This document shows, piece after piece, positions 1 through 47,801 of a DNA stretch of 47,801 nt. Numbering within the stretch: position 1 is the first letter of the stretch; the number at the start of each line of letters is the position of its first letter. The stretch is from Verrucomicrobiales bacterium. Lineage in GTDB: Bacteria > Verrucomicrobiota > Verrucomicrobiia > Verrucomicrobiales > DEV007. The notes beneath the pieces are model-generated. The model made no database searches. It saw only the letters and a list, made by a program, of their open reading frames with translations, and was not told where the DNA came from. Both the position numbers and the translations under genes were made by a program. The stretch spans positions 1-47,801 of the forward strand of contig JAEUHH010000037.1 in the NCBI GenBank assembly GCA_016795505.1. Reading direction: 5' to 3'.

Positions 1-34
1 TTGAGCAATTGCTGGAGGACGGTAACGTTGGATC

Positions 35-97
35 GGGCTGGCGGTTTTTTGTTCATACACCCCTACCGAGTGGCAGGGGAACGAAGGGCGCCAGCCC
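35..97. repeat. nested inverted repeat at the pirin break
   Basis: Perfect 9-base arms gggctggcg (35-43) and cgccagccc (89-97) enclose a smaller dyad, cccct (60-64) and agggg (75-79). It lies just before the point where recognisable pirin coding sequence begins. It could be a small REP or MITE-like element or the end of something larger that broke the gene; the sequence upstream of base 1 is not available to decide. Confidence 0.45.
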
Positions 98-140
98 GCT
101 TTTCAGCCTCAATCGCGTCCCTGCTGTGGGACGGCTGTGA

Positions 141-494
141 ATCTGGATCCATCCCCACACCCGCGGTCTGGAGCCCGGCTACACCGAATGGCAGCCGGCC
201 CCGGAAGCCGAAGCGTTGCCCAAGGTGCTGATCATCTCGCCCGATGGCCGGGATAAGTCCGCCACCATTCACCAGGATGCGGACATCTACCGTATCAAGT
301 TGGCCCCGGGAGACTCGATCGATCACCCTCTCGCCGCCGGCCGCGGTCTGTGGCTCCAGTTGATCCGCGGTGAGGCAACCCTTCAAGGCGAAATCCTGCG
401 ACCGGGCGATGCCGCCAGCTCGGAGGCGGAGGGCCTTTACCAACTGAAGGCCGGTCCTCAACCGGTCGAGGCCCTGCTCTTTGACCTCGGCTGA
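141..494 (+). pseudogene. pirin-family C-terminal cupin fragment, 5' end missing
   Basis: About 117 codons match the C-terminal half of bacterial pirins (YhhW-type quercetin dioxygenase-like bicupins): an IWI strand, the RGLEPGYTEW segment, then SPDGRDKSATIHQDADIY, LAPGDSIDHPLA and the closing EALLFDLG. The N-terminal metal-binding cupin is absent. In-frame reading upstream meets a TGA at 138-140, exactly where family members carry Leu-Gln before IWI, and nothing pirin-like lies between 1 and 137. An internal ATG at 216 could start a 92-residue product, but it would be half a cupin. The neighbours (nitroreductase, DoxX) are common companions of pirin in quinone or oxidative-stress clusters. 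The fragment is probably non-functional unless the missing half lies upstream of an insertion outside the window. Confidence 0.7.
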
Positions 495-568
495 TGTCCA
501 CCGAGAGAAACCGCTGACTCACTCAACGACGTAAACAAAACAACCTTTATCTCTTCCTTCCCAAAATC

Positions 569-1174
569 ATGAACATCATCGATGCCATCCACGCCCGCCG
601 CGCCATCAAACACTACGATCCCGAGCACCGTCTCACGGACGACGAGGTGCGCACCCTCCTCACCGCCGCCATGCAGGCTCCCACGGCCTTCAATGTGCAG
701 CACTGGCGCTTCGTCGTCGTTTCCGATGCCGAACTGCGCCGCCAGATCCGGGCGGTCGCGTGGGATCAAGCCCAGGTGACCGACGCCTCGCTGCTCATCG
801 TGATGTGCGCCGACCGGGATGCGTGGAAAAAGGAGCCCGTCCGCTACTGGCGCGACGCCCCGGAGCCGGTCCGGGACTTCCTCGTCCCCGCGATCGGCTC
901 TTACTACGAGGGCCGGGAACAGGTTCAGCGGGACGAGTGCATGCGGAGTTGCGGACTCGCCGGCATGGCGATCATGCTCGCCGCGAAAGGCCTCGGCTAT
1001 GACTCCTGCCCCATGGACGGCTTTGACTTCGATGCCGTGGCCAAGCTCATCGGCCTGCCCGACGATCACGTCATCTCTTTCATGATCGCCGTGGGCAAGG
1101 GCACCCAGCCCGCCTGGCCCAAGCCCGGCCAGCTTTCCTACGACGAGGTCGTCATCCAAAACCGTTTCGCCTGA
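569..1174 (+). CDS. nitroreductase family protein
   Basis: A 201-residue protein of the FMN-dependent nitroreductase family, cytoplasmic enzymes that reduce nitro groups, quinones or related electrophiles with NAD(P)H. The family signature is at the N terminus: ARRAIKHYDP (the Arg pair contacts FMN phosphate) followed by a helix and APTAFNVQHWRFVVV. The C-terminal GLGYDSCPMDGFDFDAV and IAVGKGTQPAWPKP segments match the FMN-binding C-terminal part. Length is normal. The ATG at 569 follows a purine-poor leader with no strong Shine-Dalgarno. It sits 36 bases before a DoxX gene and behind a pirin remnant, suggesting a redox or electrophile detoxification operon. The substrate cannot be read from sequence. 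Confidence 0.88.
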   Translation: MNIIDAIHARRAIKHYDPEHRLTDDEVRTLLTAAMQAPTAFNVQHWRFVVVSDAELRRQIRAVAWDQAQVTDASLLIVMCADRDAWKKEPVRYWRDAPEPVRDFLVPAIGSYYEGREQVQRDECMRSCGLAGMAIMLAAKGLGYDSCPMDGFDFDAVAKLIGLPDDHVISFMIAVGKGTQPAWPKPGQLSYDEVVIQNRFA

Positions 1175-1210
1175 AATCCCCTGCTTCCAAATCTCACTCT
1201 TTTCCGTCAC

Positions 1211-1591
1211 ATGAAAAAGTTGCCTCTCATCGCCCGCTACCTGCTTGGCCTCGTCTTTGTGGTCTTTGGCCTCAATTTCTGGCTGAAATTCATCGACATT
1301 CCCTCCCCGCCGGCCCTGTCGCCGGCAGCGGCTTTCATGGGAGCCCTCTATGGCAGCGGTTTTCTGACCCTCGTCAAGGTTCTGGAGATCGTCGGCGGTG
1401 CCCTGCTGCTCTCGGGTCGCTACGTGAACTTCGCACTGCTGTTGCTGGGGCCGATCGTCGTCAATATTGCCCTCTACCACTTTTTCCTGGTGAAGGACGG
1501 CTACGGCATGGCCATCGGTCTGGTGGTGTTGTTGACGATCCTGATCGCAGACCGCAAGGATCTCAGAAAGACGGCTTTTGCCGCCAAATGA
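1211..1591 (+). CDS. DoxX-family inner-membrane protein
   Basis: A 126-residue, four-helix membrane protein of the DoxX/DoxD-like type. The N terminus MKKLPLIARYLLGLVFVVFG is the usual first helix with the conserved aromatic/Gly pattern. A second hydrophobic segment (about 39-58) is followed by VKVLEIVGGALLLSG, typical of DoxX helix 3, and by a last helix ending in the basic tail ADRKDLRK. DoxX proteins act with redox enzymes in the membrane, but no specific reaction is established for this branch. The gene closely follows the nitroreductase gene and is probably cotranscribed with it and with the HAD phosphatase gene whose 5' region overlaps its end. Confidence 0.82.
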   Translation: MKKLPLIARYLLGLVFVVFGLNFWLKFIDIPSPPALSPAAAFMGALYGSGFLTLVKVLEIVGGALLLSGRYVNFALLLLGPIVVNIALYHFFLVKDGYGMAIGLVVLLTILIADRKDLRKTAFAAK

Positions 1592-1697
1592 GGTCGCTTC
1601 GGAAGCCGGGCGGGGCTGTTCCCGTGGCAAAATCGGCGCGGACAAGAGCGAAAAACCGATTGAGCAGGGCGCTGCCTTGCCCGAAAGTCCGCGCCTC

Positions 1698-2384
1698 ATG
1701 GCTCCACCCGCCTCCACCCACGCCCGCCACGGGCACAAGCCTCTGCTCATCTTTGACTTCGACGGCACCCTCGCGCAAACGCTCGAGGCCGGGATTGCCA
1801 TTTTCAATGAAATCAGCCCCAGTTACGGCCTGAAGCCGGTCACCAAGGAGGAAGTGCAGGAGTTGCGGAAGCTCAACACCCGAGCCCTCCTCGACCATGT
1901 CGGCGTCTCGCGCCTGATGGCCGTCAAACTGGGCGCACACATCCGGCGCCTCCTCCATGAGCGCATCGAGCGCGTCGCCCTCATCCCCGGCATCGGCGAC
2001 GCCATCCGAGAACTCTGGAACGAGGGTTTCCGCCTCGGCGTGCTCAGTTCGAACTCCGCCGACAACGTGCGGACTTTTCTCCAGCATCATCATTTGCTCG
2101 ATTGCTTCGGATTCATCGAGGCCGGAGTCAGCCTGTTCGGCAAGCAGCAACGCATCAAGAACGTGCTCAAGAAGGTCCGGCACAGCCCCACGAATACCAT
2201 GTATGTCGGCGATGAAACCCGCGACATGGAGGCCGCCCGCCAGGCCGGCGTCTGCTGTCTCGCGGTCTGCTGGGGAGTGAATGGCCGCGAAGCGATGCTC
2301 ACCGAAGGTCCGGAGTACTGTGTCGAAACGCCGCCCGAGATGGTGATCGCGGCCCGCGACTACGCGCTGAAGAACAACCACTGA
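1698..2384 (+). CDS. HAD-superfamily phosphatase, phosphoglycolate phosphatase-like
   Basis: A 228-residue cytoplasmic HAD hydrolase. Motif I is FDFDGTLAQT near residue 20 (nucleophile and general-acid Asp), motif II is the SSNSADN segment, a lysine-bearing KNVLKKVRH region supplies motif III, and motif IV is YVGDETRDMEAA. The helical cap between motifs I and II gives a phosphoglycolate-phosphatase-like (type C1) layout. The ATG at 1698 is chosen over the in-frame ATG at 1578: the extra 40 residues precede the conserved fold, are low-complexity and overlap the DoxX coding end. It is followed after 18 bases by an SDR gene. Substrate is unknown; small phosphate esters are likely from the family. 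Confidence 0.85.
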   Translation: MAPPASTHARHGHKPLLIFDFDGTLAQTLEAGIAIFNEISPSYGLKPVTKEEVQELRKLNTRALLDHVGVSRLMAVKLGAHIRRLLHERIERVALIPGIGDAIRELWNEGFRLGVLSSNSADNVRTFLQHHHLLDCFGFIEAGVSLFGKQQRIKNVLKKVRHSPTNTMYVGDETRDMEAARQAGVCCLAVCWGVNGREAMLTEGPEYCVETPPEMVIAARDYALKNNH

Positions 2385-2402
2385 CCCTGCCCACCCGAGA
2401 TC

Positions 2403-3128
2403 ATGCCCTCGAAGCCCCTCGTCATCATCACCGGCGCCAGCTCCGGCATCGGCGCCGCCACCGCCCGTCTCTTTTCCGAAGCCGGCCACCCGCTGCTGCT
2501 GCTGGCCCGCCGAGTCGAGCCGATGGAGTCGCTTGGCCTGCCCGACTGCCTGTGCCGCGCCGTCGATGTCATGGACCTCGACGGCTTCCGCGCCGCCATC
2601 GCCGAAGCCGAGAGCCGCTACGGCCAGACCGACTGTCTGGTGAACAATGCCGGGGTCATGTTCTGCGCCGATCCCGCCCGCCAGAGCGTCGATGAATGGC
2701 AGCGCATGATCGATGTGAACATCCGCGGTCTGCTCAACGGCATCCATCTCGTCCTTTCCGGCATGATCGCGCGCCAGGGCGGCACCATCGTAAACATCGG
2801 CTCCATCGCAGGCGTAAAGACCTTTCCCAAGCATGCCGTTTACTGCGGCACCAAGTTCGCCGTCCACGCCATCACCGAAACGATCCGCGAGGAAGTCAGC
2901 GGCAGCGATGTTCGGTTGGTCAATGTCGCTCCCGGCATGGTCGAAACCGATTTGGTGAACAGTTCGACCGATCAGGACGCCCGCGACGGCTGGTGGTCTT
3001 ACGCCAACCAGATCGGTGGCGCCCTGAAGCCGGAATCGATCGCCCAGTCCATCCTGTTCGCCTACCAGATGCCCCAGAGCGTCTGCGTGCGGGAGATGAT
3101 CGTCTGCCCGACCCGTCAGGAACCCTAA
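2403..3128 (+). CDS. SDR-family NAD(P)-dependent oxidoreductase
   Basis: A 241-residue classical short-chain dehydrogenase. The cofactor motif TGASSGIG lies at residues 10-17, the structural NNAG at about 80, the catalytic Ser in NIGSIAG, and the active-site YCGTK (Tyr-x3-Lys) near residue 145; PGMVETDL is the usual C-terminal cofactor/substrate loop. An Arg pair after the second strand (LLLARRVEP) hints at NADP(H) preference. It probably reduces or oxidises a small hydroxy/keto compound, as in the YdfG-like group; the substrate is unknown. It is last in the plus-strand cluster, and its TAA stop interlocks with the stop of the convergent racemase-like gene. Confidence 0.9.
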   Translation: MPSKPLVIITGASSGIGAATARLFSEAGHPLLLLARRVEPMESLGLPDCLCRAVDVMDLDGFRAAIAEAESRYGQTDCLVNNAGVMFCADPARQSVDEWQRMIDVNIRGLLNGIHLVLSGMIARQGGTIVNIGSIAGVKTFPKHAVYCGTKFAVHAITETIREEVSGSDVRLVNVAPGMVETDLVNSSTDQDARDGWWSYANQIGGALKPESIAQSILFAYQMPQSVCVREMIVCPTRQEP

Positions 3129-4426
3129 CGGTCCGGCAAACGGCTCCACACAGCCGGGAGTTTTTCCGAGACCAGGCGCCGGCCCGACTCCGGCAGGATC
3201 GTCCGCGTCATCGGTACGATCACGGTGTCCTCGACGAGGTGCCCGGGGTCGCGCCCATACTTGTAGTCATCATGCAGGCTGCCGTCTGGATTCAGTTTCA
3301 CGTTCGACCGCACCGGATTGACGACGGAAAGAAAAAAGCGGTCTTCCGCCACCGGTGATGGGGCTCCGGGCCCCCTCCGCCGCTTTGCCAAAGCCAGCTC
3401 ACGGAACAACTGCCGCGCCGTCCACTCCGCCGGATCGACATAGCGGCGCTGTTCCGCGATCCACGGCGCGAATGCCGGGTCACGCCGCAGGGTCGCGAAA
3501 GCGACGTCGATCTCCGACTTCACCAGGGGAAAATGGGTGCAACCCAGCACGATGGTCTCCAAAGGCTTCGCCGATCCGTCTGGATGGGCCGCTCGATGGG
3601 TCTCGACCAAACGCCTCACATCGCCGGCCACCTGCTCCGGCACCGACTGGCTGCGCGAGGGATCGCCCTCGATCACCGCCGCGAGATCGGCGCTCCCTTG
3701 CTGGGTGATCGTCACCACACCGCGACCGGCACGGCCCAGCGTGCTCTGGATGGTCCGCGGATAGACCCCACTGTCACAGGTGCCCACCGTGGCCATCACC
3801 GCGATGGCGCCGGTCGATTCCGTCTCCAGCAAACCCCGCGCACCGGCTTCGACCACGCCGACGACGATGACCGGCACATCCCAACGCTTCACCGCCGCCT
3901 TGATATCATCCAATCCATAGGCGGTCGCCGTGTTGCAGGCGATCACGATCGCTTTCACCGGCGGCTTGTCGAATCGCGGCCCGGACCAGTCCCGTCCGTC
4001 GAAATAGCGGTTGCCCAGCAAGAACAACGCATCTTTCAGGATCAGTTCGCGGAGGTAGTCCGTCCTGCCGGCTTTGGCATAGTTGCCGTAGGGCATGTTG
4101 GCCTGATCGCCAAGGTAGAGGAAGCGCTCATCCTCGAAATCGGGCCGGCCATCCGCTCCTGGCTTCAGATCGTCATTGTGGAACGCATCCAGCGTCAGAA
4201 TGGCCTCCAGCACCGTCAGGCCGCCGATGCCGGAATCGAACACCCCGATCGGCAATTGTGACAAATCGCCGCGATACGACTCCCGATTGAACGAAAAGGC
4301 CGCCTTCCCATCGGAATGAGCCGCCACCCGGGCATCCAACCCGGCCCCAAAAGGCTCCTCGGCGCCACTCCACAGCGGCAGACCGAGCATCGCGGCCCAA
4401 CAGGCCGGCTGAATCCATTTCCTCAT
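3125..4426 (-). CDS. exported glutamate/aspartate racemase homologue
   Basis: A 433-residue MurI-like racemase. All catalytic signatures are present: IGVFDSGIGGLTVLE (Asp64-Ser65), ACNTATA (Cys164) and LGCTHFPL (Cys296, His298). The family interconverts L- and D-glutamate (or aspartate) for peptidoglycan precursors in the cytoplasm. Here the chosen ATG gives MRKW followed by a hydrophobic stretch and an AEE cleavage-like site near residue 22, which is a signal peptide, so the enzyme should act in the periplasm. It is also about 160 residues longer than MurI, with an insertion of about 50 residues after the first motif and a basic C-terminal extension. The longer in-frame reading to 4516 adds no family-like sequence. 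Possible roles are recycling or D-amino-acid release; the export is an inference from the N terminus. Confidence 0.78.
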   Translation of the reverse strand: MRKWIQPACWAAMLGLPLWSGAEEPFGAGLDARVAAHSDGKAAFSFNRESYRGDLSQLPIGVFDSGIGGLTVLEAILTLDAFHNDDLKPGADGRPDFEDERFLYLGDQANMPYGNYAKAGRTDYLRELILKDALFLLGNRYFDGRDWSGPRFDKPPVKAIVIACNTATAYGLDDIKAAVKRWDVPVIVVGVVEAGARGLLETESTGAIAVMATVGTCDSGVYPRTIQSTLGRAGRGVVTITQQGSADLAAVIEGDPSRSQSVPEQVAGDVRRLVETHRAAHPDGSAKPLETIVLGCTHFPLVKSEIDVAFATLRRDPAFAPWIAEQRRYVDPAEWTARQLFRELALAKRRRGPGAPSPVAEDRFFLSVVNPVRSNVKLNPDGSLHDDYKYGRDPGHLVEDTVIVPMTRTILPESGRRLVSEKLPAVWSRLPDR

Positions 4427-4519
4427 GCGAGAATGGAATACCCCAAGCCGCCCCGGTCTGGCAACACCGGGGATGAGTCCCCTCCGCGAGCCGGTGATCC
4501 TGCCGTGCCGAGACACGGA

Positions 4520-5782
4520 TCAGGGGGCGCTTGCGGATCCGGTGTCACCGAGGCAGTAGAGCCACTCCTGGCGGTCGTTCCCCTGATTCACCGCCACCCG
4601 GGCGAAGACCCGCTGGCCACAAGCAATCAGCGAGGCAAAGGCCTCATTGCCGAGCGTGTTTTCGGCGACCAATTGGAACTGTTCCGGATCGGCCTTGACC
4701 ACGTAGGTGATTCCCCGCTCATTGGTAAAGTAAAGGTGCCCTCCCGCCAGAATCGGCGACGCACTGACCGGACCACCGAGCCGGGTTTTCCACTTTTCCT
4801 CGCCTGTTTTCGCATCCCAGCAGTGGGCGATGCCCCCGTCGTCGATCGCGTAAAGATGGCCCTCATGGACCAGCATCGACTGCTCGTAGCATTTCACGTC
4901 GTTTTTCCACAGGACGGTGCCCGACCCATCGGCCCGCACTGCAGCCGTCTCCTTGTTCGGAAAGCCGCCGCTGGCAAACACAATGTCCCCTTCCCAGACA
5001 GCCGTGCCACAGGTGGCGAGCGTGACGGCCTCCGCCGCCCAGTTCTGCCGTCCCGTGGCCGGATCGTAGCTCTCCAGCCGCTTGTTTCCCGAGATCACAA
5101 TCTGATCCCGGCCCGCCACCTTCCGCGCCAGCGCCGGCGTCGAATAGCTCGTCGTGCCGTTCCGCGGAACGCGCCAGCGCTCCTCTCCCGTCAACCGGTC
5201 AAAGGCGGCGAGATAACCTTCCTTTTCGAACTCAGACGACACCAAGACCACGTCTCCCGCCAACACCGGTGAAGGGGCATAGCCGAAGCCATACCGGCAA
5301 AGATAGGGGCCGGTGTCGCGGGTCCAGATCTTCGCCCCCTTCAGATCGAGAGCCGACAGATGGATGCGACCGCCATTCAGAAAAGCCGCGTAGATCCTTT
5401 CGCCGTCACTGCATGGGCTCGGCGTCGCCTGGGAATTCTTCCGATGGATCTCGGTGACGAACCCACCAGTGTGGAGATCACTTCGCCAGCGCTGTTCTCC
5501 CGACTGCCGGTCAAAGGCGATCACAGACTGGATCTGGGCCGTCTCATCCGCCGTCGTCAGCACGATCAGGTCACCGACCGCAATCGGCGATGAATGCCCC
5601 CGGCCCGGCACCGGCGTCTTCCACACCACATGGGTCGCATCGCTCCACGCTAACACCGGCTTCTCGTCCGGGGCGGCAATGCCGTTTCCGGTAGGTCCGC
5701 GCCAGCCCAGCCAATCGCCGGCCGATGCCGGTACTGCGTGCAGGCCGAGAGCCAAAACGAGGAGAGGGGCGATGCGATGCAT
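4520..5782 (-). CDS. secreted PQQ-like beta-propeller protein
   Basis: A 420-residue protein with an N-terminal signal peptide (MHRIAPLLVLALGLHAVPASA) followed by WLGWRGPTGNGIA, the opening of the PQQ-binding-like repeat family common in Planctomycetes and Verrucomicrobia. Repeats of the type AFDRQSGEQRWRSD, AFDRLTGEERWRVP, SYDPATGRQNWAAE and CWDAKTGEEKWKT mark successive eight-bladed-propeller blades related to BamB and quinoprotein dehydrogenases. No catalytic dehydrogenase residues were recognised, so a binding or scaffold role outside the cytoplasm is likelier than PQQ enzymology. The start at 5782 is preferred because upstream in-frame residues precede the signal. It is transcribed divergently from a paralogue at 5996. 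Confidence 0.85.
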   Translation of the reverse strand: MHRIAPLLVLALGLHAVPASAGDWLGWRGPTGNGIAAPDEKPVLAWSDATHVVWKTPVPGRGHSSPIAVGDLIVLTTADETAQIQSVIAFDRQSGEQRWRSDLHTGGFVTEIHRKNSQATPSPCSDGERIYAAFLNGGRIHLSALDLKGAKIWTRDTGPYLCRYGFGYAPSPVLAGDVVLVSSEFEKEGYLAAFDRLTGEERWRVPRNGTTSYSTPALARKVAGRDQIVISGNKRLESYDPATGRQNWAAEAVTLATCGTAVWEGDIVFASGGFPNKETAAVRADGSGTVLWKNDVKCYEQSMLVHEGHLYAIDDGGIAHCWDAKTGEEKWKTRLGGPVSASPILAGGHLYFTNERGITYVVKADPEQFQLVAENTLGNEAFASLIACGQRVFARVAVNQGNDRQEWLYCLGDTGSASAP

Positions 5783-5904
5783 GTCTTCCTGGGGATGTCT
5801 TTTCAAAGCGGGAAAAGGGCCGCCGCTGCGTGCAGCCCCGGCCTTTTGACGGCATTCCGCGCCAGTCATTCACCACGCGATCAAGGAATTCCGCATCCTC
5901 TTCA

Positions 5905-5932
5905 CAGTGGCCCCGAAAGGCCCAGGCCACTG
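5905..5932. repeat. 8-base inverted repeat between divergent PQQ genes
   Basis: cagtggcc (5905-5912) and ggccactg (5925-5932) form a perfect dyad in the 213-base space between the two divergent propeller genes. It could be an operator shared by both promoters. No clear -10/-35 pair was recognised around it. Confidence 0.3.
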
Positions 5933-5995
5933 ATTCGGCGTGATTGCGGAGTTCATCGCCTCACTCCCTCCCGATATCATGAATCTTTCATTACC

Positions 5996-7276
5996 ATGCA
6001 CTCCCGCACCGCATTTCTGTCCCTGGCCATCTTCTCTTTCGCCTCCCCCATCGTCGGACTGGCGACCGACTGGCCCTCATTCCGCGGCCCCACTGGCAAT
6101 GGCGTGGTTCCCGCGGAGGAAAATCCGCCGCTGGAATGGAGCGAAAGCCGTTCGCTGCTTTGGCGGACGGAACTCCCCGGCCCCGGCTCATCCAGCCCGA
6201 TCGTGGTCGGCGACCGGGTCTTCCTCAGTTGCTACAGCGGCTACGGACTCGACAAGAAGGCCCCCGGCGACATATCACAACTCCGTCGCCACGCCCTCTG
6301 CCTCAACCGGAAGACCGGCAGCATCCTCTGGGATCAGGTTCTCCCACCGGCTGAGCGTGAGGAGCCCTATCAGGGCGAGTACATCACCACCCACGGCTAC
6401 GCGTCCGGCACGCCGGCTTCGGATGGCAGCCAGGTCTATTTCTACTTCGCTCATCAGGGACTCCATGCCTTCTCGCTCGACGGAAAAAAAGTCTGGGAGC
6501 GCAACCTCGGCACCAAGCCGCACCCGTGGGGCTCCGGGTCGTCGCCCCTCGTCCATGGCAACCTCGTCTTCGTCAATGCCGCCCTCGAGAGCGACACCCT
6601 GCACGCCCTCGATTCCCGAACCGGCGAGACCGTCTGGAGCGTCACCGGTTTTCCCAACTCCTGGGGCACACCGGTGCTGGCAAACGTCGCTGGCCGCCAG
6701 GAATTGATCGTCAATGCCAGCGGCCGCCTGCGCGCCTTCGATCCCGAGACCGGCCGGGAATGGTGGTCCTGCCAGTCCATCCGGGCGGCGGAGCTGTGCC
6801 CCAGCGTGCTCGTGCACGATGGCGTCTGTTACGTGATCGGCCACCCGGGAGGCGAGGCCATCGCCGTCAAAGCGGGCGGAAACGGCGACGTCTCCGCCAC
6901 CCACGTTCTGTGGCGAATCAAGAAGGGATCCAATGTCAGTTCCCCCGTCTGGCACGATGGCCACCTCTATTTCGTCAACGATTCCCGCGGCACCATCCAC
7001 TGTCTCAAGGCCGCCGATGGCACGGTCGTCTTCGAGGAGAAAATCTCCCCCGCCCGGGACCGCTGGTATGCCTCACCGGTGCTTTCGCACGGCCGGCTCT
7101 ACTTCGTCGGCCGCACCAGCGGCACCGTCGTGATCGCGGCAAAGCCGGCCTTCGAAGTCCTCGCGACCAATCGATTTGCCGACGACACCAGCGTATCGAA
7201 TGCCAGCCCGGCGGTCTCCGGCAACGTCATGTTTCTGCGTTCAGACCGCTACGCCTACGCGGTGGGCGCACGCTGA
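5996..7276 (+). CDS. secreted PQQ-like beta-propeller protein, paralogue
   Basis: A 426-residue protein with signal peptide (MHSRTAFLSLAIFSFASPI) and the same opening as its divergent neighbour (WPSFRGPTGNGVV). Blade motifs include CLNRKTGSILWDQ, AFSLDGKKVWERN, ALDSRTGETVWSV, AFDPETGREWWSC and CLKAADGTVVFEEK. This is the planctomycete/verrucomicrobial PQQ-like repeat family, whose members are extracytoplasmic and mostly of unknown biochemical role. The ATG at 5996 starts directly at the signal peptide; earlier in-frame starts would run through the intergenic dyad. The head-to-head arrangement with a clearly related gene suggests an old inverted duplication and joint regulation. Confidence 0.85.
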   Translation: MHSRTAFLSLAIFSFASPIVGLATDWPSFRGPTGNGVVPAEENPPLEWSESRSLLWRTELPGPGSSSPIVVGDRVFLSCYSGYGLDKKAPGDISQLRRHALCLNRKTGSILWDQVLPPAEREEPYQGEYITTHGYASGTPASDGSQVYFYFAHQGLHAFSLDGKKVWERNLGTKPHPWGSGSSPLVHGNLVFVNAALESDTLHALDSRTGETVWSVTGFPNSWGTPVLANVAGRQELIVNASGRLRAFDPETGREWWSCQSIRAAELCPSVLVHDGVCYVIGHPGGEAIAVKAGGNGDVSATHVLWRIKKGSNVSSPVWHDGHLYFVNDSRGTIHCLKAADGTVVFEEKISPARDRWYASPVLSHGRLYFVGRTSGTVVIAAKPAFEVLATNRFADDTSVSNASPAVSGNVMFLRSDRYAYAVGAR

Positions 7277-7290
7277 GTTCCGATCATTCC

Positions 7291-7437
7291 TCAGCGCATC
7301 CGGGCGGCTTCCCGACCGGGCCGGGGGCGCATCCGGCGCAGCACCGGAGCCAGGTCGCGATACAGCGCGAAGCCGAGCGTGACGGCGAAGAACAGCAATC
7401 CAAGCGAGAACAACAGGGCAAAAGCAAACACATTCAT
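7291..7437 (-). CDS. 48-residue single-span membrane microprotein
   Basis: A short reading frame of 49 codons including TGA. It encodes MNVFAFALLFSLGLLFFAVT, continues as one hydrophobic helix to about residue 25, and then has a strongly basic cytoplasmic-type tail containing RDLAPVLRRMRPRPGREAARMR. The helix-plus-basic-tail pattern and its place 54 bases downstream of the DUF502 gene on the same strand make it a plausible small membrane protein rather than chance. No Shine-Dalgarno is obvious before the ATG, and I do not recognise a family. Function unknown; a partner of DUF502 or of the membrane is a guess. Confidence 0.5.
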   Translation of the reverse strand: MNVFAFALLFSLGLLFFAVTLGFALYRDLAPVLRRMRPRPGREAARMR

Positions 7438-7491
7438 GGCGGGCAACGGACGCCCTCGGCGCCCGCGAATGAGACGCCCGCCGATCCAACC

Positions 7492-8178
7492 TTATGCACC
7501 CTCATCGCGATCGAAGCGAATCCGATCCGGCGAGATCGCCCCGCCCGACACGATGAACGTCATCGCCTCGTCGAGCGTCCAGTCCGTCGAAACGATCCGG
7601 TCGACCGGCACGATCTCCAGGTAGCCGGAGGTCGGGTTTGGCGTCGTCGGCACATAGACCGCCGCCAGTTCGCGCCCGGTCCGGTCATCGCGGAATGTGC
7701 GGGTAACCAAACCCACCGTCTTCATTTCCTCGGATGGAAAGTTGATCAACACCACCCGCTGGACATTACCCCGTGGCTTGTCCCTCAGCACCGCAATGAG
7801 CTTTTTCACCGAGCCATAGATCGTTTTCACGAACGGAATCCGGTCCAGCACCCCTTCGAAAAAGCCGAAAAGCCGGCGCCCGATCACATTGGTCGTGAAC
7901 CATCCCAGCAACACGAGCGACACCACCACCAGCGCCACCGCCACGATGGAGCGCGTCGCCTCGCTTTCCAGGATCTCGACCATCCGGGGAAACCGCGGGC
8001 CGATCGCCTTCGCCACCGCCTCCACCAGCGGCGTGCCAATGCCCGAGAGCAGTCCAAAGAGGAAGGACAAAACCAGCCACGTGATCCACAGGGGAATGAT
8101 CGAGATCAAGCCGGTGAGGAAATACCGTCTCAGCGGGCTGTGATGGGAACGCGGTGGCACAGAGTCGGAACGATTCAT
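7492..8178 (-). CDS. DUF502 family membrane protein
   Basis: A 228-residue inner-membrane protein of the DUF502 family. It has a basic N terminus, a first helix (RYFLTGLISIIPLWITWLVL), a second helix (VAVALVVVSLVLLGWF) and the family hallmark stretch RIPFVKTIYGSVKKLI, followed by a beta-rich soluble domain with VVLINFP and VYVPTTPNPTSGYLEIVP. These segments define the family, but no function has been established. The ATG at 8178 is used; a GTG six codons upstream is an alternative. A microprotein gene follows downstream. SelO lies upstream on the same strand with an 83-base gap. Confidence 0.85.
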   Translation of the reverse strand: MNRSDSVPPRSHHSPLRRYFLTGLISIIPLWITWLVLSFLFGLLSGIGTPLVEAVAKAIGPRFPRMVEILESEATRSIVAVALVVVSLVLLGWFTTNVIGRRLFGFFEGVLDRIPFVKTIYGSVKKLIAVLRDKPRGNVQRVVLINFPSEEMKTVGLVTRTFRDDRTGRELAAVYVPTTPNPTSGYLEIVPVDRIVSTDWTLDEAMTFIVSGGAISPDRIRFDRDEGA

Positions 8179-8261
8179 GGAGGTCGGTGGACGCACCTTG
8201 CCACCACGAAATCAGGCCCGCAACCGCTGCTCGATCCGACGCCAATCCGCACCGGAGCAAC

Positions 8262-9731
8262 TCAGGTCCCGCAGAAAGTCACCTTCACCTCCTCATGCGG
8301 CAGCGGCGGCTGCTCATATTCGACCGCTTCGGGCTGCTCCTCGCAGGGCCGTGCCAGCACCCGATGGAGCTGATGAAAGGGCTCGAAATCCCCCCGCCGC
8401 CCGGCCTGAATCGCCGCCTCGATGCGGTGATTGCGCGGAATGAAAATCGGATTGGCCAGCCGCATCCGCTCCTGGCGGGCCTCCGTGCTTCCCCCATCCC
8501 GCTCGGCCCGCGCCTGCCACAGCCCGAGCCAGCGCCGCACCGGCTCGGGATCGGAAAACAGCGACAGAAAACCCGCTTCCCCGTCCCCGACCACCGTCTG
8601 CGTCAGGCGCCGGAAAGTCAGCGTGAAATCCGTCTCCTGTTCCGTCATCAGGTCCAGCAACTCGTGAACCAGCTTCACATCGTCTCGATCTCTAAGCGCA
8701 TTCAGTCCCAACTTCGCGGAAAACACCTCGCCCCAGGCAGCCTGAAAAAGCGAAGGATACCGGCGCAACACCTCGCCGGCCACATCGGTCGCCTCCTCTT
8801 CATCCTCCGCCAGCAGCGGCAGCAGCGCCTCAGCCAGACGGGTCAGATTCCAGTGCGCGATGGCCGGCTGATTCGCATAGGCATAACGTCCCTGCTCATC
8901 AATGAAACTGAACTTCCGCGCCGGATGGTAGTCATCCATGAAAGCGCACGGCCCATAGTCGATCGTCTCGCCCGACAGGCTCATGTTGTCGGTGTTCATC
9001 ACGCCATGGATGAACCCCAGTCCCAGCCACCGGGCCACCAGGGCGGCCTGGCGCTCCACCACGCCCTCCAGCAGTGCGACCGCCAGATTCGGCGCATCGG
9101 CGGACTCCGGATAGTGCCTCGCCACCGCATACCGCACCAGACTGGCCAGATGCTCGATCTCACCGCGTGACGAAAAATACTCCACCGTTCCGATGCGCAG
9201 GTGCGACCGCGCCACCCTGGTGAAGACGCCGCCCGGCTCGACCGCCTCGCGGAAGACCGTATCGCCCGACCAAACCGCCGCCAGCGCCCGCGTCGTCGGC
9301 ACTCCGAGTGCCGCCATCGCCTCCGACACCAGATACTCCCGCAGCACCGGCCCCAGAGCCGAGCGCCCGTCACCACGACGCGAGAAAGGCGTCGGTCCCG
9401 CGCCCTTCAGTTGGATGTCATGCCGGACACCGGCATCATCCACCACCTCACCCAGCAGGATCGCCCTCCCATCACCCAACCGGGGCGAAAAGCCGCCGAA
9501 CTGATGTCCCGAATACGCCATCGCAATCGGCTCCGCCCCGGCCGGATTCGCATTCCCCGCCAGATAAGCCAACCCCTCGTCCGAGTCGAGTGTCGCACTG
9601 TCGATGCCCAGCCTGTCCGCCAGATCACGATTCAGGGCGATCCAGCGCGGTTCCCGGACGGGCGTGGGGTTCACCCGGGCAAAAAACGCCTCCGGCAGCC
9701 GGGCGTAGGTGTTATCGAAGGAGAATGGCAT
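8262..9731 (-). CDS. selO: SelO family protein AMPylase
   Basis: A 489-residue SelO (YdiU) pseudokinase-fold adenylyltransferase, which transfers AMP from ATP to Ser/Thr/Tyr of target proteins and is linked to redox stress in other bacteria. Family markers in order are FDNTYARLPEAFF, MAYSGHQFGGFSPRLGDGRA, the basic PTFSRRGDG-type loop, HGVMNTDNMS and IDYGPCAFMDDY (metal-binding Asp), plus a C-terminal CGT in which Cys occupies the position of selenocysteine in animal SelO. The ATG at 9731 is preferred over an in-frame TTG at 9749 because bacterial SelO proteins begin at this FDN segment. Length is typical. A strong inverted repeat lies 33 bases upstream of the ATG. Confidence 0.95.
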   Translation of the reverse strand: MPFSFDNTYARLPEAFFARVNPTPVREPRWIALNRDLADRLGIDSATLDSDEGLAYLAGNANPAGAEPIAMAYSGHQFGGFSPRLGDGRAILLGEVVDDAGVRHDIQLKGAGPTPFSRRGDGRSALGPVLREYLVSEAMAALGVPTTRALAAVWSGDTVFREAVEPGGVFTRVARSHLRIGTVEYFSSRGEIEHLASLVRYAVARHYPESADAPNLAVALLEGVVERQAALVARWLGLGFIHGVMNTDNMSLSGETIDYGPCAFMDDYHPARKFSFIDEQGRYAYANQPAIAHWNLTRLAEALLPLLAEDEEEATDVAGEVLRRYPSLFQAAWGEVFSAKLGLNALRDRDDVKLVHELLDLMTEQETDFTLTFRRLTQTVVGDGEAGFLSLFSDPEPVRRWLGLWQARAERDGGSTEARQERMRLANPIFIPRNHRIEAAIQAGRRGDFEPFHQLHRVLARPCEEQPEAVEYEQPPLPHEEVKVTFCGT

Positions 9732-9763
9732 CGTTTGAGAGAGACCCAAGAGGCCGGCCGTTT

Positions 9764-9808
9764 CCGATCAAACAGGGTCTGATCGCCGATGAAACCCTGT
9801 TTGATCGG
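9764..9808. promoter_or_regulatory. 14-base perfect inverted repeat upstream of selO
   Basis: ccgatcaaacaggg (9764-9777) is exactly mirrored by ccctgtttgatcgg (9795-9808) with a 17-base loop. It lies between the stop of the metallopeptidase-like gene (9851) and the selO start. No U-run follows either arm, so a classical intrinsic terminator is unlikely. An operator, or an RNA hairpin in the selO leader, is more plausible. Confidence 0.5.
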
Positions 9809-9850
9809 CAAGTCAACCCGGCTCCGGCTTCTCTTTGCGGATTGATTGCC

Positions 9851-11620
9851 TCATCTCACGCCCCACAACTGCCGCAGCAGCTTCGTCATCGCCGGATCGT
9901 GTTGTGAAAGCTCCTCGTTCGTGAAGGGAAAGAAATCGTTCTTGGAGAAGAGGGCCTCGGTCGTCTCGGCAAAATATTCCTGGGGATTCGTCATCGCATA
10001 GGCGCGCTCAAAGGTGTTCGGCTTCGAGCCGCCGTGGCGTCGCTCGACCTTCTCGTATCCCCCGCTCTTTTTCGCCGACTCGTAGGCGAGCCGGAGATCA
10101 GGATTGGCGAAGCCCATCGGCACGACGCGGTGGTGATAAGCGTGAGCCAACTCGTGCAGGGCGAAATTCGGCATCCGATCCATTTCCTCCTCAAAGTGGA
10201 GGGTGTTGGTGAACTCGATGCCGCGCACCATCGACGGATCGCGGCCGTTCTCCTTGAGCCAGTCCGCACCCGGATGATACTCGGCTCGATGGCCGACGCC
10301 GGGATACGCGGGATTGAAATACAGGGGCACTTTTCGCAGTTCGCCGAGGGCCGCAGCGGGAACGACCCTCGTTATCTCGCCCAATTGCACTTCGAGCAGG
10401 CCGAGCGCCTTCTCCGTGGTGGCGGCTTCGTTCTCGAGGAGGTCGCGATGCACATGGACCTGCCAGCCGAGGATCGCGCGGGTCTCGCGGACCGGCTTCG
10501 CGTTGGCATTGGCATTCGCTTTCTGGCCTCGGGTTTCGGCATTTCGCCGGATCGCGGCCTTTGCCTCCACGAGTCGCTCCGGCCAGACAAAGGTCGGAGC
10601 CTTCTCCGGATCATAACCGGCGAGATGTCCATTCAGCCGCGTCTGCGGCTTGGTGTATTTCAGTTCCGTGTCGCCGAAGACCTCGCGGCAGAGCGCGGCG
10701 AGGCCGACATCGTAGGCGACGAGTTCGGCGCGGGTGTTGACGTGGTTGTGGTCGTGGTCGTTCTCGCGATTGTTGTCGAACCACGACTGCACGCCCTCGG
10801 CGAAATACTCGTGATGGTTCACCCCGGCGTATTTGCCCTTCCACAGTCCCCGTTTCATCGCCGCGACGTAGGCGGCCTTAAGGCGATCGTCAAAGGTGGG
10901 ATCGACGTTGTTCAGTCCCCGCAGGTGGATGTTGTGGGCAAACTCGTGGATGAGGATGCTCTCGGTCGAGTAGGGATCGCCGGGATAAGCGAGCAGATTT
11001 TCCTCCCCGCAGGAGCAATAGGGATCGGTCGCGCTTCCCCCGAGGCCGCGGGCGCGGGCATCCCAGTAGTCCTTTCCGTCGATGCCGGGAAAGGCCGGGT
11101 GCGGTTTCTCCCCGAGCCTCGTGAACTCGGGCAGGTCCGTCGTGAATTCATTCCAGGCATGGATGCAGAGGCGGGAGCCGCTCGCGATCATCGCCTCGCG
11201 CACGTCGGGCCGCTTGGCGAGCATCAGGTCGATGAGGTAGGCCGCTTCCTTCAGCGCGTAGGGATCGACCTTCGCGGAGGCAACGATGGGATAACCATTC
11301 GCTTCGATCCGCTGGCTATAAAAGGCGGGGATGCCGCCGACCCGGTGAGCCTGCACTAGCAGGCGGCTCTCGATGATGGTCTCGGAGCCCGTGGCGTCGA
11401 CGATGGCGAAGCGATGCCCGATCGTCGTGGTGATGAGGGTGTCTTTGTGAGGATCGACGGTGCCGTTGGGGACCCGCTCGGTGTCCGACTTCAGCCAATG
11501 GATTTCGACCTGCCGGTCAGTGCCGTTGATGATCTGGAGTTGGGGGCGCGGGGGTGCGGTGAATGCGACCGGGACGGCGGAAAGGAGGACAACGAGCGGG
11601 AGCGATCGAAGAGGGTTCAT
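9851..11620 (-). CDS. secreted protein with two HExxH metallopeptidase-like domains
   Basis: A 589-residue exported protein (signal peptide at residues 1-21). The first half contains HEFAH (225-229) with a second-ligand-type HHEYFAEGVQSWFD about 40 residues later. The second half contains HELAH (489-493) followed by NPQEYFAETTEALF near 545. Each half therefore carries a complete zincin-like set: two His plus a Glu from EYFAE. The halves are separated by a low-complexity Ala-Asn stretch around 368-376. No established family name is recognised; homology to gluzincin-type peptidases is inferred from the motifs. The ATG at 11620 sits directly before the signal peptide; the upstream in-frame extension is Ser/Thr/Arg-rich and overlaps DUF1552 coding. 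It follows the DUF1552 gene by 97 bases. Confidence 0.75.
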   Translation of the reverse strand: MNPLRSLPLVVLLSAVPVAFTAPPRPQLQIINGTDRQVEIHWLKSDTERVPNGTVDPHKDTLITTTIGHRFAIVDATGSETIIESRLLVQAHRVGGIPAFYSQRIEANGYPIVASAKVDPYALKEAAYLIDLMLAKRPDVREAMIASGSRLCIHAWNEFTTDLPEFTRLGEKPHPAFPGIDGKDYWDARARGLGGSATDPYCSCGEENLLAYPGDPYSTESILIHEFAHNIHLRGLNNVDPTFDDRLKAAYVAAMKRGLWKGKYAGVNHHEYFAEGVQSWFDNNRENDHDHNHVNTRAELVAYDVGLAALCREVFGDTELKYTKPQTRLNGHLAGYDPEKAPTFVWPERLVEAKAAIRRNAETRGQKANANANAKPVRETRAILGWQVHVHRDLLENEAATTEKALGLLEVQLGEITRVVPAAALGELRKVPLYFNPAYPGVGHRAEYHPGADWLKENGRDPSMVRGIEFTNTLHFEEEMDRMPNFALHELAHAYHHRVVPMGFANPDLRLAYESAKKSGGYEKVERRHGGSKPNTFERAYAMTNPQEYFAETTEALFSKNDFFPFTNEELSQHDPAMTKLLRQLWGVR

Positions 11621-11717
11621 TCCGTGATTAAAGAGGGTTTCATCGGCGCCGGGCCCGACAACCGCTCCTGTGCTATCACCGGTAGGGCGAAATGCCAACG
11701 GGAATCCGCTGCCCTGC

Positions 11718-12954
11718 TCAACTCTCCAACCCGCCGAGCGTCCCCGTGCTGCTGGCGAAGCGGTCCGCCTCGACGCCGAGGCCCTGGAGCATCGACACGA
11801 AGAGATTCGCCAGGGGCGTGTTGTTCGTCTCGTCGAAGGCGAGGTGGCCGCCGTGTTTGAAGCCGCCTCCGGCGAGGATGACGGGCAGGTTGCGGTTGCT
11901 GTGGGAGTTCGCGTTGCCGAGGCAACTGCCGTAGAGGATCTGGGTGCGGTCGAGCAAGGTGCCCCCGGTTTCCGCGACACCGGCGAAGGCGGTGAGCAGC
12001 TCGCCGAAGGCGGTCATCTGCGCCTCCTCGATCTTGCGGAGTTCGGCGATCTTCTCCGGCTCGTTGCCATGGTGGGTGAGCCCGTGGGTCTCGTTCTTTA
12101 CTCCGGGCACGTGCGGGACGACGGAGAAGGTGCTGAGGTTCAGCGTCACGACACGGGTGCTGTCGGTCTGGAGGGCGAGGCGGACGAGGTCGAACATCAG
12201 CTTCGAGCGCGCGATGACCTGATTGGCGTCGGCGATGTCTTTCGGCTGCGGATAATCCACCACGGGTTTGGGACGGTTTTCCCACTCGATGTTGCGCTGG
12301 AGCCGTCCCTCCAGTTCACGCACGCTCTGGAAATACTGGTCGAGCCGGGCGCGGTCCTCCGGGGCGGCTTTTGCCTTGAGGCGTTGCGCCTTGTCGAGGA
12401 TGAGATCGAGCACGCTGCCCCCCGCCTCGATGCGGCGCATCGTCGCGGCCTTTTCCTCGGGCGTGCCCGCGACAAAGAGACGGCGGTAGAGTCGCTCCGC
12501 GCTTTTTTCGGCCGGCAGCATCACGCCCGAGCGCGAGATCGCGATGGAGTCGCCGTAGTGCTCGCCGTTGCTCACCGAGATCGCGAGGGAGGGAAAACGC
12601 GTCTCCAAACCAAGGTGCTCCGCCGCGAGTTGGTCGAGCGAGAGGCTGTTGCGGAAGGTCGGCTGTCCCGGATGCGGGGCGCCGCTGAGGAAACACTGGC
12701 CCGCGTGGTGATTCCCATCCACCGCCGGGATGCGAGAGCCCCGCGAAGGTGGTGAAACGCGGGCGATGGGCGGCGAGGAGATCGAGATAGGGGCTGGAGG
12801 CCCCGCCCGCCCCAGGAAAGAAAAACCGCGGCATCATTCCCAGCGGCACATGGATCGCGAAGAGACGCTGCGGCGGCAAGGCCTCGGCGGCCCGGCCGAT
12901 CGACGGCAGCGCGAGACAGGCGCCGGCGGCGCGAAGGAAATGGCGGCGATTCAT
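11718..12954 (-). pseudogene. DUF1552 family protein gene, single-base frameshift
   Basis: The start at 12954 encodes a Tat-like signal (MNRRHFLRAAGACLALPS) followed by PPQRLFAIHVPLGMMPRFFF, SPYLDLLAAHRPRF and FAGLSHPG, the N-terminal part of DUF1552 proteins. The rest of the family sequence (DGNHHAGQCFLSGAPHPG, SLDQLAAEHLGLETRFPSL, THHGNEPEKIAELRKIE, GNANSHSNRNLPV) continues in a different frame. Removing one C in the run near 12723-12726 restores one uninterrupted protein of about 411 residues. DUF1552 proteins are exported and widespread in Planctomycetes and Verrucomicrobia, usually beside cytochrome/DUF1592 genes; that partner is missing here. Either the gene is freshly inactivated or the base is a sequencing error. 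Confidence 0.85.
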
Positions 12955-13068
12955 GGGGGTGGAATTTGGAGAGGGGAATGGGGAAAGCGCGTGCAAGGAA
13001 CGCTTGGCGTTACGGAAGATACGATGTGTGCGGGAAAATCTCGACAGGGAAGGGCAGAGGAAAGGGGG

Positions 13069-13099
13069 CAGGGGAATGGGTGAAAAGAACATTCCCCTG
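13069..13099. repeat. short dyad of the GGACA-GGAAT family
   Basis: caggggaatg (13069-13078) and cattcccctg (13090-13099) form a perfect 10-base inverted repeat, 115 bases upstream of the DUF1552 start. Related dyads occur at 13700, 36221-36351, 39823 and 46031. Confidence 0.6.
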
Positions 13100-13145
13100 T
13101 CCCTGCTCGCTCGGAAGACCGGGTTCTTCCTGCAAAACGATTCCG

Positions 13146-13529
13146 CTATGGTCGGTCGAGCGCGATCCGGGCCGTCACGAGTCTAAGGAGTTCCTCCGCT
13201 TGCGGACCCGATACGGATCGGATCACAGATTCGGGGACGACGCATTCCCGGAAGGTCTGTCCCGGGGGAAACTGATCGCGGGTGAGGTCGAACTCACTGC
13301 CGTCGGGAAGCCGGTTCCAGGCATGCCGCTGGATCGGGTCGGAATGGGGCAGCACCTCGGCGAGGATGATCTCACCCCCGAAGTAATGGCGGATGACGAA
13401 GGCACTGGTCCAGCATTGTCCCGCGGATGGACAGTCCGCAGACCACGCCGCCGGTGCATGGGCGGTCTCGGCGCCCCAGGAGGAGCGGATCGCCGCGGCG
13501 ACCTGTGCGAGAGTTGGCGGTTCGTCCAT
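13146..13529 (-). CDS. YunG-like conserved protein
   Basis: A 127-residue soluble protein resembling the YunG family of Bacillus and relatives. A helical N terminus with CPSAGQCWTSAFVIRHYFGG is followed by HAWNRLPDGSEFDLTRDQFP, the family's conserved core in which Gln-Cys, His and Asp could form a papain-like arrangement, although catalysis is unproven. The ATG at 13529 is chosen because the in-frame extension to 13760 runs through a dyad repeat and is low-complexity. Function unknown. It stands alone between two repeat-rich spacers, upstream (in the transcription sense) of the DUF1552 gene. Confidence 0.65.
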   Translation of the reverse strand: MDEPPTLAQVAAAIRSSWGAETAHAPAAWSADCPSAGQCWTSAFVIRHYFGGEIILAEVLPHSDPIQRHAWNRLPDGSEFDLTRDQFPPGQTFRECVVPESVIRSVSGPQAEELLRLVTARIALDRP

Positions 13530-13699
13530 GTGGGTGTTGGGGTGAAGAACGGAAGGAAAAGCGAACCTTGGCGAATGGCCAGTCGCTTTTTGAAGGACGG
13601 GGGAAGCATCGGAACGGAAATTGATAGGACTTTTCTGCCGTGCGTCCGTGCGGACGTGAGTGCCGTCAAAGTCTCGCCGAACGACGCGGAATGCGGTCC

Positions 13700-13753
13700 C
13701 AGGGGAATGGGGGAACAGAACAGAGTATTCCTTTGTCCCAATTCCCCTGTCCC
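13700..13753. repeat. dyad cluster of the GGACA-GGAAT family
   Basis: caggggaat (13700-13708) is mirrored by attcccctg (13741-13749). Between them gtattcctttgtccc (13725-13739) is a further inverted copy of GGGACAAAGGAATAC. The cluster lies 171 bases upstream of the YunG-like start. Confidence 0.6.
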
Positions 13754-13852
13754 TAAACACGAATGCGACTGAGGTTTTCGGTTGTCACGACCGGCGAATC
13801 GAACACCTCAACCGATCCACTCGGCAGTGGCTCTCCGACTTCCCGGCGACCA

Positions 13853-13932
13853 GATGCAGAAGGCATCACAGCCATTAGCCGGTGGTGTCTTCGCTCCGCT
13901 CCTCAACCACCGGCTGTGATGCCTCCGGCATC
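13853..13932. repeat. composite palindromic repeat, single unit
   Basis: Arms aggcatcacagcc...ggtggt (13861-13886) and accaccggctgtgatgcct (13906-13924) pair with a 7-base bulge (attagcc). The unit is bounded by the smaller dyad gatgcctccggcatc (13918-13932). The loop contains cgctccgctcctc, which is also found, inverted, in the 36.4 kb copy, so this is a true repeat family and not a chance hairpin. Confidence 0.7.
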
Positions 13933-14026
13933 TCTTCAATGGGGCGGCGCGTTTCGCGATCACCCGTTTCCACGACAACACGGTCCCGCCAAAAGACGCG
14001 CGAACCGGGCTGACCAACGGATCGCG

Positions 14027-14719
14027 TCACCCCCGCAGCGCGGCGGTGAGGGCGTCGAGCTCTTCCCGGACATCGGCGGCCTCGCTCACGGTCTGCGCGA
14101 TCTCGGTCTTCACCGCCTCGCGGAAACGCTTCCGCAAACGATGAACCGCCACCTTCACGGCATCGACGCTGATGCCGAGAGTCGCCGCAGCGGCGGCCTG
14201 GTCGGTGCCGGCATCGGCGGTCAGCCAGGGATGCAAGGTCTCGAACTGGGCGGATTTCCCTTCGGCCCGCATCTCCGATTCGAGCCTCTCCATCGCGCGC
14301 TCCAGCACGGTGAGCGCCCACTGACGGTCGAAGGCCCGGTCGGGCGATTCGATGCCGCCGTCCGCGATTTCAGCGCCATCGTCGAGGCCGGAATGCTCCG
14401 CCCCACCGCCCCGCTTGGCCGAGAGGGCGCGGTCGCGACGATCCGCGGCGAAATGTTTCAGGGCGCCGAGGAGGTAACTGCGGAACCGGCCCCGCCCGGG
14501 CCGTGCGCCGTCGATCGCACCGCCCTCGAGCAAGCGCGCGAAAAAATCGTGGGCCAGCTCGCGCGCCGCATCCTCGTCACGACCCTCCCGCCTCAAAAAA
14601 GCCACCACCGGCGCGTAGTAGGCCTCGCAGAGCTCGCTCAAAGCGACCGACGCCTCCGTGTCCCCGCCGCGCGAGCGCGCGACGAGGGTCCAGCGGGTCT
14701 CGTGGAAGGAGGAAGTCAT
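14027..14719 (-). CDS. ECF-type RNA polymerase sigma factor
   Basis: A 230-residue extracytoplasmic-function sigma factor of the type common in Planctomycetes and Verrucomicrobia. Region 2 is represented by ELCEAYYAPVVAFLRREG and DEDAARELAHDFFARLLE, with RGRFRSYLLGALKHFAADRR completing it. Region 4 is QAAAAATLGISVDAVKVAVHRLRKRFRE, a helix-turn-helix for -35 recognition. An acidic linker of about 50 residues separates them. Its ATG overlaps the stop of the upstream kinase gene by 4 bases (ATGA), so the two are translationally coupled. No separate anti-sigma gene is seen; the membrane-bound kinase fusion is the obvious candidate regulator. Confidence 0.9.
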   Translation of the reverse strand: MTSSFHETRWTLVARSRGGDTEASVALSELCEAYYAPVVAFLRREGRDEDAARELAHDFFARLLEGGAIDGARPGRGRFRSYLLGALKHFAADRRDRALSAKRGGGAEHSGLDDGAEIADGGIESPDRAFDRQWALTVLERAMERLESEMRAEGKSAQFETLHPWLTADAGTDQAAAAATLGISVDAVKVAVHRLRKRFREAVKTEIAQTVSEAADVREELDALTAALRG

Positions 14720-17061
14720 GATTTTCCCTTCGTGTCCGGCGTGAAATGCGAGAACACCAATTTACCGATCACCTTTTCCCACGTCACGGAAAACGCATCA
14801 TCCCGACCGGCGCGCCGGAGGACGAGACCATCTTTCCCGACCTCCTCGACCCGGGCGGTCCAGGGTTGGCCGGTGTCATGTTCGTAGACGATGAGATCGC
14901 CTGCGGAAAATCCGGTATCGAGTTTCCACGCGGTCCAGTGGCTGCCCTTGGCGACCCCGGGCTCGACGGAATTCGGGATGCGATATGCTTCGAGCAGGAA
15001 GCTCCGGATGAAAAACGCCACCACCACGGCGATGACCACCTTCCCGGCGAACGTGGCCAAGCGCGAAGGCCGCGTCTCCGGCCCCTTCACCGGATGATGG
15101 CGCAGCCATGACCTCACCGAAAGAAGAGTGGCCGCGGCCGAGAAAAGGGAGAGCGCGAGGAGCGCCCACGGATAGCCGTCCTGATGCCGCGGCAGTTGGA
15201 AGAATCCCGCCAGGCCCGCGCAGAGAATGACGAGCGACCAGATGAGGGAGACCTTGCCCGCATGCGCGTTCGCCGCATACCAGCGCTCGTCGGAGATCAT
15301 CGTGGAGGAAAGGCGCAGTCCATAGAACGGGTTCACCGGCACCATCTTCAGCCACAGGGGCAGGGCGAGGAGAAACAGAAACAGACCGATGAAGGTCACG
15401 GCCGAAGGCACGAGGACCCACGGAGTCGCCGGCCCCGCCGCATCGATCAAGACGCGCATGAGTCCGGCCCACACCGCGCCGATCACGATCATGGCGGGCA
15501 CGGCCCAGAAGATCCGCTTCGAGAAGCGGGCATCGGGAGAGCCTCCGGCTTCCACCGCCGCCTGCTGCCGTCCCCACGTCTGGGCACACCCGATGAAGGT
15601 GCTCACCGGCAACGAGGCGAGAACGAGGAGGTAGACCCAGCTCTTGGTCGAATGGAGCGCGAGCGTCGATCGCGGCATCGATGTTATTTCCTCCATCACC
15701 CCGGCCGCGTGAACGACGATCCCGTAGCCTTGGTGGGCGAGGACGAGGGCGCCGATGCCATGCCATCCCGCCACCAGTCCTCCGACCGCATCGTATCCGG
15801 CCGCCAATCCGCCGAGCGCGAAGGTCCCGAGACCGAGCCCTCCATAGGCCAGCAACAATCCGAGCGCGAGGCCACCGAAGGAGACCACTCCGATCCCCAC
15901 GCCCCCGAAGGCCACGAGCCCCATCGCGACTCCGCCGAAGGCAAACCAGCCGCGCGCCACGCCGCCGAAAGCGAAGACGCCGCGCGCCCTCCTGCCGACC
16001 GCGACGAAGCCATGCGCCTCACGCGTTGTGCCTGTGTCAGGATCGGTGCCGCCGGTGACATGCAGCAGCGGGAGCCCGCAAAACCGGCGCTTCGACCGGT
16101 ATTCGAAGGGTTCGCCCGCGCGGGTCCACCTCGTGCGGGTGGCCTCGGGCGCGCCGCCGGCTCCCGCCACCTGGGTCTTGAATTCGTTCACGCTCTGCTG
16201 GCGGCGCGAGCGTTCCTTCGCGAGCGCACGGAAGACGATCTCGTCGATGATCCCGCCGACGCCGGCGAGCTCCGACGGCGCCGCGAAACGGCCAAGGGGC
16301 AGCTCGCCGGTGAGCATCTCGTAGAAGACCACGCCAAGCGAGTAGATGTCGGCGCGGTGATCGACGCTGGCGGGCTCCTCGATCTGCTCGGGAGCCATGT
16401 AGGGTGCGGTGCCGAGCTTCGCTCCGCACTGGGTGAGCAGCACGGCGTCGCCGCCTTTTTCATCGAGGATCTTCGCGATGCCGAAGTCGGCGATCTTTAC
16501 CGTGCCTTTCGTGTCGAGGAGGATGTTCTCGGGCTTGATGTCGCGGTGCAGCACTCCCCGGGTGTGGGCGAACTGGATCGCGTCGCAGATACCCGGGATG
16601 ATGCCGAGCGCCTGCTCGGGCGTGAAGCGTCCCGCGCGCATCGCCTGGCGCAGGTTCACTCCATCGACATACTCCATGATCAGATAAGCGAAGCCGCCGC
16701 TCGCTCCGAATTCATGCACGGTGACGATGTGAGGGTGGCTCAGCCTCGCGAGGACGCGCCCCTCGCGGTTGAAGCGCTCGGTGAAGCCGGGCGTGGCCGC
16801 GAGCGACTTCGGCAACACCTTCAGCGCGACGATACGGTCGAGCTTCGGTTGCCGGGCCTTGAAGACCGCGCTCATGCCGCCGTGGCCGATGAGCCCGAGG
16901 ATCTCCAGATCGGGAAAGGCGGCGGCGATTTCATCGAGGGATGGCAGGTCGGTGCGATCGAGCGGCGGTGTGTCGGCACCATCCCCGGTGGGCATGGCGG
17001 CGGCGGCGAAGAGGTCGGCCGGATCGTGGCCGCGGAGGGGATCGGGGGATGATGGATTCAT
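14716..17061 (-). CDS. Ser/Thr kinase fused to decapeptide repeats, SdpI-like and signal-peptidase-like domains
   Basis: A 781-residue protein. Residues about 55-300 are an intact Hanks-type kinase: glycine loop IGHGGMSAVF, Lys81 in VALKV, HRD at 172-174, DFG at 192-194, APE-type APYMAPEQ. After YRSKRRFCGLPLLHV come seven to eight copies of a 10-residue FGGVAxG repeat (about 360-437). Then follow membrane helices with an SdpI-like segment (NPFYGLRLSSTMISDERWY, 577-595), more helices, and a C-terminal domain like S26 signal peptidase: FFIRSFLLEAYRIPNSVEP plus GDLIVYEH. The usual SM-type Ser is kept as SVEP, but the general-base Lys is not found, so it is probably not a protease. The ATG at 17061 follows a good GAGG ribosome site. 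It is coupled to the ECF sigma gene, suggesting membrane stress signalling by phosphorylation. Confidence 0.88.
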   Translation of the reverse strand: MNPSSPDPLRGHDPADLFAAAAMPTGDGADTPPLDRTDLPSLDEIAAAFPDLEILGLIGHGGMSAVFKARQPKLDRIVALKVLPKSLAATPGFTERFNREGRVLARLSHPHIVTVHEFGASGGFAYLIMEYVDGVNLRQAMRAGRFTPEQALGIIPGICDAIQFAHTRGVLHRDIKPENILLDTKGTVKIADFGIAKILDEKGGDAVLLTQCGAKLGTAPYMAPEQIEEPASVDHRADIYSLGVVFYEMLTGELPLGRFAAPSELAGVGGIIDEIVFRALAKERSRRQQSVNEFKTQVAGAGGAPEATRTRWTRAGEPFEYRSKRRFCGLPLLHVTGGTDPDTGTTREAHGFVAVGRRARGVFAFGGVARGWFAFGGVAMGLVAFGGVGIGVVSFGGLALGLLLAYGGLGLGTFALGGLAAGYDAVGGLVAGWHGIGALVLAHQGYGIVVHAAGVMEEITSMPRSTLALHSTKSWVYLLVLASLPVSTFIGCAQTWGRQQAAVEAGGSPDARFSKRIFWAVPAMIVIGAVWAGLMRVLIDAAGPATPWVLVPSAVTFIGLFLFLLALPLWLKMVPVNPFYGLRLSSTMISDERWYAANAHAGKVSLIWSLVILCAGLAGFFQLPRHQDGYPWALLALSLFSAAATLLSVRSWLRHHPVKGPETRPSRLATFAGKVVIAVVVAFFIRSFLLEAYRIPNSVEPGVAKGSHWTAWKLDTGFSAGDLIVYEHDTGQPWTARVEEVGKDGLVLRRAGRDDAFSVTWEKVIGKLVFSHFTPDTKGKS
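15751..15984 (-). repeat. coding tandem repeat, FGGVA-type decapeptides
   Basis: About 234 bases encode consecutive 10-residue units such as GVFAFGGVAR, GWFAFGGVAM, GLVAFGGVGI, GVVSFGGLAL and GLLLAYGGLG, degenerating toward the C-terminal side. The period is exactly 30 bases, which makes the tract a candidate for copy-number change by slippage. The regular Gly/hydrophobic pattern suggests a packed membrane-associated helix or sheet solenoid. Confidence 0.75.
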
Positions 17062-17134
17062 GTCACCCTCTTCCTGAGGAAAGCCGGCGCGAAGGTTACC
17101 ATGAATTTTCCAAGCTGATGGAGAATCCGGAGCA

Positions 17135-17383
17135 TCAGGTACCGGCCGCCCGTTCGTTTCCTTCAAACGCGAAGTTTTCCAGGGTGCGCCGGGCCTCGTC
17201 TTCATCAATCACCGAAATCGCGAAGCCGACGTGGACCAGCACGTAGTCGCCGGGGCGGGCGTCGGGGGTGCAGGCGAGCTGGATTTCCCGGACGATGCCC
17301 GCGAAGGAAACGCGTCCGGTGCGGAACAACGGATCGTCCGTTTCTTTCACCTCGAGCAACTGACCTGGAATCGCCAGACACAT
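17135..17383 (-). CDS. hypC: HypC, [NiFe]-hydrogenase maturation chaperone
   Basis: An 82-residue HypC/HupF protein beginning MCLAIPGQLLEV. The second-residue Cys, exposed after Met removal, binds the Fe(CN)2CO unit with HypD and carries it to the large subunit. The conserved GRVSFAGIVREI and GDYVLVHVGFAISVIDEDEA segments are complete. The start at 17383 is fixed by the Met-Cys requirement. Its ATG lies 4 bases after the hypF stop, making it the last hydrogenase gene of the operon. The kinase/sigma pair begins 73 bases downstream on the same strand. Confidence 0.95.
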   Translation of the reverse strand: MCLAIPGQLLEVKETDDPLFRTGRVSFAGIVREIQLACTPDARPGDYVLVHVGFAISVIDEDEARRTLENFAFEGNERAAGT

Positions 17384-17387
17384 GTTT

Positions 17388-19646
17388 CTAGGGGAGGAAA
17401 TCCTGGAATCGGGCCGAGGCCACGACCGCCTGGCCTGCGGCAAGACCGCCGTCGTTCGGTGGCAACCGACGCGGCCACAGGGGAGTAAATCCCTCCGCAC
17501 GGAGCCCTGCAACCGTCAATTCCAACAGAGGCACATTTTGGAAACAACCGCCGCCAAGCACGACGGTCGCCTTTTCTTCCCGGCGGGCGACATCGAGAAC
17601 GAGGTCGGAAAGCGCGGTAATGAAGTGCTTGGCGATCCAGGAAACGGGAATGGAACGCCCGAGATCGTCGAGCAGGCTCCGGATCACCGGCTCCCAGTCC
17701 AGCGACCCGTCTTCTCCGCGGGGAATCGAGTAGCCATTGAGCGGAACGGGCGACTTCCCGGCCACGAACTCCACTTCCATCGCGGCCTGGCCTTCGAACT
17801 CGTTCCGCCATCGCAGGCCGAGCAGCGCGGCGACGGCATCGAAGAGGCGGCCGACGCTGGAGGTATGAGGCGTGTTGATGCCGCGTCCGATCTGCGTGTG
17901 CGCGACGGCGAGTTCCTCTCGGGTGAAAGCGGCCGCGAGCGGGGTTCCGGCCACGGAAATGCCGGCCTCGTAGAGCAACCCGAGCGCGGCATAACGGGGC
18001 TCCCGGATCGCCCGCTCGCCTCCGGGCAAGGGGAACGGACGCAGGTGGGCGATGCGTTTGAAGTCGGACCGGGTCGCCAGCAAAAACTCGCCGCCCCAGA
18101 TCGTGCCATCGGTGCCGTATCCGGTGCCGTCCCAGACGACACCGAGGACTTCCTCATCCACATCGTGCTCGGCGAGACAGGCGGCGACATGCGCGTGGTG
18201 GTGCTGCACGGGAATGACCGGCAATCCCATCCCGGAGGCCAGACCGGTGCCGTGATAGCCGGGGTGCGGGTCGCAGGCCACGGCACGCGGCTGGATGCCG
18301 CAGAGGGCGGGAAAGTCGCGGCATTGGTTGAGAAGCGAGAGCTGCGCGGTTTCGGCTCCGAGATCGCCGATGTGCTGCCCGCAACGGATGCCAAACGGGC
18401 CGCTGACCGCGAGCGCGCATTTTTGATCGCCACCGAGGGCGAGCACGGGGGGATACCTCCCCGGCAGTGTGAGCGGCGCGTAGCCGCGGGCACCGCGCAG
18501 CACCAGTTCGCTCCCGAGCGCGACCCGTACCACGGAATCATCCACCGGGCGGGCGATGGGACGATCGTGGATCAGGAACGCATCCGCGATGCCGCGGAGA
18601 CGTTGGATGGCCTCGTCGTTGTCGGTGCAGAGCGGCTCGCCGGAGAGATTGCCGCTGGTGGCGATGACCGGAAAGCCCAAACGCCTCATCAGGAGATGAT
18701 GCAGTGGCGACGAGGGCAGCATGACGCCGAGGGTGGGATTGCCGGGGGCGATGAGATCGGGCAAGCCGCCGCTTTTTCGCCGCAGGATGACGATCGGCGA
18801 TCGGGGCGAGCCCAACAGATCCTCCTCGGGCGGCGACAGATCGCAGTGCCCGCGCACGGTCCCGGGATCGGGCATCATCAGGGCGAAAGGTTTGGCGGGG
18901 CGGTGTTTGCGTGCGCGAAGCGTGCGGATCGTCCCGACGGAGCGCGCGTCGGCGATCAGTTGGAAACCGCCGACACCCTTCACGGCGATGATGTGGCCCG
19001 ATTCGACGGCCCGCGCGGCTTGTTCGAGAGCCTCGCCGCCTAGGGCGAGCCGGCTCCCCGCGGCATCGGTGAACTCGAGCCTTGGTCCGCATTGCGGGCA
19101 GGCGTTGGGCTGCGCATGGAAGCGGCGGTCGCCGGGCGCTTCGTACTCGCCGCGACACTCCGGGCACATGACAAAGCCGCGCATCGTGGTGCGCTCGCGG
19201 TCATAGGGCAGCGCCAGCACGATGCTGAAACGCGGACCGCATCGGGTGCAGTTGATGAAGGGGTAGGCGTGCCGACGGTTCGCGGGATCGAAGAGCTCGC
19301 CGAGGCAGTCGGAACAGGGGGCGAGATCGGGCATGATCTCCGCGTTGCCGGCGCCAGTCCCGTCGCTGGAGGCGAGCAGGTGAAAGTCGTCGCCGCCTTG
19401 CACGGCCAAGCGCGTGACGGTGATGTCGCGGACTTCGGCATGAGGCGGCCCTTCCCGGCGCACCCGGTGCAAAAATCCGGCGCACGCCTCCGCCCCGCCC
19501 TCGATTTCAACGACCAGTCCGGAGCTGGTGTTGCGGGCATGGCCCGCCAGTCTCAACTCCACGGCCAGACGATGCACGAAAGGCCGGAAACCGACGCCCT
19601 GCACGCGGCCAACGATCTCGAGATGATGCCGTTGGCGCGGAATCAT
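17388..19646 (-). CDS. hypF: HypF carbamoyltransferase
   Basis: A 752-residue HypF that makes thiocarbamate on HypE from carbamoyl phosphate and ATP, the source of the active-site cyanides. Domains in order: acylphosphatase (GRVQGVGFRPFVHRL), two zinc-finger sets (CSDCLGELFDPANRRH / NCTRCGPRFS, then CPECRGEYE / CPQCGPRL), YrdC-like Sua5 domain (ALEQAARAVESGHIIAVKG onward), and the Kae1-like C-terminal domain with VQHHHAHVAACLAEH and VVLGGGCFQN. Length and order match the family. The start at 19646 abuts the hypA stop directly. Nothing appears broken. Confidence 0.96.
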   Translation of the reverse strand: MIPRQRHHLEIVGRVQGVGFRPFVHRLAVELRLAGHARNTSSGLVVEIEGGAEACAGFLHRVRREGPPHAEVRDITVTRLAVQGGDDFHLLASSDGTGAGNAEIMPDLAPCSDCLGELFDPANRRHAYPFINCTRCGPRFSIVLALPYDRERTTMRGFVMCPECRGEYEAPGDRRFHAQPNACPQCGPRLEFTDAAGSRLALGGEALEQAARAVESGHIIAVKGVGGFQLIADARSVGTIRTLRARKHRPAKPFALMMPDPGTVRGHCDLSPPEEDLLGSPRSPIVILRRKSGGLPDLIAPGNPTLGVMLPSSPLHHLLMRRLGFPVIATSGNLSGEPLCTDNDEAIQRLRGIADAFLIHDRPIARPVDDSVVRVALGSELVLRGARGYAPLTLPGRYPPVLALGGDQKCALAVSGPFGIRCGQHIGDLGAETAQLSLLNQCRDFPALCGIQPRAVACDPHPGYHGTGLASGMGLPVIPVQHHHAHVAACLAEHDVDEEVLGVVWDGTGYGTDGTIWGGEFLLATRSDFKRIAHLRPFPLPGGERAIREPRYAALGLLYEAGISVAGTPLAAAFTREELAVAHTQIGRGINTPHTSSVGRLFDAVAALLGLRWRNEFEGQAAMEVEFVAGKSPVPLNGYSIPRGEDGSLDWEPVIRSLLDDLGRSIPVSWIAKHFITALSDLVLDVARREEKATVVLGGGCFQNVPLLELTVAGLRAEGFTPLWPRRLPPNDGGLAAGQAVVASARFQDFLP

Positions 19647-19922
19647 TCACGGAGCCCCCTCCACCTCCAGTTCGATGTTCTTGAGCAGCACCTGCTGCGC
19701 GTTGGGATCATCCATGTCCTCGGAGAGTTCGATATCCAGCCAGGCGCCCTCGGCGACGGTGCCGCGCGAGAACATCTCGAAGTAATCGGCGAAACGGTCC
19801 TTCGACAGATGACTCAGCGCCCCGAGCCACACCCCGACAGCCACCGCGCGCCCGCCGCCATTCGATTTCACGACCGAGTCGATTTTGGCGAGAAGGTTGT
19901 TGATGAGCGCAAGTTCATGCAT
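19647..19922 (-). CDS. hypA: HypA-like nickel chaperone lacking the zinc finger
   Basis: A 91-residue HypA/HybF homologue. It keeps the nickel-binding N terminus MHEL (amino group, His2, Glu3), helix INNLLAKIDSVV, the VGVWLGALSHLSKDRFADYFEMFSRG core and the closing VLLKNIELEVEG strand. Normal HypA proteins are about 113-118 residues, with a four-Cys zinc loop between AWLDIE and that last strand. Here the loop is replaced by a few residues (LSEDMDDPNAQQ) and the protein has no cysteine at all. It therefore may still bind nickel but cannot use the zinc site that normally couples it to HypB. It overlaps the protease gene by 8 bases. Confidence 0.88.
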   Translation of the reverse strand: MHELALINNLLAKIDSVVKSNGGGRAVAVGVWLGALSHLSKDRFADYFEMFSRGTVAEGAWLDIELSEDMDDPNAQQVLLKNIELEVEGAP

Positions 19923-20367
19923 GGGATTTTACCTCGGTTTCGATCTGCCGCACCGCGTCCGCCACCCCGCTCTCCACCTCCGGGCTCAGAGTCGCGCCGT
20001 GCTCGAAATTCGTTCCTTCAATCCCGAAGACGATCACTTTCGGCGGCAGGGTCCCGAGCGAGCGGGACAATTCCACCGCCTCGGCGACTCCGAAGGCGTG
20101 GGTGGAGCAGTGCAGGAACGCGGCGGGCAGTGGCCGGGTGGAAGCGTCGAGCCTGGTCACGGTTCCGGCTGGCGCGCCGGATTGCGCAGCATCAGCGAGC
20201 AGCACCACGTTCGCGTCCCTCCATCGCTCCATGAGCGACGCGGTTTCGCCGCCCGACTCATGCACGTTTTCCATTCCACGCCCTCGCAGCCTTCGCGCAA
20301 CGTGCAGGCCTGCCGCGTCATCGCCGCGCAGGGCGTTGCCGACGCCAATGACGAGGACGCGGCTCAT
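19915..20367 (-). CDS. [NiFe]-hydrogenase maturation endopeptidase
   Basis: A 150-residue HybD/HycI-type protease that removes the C-terminal peptide of the large subunit once nickel is inserted. The N terminus [21 protein letters not shown] carries the conserved GN.LRGDD (Asp is a nickel-sensing ligand), and [12 protein letters not shown] supplies the conserved His region; the middle [11 protein letters not shown] has the second acidic ligand. The ATG at 20367 overlaps the stop of the large-subunit gene by 4 bases. The adjacent substrate gene has a matching cleavable tail. The upstream in-frame extension is coding sequence of the large subunit in another frame and is rejected. Confidence 0.92.
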
Positions 20368-21689
20368 GAGGAGATCTCCTCGCGGTGGATTCTGAGAAAG
20401 TGCGTCGCGCAGGAGATGCAGGGATCGTAGTTGCGGATCGCCTGCTCGCACTGCCACTGGAGCTTGTCGTCGTCGAGATGCAGATAGCCGGGCACCAGTC
20501 GGCGGAGATCGTCCTCGATGGTTTTTTGGTTCTGTGAGGTCGGCGGCACGATCTTGGCCTCGGCAATGTCGCCCTGCCCGTCCACCCGGTATCGGTGATA
20601 GAGCAAGCCGCGCGGCGCCTCGGTGCAGCCGTAGCCGGTACCCCCGCCGGCATTCACCTCAACCGACGGAGGATCCGGCGGCTCGTATTGGGAAAGGACT
20701 CGCAGCGCTTCCTCGCAGGCGTAGAGCATCTCGACACTGCGAATGATAATACTGCGGAAGGGATTGCGGCAGGCCGGGGCCATGCCCACCTCACGGGCCA
20801 GCGATTGGCAGCGGGGGGTGAGTTTTTCGAAGTTCAGCGCAAAGCGCGCCATCGGCCCGACGAAGTAGGCGCCGTGGCCCTTGCGCACGGAATGCAGCGC
20901 GTTGGTGTAGGGCACGTGCTCCTCCTCGAAGTGCTCCTCGTACTCGGCGATGGCGATGTCGAGGCCGCGGTTCGAGACGATGCGGCCTTCGTTCATCGGA
21001 TACTCGCCGGGATGGGAGAGGCTCACCAGCTCGTAGTCCTGCCCGAAGTCGGGAAAAGGCAGGTTCGCCGTCCAGCGGATCGTTTTCTCGGCGGCGTCGG
21101 CGGCCCATTTCAGATCCTCCTCCAGTTTGGCGAAATCGCGCTTGCGCGGGGCTTTGTAAAAGCCGCCGACCTTCACGTTCACGGGATGCACCTCGCGGCC
21201 GCCGAGGACGTTGCCGATGTCGTTGCCGACCTTTTTCAGCTTCAGCCCCATCTCGACGACTTCCCGGTGATCCTTGGCCATCTCGATGGCACTGGGGTAG
21301 CCGAGGAAATCCGGCGCATGCAGCATGAAAACATGGAGGCCGTGGCTCTCGATCCATTCGCCGCAATAGAGCAGGCGTCGCAGCTCGCGCAGTTGGCCGG
21401 TCACGCGCACGCCGGCGGCGTCCTCCATGGCATGACAGGAACTCATCTGGTAGGCGACCGGGCAGATGCCGCAGATGCGCGCGGTGATGTCCGGCGCCTC
21501 GCGAAAGGGACGCCCGCGGAGGAAGGCCTCGAAGAAACGCGGCGGCTCGAAGATCTTGAGCTGCACATCCTCGACGAGGCCATCCTTCACGCGCACGTGC
21601 ATCGCGCCCTCGCCTTCGACGCGGGCGAGGTAGTCCACCTTGATGGTGCGGCTGTTCCGGGGTGGTGGCGGAGTGGGGTCAGGGCTCAT
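20364..21689 (-). CDS. hydA: group 3b-type [NiFe] hydrogenase large subunit
   Basis: A 441-residue catalytic subunit (HydA/HyhL type, NADP-linked bidirectional or sulfhydrogenase). L1 motif [11 protein letters not shown] (Cys73, Cys76) and L2 motif DPCISCATH (Cys424, Cys427) coordinate Ni-Fe. An 11-residue tail after His430, [11 protein letters not shown], is the peptide removed by the maturation protease. [14 protein letters not shown] near the C terminus is typical of group 3 enzymes. The reaction is H2 to 2H+ plus electrons, passed through the small subunit to NADP+ or, in some relatives, to polysulfide. The ATG at 21689 overlaps the small-subunit gene by 11 bases. The exact subgroup (3b versus 3d) is inferred from the gene set, which lacks diaphorase HoxF/U genes. 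Confidence 0.95.
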
Positions 21690-22464
21690 GTCTGTCGCTC
21701 TCTTCACGGAAGGGTGGGGCGTAGCCGTTGTAGGAACGATAGGCCCGCAGGATGTCGCGGTCCGGCACGCCCATGGCGGTCCATTGGGAGGAAAGCGCGG
21801 CGGGGTTGGGTGACTCCATCGGGCCGAAGCAGCCGTAGCAACCGCGGTTGTAAGCCGGGCAGATCGCGCCGCAGCCAGCCTGGGTGACCGGGCCGAGGCA
21901 GGGCGTGCCGTGCGCGACCATGACGCAGGGATTGCCGCGCAGCTTGCACTCCACGCACACGCTGTGCGCGGAGACGAGCGGCTTGCGGCGATGGAGAAAG
22001 GCCAGCACGACCTCCACAAGCTGGTGTTTGTTCACCGGACAGCCGCGCAGTTCGAAGTCCACCGGCACATGATGGGCGATCGGCGTGGAGGTGGCGAGCG
22101 TCTCGAGATACTCGGGCTTGGCATAGACGACGGAGGCCATCTCGCCCACGTCCTGCCAGTTGCGCAGCGCCTGGATGCCGCCGGCGGTGGCGCAGGCGCC
22201 GATGGTGACGAGATACTTCGACTGCGCCCGCACTTCGCGGATGCGCCCGGCATCGTGCGCCGTGGTGATGGATCCTTCGACGAGCGACAGATCATAGGGC
22301 CCGTCCACGACCCGGCGGGTGGCCTCGGCGAAGTTGGCGATTTCGATGGCATCGGCCACGGCGAGCAATTCGTCCTCGCAGTCGAGGAGACTGAGCTGGC
22401 AGCCGTCGCACGAGGCGAACTTCCAGACAGCGAGCTTCGGTCTTGATGAGGCGGCGGCGCTCAT
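21679..22464 (-). CDS. hydD: [NiFe] hydrogenase small (delta) subunit
   Basis: A 261-residue electron-transfer subunit without a Tat signal, so cytoplasmic. Proximal-cluster ligands are CDGC (Cys19, Cys22), Cys91 in GACATAGG and Cys142 in RGCPVNK. A second Cys-rich stretch (170-212: CVEC, NPC, TPC, GCGAIC, GCYGC) provides two further Fe-S clusters. This pattern matches HydD/HyhS of group 3b enzymes and F420-nonreducing small subunits. The start at 22464 gives [21 protein letters not shown], the expected beginning; it overlaps the FAD-subunit gene by 4 bases. Confidence 0.94.
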
Positions 22465-23327
22465 ACTTCGCGGTGGGAAAACCAGTGGCGGATGCGGTCG
22501 TGGCGGAAGACGGGGCCATCCCGGCAGATGAACTCCGGGCCGAACTGGCAGTGTCCGCACAAGCCGACGGCACATTTCATGTTTCGCTCGAGCGTGACGA
22601 AGATGCGTGCCTCCGGCAAGCCGATCCTGGCCATTTCCACGGCGGTGAAACGCATCATGATCTCCGGCCCACAGACCATGGCGACGGCGTTGGCGGGATC
22701 GAATCGCGCGCGCGGGATGAGCGTGGTCACCACACCGACATGATGATGCCAGTCAGCGTCCGCGCGATCCACCGTGAGCTGCACCTCGGTGTCCGGCTCC
22801 TGCATCCAAGAGTGAAGTTCGTCATGGAAAATGACATCCGCCGGGCTTCGCGCCCCGGCGAGGATGACGATGCGCCCGTAATCGGCTCGATGCGAGAACA
22901 CCTGCAAAATCGCGGGCCGCAGTGGCGCGAGGCCGATGCCACCGGCCACAAACACCAGATCGCGCCCACGCACCTGCTGCATCGGCCACGGGCTGCCGAA
23001 GGGACCGCGCAAGCCGACGACACTACCCGGTGCGAGGCGGTCCAGCGCACTCGTCACCGCGCCGACACGTCGTATCGTGTGAACGAGCACCCCGCCATCC
23101 TCCGGCGATCCGCTGATGGAGATGGCGCTCTCTCCCGTGCCGAAGGCATAGAGCATGTTGAACTGCCCGGGAGCAAAGGACCGCATCACACCGCCGTCGG
23201 CTGGCCGCAGCGCGATGGTGAAGGTATCCGCCGTTTCCTGGTTCCGCGACACGACGACGTAAGGCTCCGGCAACATCGAGACAGCCTTCGGCGCCTCAGG
23301 ATCGGGGTCATCGAAGCAGGTGCTCAT
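22461..23327 (-). CDS. hydG: hydrogenase FAD/NAD(P)-binding and 2Fe-2S (gamma) subunit
   Basis: A 288-residue diaphorase subunit of the ferredoxin-reductase/PyrK type. An FAD-binding barrel ([20 protein letters not shown]) is followed by the NAD(P)-binding region with [13 protein letters not shown] and the FHDELHSW segment, and near the C terminus by a 2Fe-2S motif, [17 protein letters not shown]. It passes electrons between the Fe-S chain and NADP(H). The ATG at 23327 is chosen because upstream codons overlap the cyclic-nucleotide-binding gene; the ATGA overlap couples them. It matches sulfhydrogenase gamma subunits in length and motif order. Confidence 0.93.
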
Positions 23328-23803
23328 GGTATGGTGGGGAGTGCGGGACCGCAGTAAAGATCCATCAACTGCAGGCGCGTGGCCTCCAGACGGTCCGCCA
23401 TCAGCGTGGAGAAACGTTTCATCATCTCGTAACCGAAGCGAGGGTCGTTTTCGCATTTGTTGCGCAGGCAACGTCCATCAATGGAGAATGCGCGCACCTC
23501 CGACACCGCGCGCAGATCGAAGTGCCAATGATAGGGTGGAACCAGCCACGACCAGCCCACGACATCGCCGTCATCGGCGGTTTGCAGCCGCTGCGTCCCG
23601 CCCAAGGGCGAGGGCATCTCCATCGCGAGCCGACCCTCGCGGATAAGGAAAAACTCGTCGGCGGGCGTGCCTTGTTTGGCGACCAATTTTCCCGCGCGAT
23701 AGCGGACATTTTTCGCGCAGCCACTGATGAGCTGGATCGTGGCATCCTCCATTTCGGCGAAGAAGGGATGTTTGCGGAGAATGGGTTCGAGGGTTGTACT
23801 CAT
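23324..23803 (-). CDS. stand-alone cyclic-nucleotide-binding domain protein
   Basis: A 159-residue protein made of one cNMP-binding beta-barrel: [55 protein letters not shown] and the phosphate-cassette region [21 protein letters not shown], ending in two C-terminal helices. No DNA-binding helix-turn-helix follows, unlike CRP/FNR regulators. It lies between the genes for the Fe-S and FAD subunits with 4-base overlaps on both sides, so it is made stoichiometrically with the enzyme. Similar genes are known in group 3b clusters of other bacteria. It is likely an allosteric or assembly subunit; the ligand is unknown. Confidence 0.85.
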
Positions 23804-24951
23804 GGCTGGGAAGGTGACGGGGTGATGGGATGGTCCCGAAAGGCGGCAATTTCCTGCGTGAGATCGATTCCGACTGGGCACCAAGTGATGCATCGACCGC
23901 AGCCGACGCAGCCGGAGGAGCCGAACTGGTCGTGCCAGGTAGAAAGCTTGTGGGTGAGCCACTGGCGGTAGCGGGATTTCCCGGACTGGCGCGCGCTTCC
24001 GCCGTGCATCCAAGTGAAGTCCAGGGTGAAGCACGAGTCCCAGCGCCGCCAGCGCTCGGCGTGGTCGCCGGTTAGGTCCGCCACGTCCTCCACCGTGGTG
24101 CAGAAACAGGTTGGGCAGACCAGAGTGCAGTTCGCGCAGGTGAGGCAACGCTGCGCGACGTCATCCCAGCGGGGGTGCTCCAAGTTTTCCAACAGCAGCT
24201 CGCGCACGCCCTCCGCGTTCATGCGGCGGCCCATCGTCGCTGCGGTCTGATCGACTCGTTGTTTTGCGGCGGACACCTCGGTTTCGCCAGCCGGAGTCAC
24301 CGGCAGCCCAGCGAGCACCTCGCGACCTTCGTCGCTCCCAGCGGTAAGAATGAAATAGTGTCGCTCCTCTTCGATGACCTCGGTCAGGGCGAGATCGTGC
24401 GGCGTGCGATCCGTCACCTGCGGCCCCGTGCCCATGGACACACAAAAGCACGTGCCGCCCGCCACGCCGCAGCTCACGCCGATGGAGAAAACGCGCTTCC
24501 GCCGCCGCTCGTAGTGCGTGTCCGCCACGCCGCTGCCGAGAAAAACCCGGTCCTGGATCGTCATCGCATGCAGTTCACACGATCTCACGCCGAGAAAGGC
24601 GTAGCGCTCGGGCTCGGCGTCATCGCCATCGGAAAAGGACATTCTACCCGAGGCATCGCGGTCGGCTTTGACGAGACGAAGGCGCGGGGGATGCAGGTAT
24701 TGCTTCCACGACTGCGCTCCCACGGCATAACCGAAGAGCGCCGCGTCGTCCCGCCGCTTCAGACGGTAGCGCCCGCCTTCCTGTTCGTCGGTCCAGCCGA
24801 CCGGCAGGTCCTCCGCGCGGGACACCTCGTCATAGACGATCGTGCCTTCGCTCACGGTTGGCCCGACCACCTTGTAGCCACGCCGCGCCAGCGCCTCGAG
24901 CAGCGTGTCGAAATGCTCGCGAAGCAGCAGAACGGGAGGTTCGGTGGTCAT
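23800..24951 (-). CDS. hydB: hydrogenase 4Fe-4S (beta) subunit
   Basis: A 383-residue iron-sulfur subunit of the sulfhydrogenase beta/anaerobic sulfite reductase A type. The N-terminal two-thirds is the family domain ([33 protein letters not shown]). The C-terminal third has two 4Fe-4S motifs, [14 protein letters not shown] and [14 protein letters not shown]. It bridges the small subunit and the flavin subunit. The ATG at 24951 lies 4 bases after the hypE stop, and its stop overlaps the next ATG. All expected cysteines appear present. Confidence 0.93.
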
Positions 24952-24955
24952 CGAA

Positions 24956-25987
24956 TTAACAAATCCGTGGGAGTTGTTCCCCGTGCAGCATCTCTACCAC
25001 CCGGTGGGTGCCGATGAGGGATTCAAGCACAACCGTGCCTTTCCCGCCGCCCTCGACCTGTCCAATTCTCACCGCATTTTGCGAAACGGGAAATCGCCGC
25101 AGCACCGCGAGCGCCGCATCCATGTTTGCGGCGGGAAGGATCACGATCATGCGACCCTCGTTCGCCACATGGAGCGGATCGAGGCCGAGCATCTCGCAGG
25201 CACCGCGCACCTGCGGCTCCACCGGGATGTCCTTTTCGCGGATGCGGGCGGAGAGACCGGAATCGCGCATCAGCTCCTTCAGCGCAGCGGCGAGTCCGCC
25301 GCGGGTGAGATCGCGCAGGCAATGCACGGGTAGCCCGGCTTCCAACAAGGCCAGCACCGGCTCGTGCAGCGGCGCGGAGTCGCTCTGCAGCGTCGTTTCA
25401 AACTCCAGTCCCTCCCTGGCAGCGAGCACCGCGATGCCGTGACGGCCGATGTCGCCGCTCAGCAGGATGGCATCGCCCTCACGAATGCTCGCTGGACCGA
25501 TCTCGAGCGTATGCTCGACGACCCCGATGGCGGCAGTGTTGATAAAAAGACCATCCCCTTTACCGCGATCCACCACCTTCGTGTCGCCGGTGACGACGCG
25601 GATGCCCGCCGCATCGGCAGCCCGCCGCAGCGACCCCAGAACGCGGCGCAATTCCTCCAGCGGCAGGCCTTCTTCGAGGATCAACCCGACGCTCAGGTGC
25701 AGCGGACGCGCCCCACACATCGCGAGATCGTTCACCGCGCCATGCACCGCGAGCGAGCCGATGTCGCCACCGGGAAAAAAGCGCGGCCGCACCACATACG
25801 AGTCCGTGGTGAAGGCCAGTCGCGCGCCCCCCGCCGTGAAGACCGCGCCGTCATGATACCCCCCGGCGGAGTCGCCGAGCGCCGGAAAAACGACCTGCTC
25901 CAGGAGGCGGTGCATCATCACCCCGCCGCTGCCGTGGCCGAGTTGCACGGTGGCGCCCTCATCGAGCGGCACGGGGCAGGCGATCAT
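24956..25987 (-). CDS. hypE: HypE, hydrogenase maturation protein
   Basis: A 343-residue HypE (PurM-like ATPase) that dehydrates the C-terminal thiocarboxamide to thiocyanate, donating CN to iron. It starts [18 protein letters not shown], continues with [19 protein letters not shown] and [10 protein letters not shown], has the ATP-site segment [15 protein letters not shown], and ends in PRIC, the essential terminal Cys carbamoylated by HypF. Complete and of normal length. The ATG overlaps the hypD stop by 4 bases. The hydrogenase structural genes follow at once. Confidence 0.96.
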
Positions 25988-27090
25988 GCCGGCACCTCCG
26001 TTTCCGACCGGCGATAACGATGGTAGGCGGCGCAGGCACCCTTATCGGAGACCATCGTGGCCCCCAGCGGATGCTCCGGCGTGCAGCGCATGCCAAAGTG
26101 CGGGCATTGCTCCGGCTTCTTTCGCCCCTGCAGGATCAGTCCACTGATGCACCCCGAATCGGCCTCCGGCGTGTGGCTTTGCTCCAGGCCGAATCGGCCC
26201 AAGGCATCAAAGTCAGCATAGGCCTCCGACAACCCCAGCCCGCTTTCCGGAATGCCGCCGATGCCACGCCACTCCCGCGGGATGATGCGGAAGACCTCGC
26301 GAATGAGCTGTTGGGCCGGTGCATTGCCTTCGCGACGCACCCAGCGGGAGTACGGATTCTCCACCCCGGCGCGGCCCTCCTCGAGTTGCCGCACGCACAG
26401 CAGCACGCCTTGCAGGATGTCCACCGGCTCGAAGCCCGTGACCACGACCGGCACGCGGAAACGTCGCGCAATGGGAAGGTATTCCTCCCAGCCCATGATG
26501 GCGCAGACATGCCCGGCGGCGAGAAAACCCTGCACGCGATTGTCCGGCGCGGAGAGCACTGCCTCCATCGCGGGCGGCACGAGGACATGGGAACAGAGGA
26601 TGGAAAAGTTTCTCACGCCGCGGGCCTTGGCCTGATGCACCGCCATCGCGTTCGCCGGAGCGGTGGTCTCGAAGCCGACCGCGAAAAACACCACTTCGCG
26701 CTCCGGATTGGTAACGGCGAGCTGCAGCGCATCCATCGGCGAATAGACGACCCGCACATCCCCGCCTTCGGATTTTGCGCGGAAGAGATCATCCCGCGTG
26801 CCCGGCACGCGCAGCATGTCACCGAACGAAGTCAGAATCACGCCTGGCCGGCGCGCGATGGCGATGGCTGCATCGATGAGATGCGCGGGCGTCACGCAGA
26901 CCGGGCAGCCCGGCCCATGGACGAGCGTGATCTGCTGTGGCAGCAGCGTGTCGATGCCGAAACGCACGATCGAGTGAGTCTGTCCGCCGCACACCTCCAT
27001 GATCGTCCAGGGCCGTGTGACCACCCCCGCGACGGCGTCCGCGAGACGTCGCACGGACTCACTGTCGCGATATTCGTCGAGGTGTTTCAT
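25984..27090 (-). CDS. hypD: HypD, hydrogenase Fe-S maturation scaffold
   Basis: A 368-residue HypD, the 4Fe-4S scaffold on which Fe(CN)2CO is built together with HypC and HypE. Family motifs are complete: [42 protein letters not shown] and [13 protein letters not shown]. The C-terminal cluster region carries the cysteines of [28 protein letters not shown] and GACAAY. The ATG at 27090 opens with [11 protein letters not shown], as in other HypD proteins; in-frame codons further upstream lie inside the UreE-like gene. Start and stop both overlap neighbouring genes by 4 bases. Confidence 0.96.
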
Positions 27091-27530
27091 GGATTCGGCG
27101 ACGTGACCTGCGGCGGCAGTTTGAGGGGTTGAAACACGACTCTTGCCTTTTCGTAGGACCAGTCCTCCGTCGCAAGCAACTCCTGGATCATGGGATCGAC
27201 CGTCACACGGACGAAACCCTCCCCGATTTGCACCGGAAAATGCAGGTTTCCGATCTTCCAACCCACCAGTGCCGCCAGCGCCACCGTTGGCGTGGCGATT
27301 TGAAAGACCGGCTCCTCCTGTTGCGCGATCACATAATCGGCGTCGTCAGTCTGATGAATGACGCAGCCATTTTTCAGCCGCGACTCCAGATCGAAGTCAA
27401 ACGCCGTCCCGTCCTCCGCCACCCCCTGCCAGCGCCGCTTCAGAAAGAGGTGACGTTCGATGAACAGGGACACCCGCTCGCCTTCGGGCCGCAGCGAGTG
27501 TTCCGCCAGCATCTGTCGCACGACCATCAT
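27087..27530 (-). CDS. UreE-like putative nickel metallochaperone in hydrogenase operon
   Basis: A 147-residue protein with the two-domain outline of urease accessory protein UreE: a short beta N-terminal part ([20 protein letters not shown]) and a C-terminal segment [20 protein letters not shown] followed by DPMIQELL, matching the UreE pattern GNRHxPxQ...D.M...L. The His of GN.H is present. The interfacial nickel His found in the HHDHV-type segment of Klebsiella UreE is replaced (VRVTVDPM), and there is no C-terminal His tail. No urease genes are in the window. It is coupled by 4-base overlaps to hupE and hypD, so it probably serves hydrogenase nickel insertion. Start is one of two adjacent ATGs. 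Confidence 0.7.
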
Positions 27531-27943
27531 TCCAGCGAAACGCGCAGCGCGGCCAACAAGACTCCGATGACAACAACCGTGGTTCCGGCAAGACGCACCG
27601 CCATCGGCTGTCCTTTCCAAAGCACGCCGCCCAGAGGCACCAACGAGAGCGTCAAAAGCCACGGAGTCGGGAAAAAAACCGACACATATCCCGCGGTCAC
27701 CGCCGAAACCATGGCTAGGCCTGGCCCGCGACCCGCCATGGCCACCAGCCCTCCCGCGACCAGCATCGTCAGCCAATGATCCAAGTCCGTGAACGGGTGC
27801 GCTGCGGCGGATAAAAATGCCTCGACGTCGAACTCATCCACCTCCTCCGGAGGATGCACATGACCGGGATGCGCATGGAGCGCATCGCAGCAGAAAAGGA
27901 GCAGCAGGACGACCAGACGTGGTGGAGGCAGCATGGGTCGCAT
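27527..27943 (-). CDS. hupE: HupE/UreJ-family metal transporter-like membrane protein
   Basis: A 138-residue inner-membrane protein with signal-like first helix (VVLLLLFCCDALHAHPGH) and the family motif AHPFTDLDHWLTMLVAGGL, in which His and Asp-His are the proposed nickel ligands. Three further helices follow (AMVSAVTAGYVSVFF, LLTLSLVPLGGVLW, LAGTTVVVIGVLLAAL). HupE/UreJ proteins import nickel or cobalt for hydrogenase or urease. It is shorter than typical HupE (about 190-200), with fewer helices, so transport competence is uncertain. It is the first gene of the hydrogenase operon and overlaps the UreE-like gene by 4 bases. Confidence 0.78.
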   Translation of the reverse strand: MRPMLPPPRLVVLLLLFCCDALHAHPGHVHPPEEVDEFDVEAFLSAAAHPFTDLDHWLTMLVAGGLVAMAGRGPGLAMVSAVTAGYVSVFFPTPWLLTLSLVPLGGVLWKGQPMAVRLAGTTVVVIGVLLAALRVSLE

Positions 27944-27950
27944 GGTTTCA

Positions 27951-27978
27951 GTTTAGCAGTTTGACGTCCTTTGCCAAG
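27951..27978 (-). promoter_or_regulatory. possible promoter of the hydrogenase operon
   Basis: Read on the minus strand, TTGGCA (27978-27973) and TAAACT (27956-27951) are separated by 16 bases. Transcription would begin at or near the hupE ATG (27943), giving an almost leaderless message, or translation could start at the Met three codons in. A weak match offered because this is the only upstream space for a 13-gene operon. Confidence 0.3.
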
Positions 27979-28108
27979 TAATCGCCCCCCCTGGCGAGCA
28001 CCGGGGGTGCGGGAGCCTCCGATGATCGCGGCTATCTCCGGATCGAAGGCGAATCGGACTCAGGTACCTTGCTTCTTCCAACGCTCGAAATCTCGTCATC
28101 GTCGTGAC

Positions 28109-29134
28109 TCAGCTCAACCGGAATGCCTGTCCAATGCCCCCCTCACGCGCCCGTTCGAGGACGAGATGGCCGAGCGCGATGTCGCAGATCGCCATGCCGA
28201 TGGGAATCGCCACGATGCGCTCCTCGTCGCTGTCCCGCGGGCTCTTTTTCCCCGCGACGATGTCGCCGATCGTGGAATGCACGGGAGGGATGCCGCCGGC
28301 AAACTCGGGGTTGTCCTCGCCGCGCTCGTTCTTCCGCCCGATGGAAATTTTCTGAAAGTATTCAACCAGCGGGATGTCGTCGACAATGAACTTGTCGGCC
28401 TGATGGAGAGCTGCCGCGGTGTAGGCGCAGCCACCCTCGATGCCAACGCCGAAGGCCCCCGCCTGAAACCATTCGGGCCGGATGATCTGCTCGTCGCCAT
28501 TGGTGCAGGTCGAGATGACGTGCGCTCCCTCCAGCGCCGCCTGCGCCGACTCGCAGGGCATGAACTCGCCAGTAAAGCAGGAGTTTTCGCGGGCACGACC
28601 GGCGAGAGCGGCGGCCGCGCCGGGACGCACATCGTAGAGACGCACTCGCCGGATGCCGGGCAGCGCGTGGAGGAGGAAACGCAGGTGCATGCCGCCCTGG
28701 AACCCGCATCCCAGCAAAGCCAACTCCGTGGCATCGGCACGGGCGCAGCGGCTTGCGATCACGGTGCTCACGGCGGCAGTGCGCAACCCGGTGAGGTAGG
28801 CGCAATCCATCACCGCGAGCGGGATACCGGTGTCCACATCGTTGCACACCTGGATTCCGGTGACATTCGGAAGGCCGATCGAGGGGTTCTTGGCGAATCC
28901 ACCCACCCATTTCAGACCGCAGGCACCGAGCTGCTTGAGATAAGCCGGCATGGCGTGGATGAAATTATCGGGGTCGGTGCCGGTGGGGTGCACGCCTATC
29001 TTCGGATGCATCTCATAGGTGCCTTCGGAGTGCTCGCGCATCGCCTGCACCACCGCCCCGAGCACCTCGTCCGGGCCAAGGTCAAGTTGGACGATGTCGG
29101 ACTGTGAGAGAAGAAGGATCTCGATGGGGTTCAT
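28109..29134 (-). CDS. ornithine cyclodeaminase / mu-crystallin family protein
   Basis: A 341-residue NAD(P)-binding protein of the OCD/mu-crystallin family (members: ornithine cyclodeaminase, alanine dehydrogenase, ketimine reductase). The N terminus MNPIEILLLSQSDIVQLDLG, GLRTAAVSTVIASR (substrate/cofactor helix), ELALLGCGFQGGMHLRFL (Rossmann loop), and DDIPLVEYFQK with HSTIGDIVAGK are family-typical. The substrate cannot be told. The ATG at 29134 opens the family sequence. The first 59 codons and 79 bases upstream are duplicated at 34719-34974. Downstream it faces the start of the hydrogenase operon at a distance of 165 bases. Confidence 0.88.
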   Translation of the reverse strand: MNPIEILLLSQSDIVQLDLGPDEVLGAVVQAMREHSEGTYEMHPKIGVHPTGTDPDNFIHAMPAYLKQLGACGLKWVGGFAKNPSIGLPNVTGIQVCNDVDTGIPLAVMDCAYLTGLRTAAVSTVIASRCARADATELALLGCGFQGGMHLRFLLHALPGIRRVRLYDVRPGAAAALAGRARENSCFTGEFMPCESAQAALEGAHVISTCTNGDEQIIRPEWFQAGAFGVGIEGGCAYTAAALHQADKFIVDDIPLVEYFQKISIGRKNERGEDNPEFAGGIPPVHSTIGDIVAGKKSPRDSDEERIVAIPIGMAICDIALGHLVLERAREGGIGQAFRLS

Positions 29135-29213
29135 TCGAGGCAGTCTGCCAGCGGGCAGCCAGGGAAACTGCGCAGGATCTGGGATTCTGTGATCATTCCT
29201 TGTCAGAAAATGT
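28958..29213 (-). repeat. 256-base direct repeat, copy A (OCD 5' end)
   Basis: Identical to 34719-34974 except for about five single-base differences (roughly 98 percent). It contains the first 59 codons of the OCD gene and 79 bases of leader. Both copies have the same orientation, 5761 bases apart, so recombination between them would delete the island. Confidence 0.93.
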
Positions 29214-29445
29214 CCCCGGACCCGACGAAGCTTGGGCAACAATCCAACTGCCCCTCAACCCGGCCCCACAGGGCGGCGAGAGAACGGAAGGGTTTGAAAA
29301 GGCGATTTCTTGCTGCCCCTGCAGAGCCTCCAGCACATGGATCAGATGCAGGGGCGGTCTCAGCGGAGTCGAAATCCACCACCGCGAACACAGGGTCTGC
29401 CAGGGGTCGATTGATAGGGCATTCATGGGCGGCATTCGGGTGTGA
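29214..29445. other. spacer without recognisable gene
   Basis: No family-like reading frame was seen. It holds one dyad, cccctgca (29316-29323) and tgcagggg (29347-29354), between the upstream region of the OCD gene and the end of the P-type ATPase remnant. The dyad could be the ATPase terminator, though no T-run accompanies it. Confidence 0.4.
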
Positions 29446-30014
29446 CTACTCGACAGGCGCGATTGTGTCCCGATGACGGCCAAACCGCAGCCATTTCTCC
29501 AATTCGACCACCCCAAAGGACAGCAAAGCGACACCCAGTATGCGCAACCAGGCTCCGCCATCGAGCGGCGCGGTGTGGAAAAGGCGGTTCATAAAGGGCG
29601 CATAAGTGAACAGCATCTGCGCGCCGATCATGCCCGCCGCGCCGAGGAGGGCGAGGCGATTGGTGAACAAGCCCACGTAAAAGACCGAGTGATTCAGCGA
29701 TCGGCAGCTAAAGAGATAGGCCACTTCCACCATGACGATCACATTGATCACCGCTGTGCGCGCTGCGGAGATGGATTCACCGCCGACCCTGGTTTCGAAA
29801 AAATAGAGCCAGTAGCCGCCGATGATCATGATGAGGGAGATGAGGCCGGTGTGCCGCCGCGCGCGGTGACGACATTGAGGCCGTGTTCGTTTTGCCTTCG
29901 GAACACCTCGGCGGCATCGAGGCCGCGCTGGCAGTCGGTCTGGAGCAACTGCACCACCTCGGACATTCCGAGCTGATGCCAGAGCGAGGCGGAGTTTTGG
30001 GATGATGACATCAC
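29446..30014 (-). pseudogene. cation P-type ATPase with internal deletion
   Basis: From ATG 30014 the first 50 codons are a P-type ATPase N-terminal domain: WHQLGMSEVVQLLQTDCQRG then LDAAEVFRRQNEHGLNVV. The frame then jumps near 29845-29862. After the jump about 135 codons match the C-terminal membrane domain: ISAARTAVINVIVMVEVAYL, FSCRSLNHSVF, TNRLALLGAAGMIGAQM and TYAPFMNRLFHTAPLD. The missing middle, about 650-700 residues in a normal pump of this class, contained the actuator, the phosphorylated DKTGT site and the nucleotide domain, so the protein cannot pump. Its ATG overlaps the stop of the TIM-barrel gene by 4 bases, showing it was once part of that operon. Confidence 0.85.
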
Positions 30015-30859
30015 GACTTCTGGTTAGTAGTGAGTAATTTCGAGAGAAAATTCTGCCCATCGCGGGCGCGAGAGAGGGTATCGGCGATGGTTTCGCTTTC
30101 CGGAGCGGACATCTCGATGATGAATCCTCCACCAAAATCGTGGCGCTGGAGTTCCCCGATGACCCATGGCCAGTCGATGGCTCCATCGCCGGGGATAAGG
30201 TGCGCGTCCCAGTCGCCATGATTGTCGTTGATGTGGACCAACTTGAGGTGTCCTGAGAGTTTGTGGATCACGCTGCCGAGATCACCGCTGAGATGGGCGT
30301 GGCCGGTGTCCAGGCACGTGCCCACGGTACACGTGCTGATCTCGCCCAGTAAATACATCATGTCACTGGTGCGCCCGAAGAGCAGATGCGGCAGCATGTT
30401 CTCCAGCAGGAGCCGCACGCCCACTCGGCAGCAGTACGCGGCCACTTCATTGAGCGAAAGGGCCGCGTGGCGCATTCGTTCAAGGAACTCATCCTCTGGA
30501 GGCCTGCCTTCCCGCTCCGGCCCGGGGTGCAGCACCACGTTCTCCGCGCCAATCAAGGCCGCGGCGCGGCACGCCGCCGTGAGTTCCGCCACCGCAGCTG
30601 CGCGAACCCCGTCATCCGGGGAGGTGATGTCGATACGTTCCGCAAACGGGGCATGGAAAGAGTAAGGGCGCAGCCCCAGCGAGCGCATCGCCTTTCCCGC
30701 CTGCCGCACCTCATCCTCACGGTGGTAATCGAGGTGCTTCGGAAAGGAGCAAACCTCGATGAGTTCGAATCCTCCGGCGCGGATCTCCGCGAGCACATCG
30801 AAGATGCGGTGACGCCAGAAACAACCGGTCGACAAGCCGATGGGCCAGGATGAAGTCAT
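30011..30859 (-). CDS. sugar phosphate isomerase/epimerase, AP-endonuclease-2-like TIM barrel
   Basis: A 282-residue cytoplasmic protein of the xylose-isomerase-like TIM-barrel superfamily. Metal-site signatures include LIEVCSFPKHLDY, YSFHAPFAERIDI, NVVLHPGPE (His), LLLENMLPH (Glu), CLDTGHAHLSG (Asp, His), VHINDNHGDWDAHLIPGDG and FIIEMSAPES (Glu). The set is intact for a divalent-metal isomerase, epimerase or endonuclease-IV-like fold. The substrate is unknown. The start at 30859 overlaps the upstream primase-like gene by 4 bases, and the stop overlaps the ATPase remnant, so it belongs to the island operon. Confidence 0.85.
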   Translation of the reverse strand: MTSSWPIGLSTGCFWRHRIFDVLAEIRAGGFELIEVCSFPKHLDYHREDEVRQAGKAMRSLGLRPYSFHAPFAERIDITSPDDGVRAAAVAELTAACRAAALIGAENVVLHPGPEREGRPPEDEFLERMRHAALSLNEVAAYCCRVGVRLLLENMLPHLLFGRTSDMMYLLGEISTCTVGTCLDTGHAHLSGDLGSVIHKLSGHLKLVHINDNHGDWDAHLIPGDGAIDWPWVIGELQRHDFGGGFIIEMSAPESETIADTLSRARDGQNFLSKLLTTNQKS

Positions 30860-32258
30860 GAGGAATGAGGGGATTGAATTTTGCGAAGCGTGGGCGCGAG
30901 CGTGCAGGCATCGCCTCCCGTCGGTGGAAAGCAGAATCCTTTTTCCTGGGTGGAGGTACAATTCAGATCCACGAGCGAATCCAGTCCGGTGTCGAGCATC
31001 CCGGCGAACAACCGGGTGTAGAAATCCGCCCGGATCGCCGGCACATAGTCGCCCCAGTTCACCCCCAATTGAAGGCCGGATTCTCATACTTGGAACGGAC
31101 AAGTCCTGCAATGTGCCTCGGGTGCCAGCCTTCCGCCAGCAGGCAGCGGGTGAGAAGTTGAATGCCGGCCGGCTTCAATAGAAGGTCGTTGGGCCAGACC
31201 AGCAAATGCCGCGCGCAGGGCGGGAGGGTTTCGAGCGGAGTGCGATCGTAGGTTTCGTGCCAGCGTTCTCTCGGATCGTGCCGGTCGGCGTGGAAAAATT
31301 CGTGGAAACAGCGCAGGGGAGAGGCGAGATACTCATCCAGGAGGCGCGTGGTGCCGGCCGATTGCTCGGGAATTCGCACGCAGGCCCGGCGGGCGAGATC
31401 CCGCACATCCGCGTCCACCTGCCGCACTTTGATGGCCTGACGGATGTCAATCTCGTGCAGCGGAATGGCGCGAAAGGCGGGTATTTGCCCCTCGAGACCC
31501 AGCGAGCGGGCCATCCCGTTGACCCATGGTTTAAGATAGTTGGTAAATGGCATGCGTATCATCCGGGTATGCAGCGGGTCACCATACTCGGAGATGTCGA
31601 TGGAAACGATCTCCCGTTTCCGGGTAGTGCAGGGTTCCACCTGCACGGCGGTGATCGTCACAGGAATCTTGGAAAGCGGCGCGGCGGCGGTCTTCACTCG
31701 ATGCGCCAGGTACTCCATGAGCAGCGCCAGACCCGCAAACCCGCGCTGGGCATTGGCGTCTATCGCCTCCCGAAAGGGCGCGGGCACCCGTTCGACGCAA
31801 CTGTCCAGCAACTCCGGCGCCGGGCAAAGTGCAGAAATACGTCCCGCCACCTCGGAGTCACGCCTGACGCGCCAAACGAAATGATGACCCTGCCCCGTGA
31901 TCAGGTGCAAGGGCCTGATGCCCTGCTCAAGCAGCAAGGTCTGGATCGCATTCACCGCCGGCTCCTGAAGGTCGAAGGCACGCCACGGATCCACGAAGGC
32001 TTCGGCGGGCGAGTCGAAATTCACATACTCAATATCCAGATGCAGCAGCAACGAGTCCGTGTCCGCGAAGGAGCGCGCCAAATCCAGCTCGCTGGATAGA
32101 AGCTGGTCCAGATCGGCTGGGCGGCGCAACTGTTCCCGATCGAACCGGCAGCCGTCCGACGGAGTGACGTAAGTCGCCGTCGCGCGCTCCAGCGTGTCGC
32201 CGCCGAGAAACTCAATCAACCGACAGCGCACCGCTGGATCTGAATAGACAGAGGGCAT
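30856..32258 (-). pseudogene. AEP-primase-like protein gene with homopolymer frameshift
   Basis: Frame one from ATG 32258 runs 399 codons to YENPAFNWG and stops at 31059. Frame two continues seamlessly with GVNWGDYVPAIRADFYTRLF to 30856. Adding one G to the G5 run at about 31062-31066 gives a 467-residue protein. No family is named by eye. However, LHLDIEYVNF (Asp75, Glu77), TGQGHHFVW (His125-126), VSIDISEYGDP (Asp221) and RMIRMPFTNYLKPW occur in the order and spacing of the DxE, H, D and R/K motifs of archaeo-eukaryotic primases. That assignment is inference. It is tightly linked to DUF2934 upstream and the TIM barrel downstream. The indel may be decay, phase variation or a sequencing error. 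Confidence 0.5.
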
Positions 32259-32259
32259 G

Positions 32260-32544
32260 TCATTCTCCTCTGAGTTGCGACTCTGCCTCCAGCCAATGCC
32301 GCATCTCTTCGCCCGACGGGCGACCCTCGTTCACATAAATGAAATAAGCGCGGGTGGCGATCTCCAGATGAGTGACCTCCCTTTCAAACCGGGGCGGCGA
32401 GGGGCCCGCGACAGGCCGCTTGCGGACCTGCGCGCGTGCCGCTTTGTGGGACACGGCGGATTTCTTCTTGAATTTCACTGAAGGAACGGCCCCGGTGTCC
32501 CGGCTGCCTTTGGTGTTGGGCTGGTTTTTTTTGGTGTTCTTCAT
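32260..32544 (-). CDS. DUF2934 domain protein
   Basis: A 94-residue protein. The first 50 residues are very basic and disordered (KNTKKNQPNTKGSRD, KFKKKSAVSHKAARAQVRKR). Residues about 56-92 form the DUF2934 helix pair, VTHLEIATRAYFIYVNEGRP then GEEMRHWLEAESQLRGE. DUF2934 proteins are small and of unknown function; the basic tail suggests nucleic-acid contact. The ATG at 32544 starts the basic tail. The stop is one base before the primase-like ATG. An overlapping frame from the upstream gene runs through most of it. Confidence 0.8.
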   Translation of the reverse strand: MKNTKKNQPNTKGSRDTGAVPSVKFKKKSAVSHKAARAQVRKRPVAGPSPPRFEREVTHLEIATRAYFIYVNEGRPSGEEMRHWLEAESQLRGE

Positions 32545-32923
32545 GGCGTTGATGTGAGAGCGGTATCCTGCCGGGAAAGAGCACGATGCCCCCCGCGCCG
32601 GTCTCAGGAAGGCGGAGAATGAAATCGATCGCTTCGACCTGGCTCCCTTTCTCCGCAGTGACGAGCCATTGGAACAACCTGTCCGGGAGCAGTATCCGCC
32701 GACCCAGTATCTCCAGTTCCGCTCGGGTGCCATTTTGGCGGATGAGCCGTATGTTTTGATCGCCGGAAAGCTGGCGCGCGATCACCCGGCTGATGCAGTT
32801 GGCCGTAGTGCTGTCGCTGAGGTCCTTGTCGTAGGCGTCGAGCATCGCCTCCACGTCGGTGACGTCGATCCGGCAAAAAAGGCGCCCTGTCGGCACTCTT
32901 GTCGAGCTAAGGTTCTCCGTCAT
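32384..32923 (-). CDS. hypothetical protein, C-terminal end uncertain
   Basis: From ATG 32923 the first 125 or so codons read as a folded protein: TGRLFCRIDVTDVEAMLDAY, DSTTANCISRVIARQLSGDQ, RLIRQNGTRAELEILGRRIL and DRLFQWLVTAEKGSQVEAID. No family is recognised. The frame then continues for about 53 codons in a second frame across the DUF2934 gene, where it turns into a His/Gln/Arg-rich sequence unlikely to be selected. The natural end is probably near 32545, with the stop lost by a small indel, or the protein really is extended. It is part of the island operon. Confidence 0.5.
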   Translation of the reverse strand: MTENLSSTRVPTGRLFCRIDVTDVEAMLDAYDKDLSDSTTANCISRVIARQLSGDQNIRLIRQNGTRAELEILGRRILLPDRLFQWLVTAEKGSQVEAIDFILRLPETGAGGIVLFPGRIPLSHQRHEEHQKKPAQHQRQPGHRGRSFSEIQEEIRRVPQSGTRAGPQAACRGPLAAPV

Positions 32924-33142
32924 GACTTCTATGACGTGAAAGCCGGCCCGCAACCAGGCCTCTTCTTGGCATTCTCTCCGCGCCTGTTGCCCGGCTGGGA
33001 AAGCGGTGCCTCTGTTTCGGGAAGCAGATCTCGCTCAACGCGCCCCGTGATTCCGAACCGTGCTGGACGGGTGCGAGAGTGCCAGGGCCGCGAAAGAATG
33101 GGCATGGCGGAGAACCCTTCACTCAAGGGTCGGAGCGTTCTT

Positions 33143-33682
33143 TCAATCGCCGACTCGCACCTCCACGGCACTGCGGCCCAATTTTTCGAGCAGCCGCTTG
33201 AAATGCAGCAGCGGCCACCAGCGGTAGAGACCAATCTCCAGCGGCTTCCACATGGCGACCCAGCCCGCGATCGTCAATCCTTCGCGGACGATTCCCTGCC
33301 AGTGCTCTTGATCGGCAGCCAGAAAACTGGCGAGAATCTGGCAGGAAACCAGGAATAACAGGCCGATCAAAAGGCTGATTCGCCCCTCCCGCAGCAACTG
33401 CTTGAATTCGCGGAGTGTCATATCGGCTCGATAGCGAAAGTAGTGCTGGAAGGAGGTGGCGATGAGTTCCTCCGCTTGAGCCATTCCATCGGGCCGCTTC
33501 GCGAGGTGGACGACGATGCGGATCAGGGAACGCTTCGGACATTCCTGCGCCCAGCTCACGATGAACTGCTCGGCGTCCCGGTCCAGATCTCGCTCGTGAA
33601 AGGGCGAGGGATCCATCGAATTGAAGAGTTGGTGAATATCCGAAACCTTCAGCTCGATCAGATGCGGAGGATTGGCGGTCAT
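33143..33682 (-). CDS. conserved membrane protein with DPSPFHERDLD motif
   Basis: A 179-residue protein. The N-terminal cytoplasmic part carries KVSDIHQLFNSMDPSPFHER and DLDRDAEQFIVSWAQE, a motif I associate with an unnamed family of conserved hypothetical proteins. Then RSLIRIVVHLAKR is followed by two membrane helices (ISLLIGLLFLVSCQILASFL and GLTIAGWVAMWKPLEIGLY) and a basic tail. The ATG at 33682 begins the conserved part. It is first in the minus-strand island operon and divergent from the stress-protein gene. Function unknown. Confidence 0.7.
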   Translation of the reverse strand: MTANPPHLIELKVSDIHQLFNSMDPSPFHERDLDRDAEQFIVSWAQECPKRSLIRIVVHLAKRPDGMAQAEELIATSFQHYFRYRADMTLREFKQLLREGRISLLIGLLFLVSCQILASFLAADQEHWQGIVREGLTIAGWVAMWKPLEIGLYRWWPLLHFKRLLEKLGRSAVEVRVGD

Positions 33683-33769
33683 GGCGGATGGTTTCATCTT
33701 GGCAGGCACCCTGCTATGGCAGGGCGAATCATTCATTGAAAGCGAGCGATGGGGCAAGCGCATTTCGAA

Positions 33770-33790
33770 AGCTCCGCTTTTGGCGGAGCT
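33770..33790. other. hairpin in the 33683-34010 spacer
   Basis: agctccgc (33770-33777) and gcggagct (33783-33790) form a perfect 8-base stem with a 5-base T-rich loop. It lies in the 328-base divergent spacer between the membrane-protein gene and the universal stress gene, where nothing else was recognised. The second half of the spacer is noticeably A+T-richer than the surroundings. Confidence 0.35.
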
Positions 33791-34010
33791 GTCCCGCCGG
33801 GCTTGCCGGTGTGGCGCTGGTCGGGAAAACTATTCAGCCTTTTCGAGGCATCCTTTCTCTTGCCGCCGTTGGGCCGGGTTGAAGGGGTTCATTACTTTTT
33901 TGCTCCAAGACCCATCAATCCCGACCGAATCGATGGCTCAAACAAAAGGGCTTGAAAATGCAGCAAATTCCTGCCAGTTAGGATCAACAAATCAGAAAAC
34001 AAACAACTCT

Positions 34011-34643
34011 ATGAATCCATCCATGCCTGAGAATCAACCGACGGGCGGGGCTCCGCCGCAAAGCCAGCCTCAGGAATCCGACCTGACGGCTTTCGACCCG
34101 CACCTAAAAATGGAGCGCATCCTAGTGCCGGTAGACTTTACCCCAGCATCGTTGCATGCGTTGCGTTATGCTAGGCGAATGGCGAAAAAGTTCGGCGGGA
34201 CGATCACTCTCCTGCACGTGGTGGACTGCGGTGTTCTCTCGGACGGAATGGACAAGGCGCTACTCGTCAAATCAAGTGAGGAAGTCGCGCGGGATGCGGT
34301 CGGTCAACTGGAAGAACTGGCGGCGGGCGAAATCGGCCAGATGATTCCACACACAACAGAGGTGCGCGTGGGGAAGCCGTCCGAGGAAATCATCCGGGCT
34401 GCAGAGGCACTGGACAGCGATATGGTGATCCTCGCCGTTCATGAGTACAAAGGGCTCCAGCGGATTATCCATCGGCACACTTCCAGTCATATTGAAAAAA
34501 AAGCTCACTGCGCGGTTCTCACCTTGCATTGCGATGAAGCGGGGGAAATTGAGCCGAAGCTATGGAAGGGCAAGGCGACGTCCCGCATCGGAGAATTGGT
34601 GGGGCAGATATTCGTGAAGGCTTTCGGAACACCAAATGATTAG
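34011..34643 (+). CDS. universal stress protein (UspA family)
   Basis: A 210-residue cytoplasmic protein with one Usp domain after a disordered 40-residue N terminus (NQPTGGAPPQSQPQESD). The fold begins MERILVPVDFTPASLHALRY and continues with TITLLHVVD, the VRVGKPSEEIIRAA segment, DSDMVILAVHEYKGL and the closing HIEKKAHCAVLTLH. The ATP-binding signature G-2x-G-9x-G(S/T) appears degenerate (IIHRHTSSHI), so this is probably not an ATP-hydrolysing Usp. The ATG at 34011 or the one at 34023 may start it. It is the only plus-strand gene of the island. Confidence 0.83.
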   Translation: MNPSMPENQPTGGAPPQSQPQESDLTAFDPHLKMERILVPVDFTPASLHALRYARRMAKKFGGTITLLHVVDCGVLSDGMDKALLVKSSEEVARDAVGQLEELAAGEIGQMIPHTTEVRVGKPSEEIIRAAEALDSDMVILAVHEYKGLQRIIHRHTSSHIEKKAHCAVLTLHCDEAGEIEPKLWKGKATSRIGELVGQIFVKAFGTPND

Positions 34644-34718
34644 AGCCTGTTCTCAACCTTAGCAGTTTGGTGAAAACCCTATTAAAGTGGACCCCGATTC
34701 GTAGAATTGGGAATGTTC

Positions 34719-34895
34719 GATGAAATTATCGGGGTCGGTGCCGGTGGGGTGCACGCCTATCTTCGGATGCATCTCATAGGTGCCTTCGGAGTGCTCGCGC
34801 ATCGCCTGCACCACCGCCCCGAGCACCTCGTCCGGGCCAAGGTCGAGTTGGACGATGTCGGACTGTGAGAGAAGAAGGATCTCGATGGGGTTCAT
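34719..34895 (-). pseudogene. truncated duplicate of the OCD-family gene
   Basis: The ATG at 34895 and the next 58 codons repeat the N terminus of the gene at 28109-29134. Past 34719 the frame runs into 20 unrelated codons and stops at 34659. Only the start of the first domain remains, so it is not functional. It shows that the leader region was copied together with the gene start. Confidence 0.9.
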
Positions 34896-34974
34896 TCGAG
34901 GCAGCCTGCCAGCGGGCCGCCAGGGAAACTGCGCAGGATCTGGGATTCTGTGATCGTTCCTTGTCAGGAAATGT
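34719..34974 (-). repeat. 256-base direct repeat, copy B (OCD 5' end)
   Basis: Second copy of 28958-29213 with five single-base differences. Sequence similarity ends abruptly on both sides, at 34719 (inside codon 59) and 34974 (79 bases upstream of the ATG). Confidence 0.93.
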
Positions 34975-35117
34975 GCCTTGTCGGAACAAGGTCATATCAA
35001 AACCGCAATCGATGTCTCGAAGCAAAGCTCTCACCGGCGGGGCGGCCTACGGCTTTCAGGCTCTGCCGAAGTGGGGAGATCCAAATCGCAAAAAACCGGC
35101 GAACACGGTCCGAGCAC

Positions 35118-36182
35118 TCACTTCCCCAAGGTGATCCGCGCCGAACAAATGTCGCTGTAGAGCTCGCCGGGCGAGCCTTTCTTCTGCGCCCAGACCGCGA
35201 CGAGGGTGCCATCGGCCAGTTCGGTTAGCGTGGGATAGCAGATCGACCAGCCGCTTTCTTTACTGGGCCTGTCGGCGAGGAGCGTGGGCTCGCTCCAGGT
35301 CGCGCCTTCGTCACGCGAGGTGCGGATCATGAGGGGGAAGCGCAGCGGATCGGGACCGGGATTGTAGGTGAGGACGAGGGTGCCGTCGCGGGTGCACAGG
35401 AGGTGGGAGGCACTCGAGGTGGAGGCGAGGCCTGTCTTTTCCGCGGCGCTCCACGTTTCGCCCCGGTCACGGCTGATGGAACGCCAGAGCTGGCCGTCCT
35501 TGGTGCGCAGGATCATGTGGATCGGGCCGGACTTCGACTCGGCGATGGTCGGCTCGCCACCCTGACCGTCGGGATTGGCGACCGCGCCGTGGCGTGTCCA
35601 GGTCGCGCCTCCATCGCGCGATTTCAAGACTCCTCCGTTTTTGGTCCCCCGAAGGTGCAGCGGCACGAGCAGTTCGCCGGTGGACAAGCGGATGCCGTTG
35701 GAGCGGGTCGTGTGATTGGGCTGATCCAGTTTCACCGGTTCGGTCCAGGTCTTCGCGGAGTCGCCGCTGCGGCGGAAGTAAACGTCGAGTTTCGGATGTA
35801 TCGCGGAGAAAAAGAGAAAGGTCTCGTTTTCCGCGACGAACAAGGCCGGATCAAAGTCCGCCGCGCCCTCGAAGTCCTGCAGGATCGTCGGTGCGCCCCA
35901 GGTGCGGCCGCCATCGGCGGAAAAGGCCTGCACGAGCCGCTGCGAGACCGCGCCCTCGGACGGGGAGGAAAACCACGCGGCCATGACCCGTCCATCCGGC
36001 AGGGCGGCGACGCTCGGACCGAAGTTGTAGCCCGAAGTGTTCGCCGGATCTTCGGGATCGATACCCGTGTGCCGGACGACGACGGCCCGGTCGGTGATGG
36101 TGATCGGCGATTCCGCGCGAAGCGTGGCGGGAAAGACGAGAGCGAGGATCGAAAAAAGAGTGAGGCGGGCGATCATGGGCAT
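35118..36182 (-). CDS. secreted sialidase / BNR-repeat glycosidase-like protein
   Basis: A 354-residue exported protein (signal peptide from MPMIARLTLFSILALVFPAT). Four Asp-box repeats, SADGGRTWGAP, SRDGGATWTRH, SRDRGETWSAA and SRDEGATWSEP, mark a six-bladed sialidase propeller. Arg residues in HTTRSNGIRL and LMIRTSRDEG could be part of the Arg triad; GEPTIAESKSG and YPTLTELADGT hold the usual acidic and tyrosine regions. The family cleaves sialic acid or related ulosonic residues, although many Verrucomicrobial members have other specificities. The start is one of two ATGs two codons apart (36182, 36176). It is the most downstream gene of the polysaccharide block in transcription order. Confidence 0.85.
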   Translation of the reverse strand: MPMIARLTLFSILALVFPATLRAESPITITDRAVVVRHTGIDPEDPANTSGYNFGPSVAALPDGRVMAAWFSSPSEGAVSQRLVQAFSADGGRTWGAPTILQDFEGAADFDPALFVAENETFLFFSAIHPKLDVYFRRSGDSAKTWTEPVKLDQPNHTTRSNGIRLSTGELLVPLHLRGTKNGGVLKSRDGGATWTRHGAVANPDGQGGEPTIAESKSGPIHMILRTKDGQLWRSISRDRGETWSAAEKTGLASTSSASHLLCTRDGTLVLTYNPGPDPLRFPLMIRTSRDEGATWSEPTLLADRPSKESGWSICYPTLTELADGTLVAVWAQKKGSPGELYSDICSARITLGK

Positions 36183-36220
36183 GGGGTGGGACGGGGAACG
36201 GGGCAAGTCGATACCAACGA

Positions 36221-36351
36221 TACCTTCCTTTGTCCCCACTCTTTTCTCCAAAAATGGCGGACGGAAAAAGACCGGTTTGTCGGCTAGAGCACGGGTGCCG
36301 CGCGGAGCACGAAGATCGGATCGGACATGGGAATGTGGACAAGGGAATACC
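36221..36351. repeat. GGACA-GGAAT dyad cluster upstream of the sialidase gene
   Basis: taccttcctttgtcccc (36221-36237, inverted form), ggacatgggaat (36323-36334) and ggacaagggaatacc (36337-36351) lie 39 to 169 bases upstream of the sialidase start. Two copies in tandem are 14 bases apart. Confidence 0.55.
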
Positions 36352-36427
36352 AACCTTTCATTCCTTTTTCCCGGATAGCACGGCAGGATGCGATCGTTTC
36401 GCCAGAACGGACACTTCCTTTGAAAAC

Positions 36428-36674
36428 GATGCCGGAGGCATCTCAGCGATTAGCCGGTGGTTGAGGAGCGGAGCGACGACACCACCGGATCCGCGTGTAA
36501 TTGAATCCGGGCATCTCGGCAGGGATGCCAGCCACCCCGCCGTGGCCGCGAATCCCACCCGACGCCCCGGATGCTGGCATCCCTGCCGGGATGCGGATGA
36601 GAAGCGATGCAAACCGGCGGTATCGCTCGTGCCTCGCTCAACCGCCGGCTAATGGCTTCGATGCCTCCGGCATC
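36428..36674. repeat. composite nested palindrome, full copy
   Basis: Outer boundaries gatgccggaggcatc (36428-36442) and gatgcctccggcatc (36660-36674) are inverted copies, and the next 20 or so bases on each side (attagccggtggtt / aaccgccggctaat) also pair. Each arm contains its own hairpin with a ggagcggagcga-type loop. The centre is a perfect 15-base inverted repeat, ggcagggatgccagc (36518-36532) and gctggcatccctgcc (36573-36587). Related to the single unit at 13853. Confidence 0.85.
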
Positions 36675-36782
36675 TTCTTGTGATACGGCCCTGAGACTCT
36701 GCCGACATAAGGCCATGATCCTCTGTCCATCCGGCGGACCAAAATAGGGCAGGAATCAGGGCCGCACCCATTTCGCCAACCC

Positions 36783-38501
36783 TCACTCATCCCTCGCCCC
36801 CGGAAATCCCGGTCCGCCTCCGGCGACGTAACCGCGGCTCGTTCCCTTCTCGTCCGGACTCACCCAAAAGGCGAAGAGTTCCCCGTTTTCGACCGTGAAA
36901 CGGATCCGAACCGGCGTTTCGGCGAGCGACGAGAGATCGTCCACGCCCTTCCAGGTGAGGCGCTGTTTCGTGCCATCGGCCGCGGCGTCGGTGGCGACGG
37001 CGTTTTCGAGGGTAAACGGAGCAATGGGCCGGCCCTCCCCGTCGAGGACCTCGGCGCGGAGGCGCCCTTTGGCATTGACGAAGAGATGCCGGCCTGTGAA
37101 GCGCACGGGCTCGGTCATGAGGGTACCCGTGCCTGACATCGAGGCAAATCCGTCGCGCCTGAGCCGGGCGATGCCGGTGGCCCCGTTCGCATAGAGACCG
37201 CCCCAGACGTAGTATTTCTCGGTGTTGGCCGGATCTCCGGCGAAGGCTCCGTAGGGAAACAGCAGTTCATCCCCGACGACGAGGCATCCGCCACCGACGG
37301 AGGAGAGGTAACCGCGGTCCCAGCTTCCCGCCTCGCCGGTGCCGCCGAGGAAGGTCTCGCGGGAACGGCTCCAGTGGAAGCCATCGCGGCTGAAGGCGAC
37401 CTCCAGGTCGGTGCGCTTCGGTTTGCCCTCGGCGGCGCATTCTTCGTTGGTCGGGCCGCTCAAGATCTCGAAGAGGCCGAGCATCAGACTCTCGTAGGGC
37501 GTCGCGTCGATCTTGTAGATCTGCGGCAGTGACGAGTTGCCGAGTTCGATCTCCGCGGAGGCGGCCTTCGTGGTTTCGCGGAGGTCGGCGGGCTGCTCGC
37601 TCATCCAGTAGACCGGCGGCCGCTCCGCCATGGCCTCGCCCGCGGCGGAGAAAAAGTCCCGCGTTTCCCAATAGGCCCGGGCGCGCTCGTAGCGACCGTC
37701 GGAATGCTGGAGGTGGATGCGGTGACTGAAGACCCAGACCTTGCGGAAGGGATTGTAGAACATCGTCGTGTTGTCCTTCGAGTGTTTCGTCCGGCCGCGC
37801 AGGGTCCAGTGGATGCCATCGGGCGAGGCGAGGAGGAGCAGGCCGGGGTTGTAGTTGTCCAGCTTCGTGCCGCGGGCACCGGTGCGGCAGAACATCGTCG
37901 CCTTGAAGCGTTCGTCCGGCGTCGTCGCCTCGTGATCGAGCCACACCGACACGGTGTCGCGTCGCCAGAGGTCGTTCTCTTTGAGCATGACCTGGTTCGT
38001 GCCGGGAAAGACATCTAGTTCGGGCCGTTCCCAGCGCAGGCCATCATCGCTCACCGCGAGCGCGGTCGAGTCGTACCAGCCCGAGGAATACCAGAGCAGG
38101 AAGCGCTTCGTCTTCGGATCGTAGAAACAGCCGTCGCTGAAGGGCGCGGCCATCGGGGTGCGCGTGATGCCGGTTTCCCAAGGCTTTTCGGGTTTGAGCA
38201 CCGGATTCGACGGATCCTTCACCGGCCGATGCCAGACGCGCTTCAGGGTCGTCTCCGCGATGAGAAAGTCGTCCACGAACAGCTGCCGTCCCACGTCGAT
38301 CGGGATGACCGCGGGCTTCGCCTTCAGATACGGCGGGTCGGGTGGGTCGCCGGGCTTGGTAAAGGTCTGCAAGGGCGGCCTGCCCGCGTCGCCTCCGATC
38401 CGGGGCGGCCATTCGTCGGGAAGGACGATGCCATTGGGCAGGGTTTCGGCGTGGATCACCGAAGCCAGGCAGAAACTCCACACGATCCAATGCGTTTTCA
38501 T
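36783..38501 (-). CDS. secreted glycosyl-hydrolase-like protein (five-bladed propeller type)
   Basis: A 572-residue exported protein (signal MKTHWIVWSFCLASVIHA). Repeated segments such as FLLWYSSGWYDSTALAVSDD, GLLLLASPDGIHWTLRGR and DLEVAFSRDGFHWSRSRE resemble the blades of GH32/43/68-type propellers found in Planctomycete and Verrucomicrobial glycosidase-like proteins. VDDFLIAETTLKRVWHRPVK near residue 80 is the usual N-terminal signature of this unnamed group. The C-terminal 120 residues form a beta-sandwich (FVNAKGRLRAEVLDGEGRPI). Catalytic residues cannot be named by eye. The ATG at 38501 overlaps the esterase stop by 4 bases; the two form an operon. Confidence 0.75.
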   Translation of the reverse strand: MKTHWIVWSFCLASVIHAETLPNGIVLPDEWPPRIGGDAGRPPLQTFTKPGDPPDPPYLKAKPAVIPIDVGRQLFVDDFLIAETTLKRVWHRPVKDPSNPVLKPEKPWETGITRTPMAAPFSDGCFYDPKTKRFLLWYSSGWYDSTALAVSDDGLRWERPELDVFPGTNQVMLKENDLWRRDTVSVWLDHEATTPDERFKATMFCRTGARGTKLDNYNPGLLLLASPDGIHWTLRGRTKHSKDNTTMFYNPFRKVWVFSHRIHLQHSDGRYERARAYWETRDFFSAAGEAMAERPPVYWMSEQPADLRETTKAASAEIELGNSSLPQIYKIDATPYESLMLGLFEILSGPTNEECAAEGKPKRTDLEVAFSRDGFHWSRSRETFLGGTGEAGSWDRGYLSSVGGGCLVVGDELLFPYGAFAGDPANTEKYYVWGGLYANGATGIARLRRDGFASMSGTGTLMTEPVRFTGRHLFVNAKGRLRAEVLDGEGRPIAPFTLENAVATDAAADGTKQRLTWKGVDDLSSLAETPVRIRFTVENGELFAFWVSPDEKGTSRGYVAGGGPGFPGARDE

Positions 38502-39742
38502 GCGAGCCACTTCGCGAACCAAGCCCACGCATCCTCCTGGCGTTCGGCATTGAACTCGTGGGGACGCTCTTCGATGAGGCTCTTGAAATGGTCCGGCACA
38601 CCGGCCTTGGCGTAGCACTTCGCGAGCTTGTCGTGCGCGGCGCGCACGCCGTCGGGCTCGAAGAGGGCGTCCTCGATCCCGTTGATGACCATCAGCGGTC
38701 TCGGCATCGCGAGCGAGGCGATGTCGGGATGATCGAGGTGGCGGTAGATGCCGGGAATGAGCTTCGTATGACCGATCGTGCTGCGCACGTGTTTGGCGAG
38801 CTGATGGGGAAAGGAGCACATCCATCCGCACACCACCGCCGCCCGGATGCGTTCATCGAGCGCCGCGAGATAGGCACTGCGCAGTCCGCCGACACTGTGT
38901 CCGACGCAGCCGATGCGCTGCGAGTCGACCTCCGGACGCGTCACCAGGTAATCGACCGTGCGGAGGTCGTCCCAGGCGATGATTCCCGCCCAGGTCACGC
39001 CGGCGCTCATCAGGGTGCGGCCCATGAGCTGCTCGCTGGCGCTGCTGCGCTGGTTGAACTTCGTCACCGCATCACTGCTAATGCCCGCGGGGCGATCCTT
39101 CCACTCCGGCGGATCATCCTCGAGCACCATGCGCCGCTCGCCCCAGAAAAACATGTCGATGGTGATCACCACATAACCCCGCCGCACCAACTCGGTGCCG
39201 ATGGCCTTCTTCCCGTAGAATTCCCGCATCTCGATCAGGGTGGGATGCACCTCGTCGCCTTCGAGCTCCCGTTCACGGCCCCAGAGGTAATGGCCGCCGT
39301 GCGAATGCAGCAGGACCACCGCAGGCGCGGGTTTCGTCAGGCCTTTCGGAATCAGAACCGTGCCGGGCACGCGGAAGACCGGGGTCGTGTTGAAGCGGAC
39401 TTCCTCGCGGACGTAATCGCCGCAGTCCTGCCGCGAAACCACTTCCACCTGGGGATCGACGGGTTCCGGCGCGTAGTGCAGCAGTTCCCGCATCTTCGCG
39501 CGGACCGTCGTCCGCCAGGACGCGAGATCGGCGTGCTCCTCCCTCAGAAAGGACAACGGCACCTCGCCCTGCGGCTTCAATTTCTGGATGAAAACATCGA
39601 GCGTGCCCGTGTGCGGCCCCGCTTTCGGCGGCGGCGGACTCATCACGTAGCGGATCTCGGGTTTCGGGGCTTCCTGCCCGTGGACGGAAGCGGCTGCGGC
39701 GGTGCCCGCGAGGGTGGTGAGAAATGTGCGTCGTCGGGTCAT
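38498..39742 (-). CDS. acetyl-xylan-esterase-like alpha/beta hydrolase, Tat-exported
   Basis: A 414-residue secreted hydrolase with a twin-arginine-type signal (MTRRRTFLTTLAGTAAAASV). The alpha/beta fold shows PAPAVVLLHSHGGHYLWG (oxyanion region), RGYVVITIDMFFWGERR, DYLVTRPEVDSQRIGCVGHS with nucleophile elbow GHSVGG, PRPLMVINGIEDALF (acid Asp) and ERPHEFNAE (catalytic His). This is the layout of dienelactone-hydrolase/acetyl-xylan-esterase proteins (CE7-like or CE15-like), which remove acyl groups from plant or algal polysaccharides. The ATG at 39742 starts the signal. A GGACA-type dyad lies about 80 bases upstream. Confidence 0.83.
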   Translation of the reverse strand: MTRRRTFLTTLAGTAAAASVHGQEAPKPEIRYVMSPPPPKAGPHTGTLDVFIQKLKPQGEVPLSFLREEHADLASWRTTVRAKMRELLHYAPEPVDPQVEVVSRQDCGDYVREEVRFNTTPVFRVPGTVLIPKGLTKPAPAVVLLHSHGGHYLWGRERELEGDEVHPTLIEMREFYGKKAIGTELVRRGYVVITIDMFFWGERRMVLEDDPPEWKDRPAGISSDAVTKFNQRSSASEQLMGRTLMSAGVTWAGIIAWDDLRTVDYLVTRPEVDSQRIGCVGHSVGGLRSAYLAALDERIRAAVVCGWMCSFPHQLAKHVRSTIGHTKLIPGIYRHLDHPDIASLAMPRPLMVINGIEDALFEPDGVRAAHDKLAKCYAKAGVPDHFKSLIEERPHEFNAERQEDAWAWFAKWLA

Positions 39743-39822
39743 GGGTGGCAGAATCGCGGAGCGGAGGCAGCGGGGCAAGGGGGGACGGGATGGCGTGATC
39801 AATGCAGCGAAATCCGTTAGGA

Positions 39823-39851
39823 AGAATTTCCTTGTCTCTTTTTCCATGTCC
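39823..39851. repeat. GGACA-GGAAT element upstream of the esterase gene
   Basis: On the minus strand, GGACATGGAAA is followed by GACAAGGAAATTC, mirroring the tandem pair at 36323-36351. It lies 81-109 bases upstream of the esterase start. Confidence 0.45.
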
Positions 39852-39986
39852 ACTACCCGAAAGTGCGAGCGGACTCTTTGACATTCGCCGTTTATCCCCC
39901 GGCTCCGATAAGCGCACTCTCGGGCCGACATCGCCAAAAACAAATCGAAGGGACCACGGCTCCGCGATTAAACGAATCCGCAGAGT

Positions 39987-40433
39987 CTATGCCTCCATCG
40001 AAACAGGATTCCACACACTCTCAAACCCGAAGCCCTCGAAATGCCTGACATTTGCGGTGGCGAAGTGGGTGACACCATGATGACGGAGGGTCAGAGCGAG
40101 GCGGGCGTCGATGATCTGGCGAAAGGAAGAGGAAGTCGCATTGGCGGCCCAGTTCCAGAGAGGCTTGCCGACCTCGGGTTCATAGTCGCCGAATTCCCAG
40201 GTGGGATTGGCGCGGAGGGCATCGCAAAAGGCGGCGGCTTCCCTGGCTGACTTGGGCTGCTGGAACAGCGCAGGGTTGCGGAGCTGCATGTAAAGCTCCA
40301 CCAGGACGAGACCACAGAGGAGGAAACGCTGCCCGTTGATGGTTTCCTCGAAAAAGCGTCGCGACGCTTCGTGCCTCGGCGAGTCCGGATTGGCCGCGTA
40401 AAGAAACAGGTTCGTGTCGGCGGCGAGGATCAT
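39987..40433 (-). CDS. vapC: VapC-like PIN-domain toxin ribonuclease
   Basis: A 148-residue PIN-domain protein. Acidic active-site residues fall at the expected places: Asp6 in ILAADTNLFLYA, Glu46 in CGLVLVELYMQL, Asp109 in RQIIDARLALTL, with Asn128 in FATANVRHFE replacing the fourth acidic position as in many VapCs. Toxins of this class cleave tRNA or rRNA and are neutralised by the cognate antitoxin. Its ATG overlaps the vapB stop by 4 bases. Length and order are standard for a type II module. Confidence 0.9.
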   Translation of the reverse strand: MILAADTNLFLYAANPDSPRHEASRRFFEETINGQRFLLCGLVLVELYMQLRNPALFQQPKSAREAAAFCDALRANPTWEFGDYEPEVGKPLWNWAANATSSSFRQIIDARLALTLRHHGVTHFATANVRHFEGFGFESVWNPVSMEA

Positions 40434-40681
40434 GACGCACTGCGCTCCAAAATGGCATCCACTTCCGGGCGGAGATCAGCGGGATCGGTGAGGAAGTCGC
40501 CGCCACAGTCGAGCGTGGGAAATCGCCAGGCGGGATTGGGCCGGTGCTCCTCCGGAAATCGGGCAACGAAATGCTCCGCCGCCTTGCGCATGACCTCCGA
40601 TAGCGACCAATCCTGCCGCTCGGCGATCTCCTTGAGGCGCTGATAGAGAGGCTCCGGGAACTGAATCTGCGTGCGCGTCAT
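40430..40681 (-). CDS. vapB: VapB-like ribbon-helix-helix antitoxin
   Basis: An 83-residue protein. The N-terminal strand TRTQIQFPEPLYQRLKEIAE and helix DWSLSEVMRKAAEHFVARFP form a ribbon-helix-helix DNA-binding fold. The C-terminal part (FLTDPADLRPEVDAILER) should wrap the toxin. Together with the palindrome directly upstream it is expected to repress its own operon. The ATG is only seven bases from a strong -10 hexamer, so the message is probably leaderless. Confidence 0.88.
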   Translation of the reverse strand: MTRTQIQFPEPLYQRLKEIAERQDWSLSEVMRKAAEHFVARFPEEHRPNPAWRFPTLDCGGDFLTDPADLRPEVDAILERSAS

Positions 40682-40688
40682 GATGCGT

Positions 40689-40717
40689 TTTATACATCAT
40701 TTTTCAAATGATGTCAA
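40689..40717 (-). promoter_or_regulatory. vapBC promoter with palindromic operator
   Basis: On the minus strand a perfect -35 TTGACA (40717-40712) and -10 TATAAA (40694-40689) are separated by exactly 17 bases. The spacer region carries a perfect palindrome, acatcattt-ttc-aaatgatgt (40694-40714, 9-base arms), overlapping both hexamers. This is the classic site for autorepression by the VapB dimer. Transcription should begin at or within a base of the vapB ATG. Confidence 0.88.
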
Positions 40718-40773
40718 TTTAACGCCTTTATCGAAACTTCTCCCTTCCGGCCTCGGATCGGTCGCTCCCTCGT

Positions 40774-43700
40774 TCACGGTTCAACCTCCTCATTCCCCTC
40801 GAACCGCATCATCCAAAGGGTATCCTCGTCGTTCTCGAGTTTGCGTTTCGGCAGGGCGGGAAAGGGTTCGGGGTAGCGGGCGATCCGGCTGATGCGGAGT
40901 TCGTCGACGGCGGCGTCGAGGACGGAGCCGATCAGGGTGATGAACTCGCCTTTCGGCTCGTCGATGGGCCAGGGCCGGGGCGGGAACTGCTTGTCGGCAT
41001 TCTCGGCCTCGAGGAAGCGGCCGTGGCCGGTGTCGAAACGCGCCCACCCGAGCGAAGGCTTCCCGTCCAAGTAGAACTCGCTGATCCAGCCGCGCGCGGG
41101 ATCGGTGGTCCAGCTCACGGCGAGGTGATGCCAGCGCGACTGCACGACGGGGTTCGGGTTGAGCAACTGCTGCGGCGGATAGGGAAAGGGCGCGGGTTTG
41201 GCCGAAGGCGGAGCCTGGATCGTGCAGGGGGCGTCGAAGCGGAAGACGTTGCCGGCGCGCGGGTCCTCGTCGTCGCCGGCGTAGCGCTTCAGGGTGAGCG
41301 GCCAGAATCCGCCGGTGAGGAAATACTTCTCCGAGGTCTCCGCTCCCATCCCGGTGCTTTGCCGCGGCTGGAACCAGAACTCGAGGGTGCCCTCTCGGTA
41401 GTCGATGTGTTCGTAGACGCGGTCGCCGATCGGCTTTCCGCGCGGGATCTTGAGGGAACGGTTGCCGGTGAGAAGCCGCGCCCGGCCGACGAGTCCGTCG
41501 ACATATTCGTCATCGGACGGCAGGACGACGGCGGCCTCGCGCGCCGGCATTTCCTCCTGGACGACGCGAGGCACGAAGTAGCGGCCGGGATCGTGCTGGG
41601 CCAACACCGGCGGGATGCCGCCGCGGAAGGCGACAAACACGAGGCCGCTCGTGCGGAGCGCCGCCATCTGATCGACGTCGGTGCCTTTCAATTCGAGCCA
41701 GCCGCCGCCCGGGAAGTCGGTGACCTTGCCGGCAATCTCCAGGGAGATGGGTTTGTTCGCGTAAACCGCGCCCGCCTTTCCCGCGGGAAGGCGGAAGTGC
41801 CACACGGGCGGCCGGTCGTGGATGGCGCGCAGGAGGATGCCGTCCCACGCGACGAGGACGAGCCGTCGCGCGTTGCTTTTGAAAACATAGGGCACCTCGA
41901 GGAAGCGGTATTCGCCCTCGACGGTCTCGGCACCGAGTTCGACCGAGGCGTAGCCGCCGCCCAGCCCGGGCGCGTCCTTCGTGAAGTAATCGATCTGGCT
42001 GTCCCAGCGCACCGGACCGACCATGGTGTCGCGCGCGGGTCTCCCGTAGCCGGTCGGAGTCCACGTCACCTGCATGTCGTGGCCGGGGCGGAACCGGAGG
42101 TCGAAGCGGAGCGGCTCATGCCGGTCCTTCGCGAAATGGATCTCGACCGCCTGGCATTTCGGACCGGTGTCGGCCTCGACAAAATGCCCGCGTTTTCCCT
42201 CGGTCGCGGCGAGCAGGTCCATGCCGTAGTAGGCGGTCTCGAGGAAATTGAAGCTGTTGTTGCTGCCCCGGTGCGGCCCCCCGCGAATGGCCGAGACGTC
42301 GCGACGTTTGCCCTGCGCGTCGTAGTATTCGAAGAGGACCCGGTTGAAACGCTCCTCCATGAGCTCGGCGTAGCGGATCTCGCCGGTGAGACGCCAGGCG
42401 TGGTTGGCAAAATAGCCGCTCTGCTCCATGTAGCCGAGGTTGGTCGGGGGCACGTCGCGCAACCAGATCGGGAAGGCGCGCTCGACGAGCATGCGTCGCG
42501 TCGTCTCGTCGCCGGTGGCGCGCCAGTCCATCAGGGCCCCGGCGATCTTGATGTGGTATTTCTCCCACGCGCCGTAGTAGGTGGGATCGGCCCAGCCCGT
42601 CGCGGTGTCGAGACGGATCATGCGCACGCGGATCTGGTCGAGAGCCTCGCGGTAGCGCGGGTCGCCGGTGTGCAGGTAAAGCGGCGCCGCGAGCAGGAAG
42701 GGCTGGGCGCCGTCGCTCGACGCGCCGATCTCGGGCAGGGCATCGAACGGGAATCGTTTCAAAAAGACCTCGCCGCTGCGGACGATGACTTCCTCGCTCC
42801 AGCGGTCGCCGGTGAGATAGCGGTGGAGGAGGAATCCCTCGGGGTCGAAACCCTGGTGACTGTTGAGCAAGCCACCGCCGAATCGGTCTTCGATGCCGGT
42901 CCAGTAATGCGGATTGTCCTCCGAGCCATTCAAGCCGACCCGCGAACCGAGGCTGCGGTTCTTGCCCTCGACGTGGGCGAATTTGAAATCCGCGAGGTGC
43001 CGGTGCAGGGCCGCGGTGTAGTCGCGATAGAGCCGGTCGCCGCTGCGCGCATAGGCCTGCCAGAGCGCGGACTGGGCGCGGTACATGTGGTCGGCGTAGC
43101 GGTAGTTCAGCCGCGGCATCGTCTCGCCCGGGAGGCCGCCGTAGTCGACGTAGGTGTGCATGCCGGCCCCGTAATCGAGGAAGCCGTAATCGCCCCAGCG
43201 CCGCTCCGCGCCGACGACGTATTCCTCGACGGCGTAGCGGAGGAAAGCCTCCAGCTTGCCGAAGCGCTCCGGATCGTAGGGATGGAGGTAGCCGAGCGCC
43301 TCGGTCCGCCGCATCCACCGCGGATCCTGCACCGCCACCGGAGGCTGCGAGCAGAGCGCGCCGATGCCGGGGACCTCCTTCGCCTGGTCCGCATCGAAGA
43401 AGTGCAGCCACAGATCATGGGTGCGGGCCGAGCCGTGGGCATTGGTGTCTTTGGCGGCCATCGCGGCGATGCCCCCGGGATGCTTCTTCGCCACCCAGTC
43501 GCGCCCCCAGTGATCCACCAGGGTCGAGGCGCGATAGTCGAGCATCCGCCCGCCCCGCGACGACCACAGGTGCGCGACGAGGGCGTCGGGCGTGACCTCG
43601 AACTCCTTCGGGAAAAGTTTCGCCGCGTTCGGCATGGCGAGGAGCACGCCGCCCGCCTGGCCCTGCACCGCGGCCCAGTCGCCCATGGCCACCGGCTTCT

Positions 43701-44604
43701 CCGCCGTGCCCTCGTCCACCTTGGTCGCCCCGAGCTTGATTTCCCGACGGCTTTGCTTCTGGCCGTGGTGCCAATAATCGATCTGCGCCAGATGCGCCGA
43801 CTCGCCCGCCGCAAGCGGCTGCCGGAGCACCTCGTCGGCCATGAAGAGCACTTCGCGCGCGGGGTCCTTCGCGATCGGGACCCGCACCGCGAGGTCGGCG
43901 AACTGAGTCTGATTCGTGTCCTCCGTGACGATGAAGGAATGCTGCAGTTTCACCGTTGCGCTGCCCGCGAGAAACTCAAGCCGCACCACAAACCGCGCGA
44001 GCGTCTCGCCCGCCGCCGTTTTCAGGAATCCCTCGCGACGCACCACGACGAGGTTCGCGCCCCGGTATTCGATCACCGGCGGATCGCTTCCCATCTCATC
44101 GGCGACCCGGCCCCGGTGATCCTGCACCGTCAGGCAGGCGAGCCCACCCGGAGCAACGACATTGGCTCCCACCGTGACCTGGCCGAGAAGCGCTCCCTGC
44201 TTCGGCAGTTCCACTTTCACGGCTCCCGTGTCGATGACGAACGATTGTGCCCCCTCGTCCACCGTGACCCCTGGCTGCAGGGTCGATGGCTGAGTCACGG
44301 CCACATAGTTGACCCCGCGCCGCGCGAGGAAATGCAGGCCCACCCATTTCAACGAGGGATCCGGGGTCCACTTGGCGAGCGGTTCCATCTCGGCCGCGAC
44401 GATCTGTCCGGCGTCATCCAACACGGAAATCTGCGAGGCCTCGCGGATCGCGCCCTTCGGCATCGAAAATCCGCAATAGACCGGAAAGGGTCCATCGTAC
44501 CCAGGAGCCGCGGGCCAATCGATCTGCAAGGGGATGCGTTCCTGAGCACCCGATGGCGGGACCAGGGCAGCGAGAAGAACCAAGACAATCACGAAGGCTT
44601 TCAT
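40774..44604 (-). CDS. secreted exo-rhamnogalacturonan-lyase-like protein with LamG-like C terminus
   Basis: A 1276-residue exported protein (signal MKAFVIVLVLLAALVPPSGA). The N-terminal third matches the YetA/PcRGLX-type RIFT-barrel (FPVYCGFSMPKGAIREASQI, LKWVGLHFLA, FVIDTGAVKVELP). The middle third is an alpha/alpha-barrel rich in Tyr/Trp/His (YRYADHMYRAQSALWQAYAR, HYWTGIEDRFGGGLLNSHQG). Near residue 1100 comes a jelly-roll, YREGTLEFWFQPRQ then SRWHHLAVSWTTDP, typical of LamG/concanavalin domains that bind glycans. The layout suggests a PL26-like polysaccharide lyase; catalytic residues were not assigned. The ATG at 44604 opens the signal. It follows the GH50-like gene by 34 bases. Confidence 0.78.
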   Translation of the reverse strand: MKAFVIVLVLLAALVPPSGAQERIPLQIDWPAAPGYDGPFPVYCGFSMPKGAIREASQISVLDDAGQIVAAEMEPLAKWTPDPSLKWVGLHFLARRGVNYVAVTQPSTLQPGVTVDEGAQSFVIDTGAVKVELPKQGALLGQVTVGANVVAPGGLACLTVQDHRGRVADEMGSDPPVIEYRGANLVVVRREGFLKTAAGETLARFVVRLEFLAGSATVKLQHSFIVTEDTNQTQFADLAVRVPIAKDPAREVLFMADEVLRQPLAAGESAHLAQIDYWHHGQKQSRREIKLGATKVDEGTAEKPVAMGDWAAVQGQAGGVLLAMPNAAKLFPKEFEVTPDALVAHLWSSRGGRMLDYRASTLVDHWGRDWVAKKHPGGIAAMAAKDTNAHGSARTHDLWLHFFDADQAKEVPGIGALCSQPPVAVQDPRWMRRTEALGYLHPYDPERFGKLEAFLRYAVEEYVVGAERRWGDYGFLDYGAGMHTYVDYGGLPGETMPRLNYRYADHMYRAQSALWQAYARSGDRLYRDYTAALHRHLADFKFAHVEGKNRSLGSRVGLNGSEDNPHYWTGIEDRFGGGLLNSHQGFDPEGFLLHRYLTGDRWSEEVIVRSGEVFLKRFPFDALPEIGASSDGAQPFLLAAPLYLHTGDPRYREALDQIRVRMIRLDTATGWADPTYYGAWEKYHIKIAGALMDWRATGDETTRRMLVERAFPIWLRDVPPTNLGYMEQSGYFANHAWRLTGEIRYAELMEERFNRVLFEYYDAQGKRRDVSAIRGGPHRGSNNSFNFLETAYYGMDLLAATEGKRGHFVEADTGPKCQAVEIHFAKDRHEPLRFDLRFRPGHDMQVTWTPTGYGRPARDTMVGPVRWDSQIDYFTKDAPGLGGGYASVELGAETVEGEYRFLEVPYVFKSNARRLVLVAWDGILLRAIHDRPPVWHFRLPAGKAGAVYANKPISLEIAGKVTDFPGGGWLELKGTDVDQMAALRTSGLVFVAFRGGIPPVLAQHDPGRYFVPRVVQEEMPAREAAVVLPSDDEYVDGLVGRARLLTGNRSLKIPRGKPIGDRVYEHIDYREGTLEFWFQPRQSTGMGAETSEKYFLTGGFWPLTLKRYAGDDEDPRAGNVFRFDAPCTIQAPPSAKPAPFPYPPQQLLNPNPVVQSRWHHLAVSWTTDPARGWISEFYLDGKPSLGWARFDTGHGRFLEAENADKQFPPRPWPIDEPKGEFITLIGSVLDAAVDELRISRIARYPEPFPALPKRKLENDEDTLWMMRFEGNEEVEP

Positions 44605-44638
44605 GAAGAGTTGTGAGGAAGTTGCGGTTCTGGTCCCT

Positions 44639-45949
44639 TCACTCCGGCACCGCCGCATCGAAGTGTTCGATCAGGGGATGGACCCTCGTGTTCAAGGCGC
44701 GCATCGCCTCGAGGAGTGGACCGTAGGGTTCGCCGCGCAGATTCACGATGCCCTTGTTGCTGTCCCGGTTGGAGGCTTCGGCCTTGGGATCGGAGGGATC
44801 GTTGTCCTGGTATTTGAACCAATGCCAGCCGACACAGGTTTTCGACTCCAGCAGGGCGAGGGTGAAGTTCTGATAAAACGCCCCCCGGTCCGCCTGGGTC
44901 TTCACGAGCCAGCCCGCGCCCGTCGTGTTGGGAAGTCCGGAATCGACCGCCTTGACATAAAACTCGGTGACGAGGCAGGGCTTGCCGCTCCAGCGGTGCC
45001 AGTTTTCGAGATGTTCGCTCTGGGGCGACCAATAACCGTAATAATTCACGGACACCGCATCGCACCAGCGTCCCGCCGCCTTCCAGGCACCCTTCATGCG
45101 CAGGGCGCGCCCGTGGAAACGCGATCCGAGGCACAGATGATCGGGCAGCGCCTGCCGGATCGCGGTTGTCGTGATGCGGAAGTAAGCATCGAAGACCTGC
45201 TCGATGAACTCCTGCCGCATTTCATCGGTGATTTCGCCCCGCCCCTGGAGGAAAGCCTCGGCCGCGGCGCCCGAGGCTCCGGGCCGTTTCCGCATGCGAT
45301 CGAGGAGGTCTTCGGGAACCGGCAATTCGTTGTCCGAGAAAACGCCGACCAACCACGGATCGTCCTTAAGGGGCGAGAGACGCTCGCGGCACACCTCAAG
45401 ACAATGGGCCTCGAAGCCGGGCTCGAACACGGGGATGCAGTCGTCTTCGTAACCGGTGTGACCGGCCTCGGCATGGGTGAGGCCGAGCTTGCCGCCGAAG
45501 CCGCTCATGAGGTTCAGCGTGACGGTGTAGGGCAGCGGATGCTCCGCGGCGCGAAGGGTCTCGTGATCGGAAAACCCGCCGACGCCGTTGAACGACGCGC
45601 TCCTCAGCAGATCCAGCGCTGCCGCGAGTTCGACGGCCGGGTCCGAGTTGGATCGGAGACTGCAAACCCCTTGGAAAACAAACCGTCCGCCCTCGGGATC
45701 GATCATCCACCAGCGGTCCCCGATCTTTGCGATGCGGAAGCGGCCGGTCGCCTCCTGCTGCTCCGCCGCGAGACCGCCGTAGCGGGTGAGCCCCTCCGGA
45801 GCGACCGCGGCCACATTGGGAAACCCATCGAGGGTGCGCGTCGGCCTCGCCTTGAAGGTCCCGCTTTCGTTGGAACGGGCGTCGACCCAACGATCCTCCG
45901 CTTGGAGCAGGGTGGTGCCCAGGAAGGCGAGCAGAATCGTTCGGAACAT
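44639..45949 (-). CDS. GH50-like beta-agarase-type glycoside hydrolase, secreted
   Basis: A 436-residue exported TIM-barrel glycosidase (signal MFRTILLAFLGTTLLQA). The entry segment RWWMIDPEGGRFVFQGVCSL is the GH50/agarase pattern. VGVFSDNELP contains the likely acid/base Glu208 and PCLVTEFYVK the likely nucleophile Glu329, with VSVNYYGYW between them and GWHWFKYQDND supplying the last-strand Trp. It probably cleaves beta-linked galactans or a related algal glycan; specificity is not deducible. It is followed at 34 bases by the lyase-like gene and preceded by a GGACA-GGAAT dyad at 46031. Confidence 0.8.
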   Translation of the reverse strand: MFRTILLAFLGTTLLQAEDRWVDARSNESGTFKARPTRTLDGFPNVAAVAPEGLTRYGGLAAEQQEATGRFRIAKIGDRWWMIDPEGGRFVFQGVCSLRSNSDPAVELAAALDLLRSASFNGVGGFSDHETLRAAEHPLPYTVTLNLMSGFGGKLGLTHAEAGHTGYEDDCIPVFEPGFEAHCLEVCRERLSPLKDDPWLVGVFSDNELPVPEDLLDRMRKRPGASGAAAEAFLQGRGEITDEMRQEFIEQVFDAYFRITTTAIRQALPDHLCLGSRFHGRALRMKGAWKAAGRWCDAVSVNYYGYWSPQSEHLENWHRWSGKPCLVTEFYVKAVDSGLPNTTGAGWLVKTQADRGAFYQNFTLALLESKTCVGWHWFKYQDNDPSDPKAEASNRDSNKGIVNLRGEPYGPLLEAMRALNTRVHPLIEHFDAAVPE

Positions 45950-46030
45950 GTTGGGAATTGTCCGGCCAAAGGGATCGCCGTCAACCGGCCTGATGCGCCA
46001 AGCGGCGCGGGCGATCGCGGGGATGGGATG

Positions 46031-46080
46031 GGACATGGGAATACCGAAAAAAGCCTTCATCCGTTCCCATTCCCTTGTCC
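46031..46080. repeat. GGACA-GGAAT dyad upstream of the GH50-like gene
   Basis: ggacatgggaat (46031-46042) and attcccttgtcc (46069-46080) form an inverted repeat with one mismatch over 12 bases and a 26-base loop. It lies 82 bases upstream of the GH50-like start, in the 176-base gap to the beta-helix gene. Confidence 0.7.
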
Positions 46081-46125
46081 AAAAAGGCGGACGGCAGCGA
46101 CCGCACCCTTCGTCCCGCTCCCTTC

Positions 46126-47391
46126 TCATCGGACGCGCGCGCCACTAACGTGGGCCGTGCGCGGCTGGCCGGAGAAATCAGTTTTCACAAGGTATTTCGC
46201 GTCGGCCTTTTCGAAAGGCGCATCCGCCGCCGGAGTGGCATCCTGTTTCTCGCCATCCCAACTCAGACTGACAAAGTCCTCGAGCCCGCGACCCGGCGAG
46301 GTCCCTTCCTTCGGCCCATGGCCGACGATGACGTTGCCGGTGATGGTCACGCCCTCGCGGCCATTCGCGAAATGCAGCGCGTTCTGGTCGCGGGAATAAA
46401 TCACGTTGTTCGCCAGCAGCATTCCCTCGCGCCCGTTCCACGAGCCTCCACTGAAGGCATGGCCGACATTGATGATCGTGTTGTGGACGACCTGGAGGTT
46501 CACCGTCTTTCCCTGATGATCGGTGCTCGCGAAGCCAGATCCCTTCGCGCTGATGAGGACGTTGTTCCGCACGATCGCCTCGCCCTGCACCTGCATGGTG
46601 TGATCGTCGCTGCGCCGGCAGAGATTCCGTTCGATGATGTTCACCGGTTTCCCGGCGGTGCCGTAAACGGTAATGCAGGGATACTGGGTGTCGTGGATAT
46701 CATTCTCCGCGATGAGATTGCCCCAGGATCCCTGCTTCACCTCGATGCCATCTCCCTGCGAACCGCGGCAATCGTGGATGTGATTCAAAGCGATCACGCT
46801 TTCGCTCATGATGAACTCGCCGTTGTTCGCGCCCAGATACATGCCCTCTCCGTGGCCGCCACCGTGATGGAGGTGGTTGCGGGTGAGAAAGAGCCGGCTC
46901 GTATCGGCGCTGTTGGCGCTGAGACAGACCTGGCCGGTGTGATGGATGTGGCACCGGTCGATCCAGACCTCGCGGCAGCGGCCGAGCCGCAGACCGTGAC
47001 TGCCGCCGGTGATCTCGACGCCGCGCAGACACAGGTATTCCACCGCGCCGCCCTGGCCGATGTTGACGACATTCTGCCGGTCATCGGACCGGGTCAGCAC
47101 AACCGCCGCGCCCTCCGCGGCCACGATCCAGATGGGTGCCTCTGCCGTGCCGCTCACACGGATGTCCCACATTCGTTCCACGCGGTAGGTGCCGGCGGCC
47201 AGCACCAGTTGATCACCCGGTTGCAGGGCCGCGACCGCTTTCACCAGTGAGTCGCCGTCGGAGGCGGGGTGCTGGATGATCCGCTTCGGAGCGATTCCGG
47301 CCCACGCCGGCGCATAACGCGCATCGTCTCCGGATGCGAGGGTGATCACGGCGAGCAAAAGTGCGAAAGAGACTGGAAGGTGCCTTCTCAT
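46126..47391 (-). CDS. secreted right-handed parallel beta-helix protein, lyase-like
   Basis: A 421-residue exported protein (signal MRRHLPVSFALLLAVITLAS). The N-terminal PGDQLVLAAGTYRVERMWDI and AEAPIWIVAAEGAAVVL are the cap of PL6/pectate-lyase-like beta-helices. Coils follow: EITGGSHGLRLGRCREVWID, HIHHTGQVCLSANSADTSRL, IALNHIHDCRGSQGDGIEVK, ENDIHDTQYPCITVYG and VHNTIINVGHAFSGG, with His and Asn ladders typical of the fold. Possible activities are pectate, alginate or chondroitin-type lysis, or non-catalytic glycan binding. It starts the polysaccharide block in transcription order; the 106-base spacer upstream shows no clear promoter. Confidence 0.8.
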   Translation of the reverse strand: MRRHLPVSFALLLAVITLASGDDARYAPAWAGIAPKRIIQHPASDGDSLVKAVAALQPGDQLVLAAGTYRVERMWDIRVSGTAEAPIWIVAAEGAAVVLTRSDDRQNVVNIGQGGAVEYLCLRGVEITGGSHGLRLGRCREVWIDRCHIHHTGQVCLSANSADTSRLFLTRNHLHHGGGHGEGMYLGANNGEFIMSESVIALNHIHDCRGSQGDGIEVKQGSWGNLIAENDIHDTQYPCITVYGTAGKPVNIIERNLCRRSDDHTMQVQGEAIVRNNVLISAKGSGFASTDHQGKTVNLQVVHNTIINVGHAFSGGSWNGREGMLLANNVIYSRDQNALHFANGREGVTITGNVIVGHGPKEGTSPGRGLEDFVSLSWDGEKQDATPAADAPFEKADAKYLVKTDFSGQPRTAHVSGARVR

Positions 47392-47497
47392 GACTGGATG
47401 AATGCTGCCTCAGTCCACTCGATTTCACGATGGCCGAAACCAGCGGCTTTGCGCCATGAACGCCCGCATGGTGATTCCAGCGTTCGGCACGATCCGT

Positions 47498-47801
47498 TTA
47501 TCGGATCCGTCCGACGATGAAGTCGATGGCGCGGATGACGCCGTCGGCTTCCGCGAGGAGGGCGTTTTCGGGCCGGACGTCGGTGGCGATCCATTCGTCG
47601 CGGCGCCAGGTGAGATTGGCGATCATGTCCAGCCCGGTCGGCGGCGACCAACGGGACCAGCCCCGTTCCGTCATCCATCGGGAAAGCGACGGCTCGTCGG
47701 GATGGCAGCCTTCGATGAACGGCTGGCGCAGCACCAGAAAGTCGCCCGCGGTGCCGACCTGATCGAGTTCGAGGCCGCTGCCGAACAAACTCTCGAACCA
47801 G
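47498..47801 (-). CDS. kinase-like polyvalent protein domain, truncated by window edge
   Basis: The frame is open through base 47801, so the N terminus lies outside the window; about 100 codons are visible. LELDQVGTAGDFLVLRQPFI, RWMTERGWSRW and especially EWIATDVRPENALLAEADGV then IRAIDFIVGRI recall the catalytic-loop and metal-binding Asp segments of aminoglycoside-phosphotransferase-like kinases (D.RPEN...G.I..ID). Such domains are often annotated as polyvalent protein kinases linked to mobile elements or phages. The partial sequence does not allow a firm call. Confidence 0.5.
   Translation of the reverse strand, partial: WFESLFGSGLELDQVGTAGDFLVLRQPFIEGCHPDEPSLSRWMTERGWSRWSPPTGLDMIANLTWRRDEWIATDVRPENALLAEADGVIRAIDFIVGRIR

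Follow-up and report, generated by a model that had tools for sequence, protein, structure and literature searches.

Gene order and frame break at the primase locus

The window, i.e. the whole 47,801-nucleotide stretch of a Verrucomicrobiales bacterium that was analysed (from contig JAEUHH010000037.1), carries on its minus strand a gene for a primase-like protein and, directly downstream, a gene for a TIM-barrel protein (Table 1). The main reading frame of the first gene encodes the stretches LDIEY, GQGHHF, SIDISEYGDP and IRMPFTNYLKP and ends early at a TGA (31059-31061) directly past a G5 tract. The original TGA of the gene lies further downstream, where it overlaps the ATG of the TIM-barrel gene as ATGA (30856-30859). 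This is the commonest stop/start overlap, and an overlap of 4 nt is found in 44 of 68 loci.

Table 1. Position of the primase-polymerase gene, its motifs and its partner gene in the window
Feature	Position	Strand	Remarks
Primase-polymerase gene	31059..32258	minus	residues 1-399; AEP domain ~1-295 and start of C-terminal domain
AEP motif I, D75-I-E77, catalytic acidic pair	32028..32036	minus	66/66 members
AEP motif II, G124-H-H126 (sxH)	31881..31889	minus	G124 66/66, H126 65/66
AEP motif III, aspartate D221	31596..31598	minus	66/66 members
Cys348, first of four predicted cluster cysteines (LPPC motif)	31215..31217	minus	family alignment
G5 tract, point of divergence from the reading frame in close homologues	31062..31066	minus	sequence and homologue comparison
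Out-of-frame rest of C-terminal domain, predicted cysteines 2-4	30856..31068	minus	71-72% identity to L024/L025/L002
EndoIV-like TIM barrel (PF01261), 282 aa	30011..30859	minus	nine expected metal-ligand positions present

The break amounts to one base step at the G5 tract and falls between the first and the second of the predicted cysteines. Past it, the second open reading frame encodes 70 residues, and the quoted identity to L024, L025 and L002, which are unbroken through the same site, extends over 68 of them. A family profile search of the window's own genome returns two separate matches (31059-32255 and 30868-31065), and this is the single copy of the family in that genome. The out-of-frame tail has retained clear conservation, and the break is therefore recent or an assembly error. 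Programmed frameshifting was rejected since close homologues continue without a break. The protein of the window copy lacks cysteines 2-4 and is thus probably impaired, provided that the break is genuine and not an assembly error. An earlier note, made from the sequence alone, had placed the break at the G5 tract and estimated 467 residues for the repaired protein. The position is confirmed by the continuation in the frame of the second reading frame, and the length fits the family because most intact homologues extend 64-84 residues past the stop of the window protein. Further broken-looking copies occur in draft genomes, e.g. L045, L074 and L076.

Several features surround the two genes. The primase pair lies in a block with DUF2934 and Usp genes that is bounded on both sides by a 259-bp direct repeat (98%; 28958-29216 and 34719-34977), which comprises the 5' end of a gene of the ornithine-cyclodeaminase-like type. 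This suggests that the block was inserted or duplicated, or that the repeat is an artefact of assembly; in the three other genomes of the genus no comparable gene was found at E<=1e-60. Directly after the TIM barrel (29446-30014) lies a decayed gene for a P-type cation ATPase, of which the N- and C-terminal parts remain in different frames and the central part is lost. A 206-aa protein encoded at 33143-33763 has no confident family (Phage_holin_2, E 0.089), and a relative of it (49%) is found downstream of the pair in L045. The protein encoded at 35118-36353 contains repeated SxDxGxTW-like motifs, presumably of the sialidase/BNR-repeat type.

Catalytic domain and four-cysteine domain of the family

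A structural model was predicted with AlphaFold2 for the homologue L024, which is 81% identical to the window protein, using a 48-row alignment (pLDDT 92.7, pTM 0.93). Foldseek with this model ranks Prim-PolC of Mycobacterium smegmatis first at E 0.027, with nothing at E<=0.001. Realignment with VIA gives Z 16.4 over 249 residues at 3.5 A for Prim-PolC, Z 14-15 for LigD polymerase domains, about 12.5 for CAPP and about 10-12 for PriS. Based on this model the gene product is an AEP with an RRM-like prim fold of the prim/PolDom type, and hence a bacterial relative of the primases of archaea and eukaryotes. The earlier note had named a non-RRM-like fold, or an acidic triad missing from homologues, as grounds for giving up the AEP assignment; with a predicted prim/PolDom fold and the triad kept, the assignment survives.

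AEP motifs I, II and III are described in PMC5862659 as hhhDhD/E, sxH and hD/E, and all three are present in the family. We aligned 66 members, having dropped incomplete or broken ones (L018, L021, L022, L074-L076) beforehand and entered identical sequences once. Residues D75, E77, G122, G124, W129, D221, R232 and K243 are invariant in this alignment. Since D75, E77 and D221 are kept in all 66 members and H126 in 65, the motif match is not due to chance, and the order of DxE, H and D motifs that had been read from the window sequence is borne out by the homologues.

The gene had also been called unrecognised, rightly so: no family of Pfam, PHROG or PADLOC scored above cut-off in scans of the protein and its family, and none of NCBIfam in a scan of the window protein only. 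The Pfam LigD_Prim-Pol model stayed below cut-off, matching one of 48 members at E 0.24, and in sequence searches of the PDB neither the window protein nor the family and C-terminal profiles found an AEP or PriL. A divergent subfamily was seen in another family of the phylum (f36; L086:648-2012, L086:2343-3656 and L088:154-1443), in which D.E, G.H and D are kept as judged by eye and which has no PF01261-like partner among the listed adjoining reading frames of at least 200 aa. The two divergent copies in L086 lie face to face. A distant member (L087:1759-4111, genome G342) precedes an EndoIV-like TIM barrel that is fragmentary and lies in a different frame.

Residues ~293-467 are predicted to form a separate helical domain (pLDDT 90.5 in a model of its own). 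In L024 this domain contains four cysteines, namely Cys348 in the LPPC motif followed by 434, 443 and 452, and the family pattern is typically C-x85-C-x8-C-x4-8-C. The distance between the first two is 84-87 in 49 of the 51 members with at least three tail cysteines, and the next spacings are mostly 9, then 5-9. The four cysteines are kept or lost together: of the 48 members in one alignment, 36 possess the first cysteine and at least two of the tail, 11 have neither and a single one is discordant (L045, with an odd tail). All four are gone in 11 of 64 members, which retain the catalytic residues. The best tree of the catalytic part, with 64 scored rows, has four changes of the first cysteine and five of the tail, while its strongly supported branches force only one cysteine change; independent losses are thus likely but not proven.

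The four-cysteine arrangement resembles that of the archaeal and eukaryotic PriL Fe-S domain. For the yeast PriL-CTD, PMC2852410 gives cysteines 336, 417, 434 and 474, with a first-to-second distance of 81, and describes the last part of the archaeal domain as nearly absent except for a linker with two cysteines and one helix. The Pfam PriL model PF04104 matches two of 36 C-terminal domains below its cut-off (best E 0.0011). When applied to 19 whole genomes the same model yields eight matches, four of which lie in this gene (G054, G055, G060 and G067; E 0.016-0.71, none over cut-off). Ten C-terminal domains chosen from the 36 gave no PriL match in Pfam, so only a minority of members show a PriL sequence signal. 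PF04104 has no match in the window's own genome, as expected for a cut copy. The C-terminal profile missed PriL in the PDB, where it found only CCDC25 (E 0.19-0.23). A fold search with the C-terminal model (Foldseek/VIA) gave no PriL among the matches listed; the best VIA Z is 3.3, and the Z of 3.1 for the S. islandicus primase-polymerase is too weak to use. Taken together, we regard the domain as quite probably akin to the minimal archaeal PriL Fe-S domain, and it is predicted to hold a 4Fe-4S cluster.

Pairing with an EndoIV-like TIM barrel and genomic context

The TIM-barrel protein matches PF01261 at E 1.5e-38. In a set of 95 related genomes the primase family is found in 22 genomes at 23 places, 22 of which are followed by the TIM barrel, and the 23rd (G011) meets the contig end. 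Conversely, all 22 TIM-barrel places in these genomes (21 genomes) adjoin a primase and none stands alone. Outside the window 75 loci were compared, including a few that represent one gene retrieved twice. In 73 of them the sequence extends far enough downstream to hold a partner gene, and the TIM barrel is present in 72 (in L045 as a fragment only) and missing from L042. The primase and the EndoIV-like TIM barrel thus form a conserved two-gene module. The earlier note had grouped the gene with both DUF2934 and an AP-endonuclease-like TIM barrel. The TIM barrel holds as a partner, but DUF2934 was rejected: apart from the window, it adjoins the gene only in a single close relative (L002, which was retrieved as L025 too) and is therefore outside the unit.

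Nine residues of the TIM barrel are identical in 68 of 68 sequences, i.e. His84, His126, Glu168, Asp199, His202, His224, Asp233, His235 and Glu264 (numbered in the longer reading frame). Alignment to E. coli Nfo with hhalign (probability 97%, E 7e-11) places eight of the nine on the Nfo elements HPG, EN, DTCHA, HLND, DRH and E, which we take to be metal ligands, and the ninth (HAPF) lies outside the alignment. The positions of the trinuclear EndoIV metal ligands are thus present in the partner. Its substrate need not be DNA, since the nearest solved sequence is the uncharacterised MJ1311 (E 2.5e-34), followed by EndoIV proteins mixed with sugar epimerases, and since its EndoIV and CbiR scores in NCBIfam are far under the curated cut-offs (48.1 bits against 244 for deoxyribonuclease IV).

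The pair has a patchy distribution. In the phylum sample the primase family occurs in 10 of 387 genomes, and a GTDB contig collection yielded 53 loci labelled mostly Verrucomicrobiota, with other labels from Planctomycetota, Fibrobacterota, Desulfobacterales, Omnitrophota, Acidobacteria, Hydrogenedentota and Gemmatimonadetes. As the carriers are mostly metagenome bins, individual phylum labels may be erroneous. Isolates with the family are Verrucomicrobium sp. BvORR106 and BvORR034, and it is also present in the single-contig genome G094. The pair is chromosomal and cellular: the family profile has no match in the viral contigs of IMG/VR, and a tblastn search with one member (L053) found none in plasmids and phages.

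No constant third gene is found among the 97 nearest neighbour reading frames. Usp and Hsp20 account for five each, which is suggestive only, and PEP synthase/PPDK and P-type ATPases for two each; in L070 a P-type ATPase follows the pair. The 25 neighbour families listed of 149 include no ligase, LigD polymerase, Ku, helicase, single-strand-binding or replication family and no recurrent effector, transposase or restriction family. An ATP-dependent ligase is encoded in 40 of the 95 genomes, among them 16 of the 22 with the pair, and the pair would thus not require a dedicated one.

Possible role of the pair

The closest structural relative, Prim-PolC (PDB 6SA0, 6SA1 and 5OP0), belongs to the mycobacterial LigC excision-repair complex and shares about 16% identity with the family. 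It is reported to fill gaps of 1-3 nt and to peak in expression in early stationary phase (PMC5663958, PMC7442782). According to PMC5663958, it works with EndoIV in stationary-phase excision repair, and of several nucleases compared in vitro EndoIV performed best. The same source describes its gene as operonic with the LigC ligase, not with EndoIV. Prim-PolC is also described as having a Loop 3 (PMC7442782), whereas the family has a helical four-cysteine C-terminal extension instead. LigD polymerase domains (PF21686) share the fold, but the Pfam model does not recognise the family. PriS-PriL and PolpTN2 of plasmid pTN2 combine a prim-fold domain with a PriL-like four-cysteine domain, as the family does, but only a minimal PriL-CTD-like part and no PriL-NTD is seen here. 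PolpTN2 is likewise a single-chain fusion; it is plasmid-borne and, in the account of PMC3973330, lacks the motif II histidine, whereas the family is chromosomal and keeps it. From the PrimPol-PV1 AEPs of mobile elements the family differs in its lack of plasmid, phage and IMG/VR matches. The TIM-barrel partner shares the PF01261 fold and metal-ligand positions with both endonuclease IV (Nfo) and MJ1311, but scores below the Nfo equivalog cut-off.

Since the closest structural relative is a gap-filler that works best with EndoIV, and the same two kinds of enzyme lie here in one operon, we favour short-gap excision repair and, with modest confidence, consider the pair by analogy as a chromosomal gap-filling polymerase with its end-processing nuclease. 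The TIM barrel would clean or incise abasic sites and blocked 3' ends and thereby leave a short gap with a usable 3'-OH, which the primase-polymerase, acting like Prim-PolC or the LigD polymerase domain, would fill before a cellular ligase seals it. The PriL-CTD-like domain with its predicted 4Fe-4S cluster would help the protein to hold on to the DNA and may couple its activity to the redox state. The excess of the pair in Ku-bearing genomes (see below) and the Usp and Hsp20 neighbours also count in favour of this reading. The substrate, the order of these steps and a use in stressed or non-growing cells are what we infer from this analogy.

Alternatively, the pair could be an end-processing branch of NHEJ, in which the AEP would cooperate with Ku and LigD to add nucleotides at double-strand breaks while the EndoIV-like protein cleans 3' ends. 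The nearest folds do include a LigD polymerase domain on annealed breaks (4mky, Z 14.6), and the pair is present in 10 of the 12 Ku-bearing genomes among the 95 compared with 12 of the 83 without Ku (Fisher p 3e-6, uncorrected for kinship). However, 12 of the 22 pair genomes, including that of the window, have no Ku or LigD polymerase match, and two Ku genomes lack the pair. Where they occur, Ku, ligase and LigD polymerase sit together at places away from the pair (in 10 of the 22 pair genomes for LigD polymerase with Ku). We consider an NHEJ role unlikely. We would give slightly more credit, though still little, to a true primase that makes de novo primers for replication restart or damage tolerance, with the PriL-like domain in the role that it has in PriS-PriL and PolpTN2 and the TIM barrel removing or editing primers or lesions. 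The cysteine pattern, PF04104 picking out this gene from whole genomes and the PriL-CTD being essential for starting primer synthesis in eukaryotic primase (PMC2852410) speak for such a function, whereas the loss of the cysteines from members with intact catalytic residues, the lack of replication-type neighbours among the families listed and the gap-filler as the closest fold speak against it.

Two further explanations fare worse. The TIM barrel could be a sugar or cobamide-type enzyme that is merely co-regulated with the polymerase and belongs to another pathway, as epimerase, IolI and CbiR models also match it. EndoIV is trinuclear and the epimerases are mononuclear, and the invariant ligand positions here exceed those of the mononuclear enzymes; together with near-obligate pairing across several phylum labels this renders the explanation improbable. 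AEPs occur in conflict systems, and the patchy distribution among relatives might suggest a defence or conflict module. This we consider very improbable, given that the single PADLOC match in 48 members is Cas2 at E 0.039, that viral contigs, phages and plasmids gave nothing and that no effector, transposase or restriction family recurs among the listed neighbours. The earlier note had left the choice between nucleic-acid maintenance and conflict, and with the near-obligate EndoIV-like partner maintenance is upheld while conflict is not.

The PriL-like C-terminal domain, the strict TIM-barrel module and the chromosomal location go beyond what the earlier note had seen. A literature search whose coverage mostly left out subscription papers and preprints found no paper on a primase/EndoIV-like pair. 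The module represents a conserved, probable repair pair of Verrucomicrobiota and several other phylum labels for which the four family libraries scanned have no entry. We tentatively entertain the possibility that the protein is a single-chain 'minimal primase' on bacterial chromosomes, in which a PriS-like polymerase is joined to a PriL-CTD-like Fe-S domain without the PriL-NTD, in an operon with an EndoIV-type nuclease. If true, gap repair would be carried out by one self-contained machine that is possibly redox-gated, and the members without the four cysteines would be natural cluster-free variants. The protein would also resemble an intermediate proposed for primase evolution in PMC2852410, where a small Fe-S protein is recruited to a prim-fold polymerase. 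Should the C-terminal domain be of the PriL Fe-S type, bacteria possess a prim-fold polymerase fused to such a domain in a cellular setting, and the members that naturally lack the cysteines can serve as a comparison in the debate on what the cluster does in primases. That the gene is so constantly paired with one for an EndoIV-like protein also supports AEP-driven excision repair genetically in bacteria other than mycobacteria.
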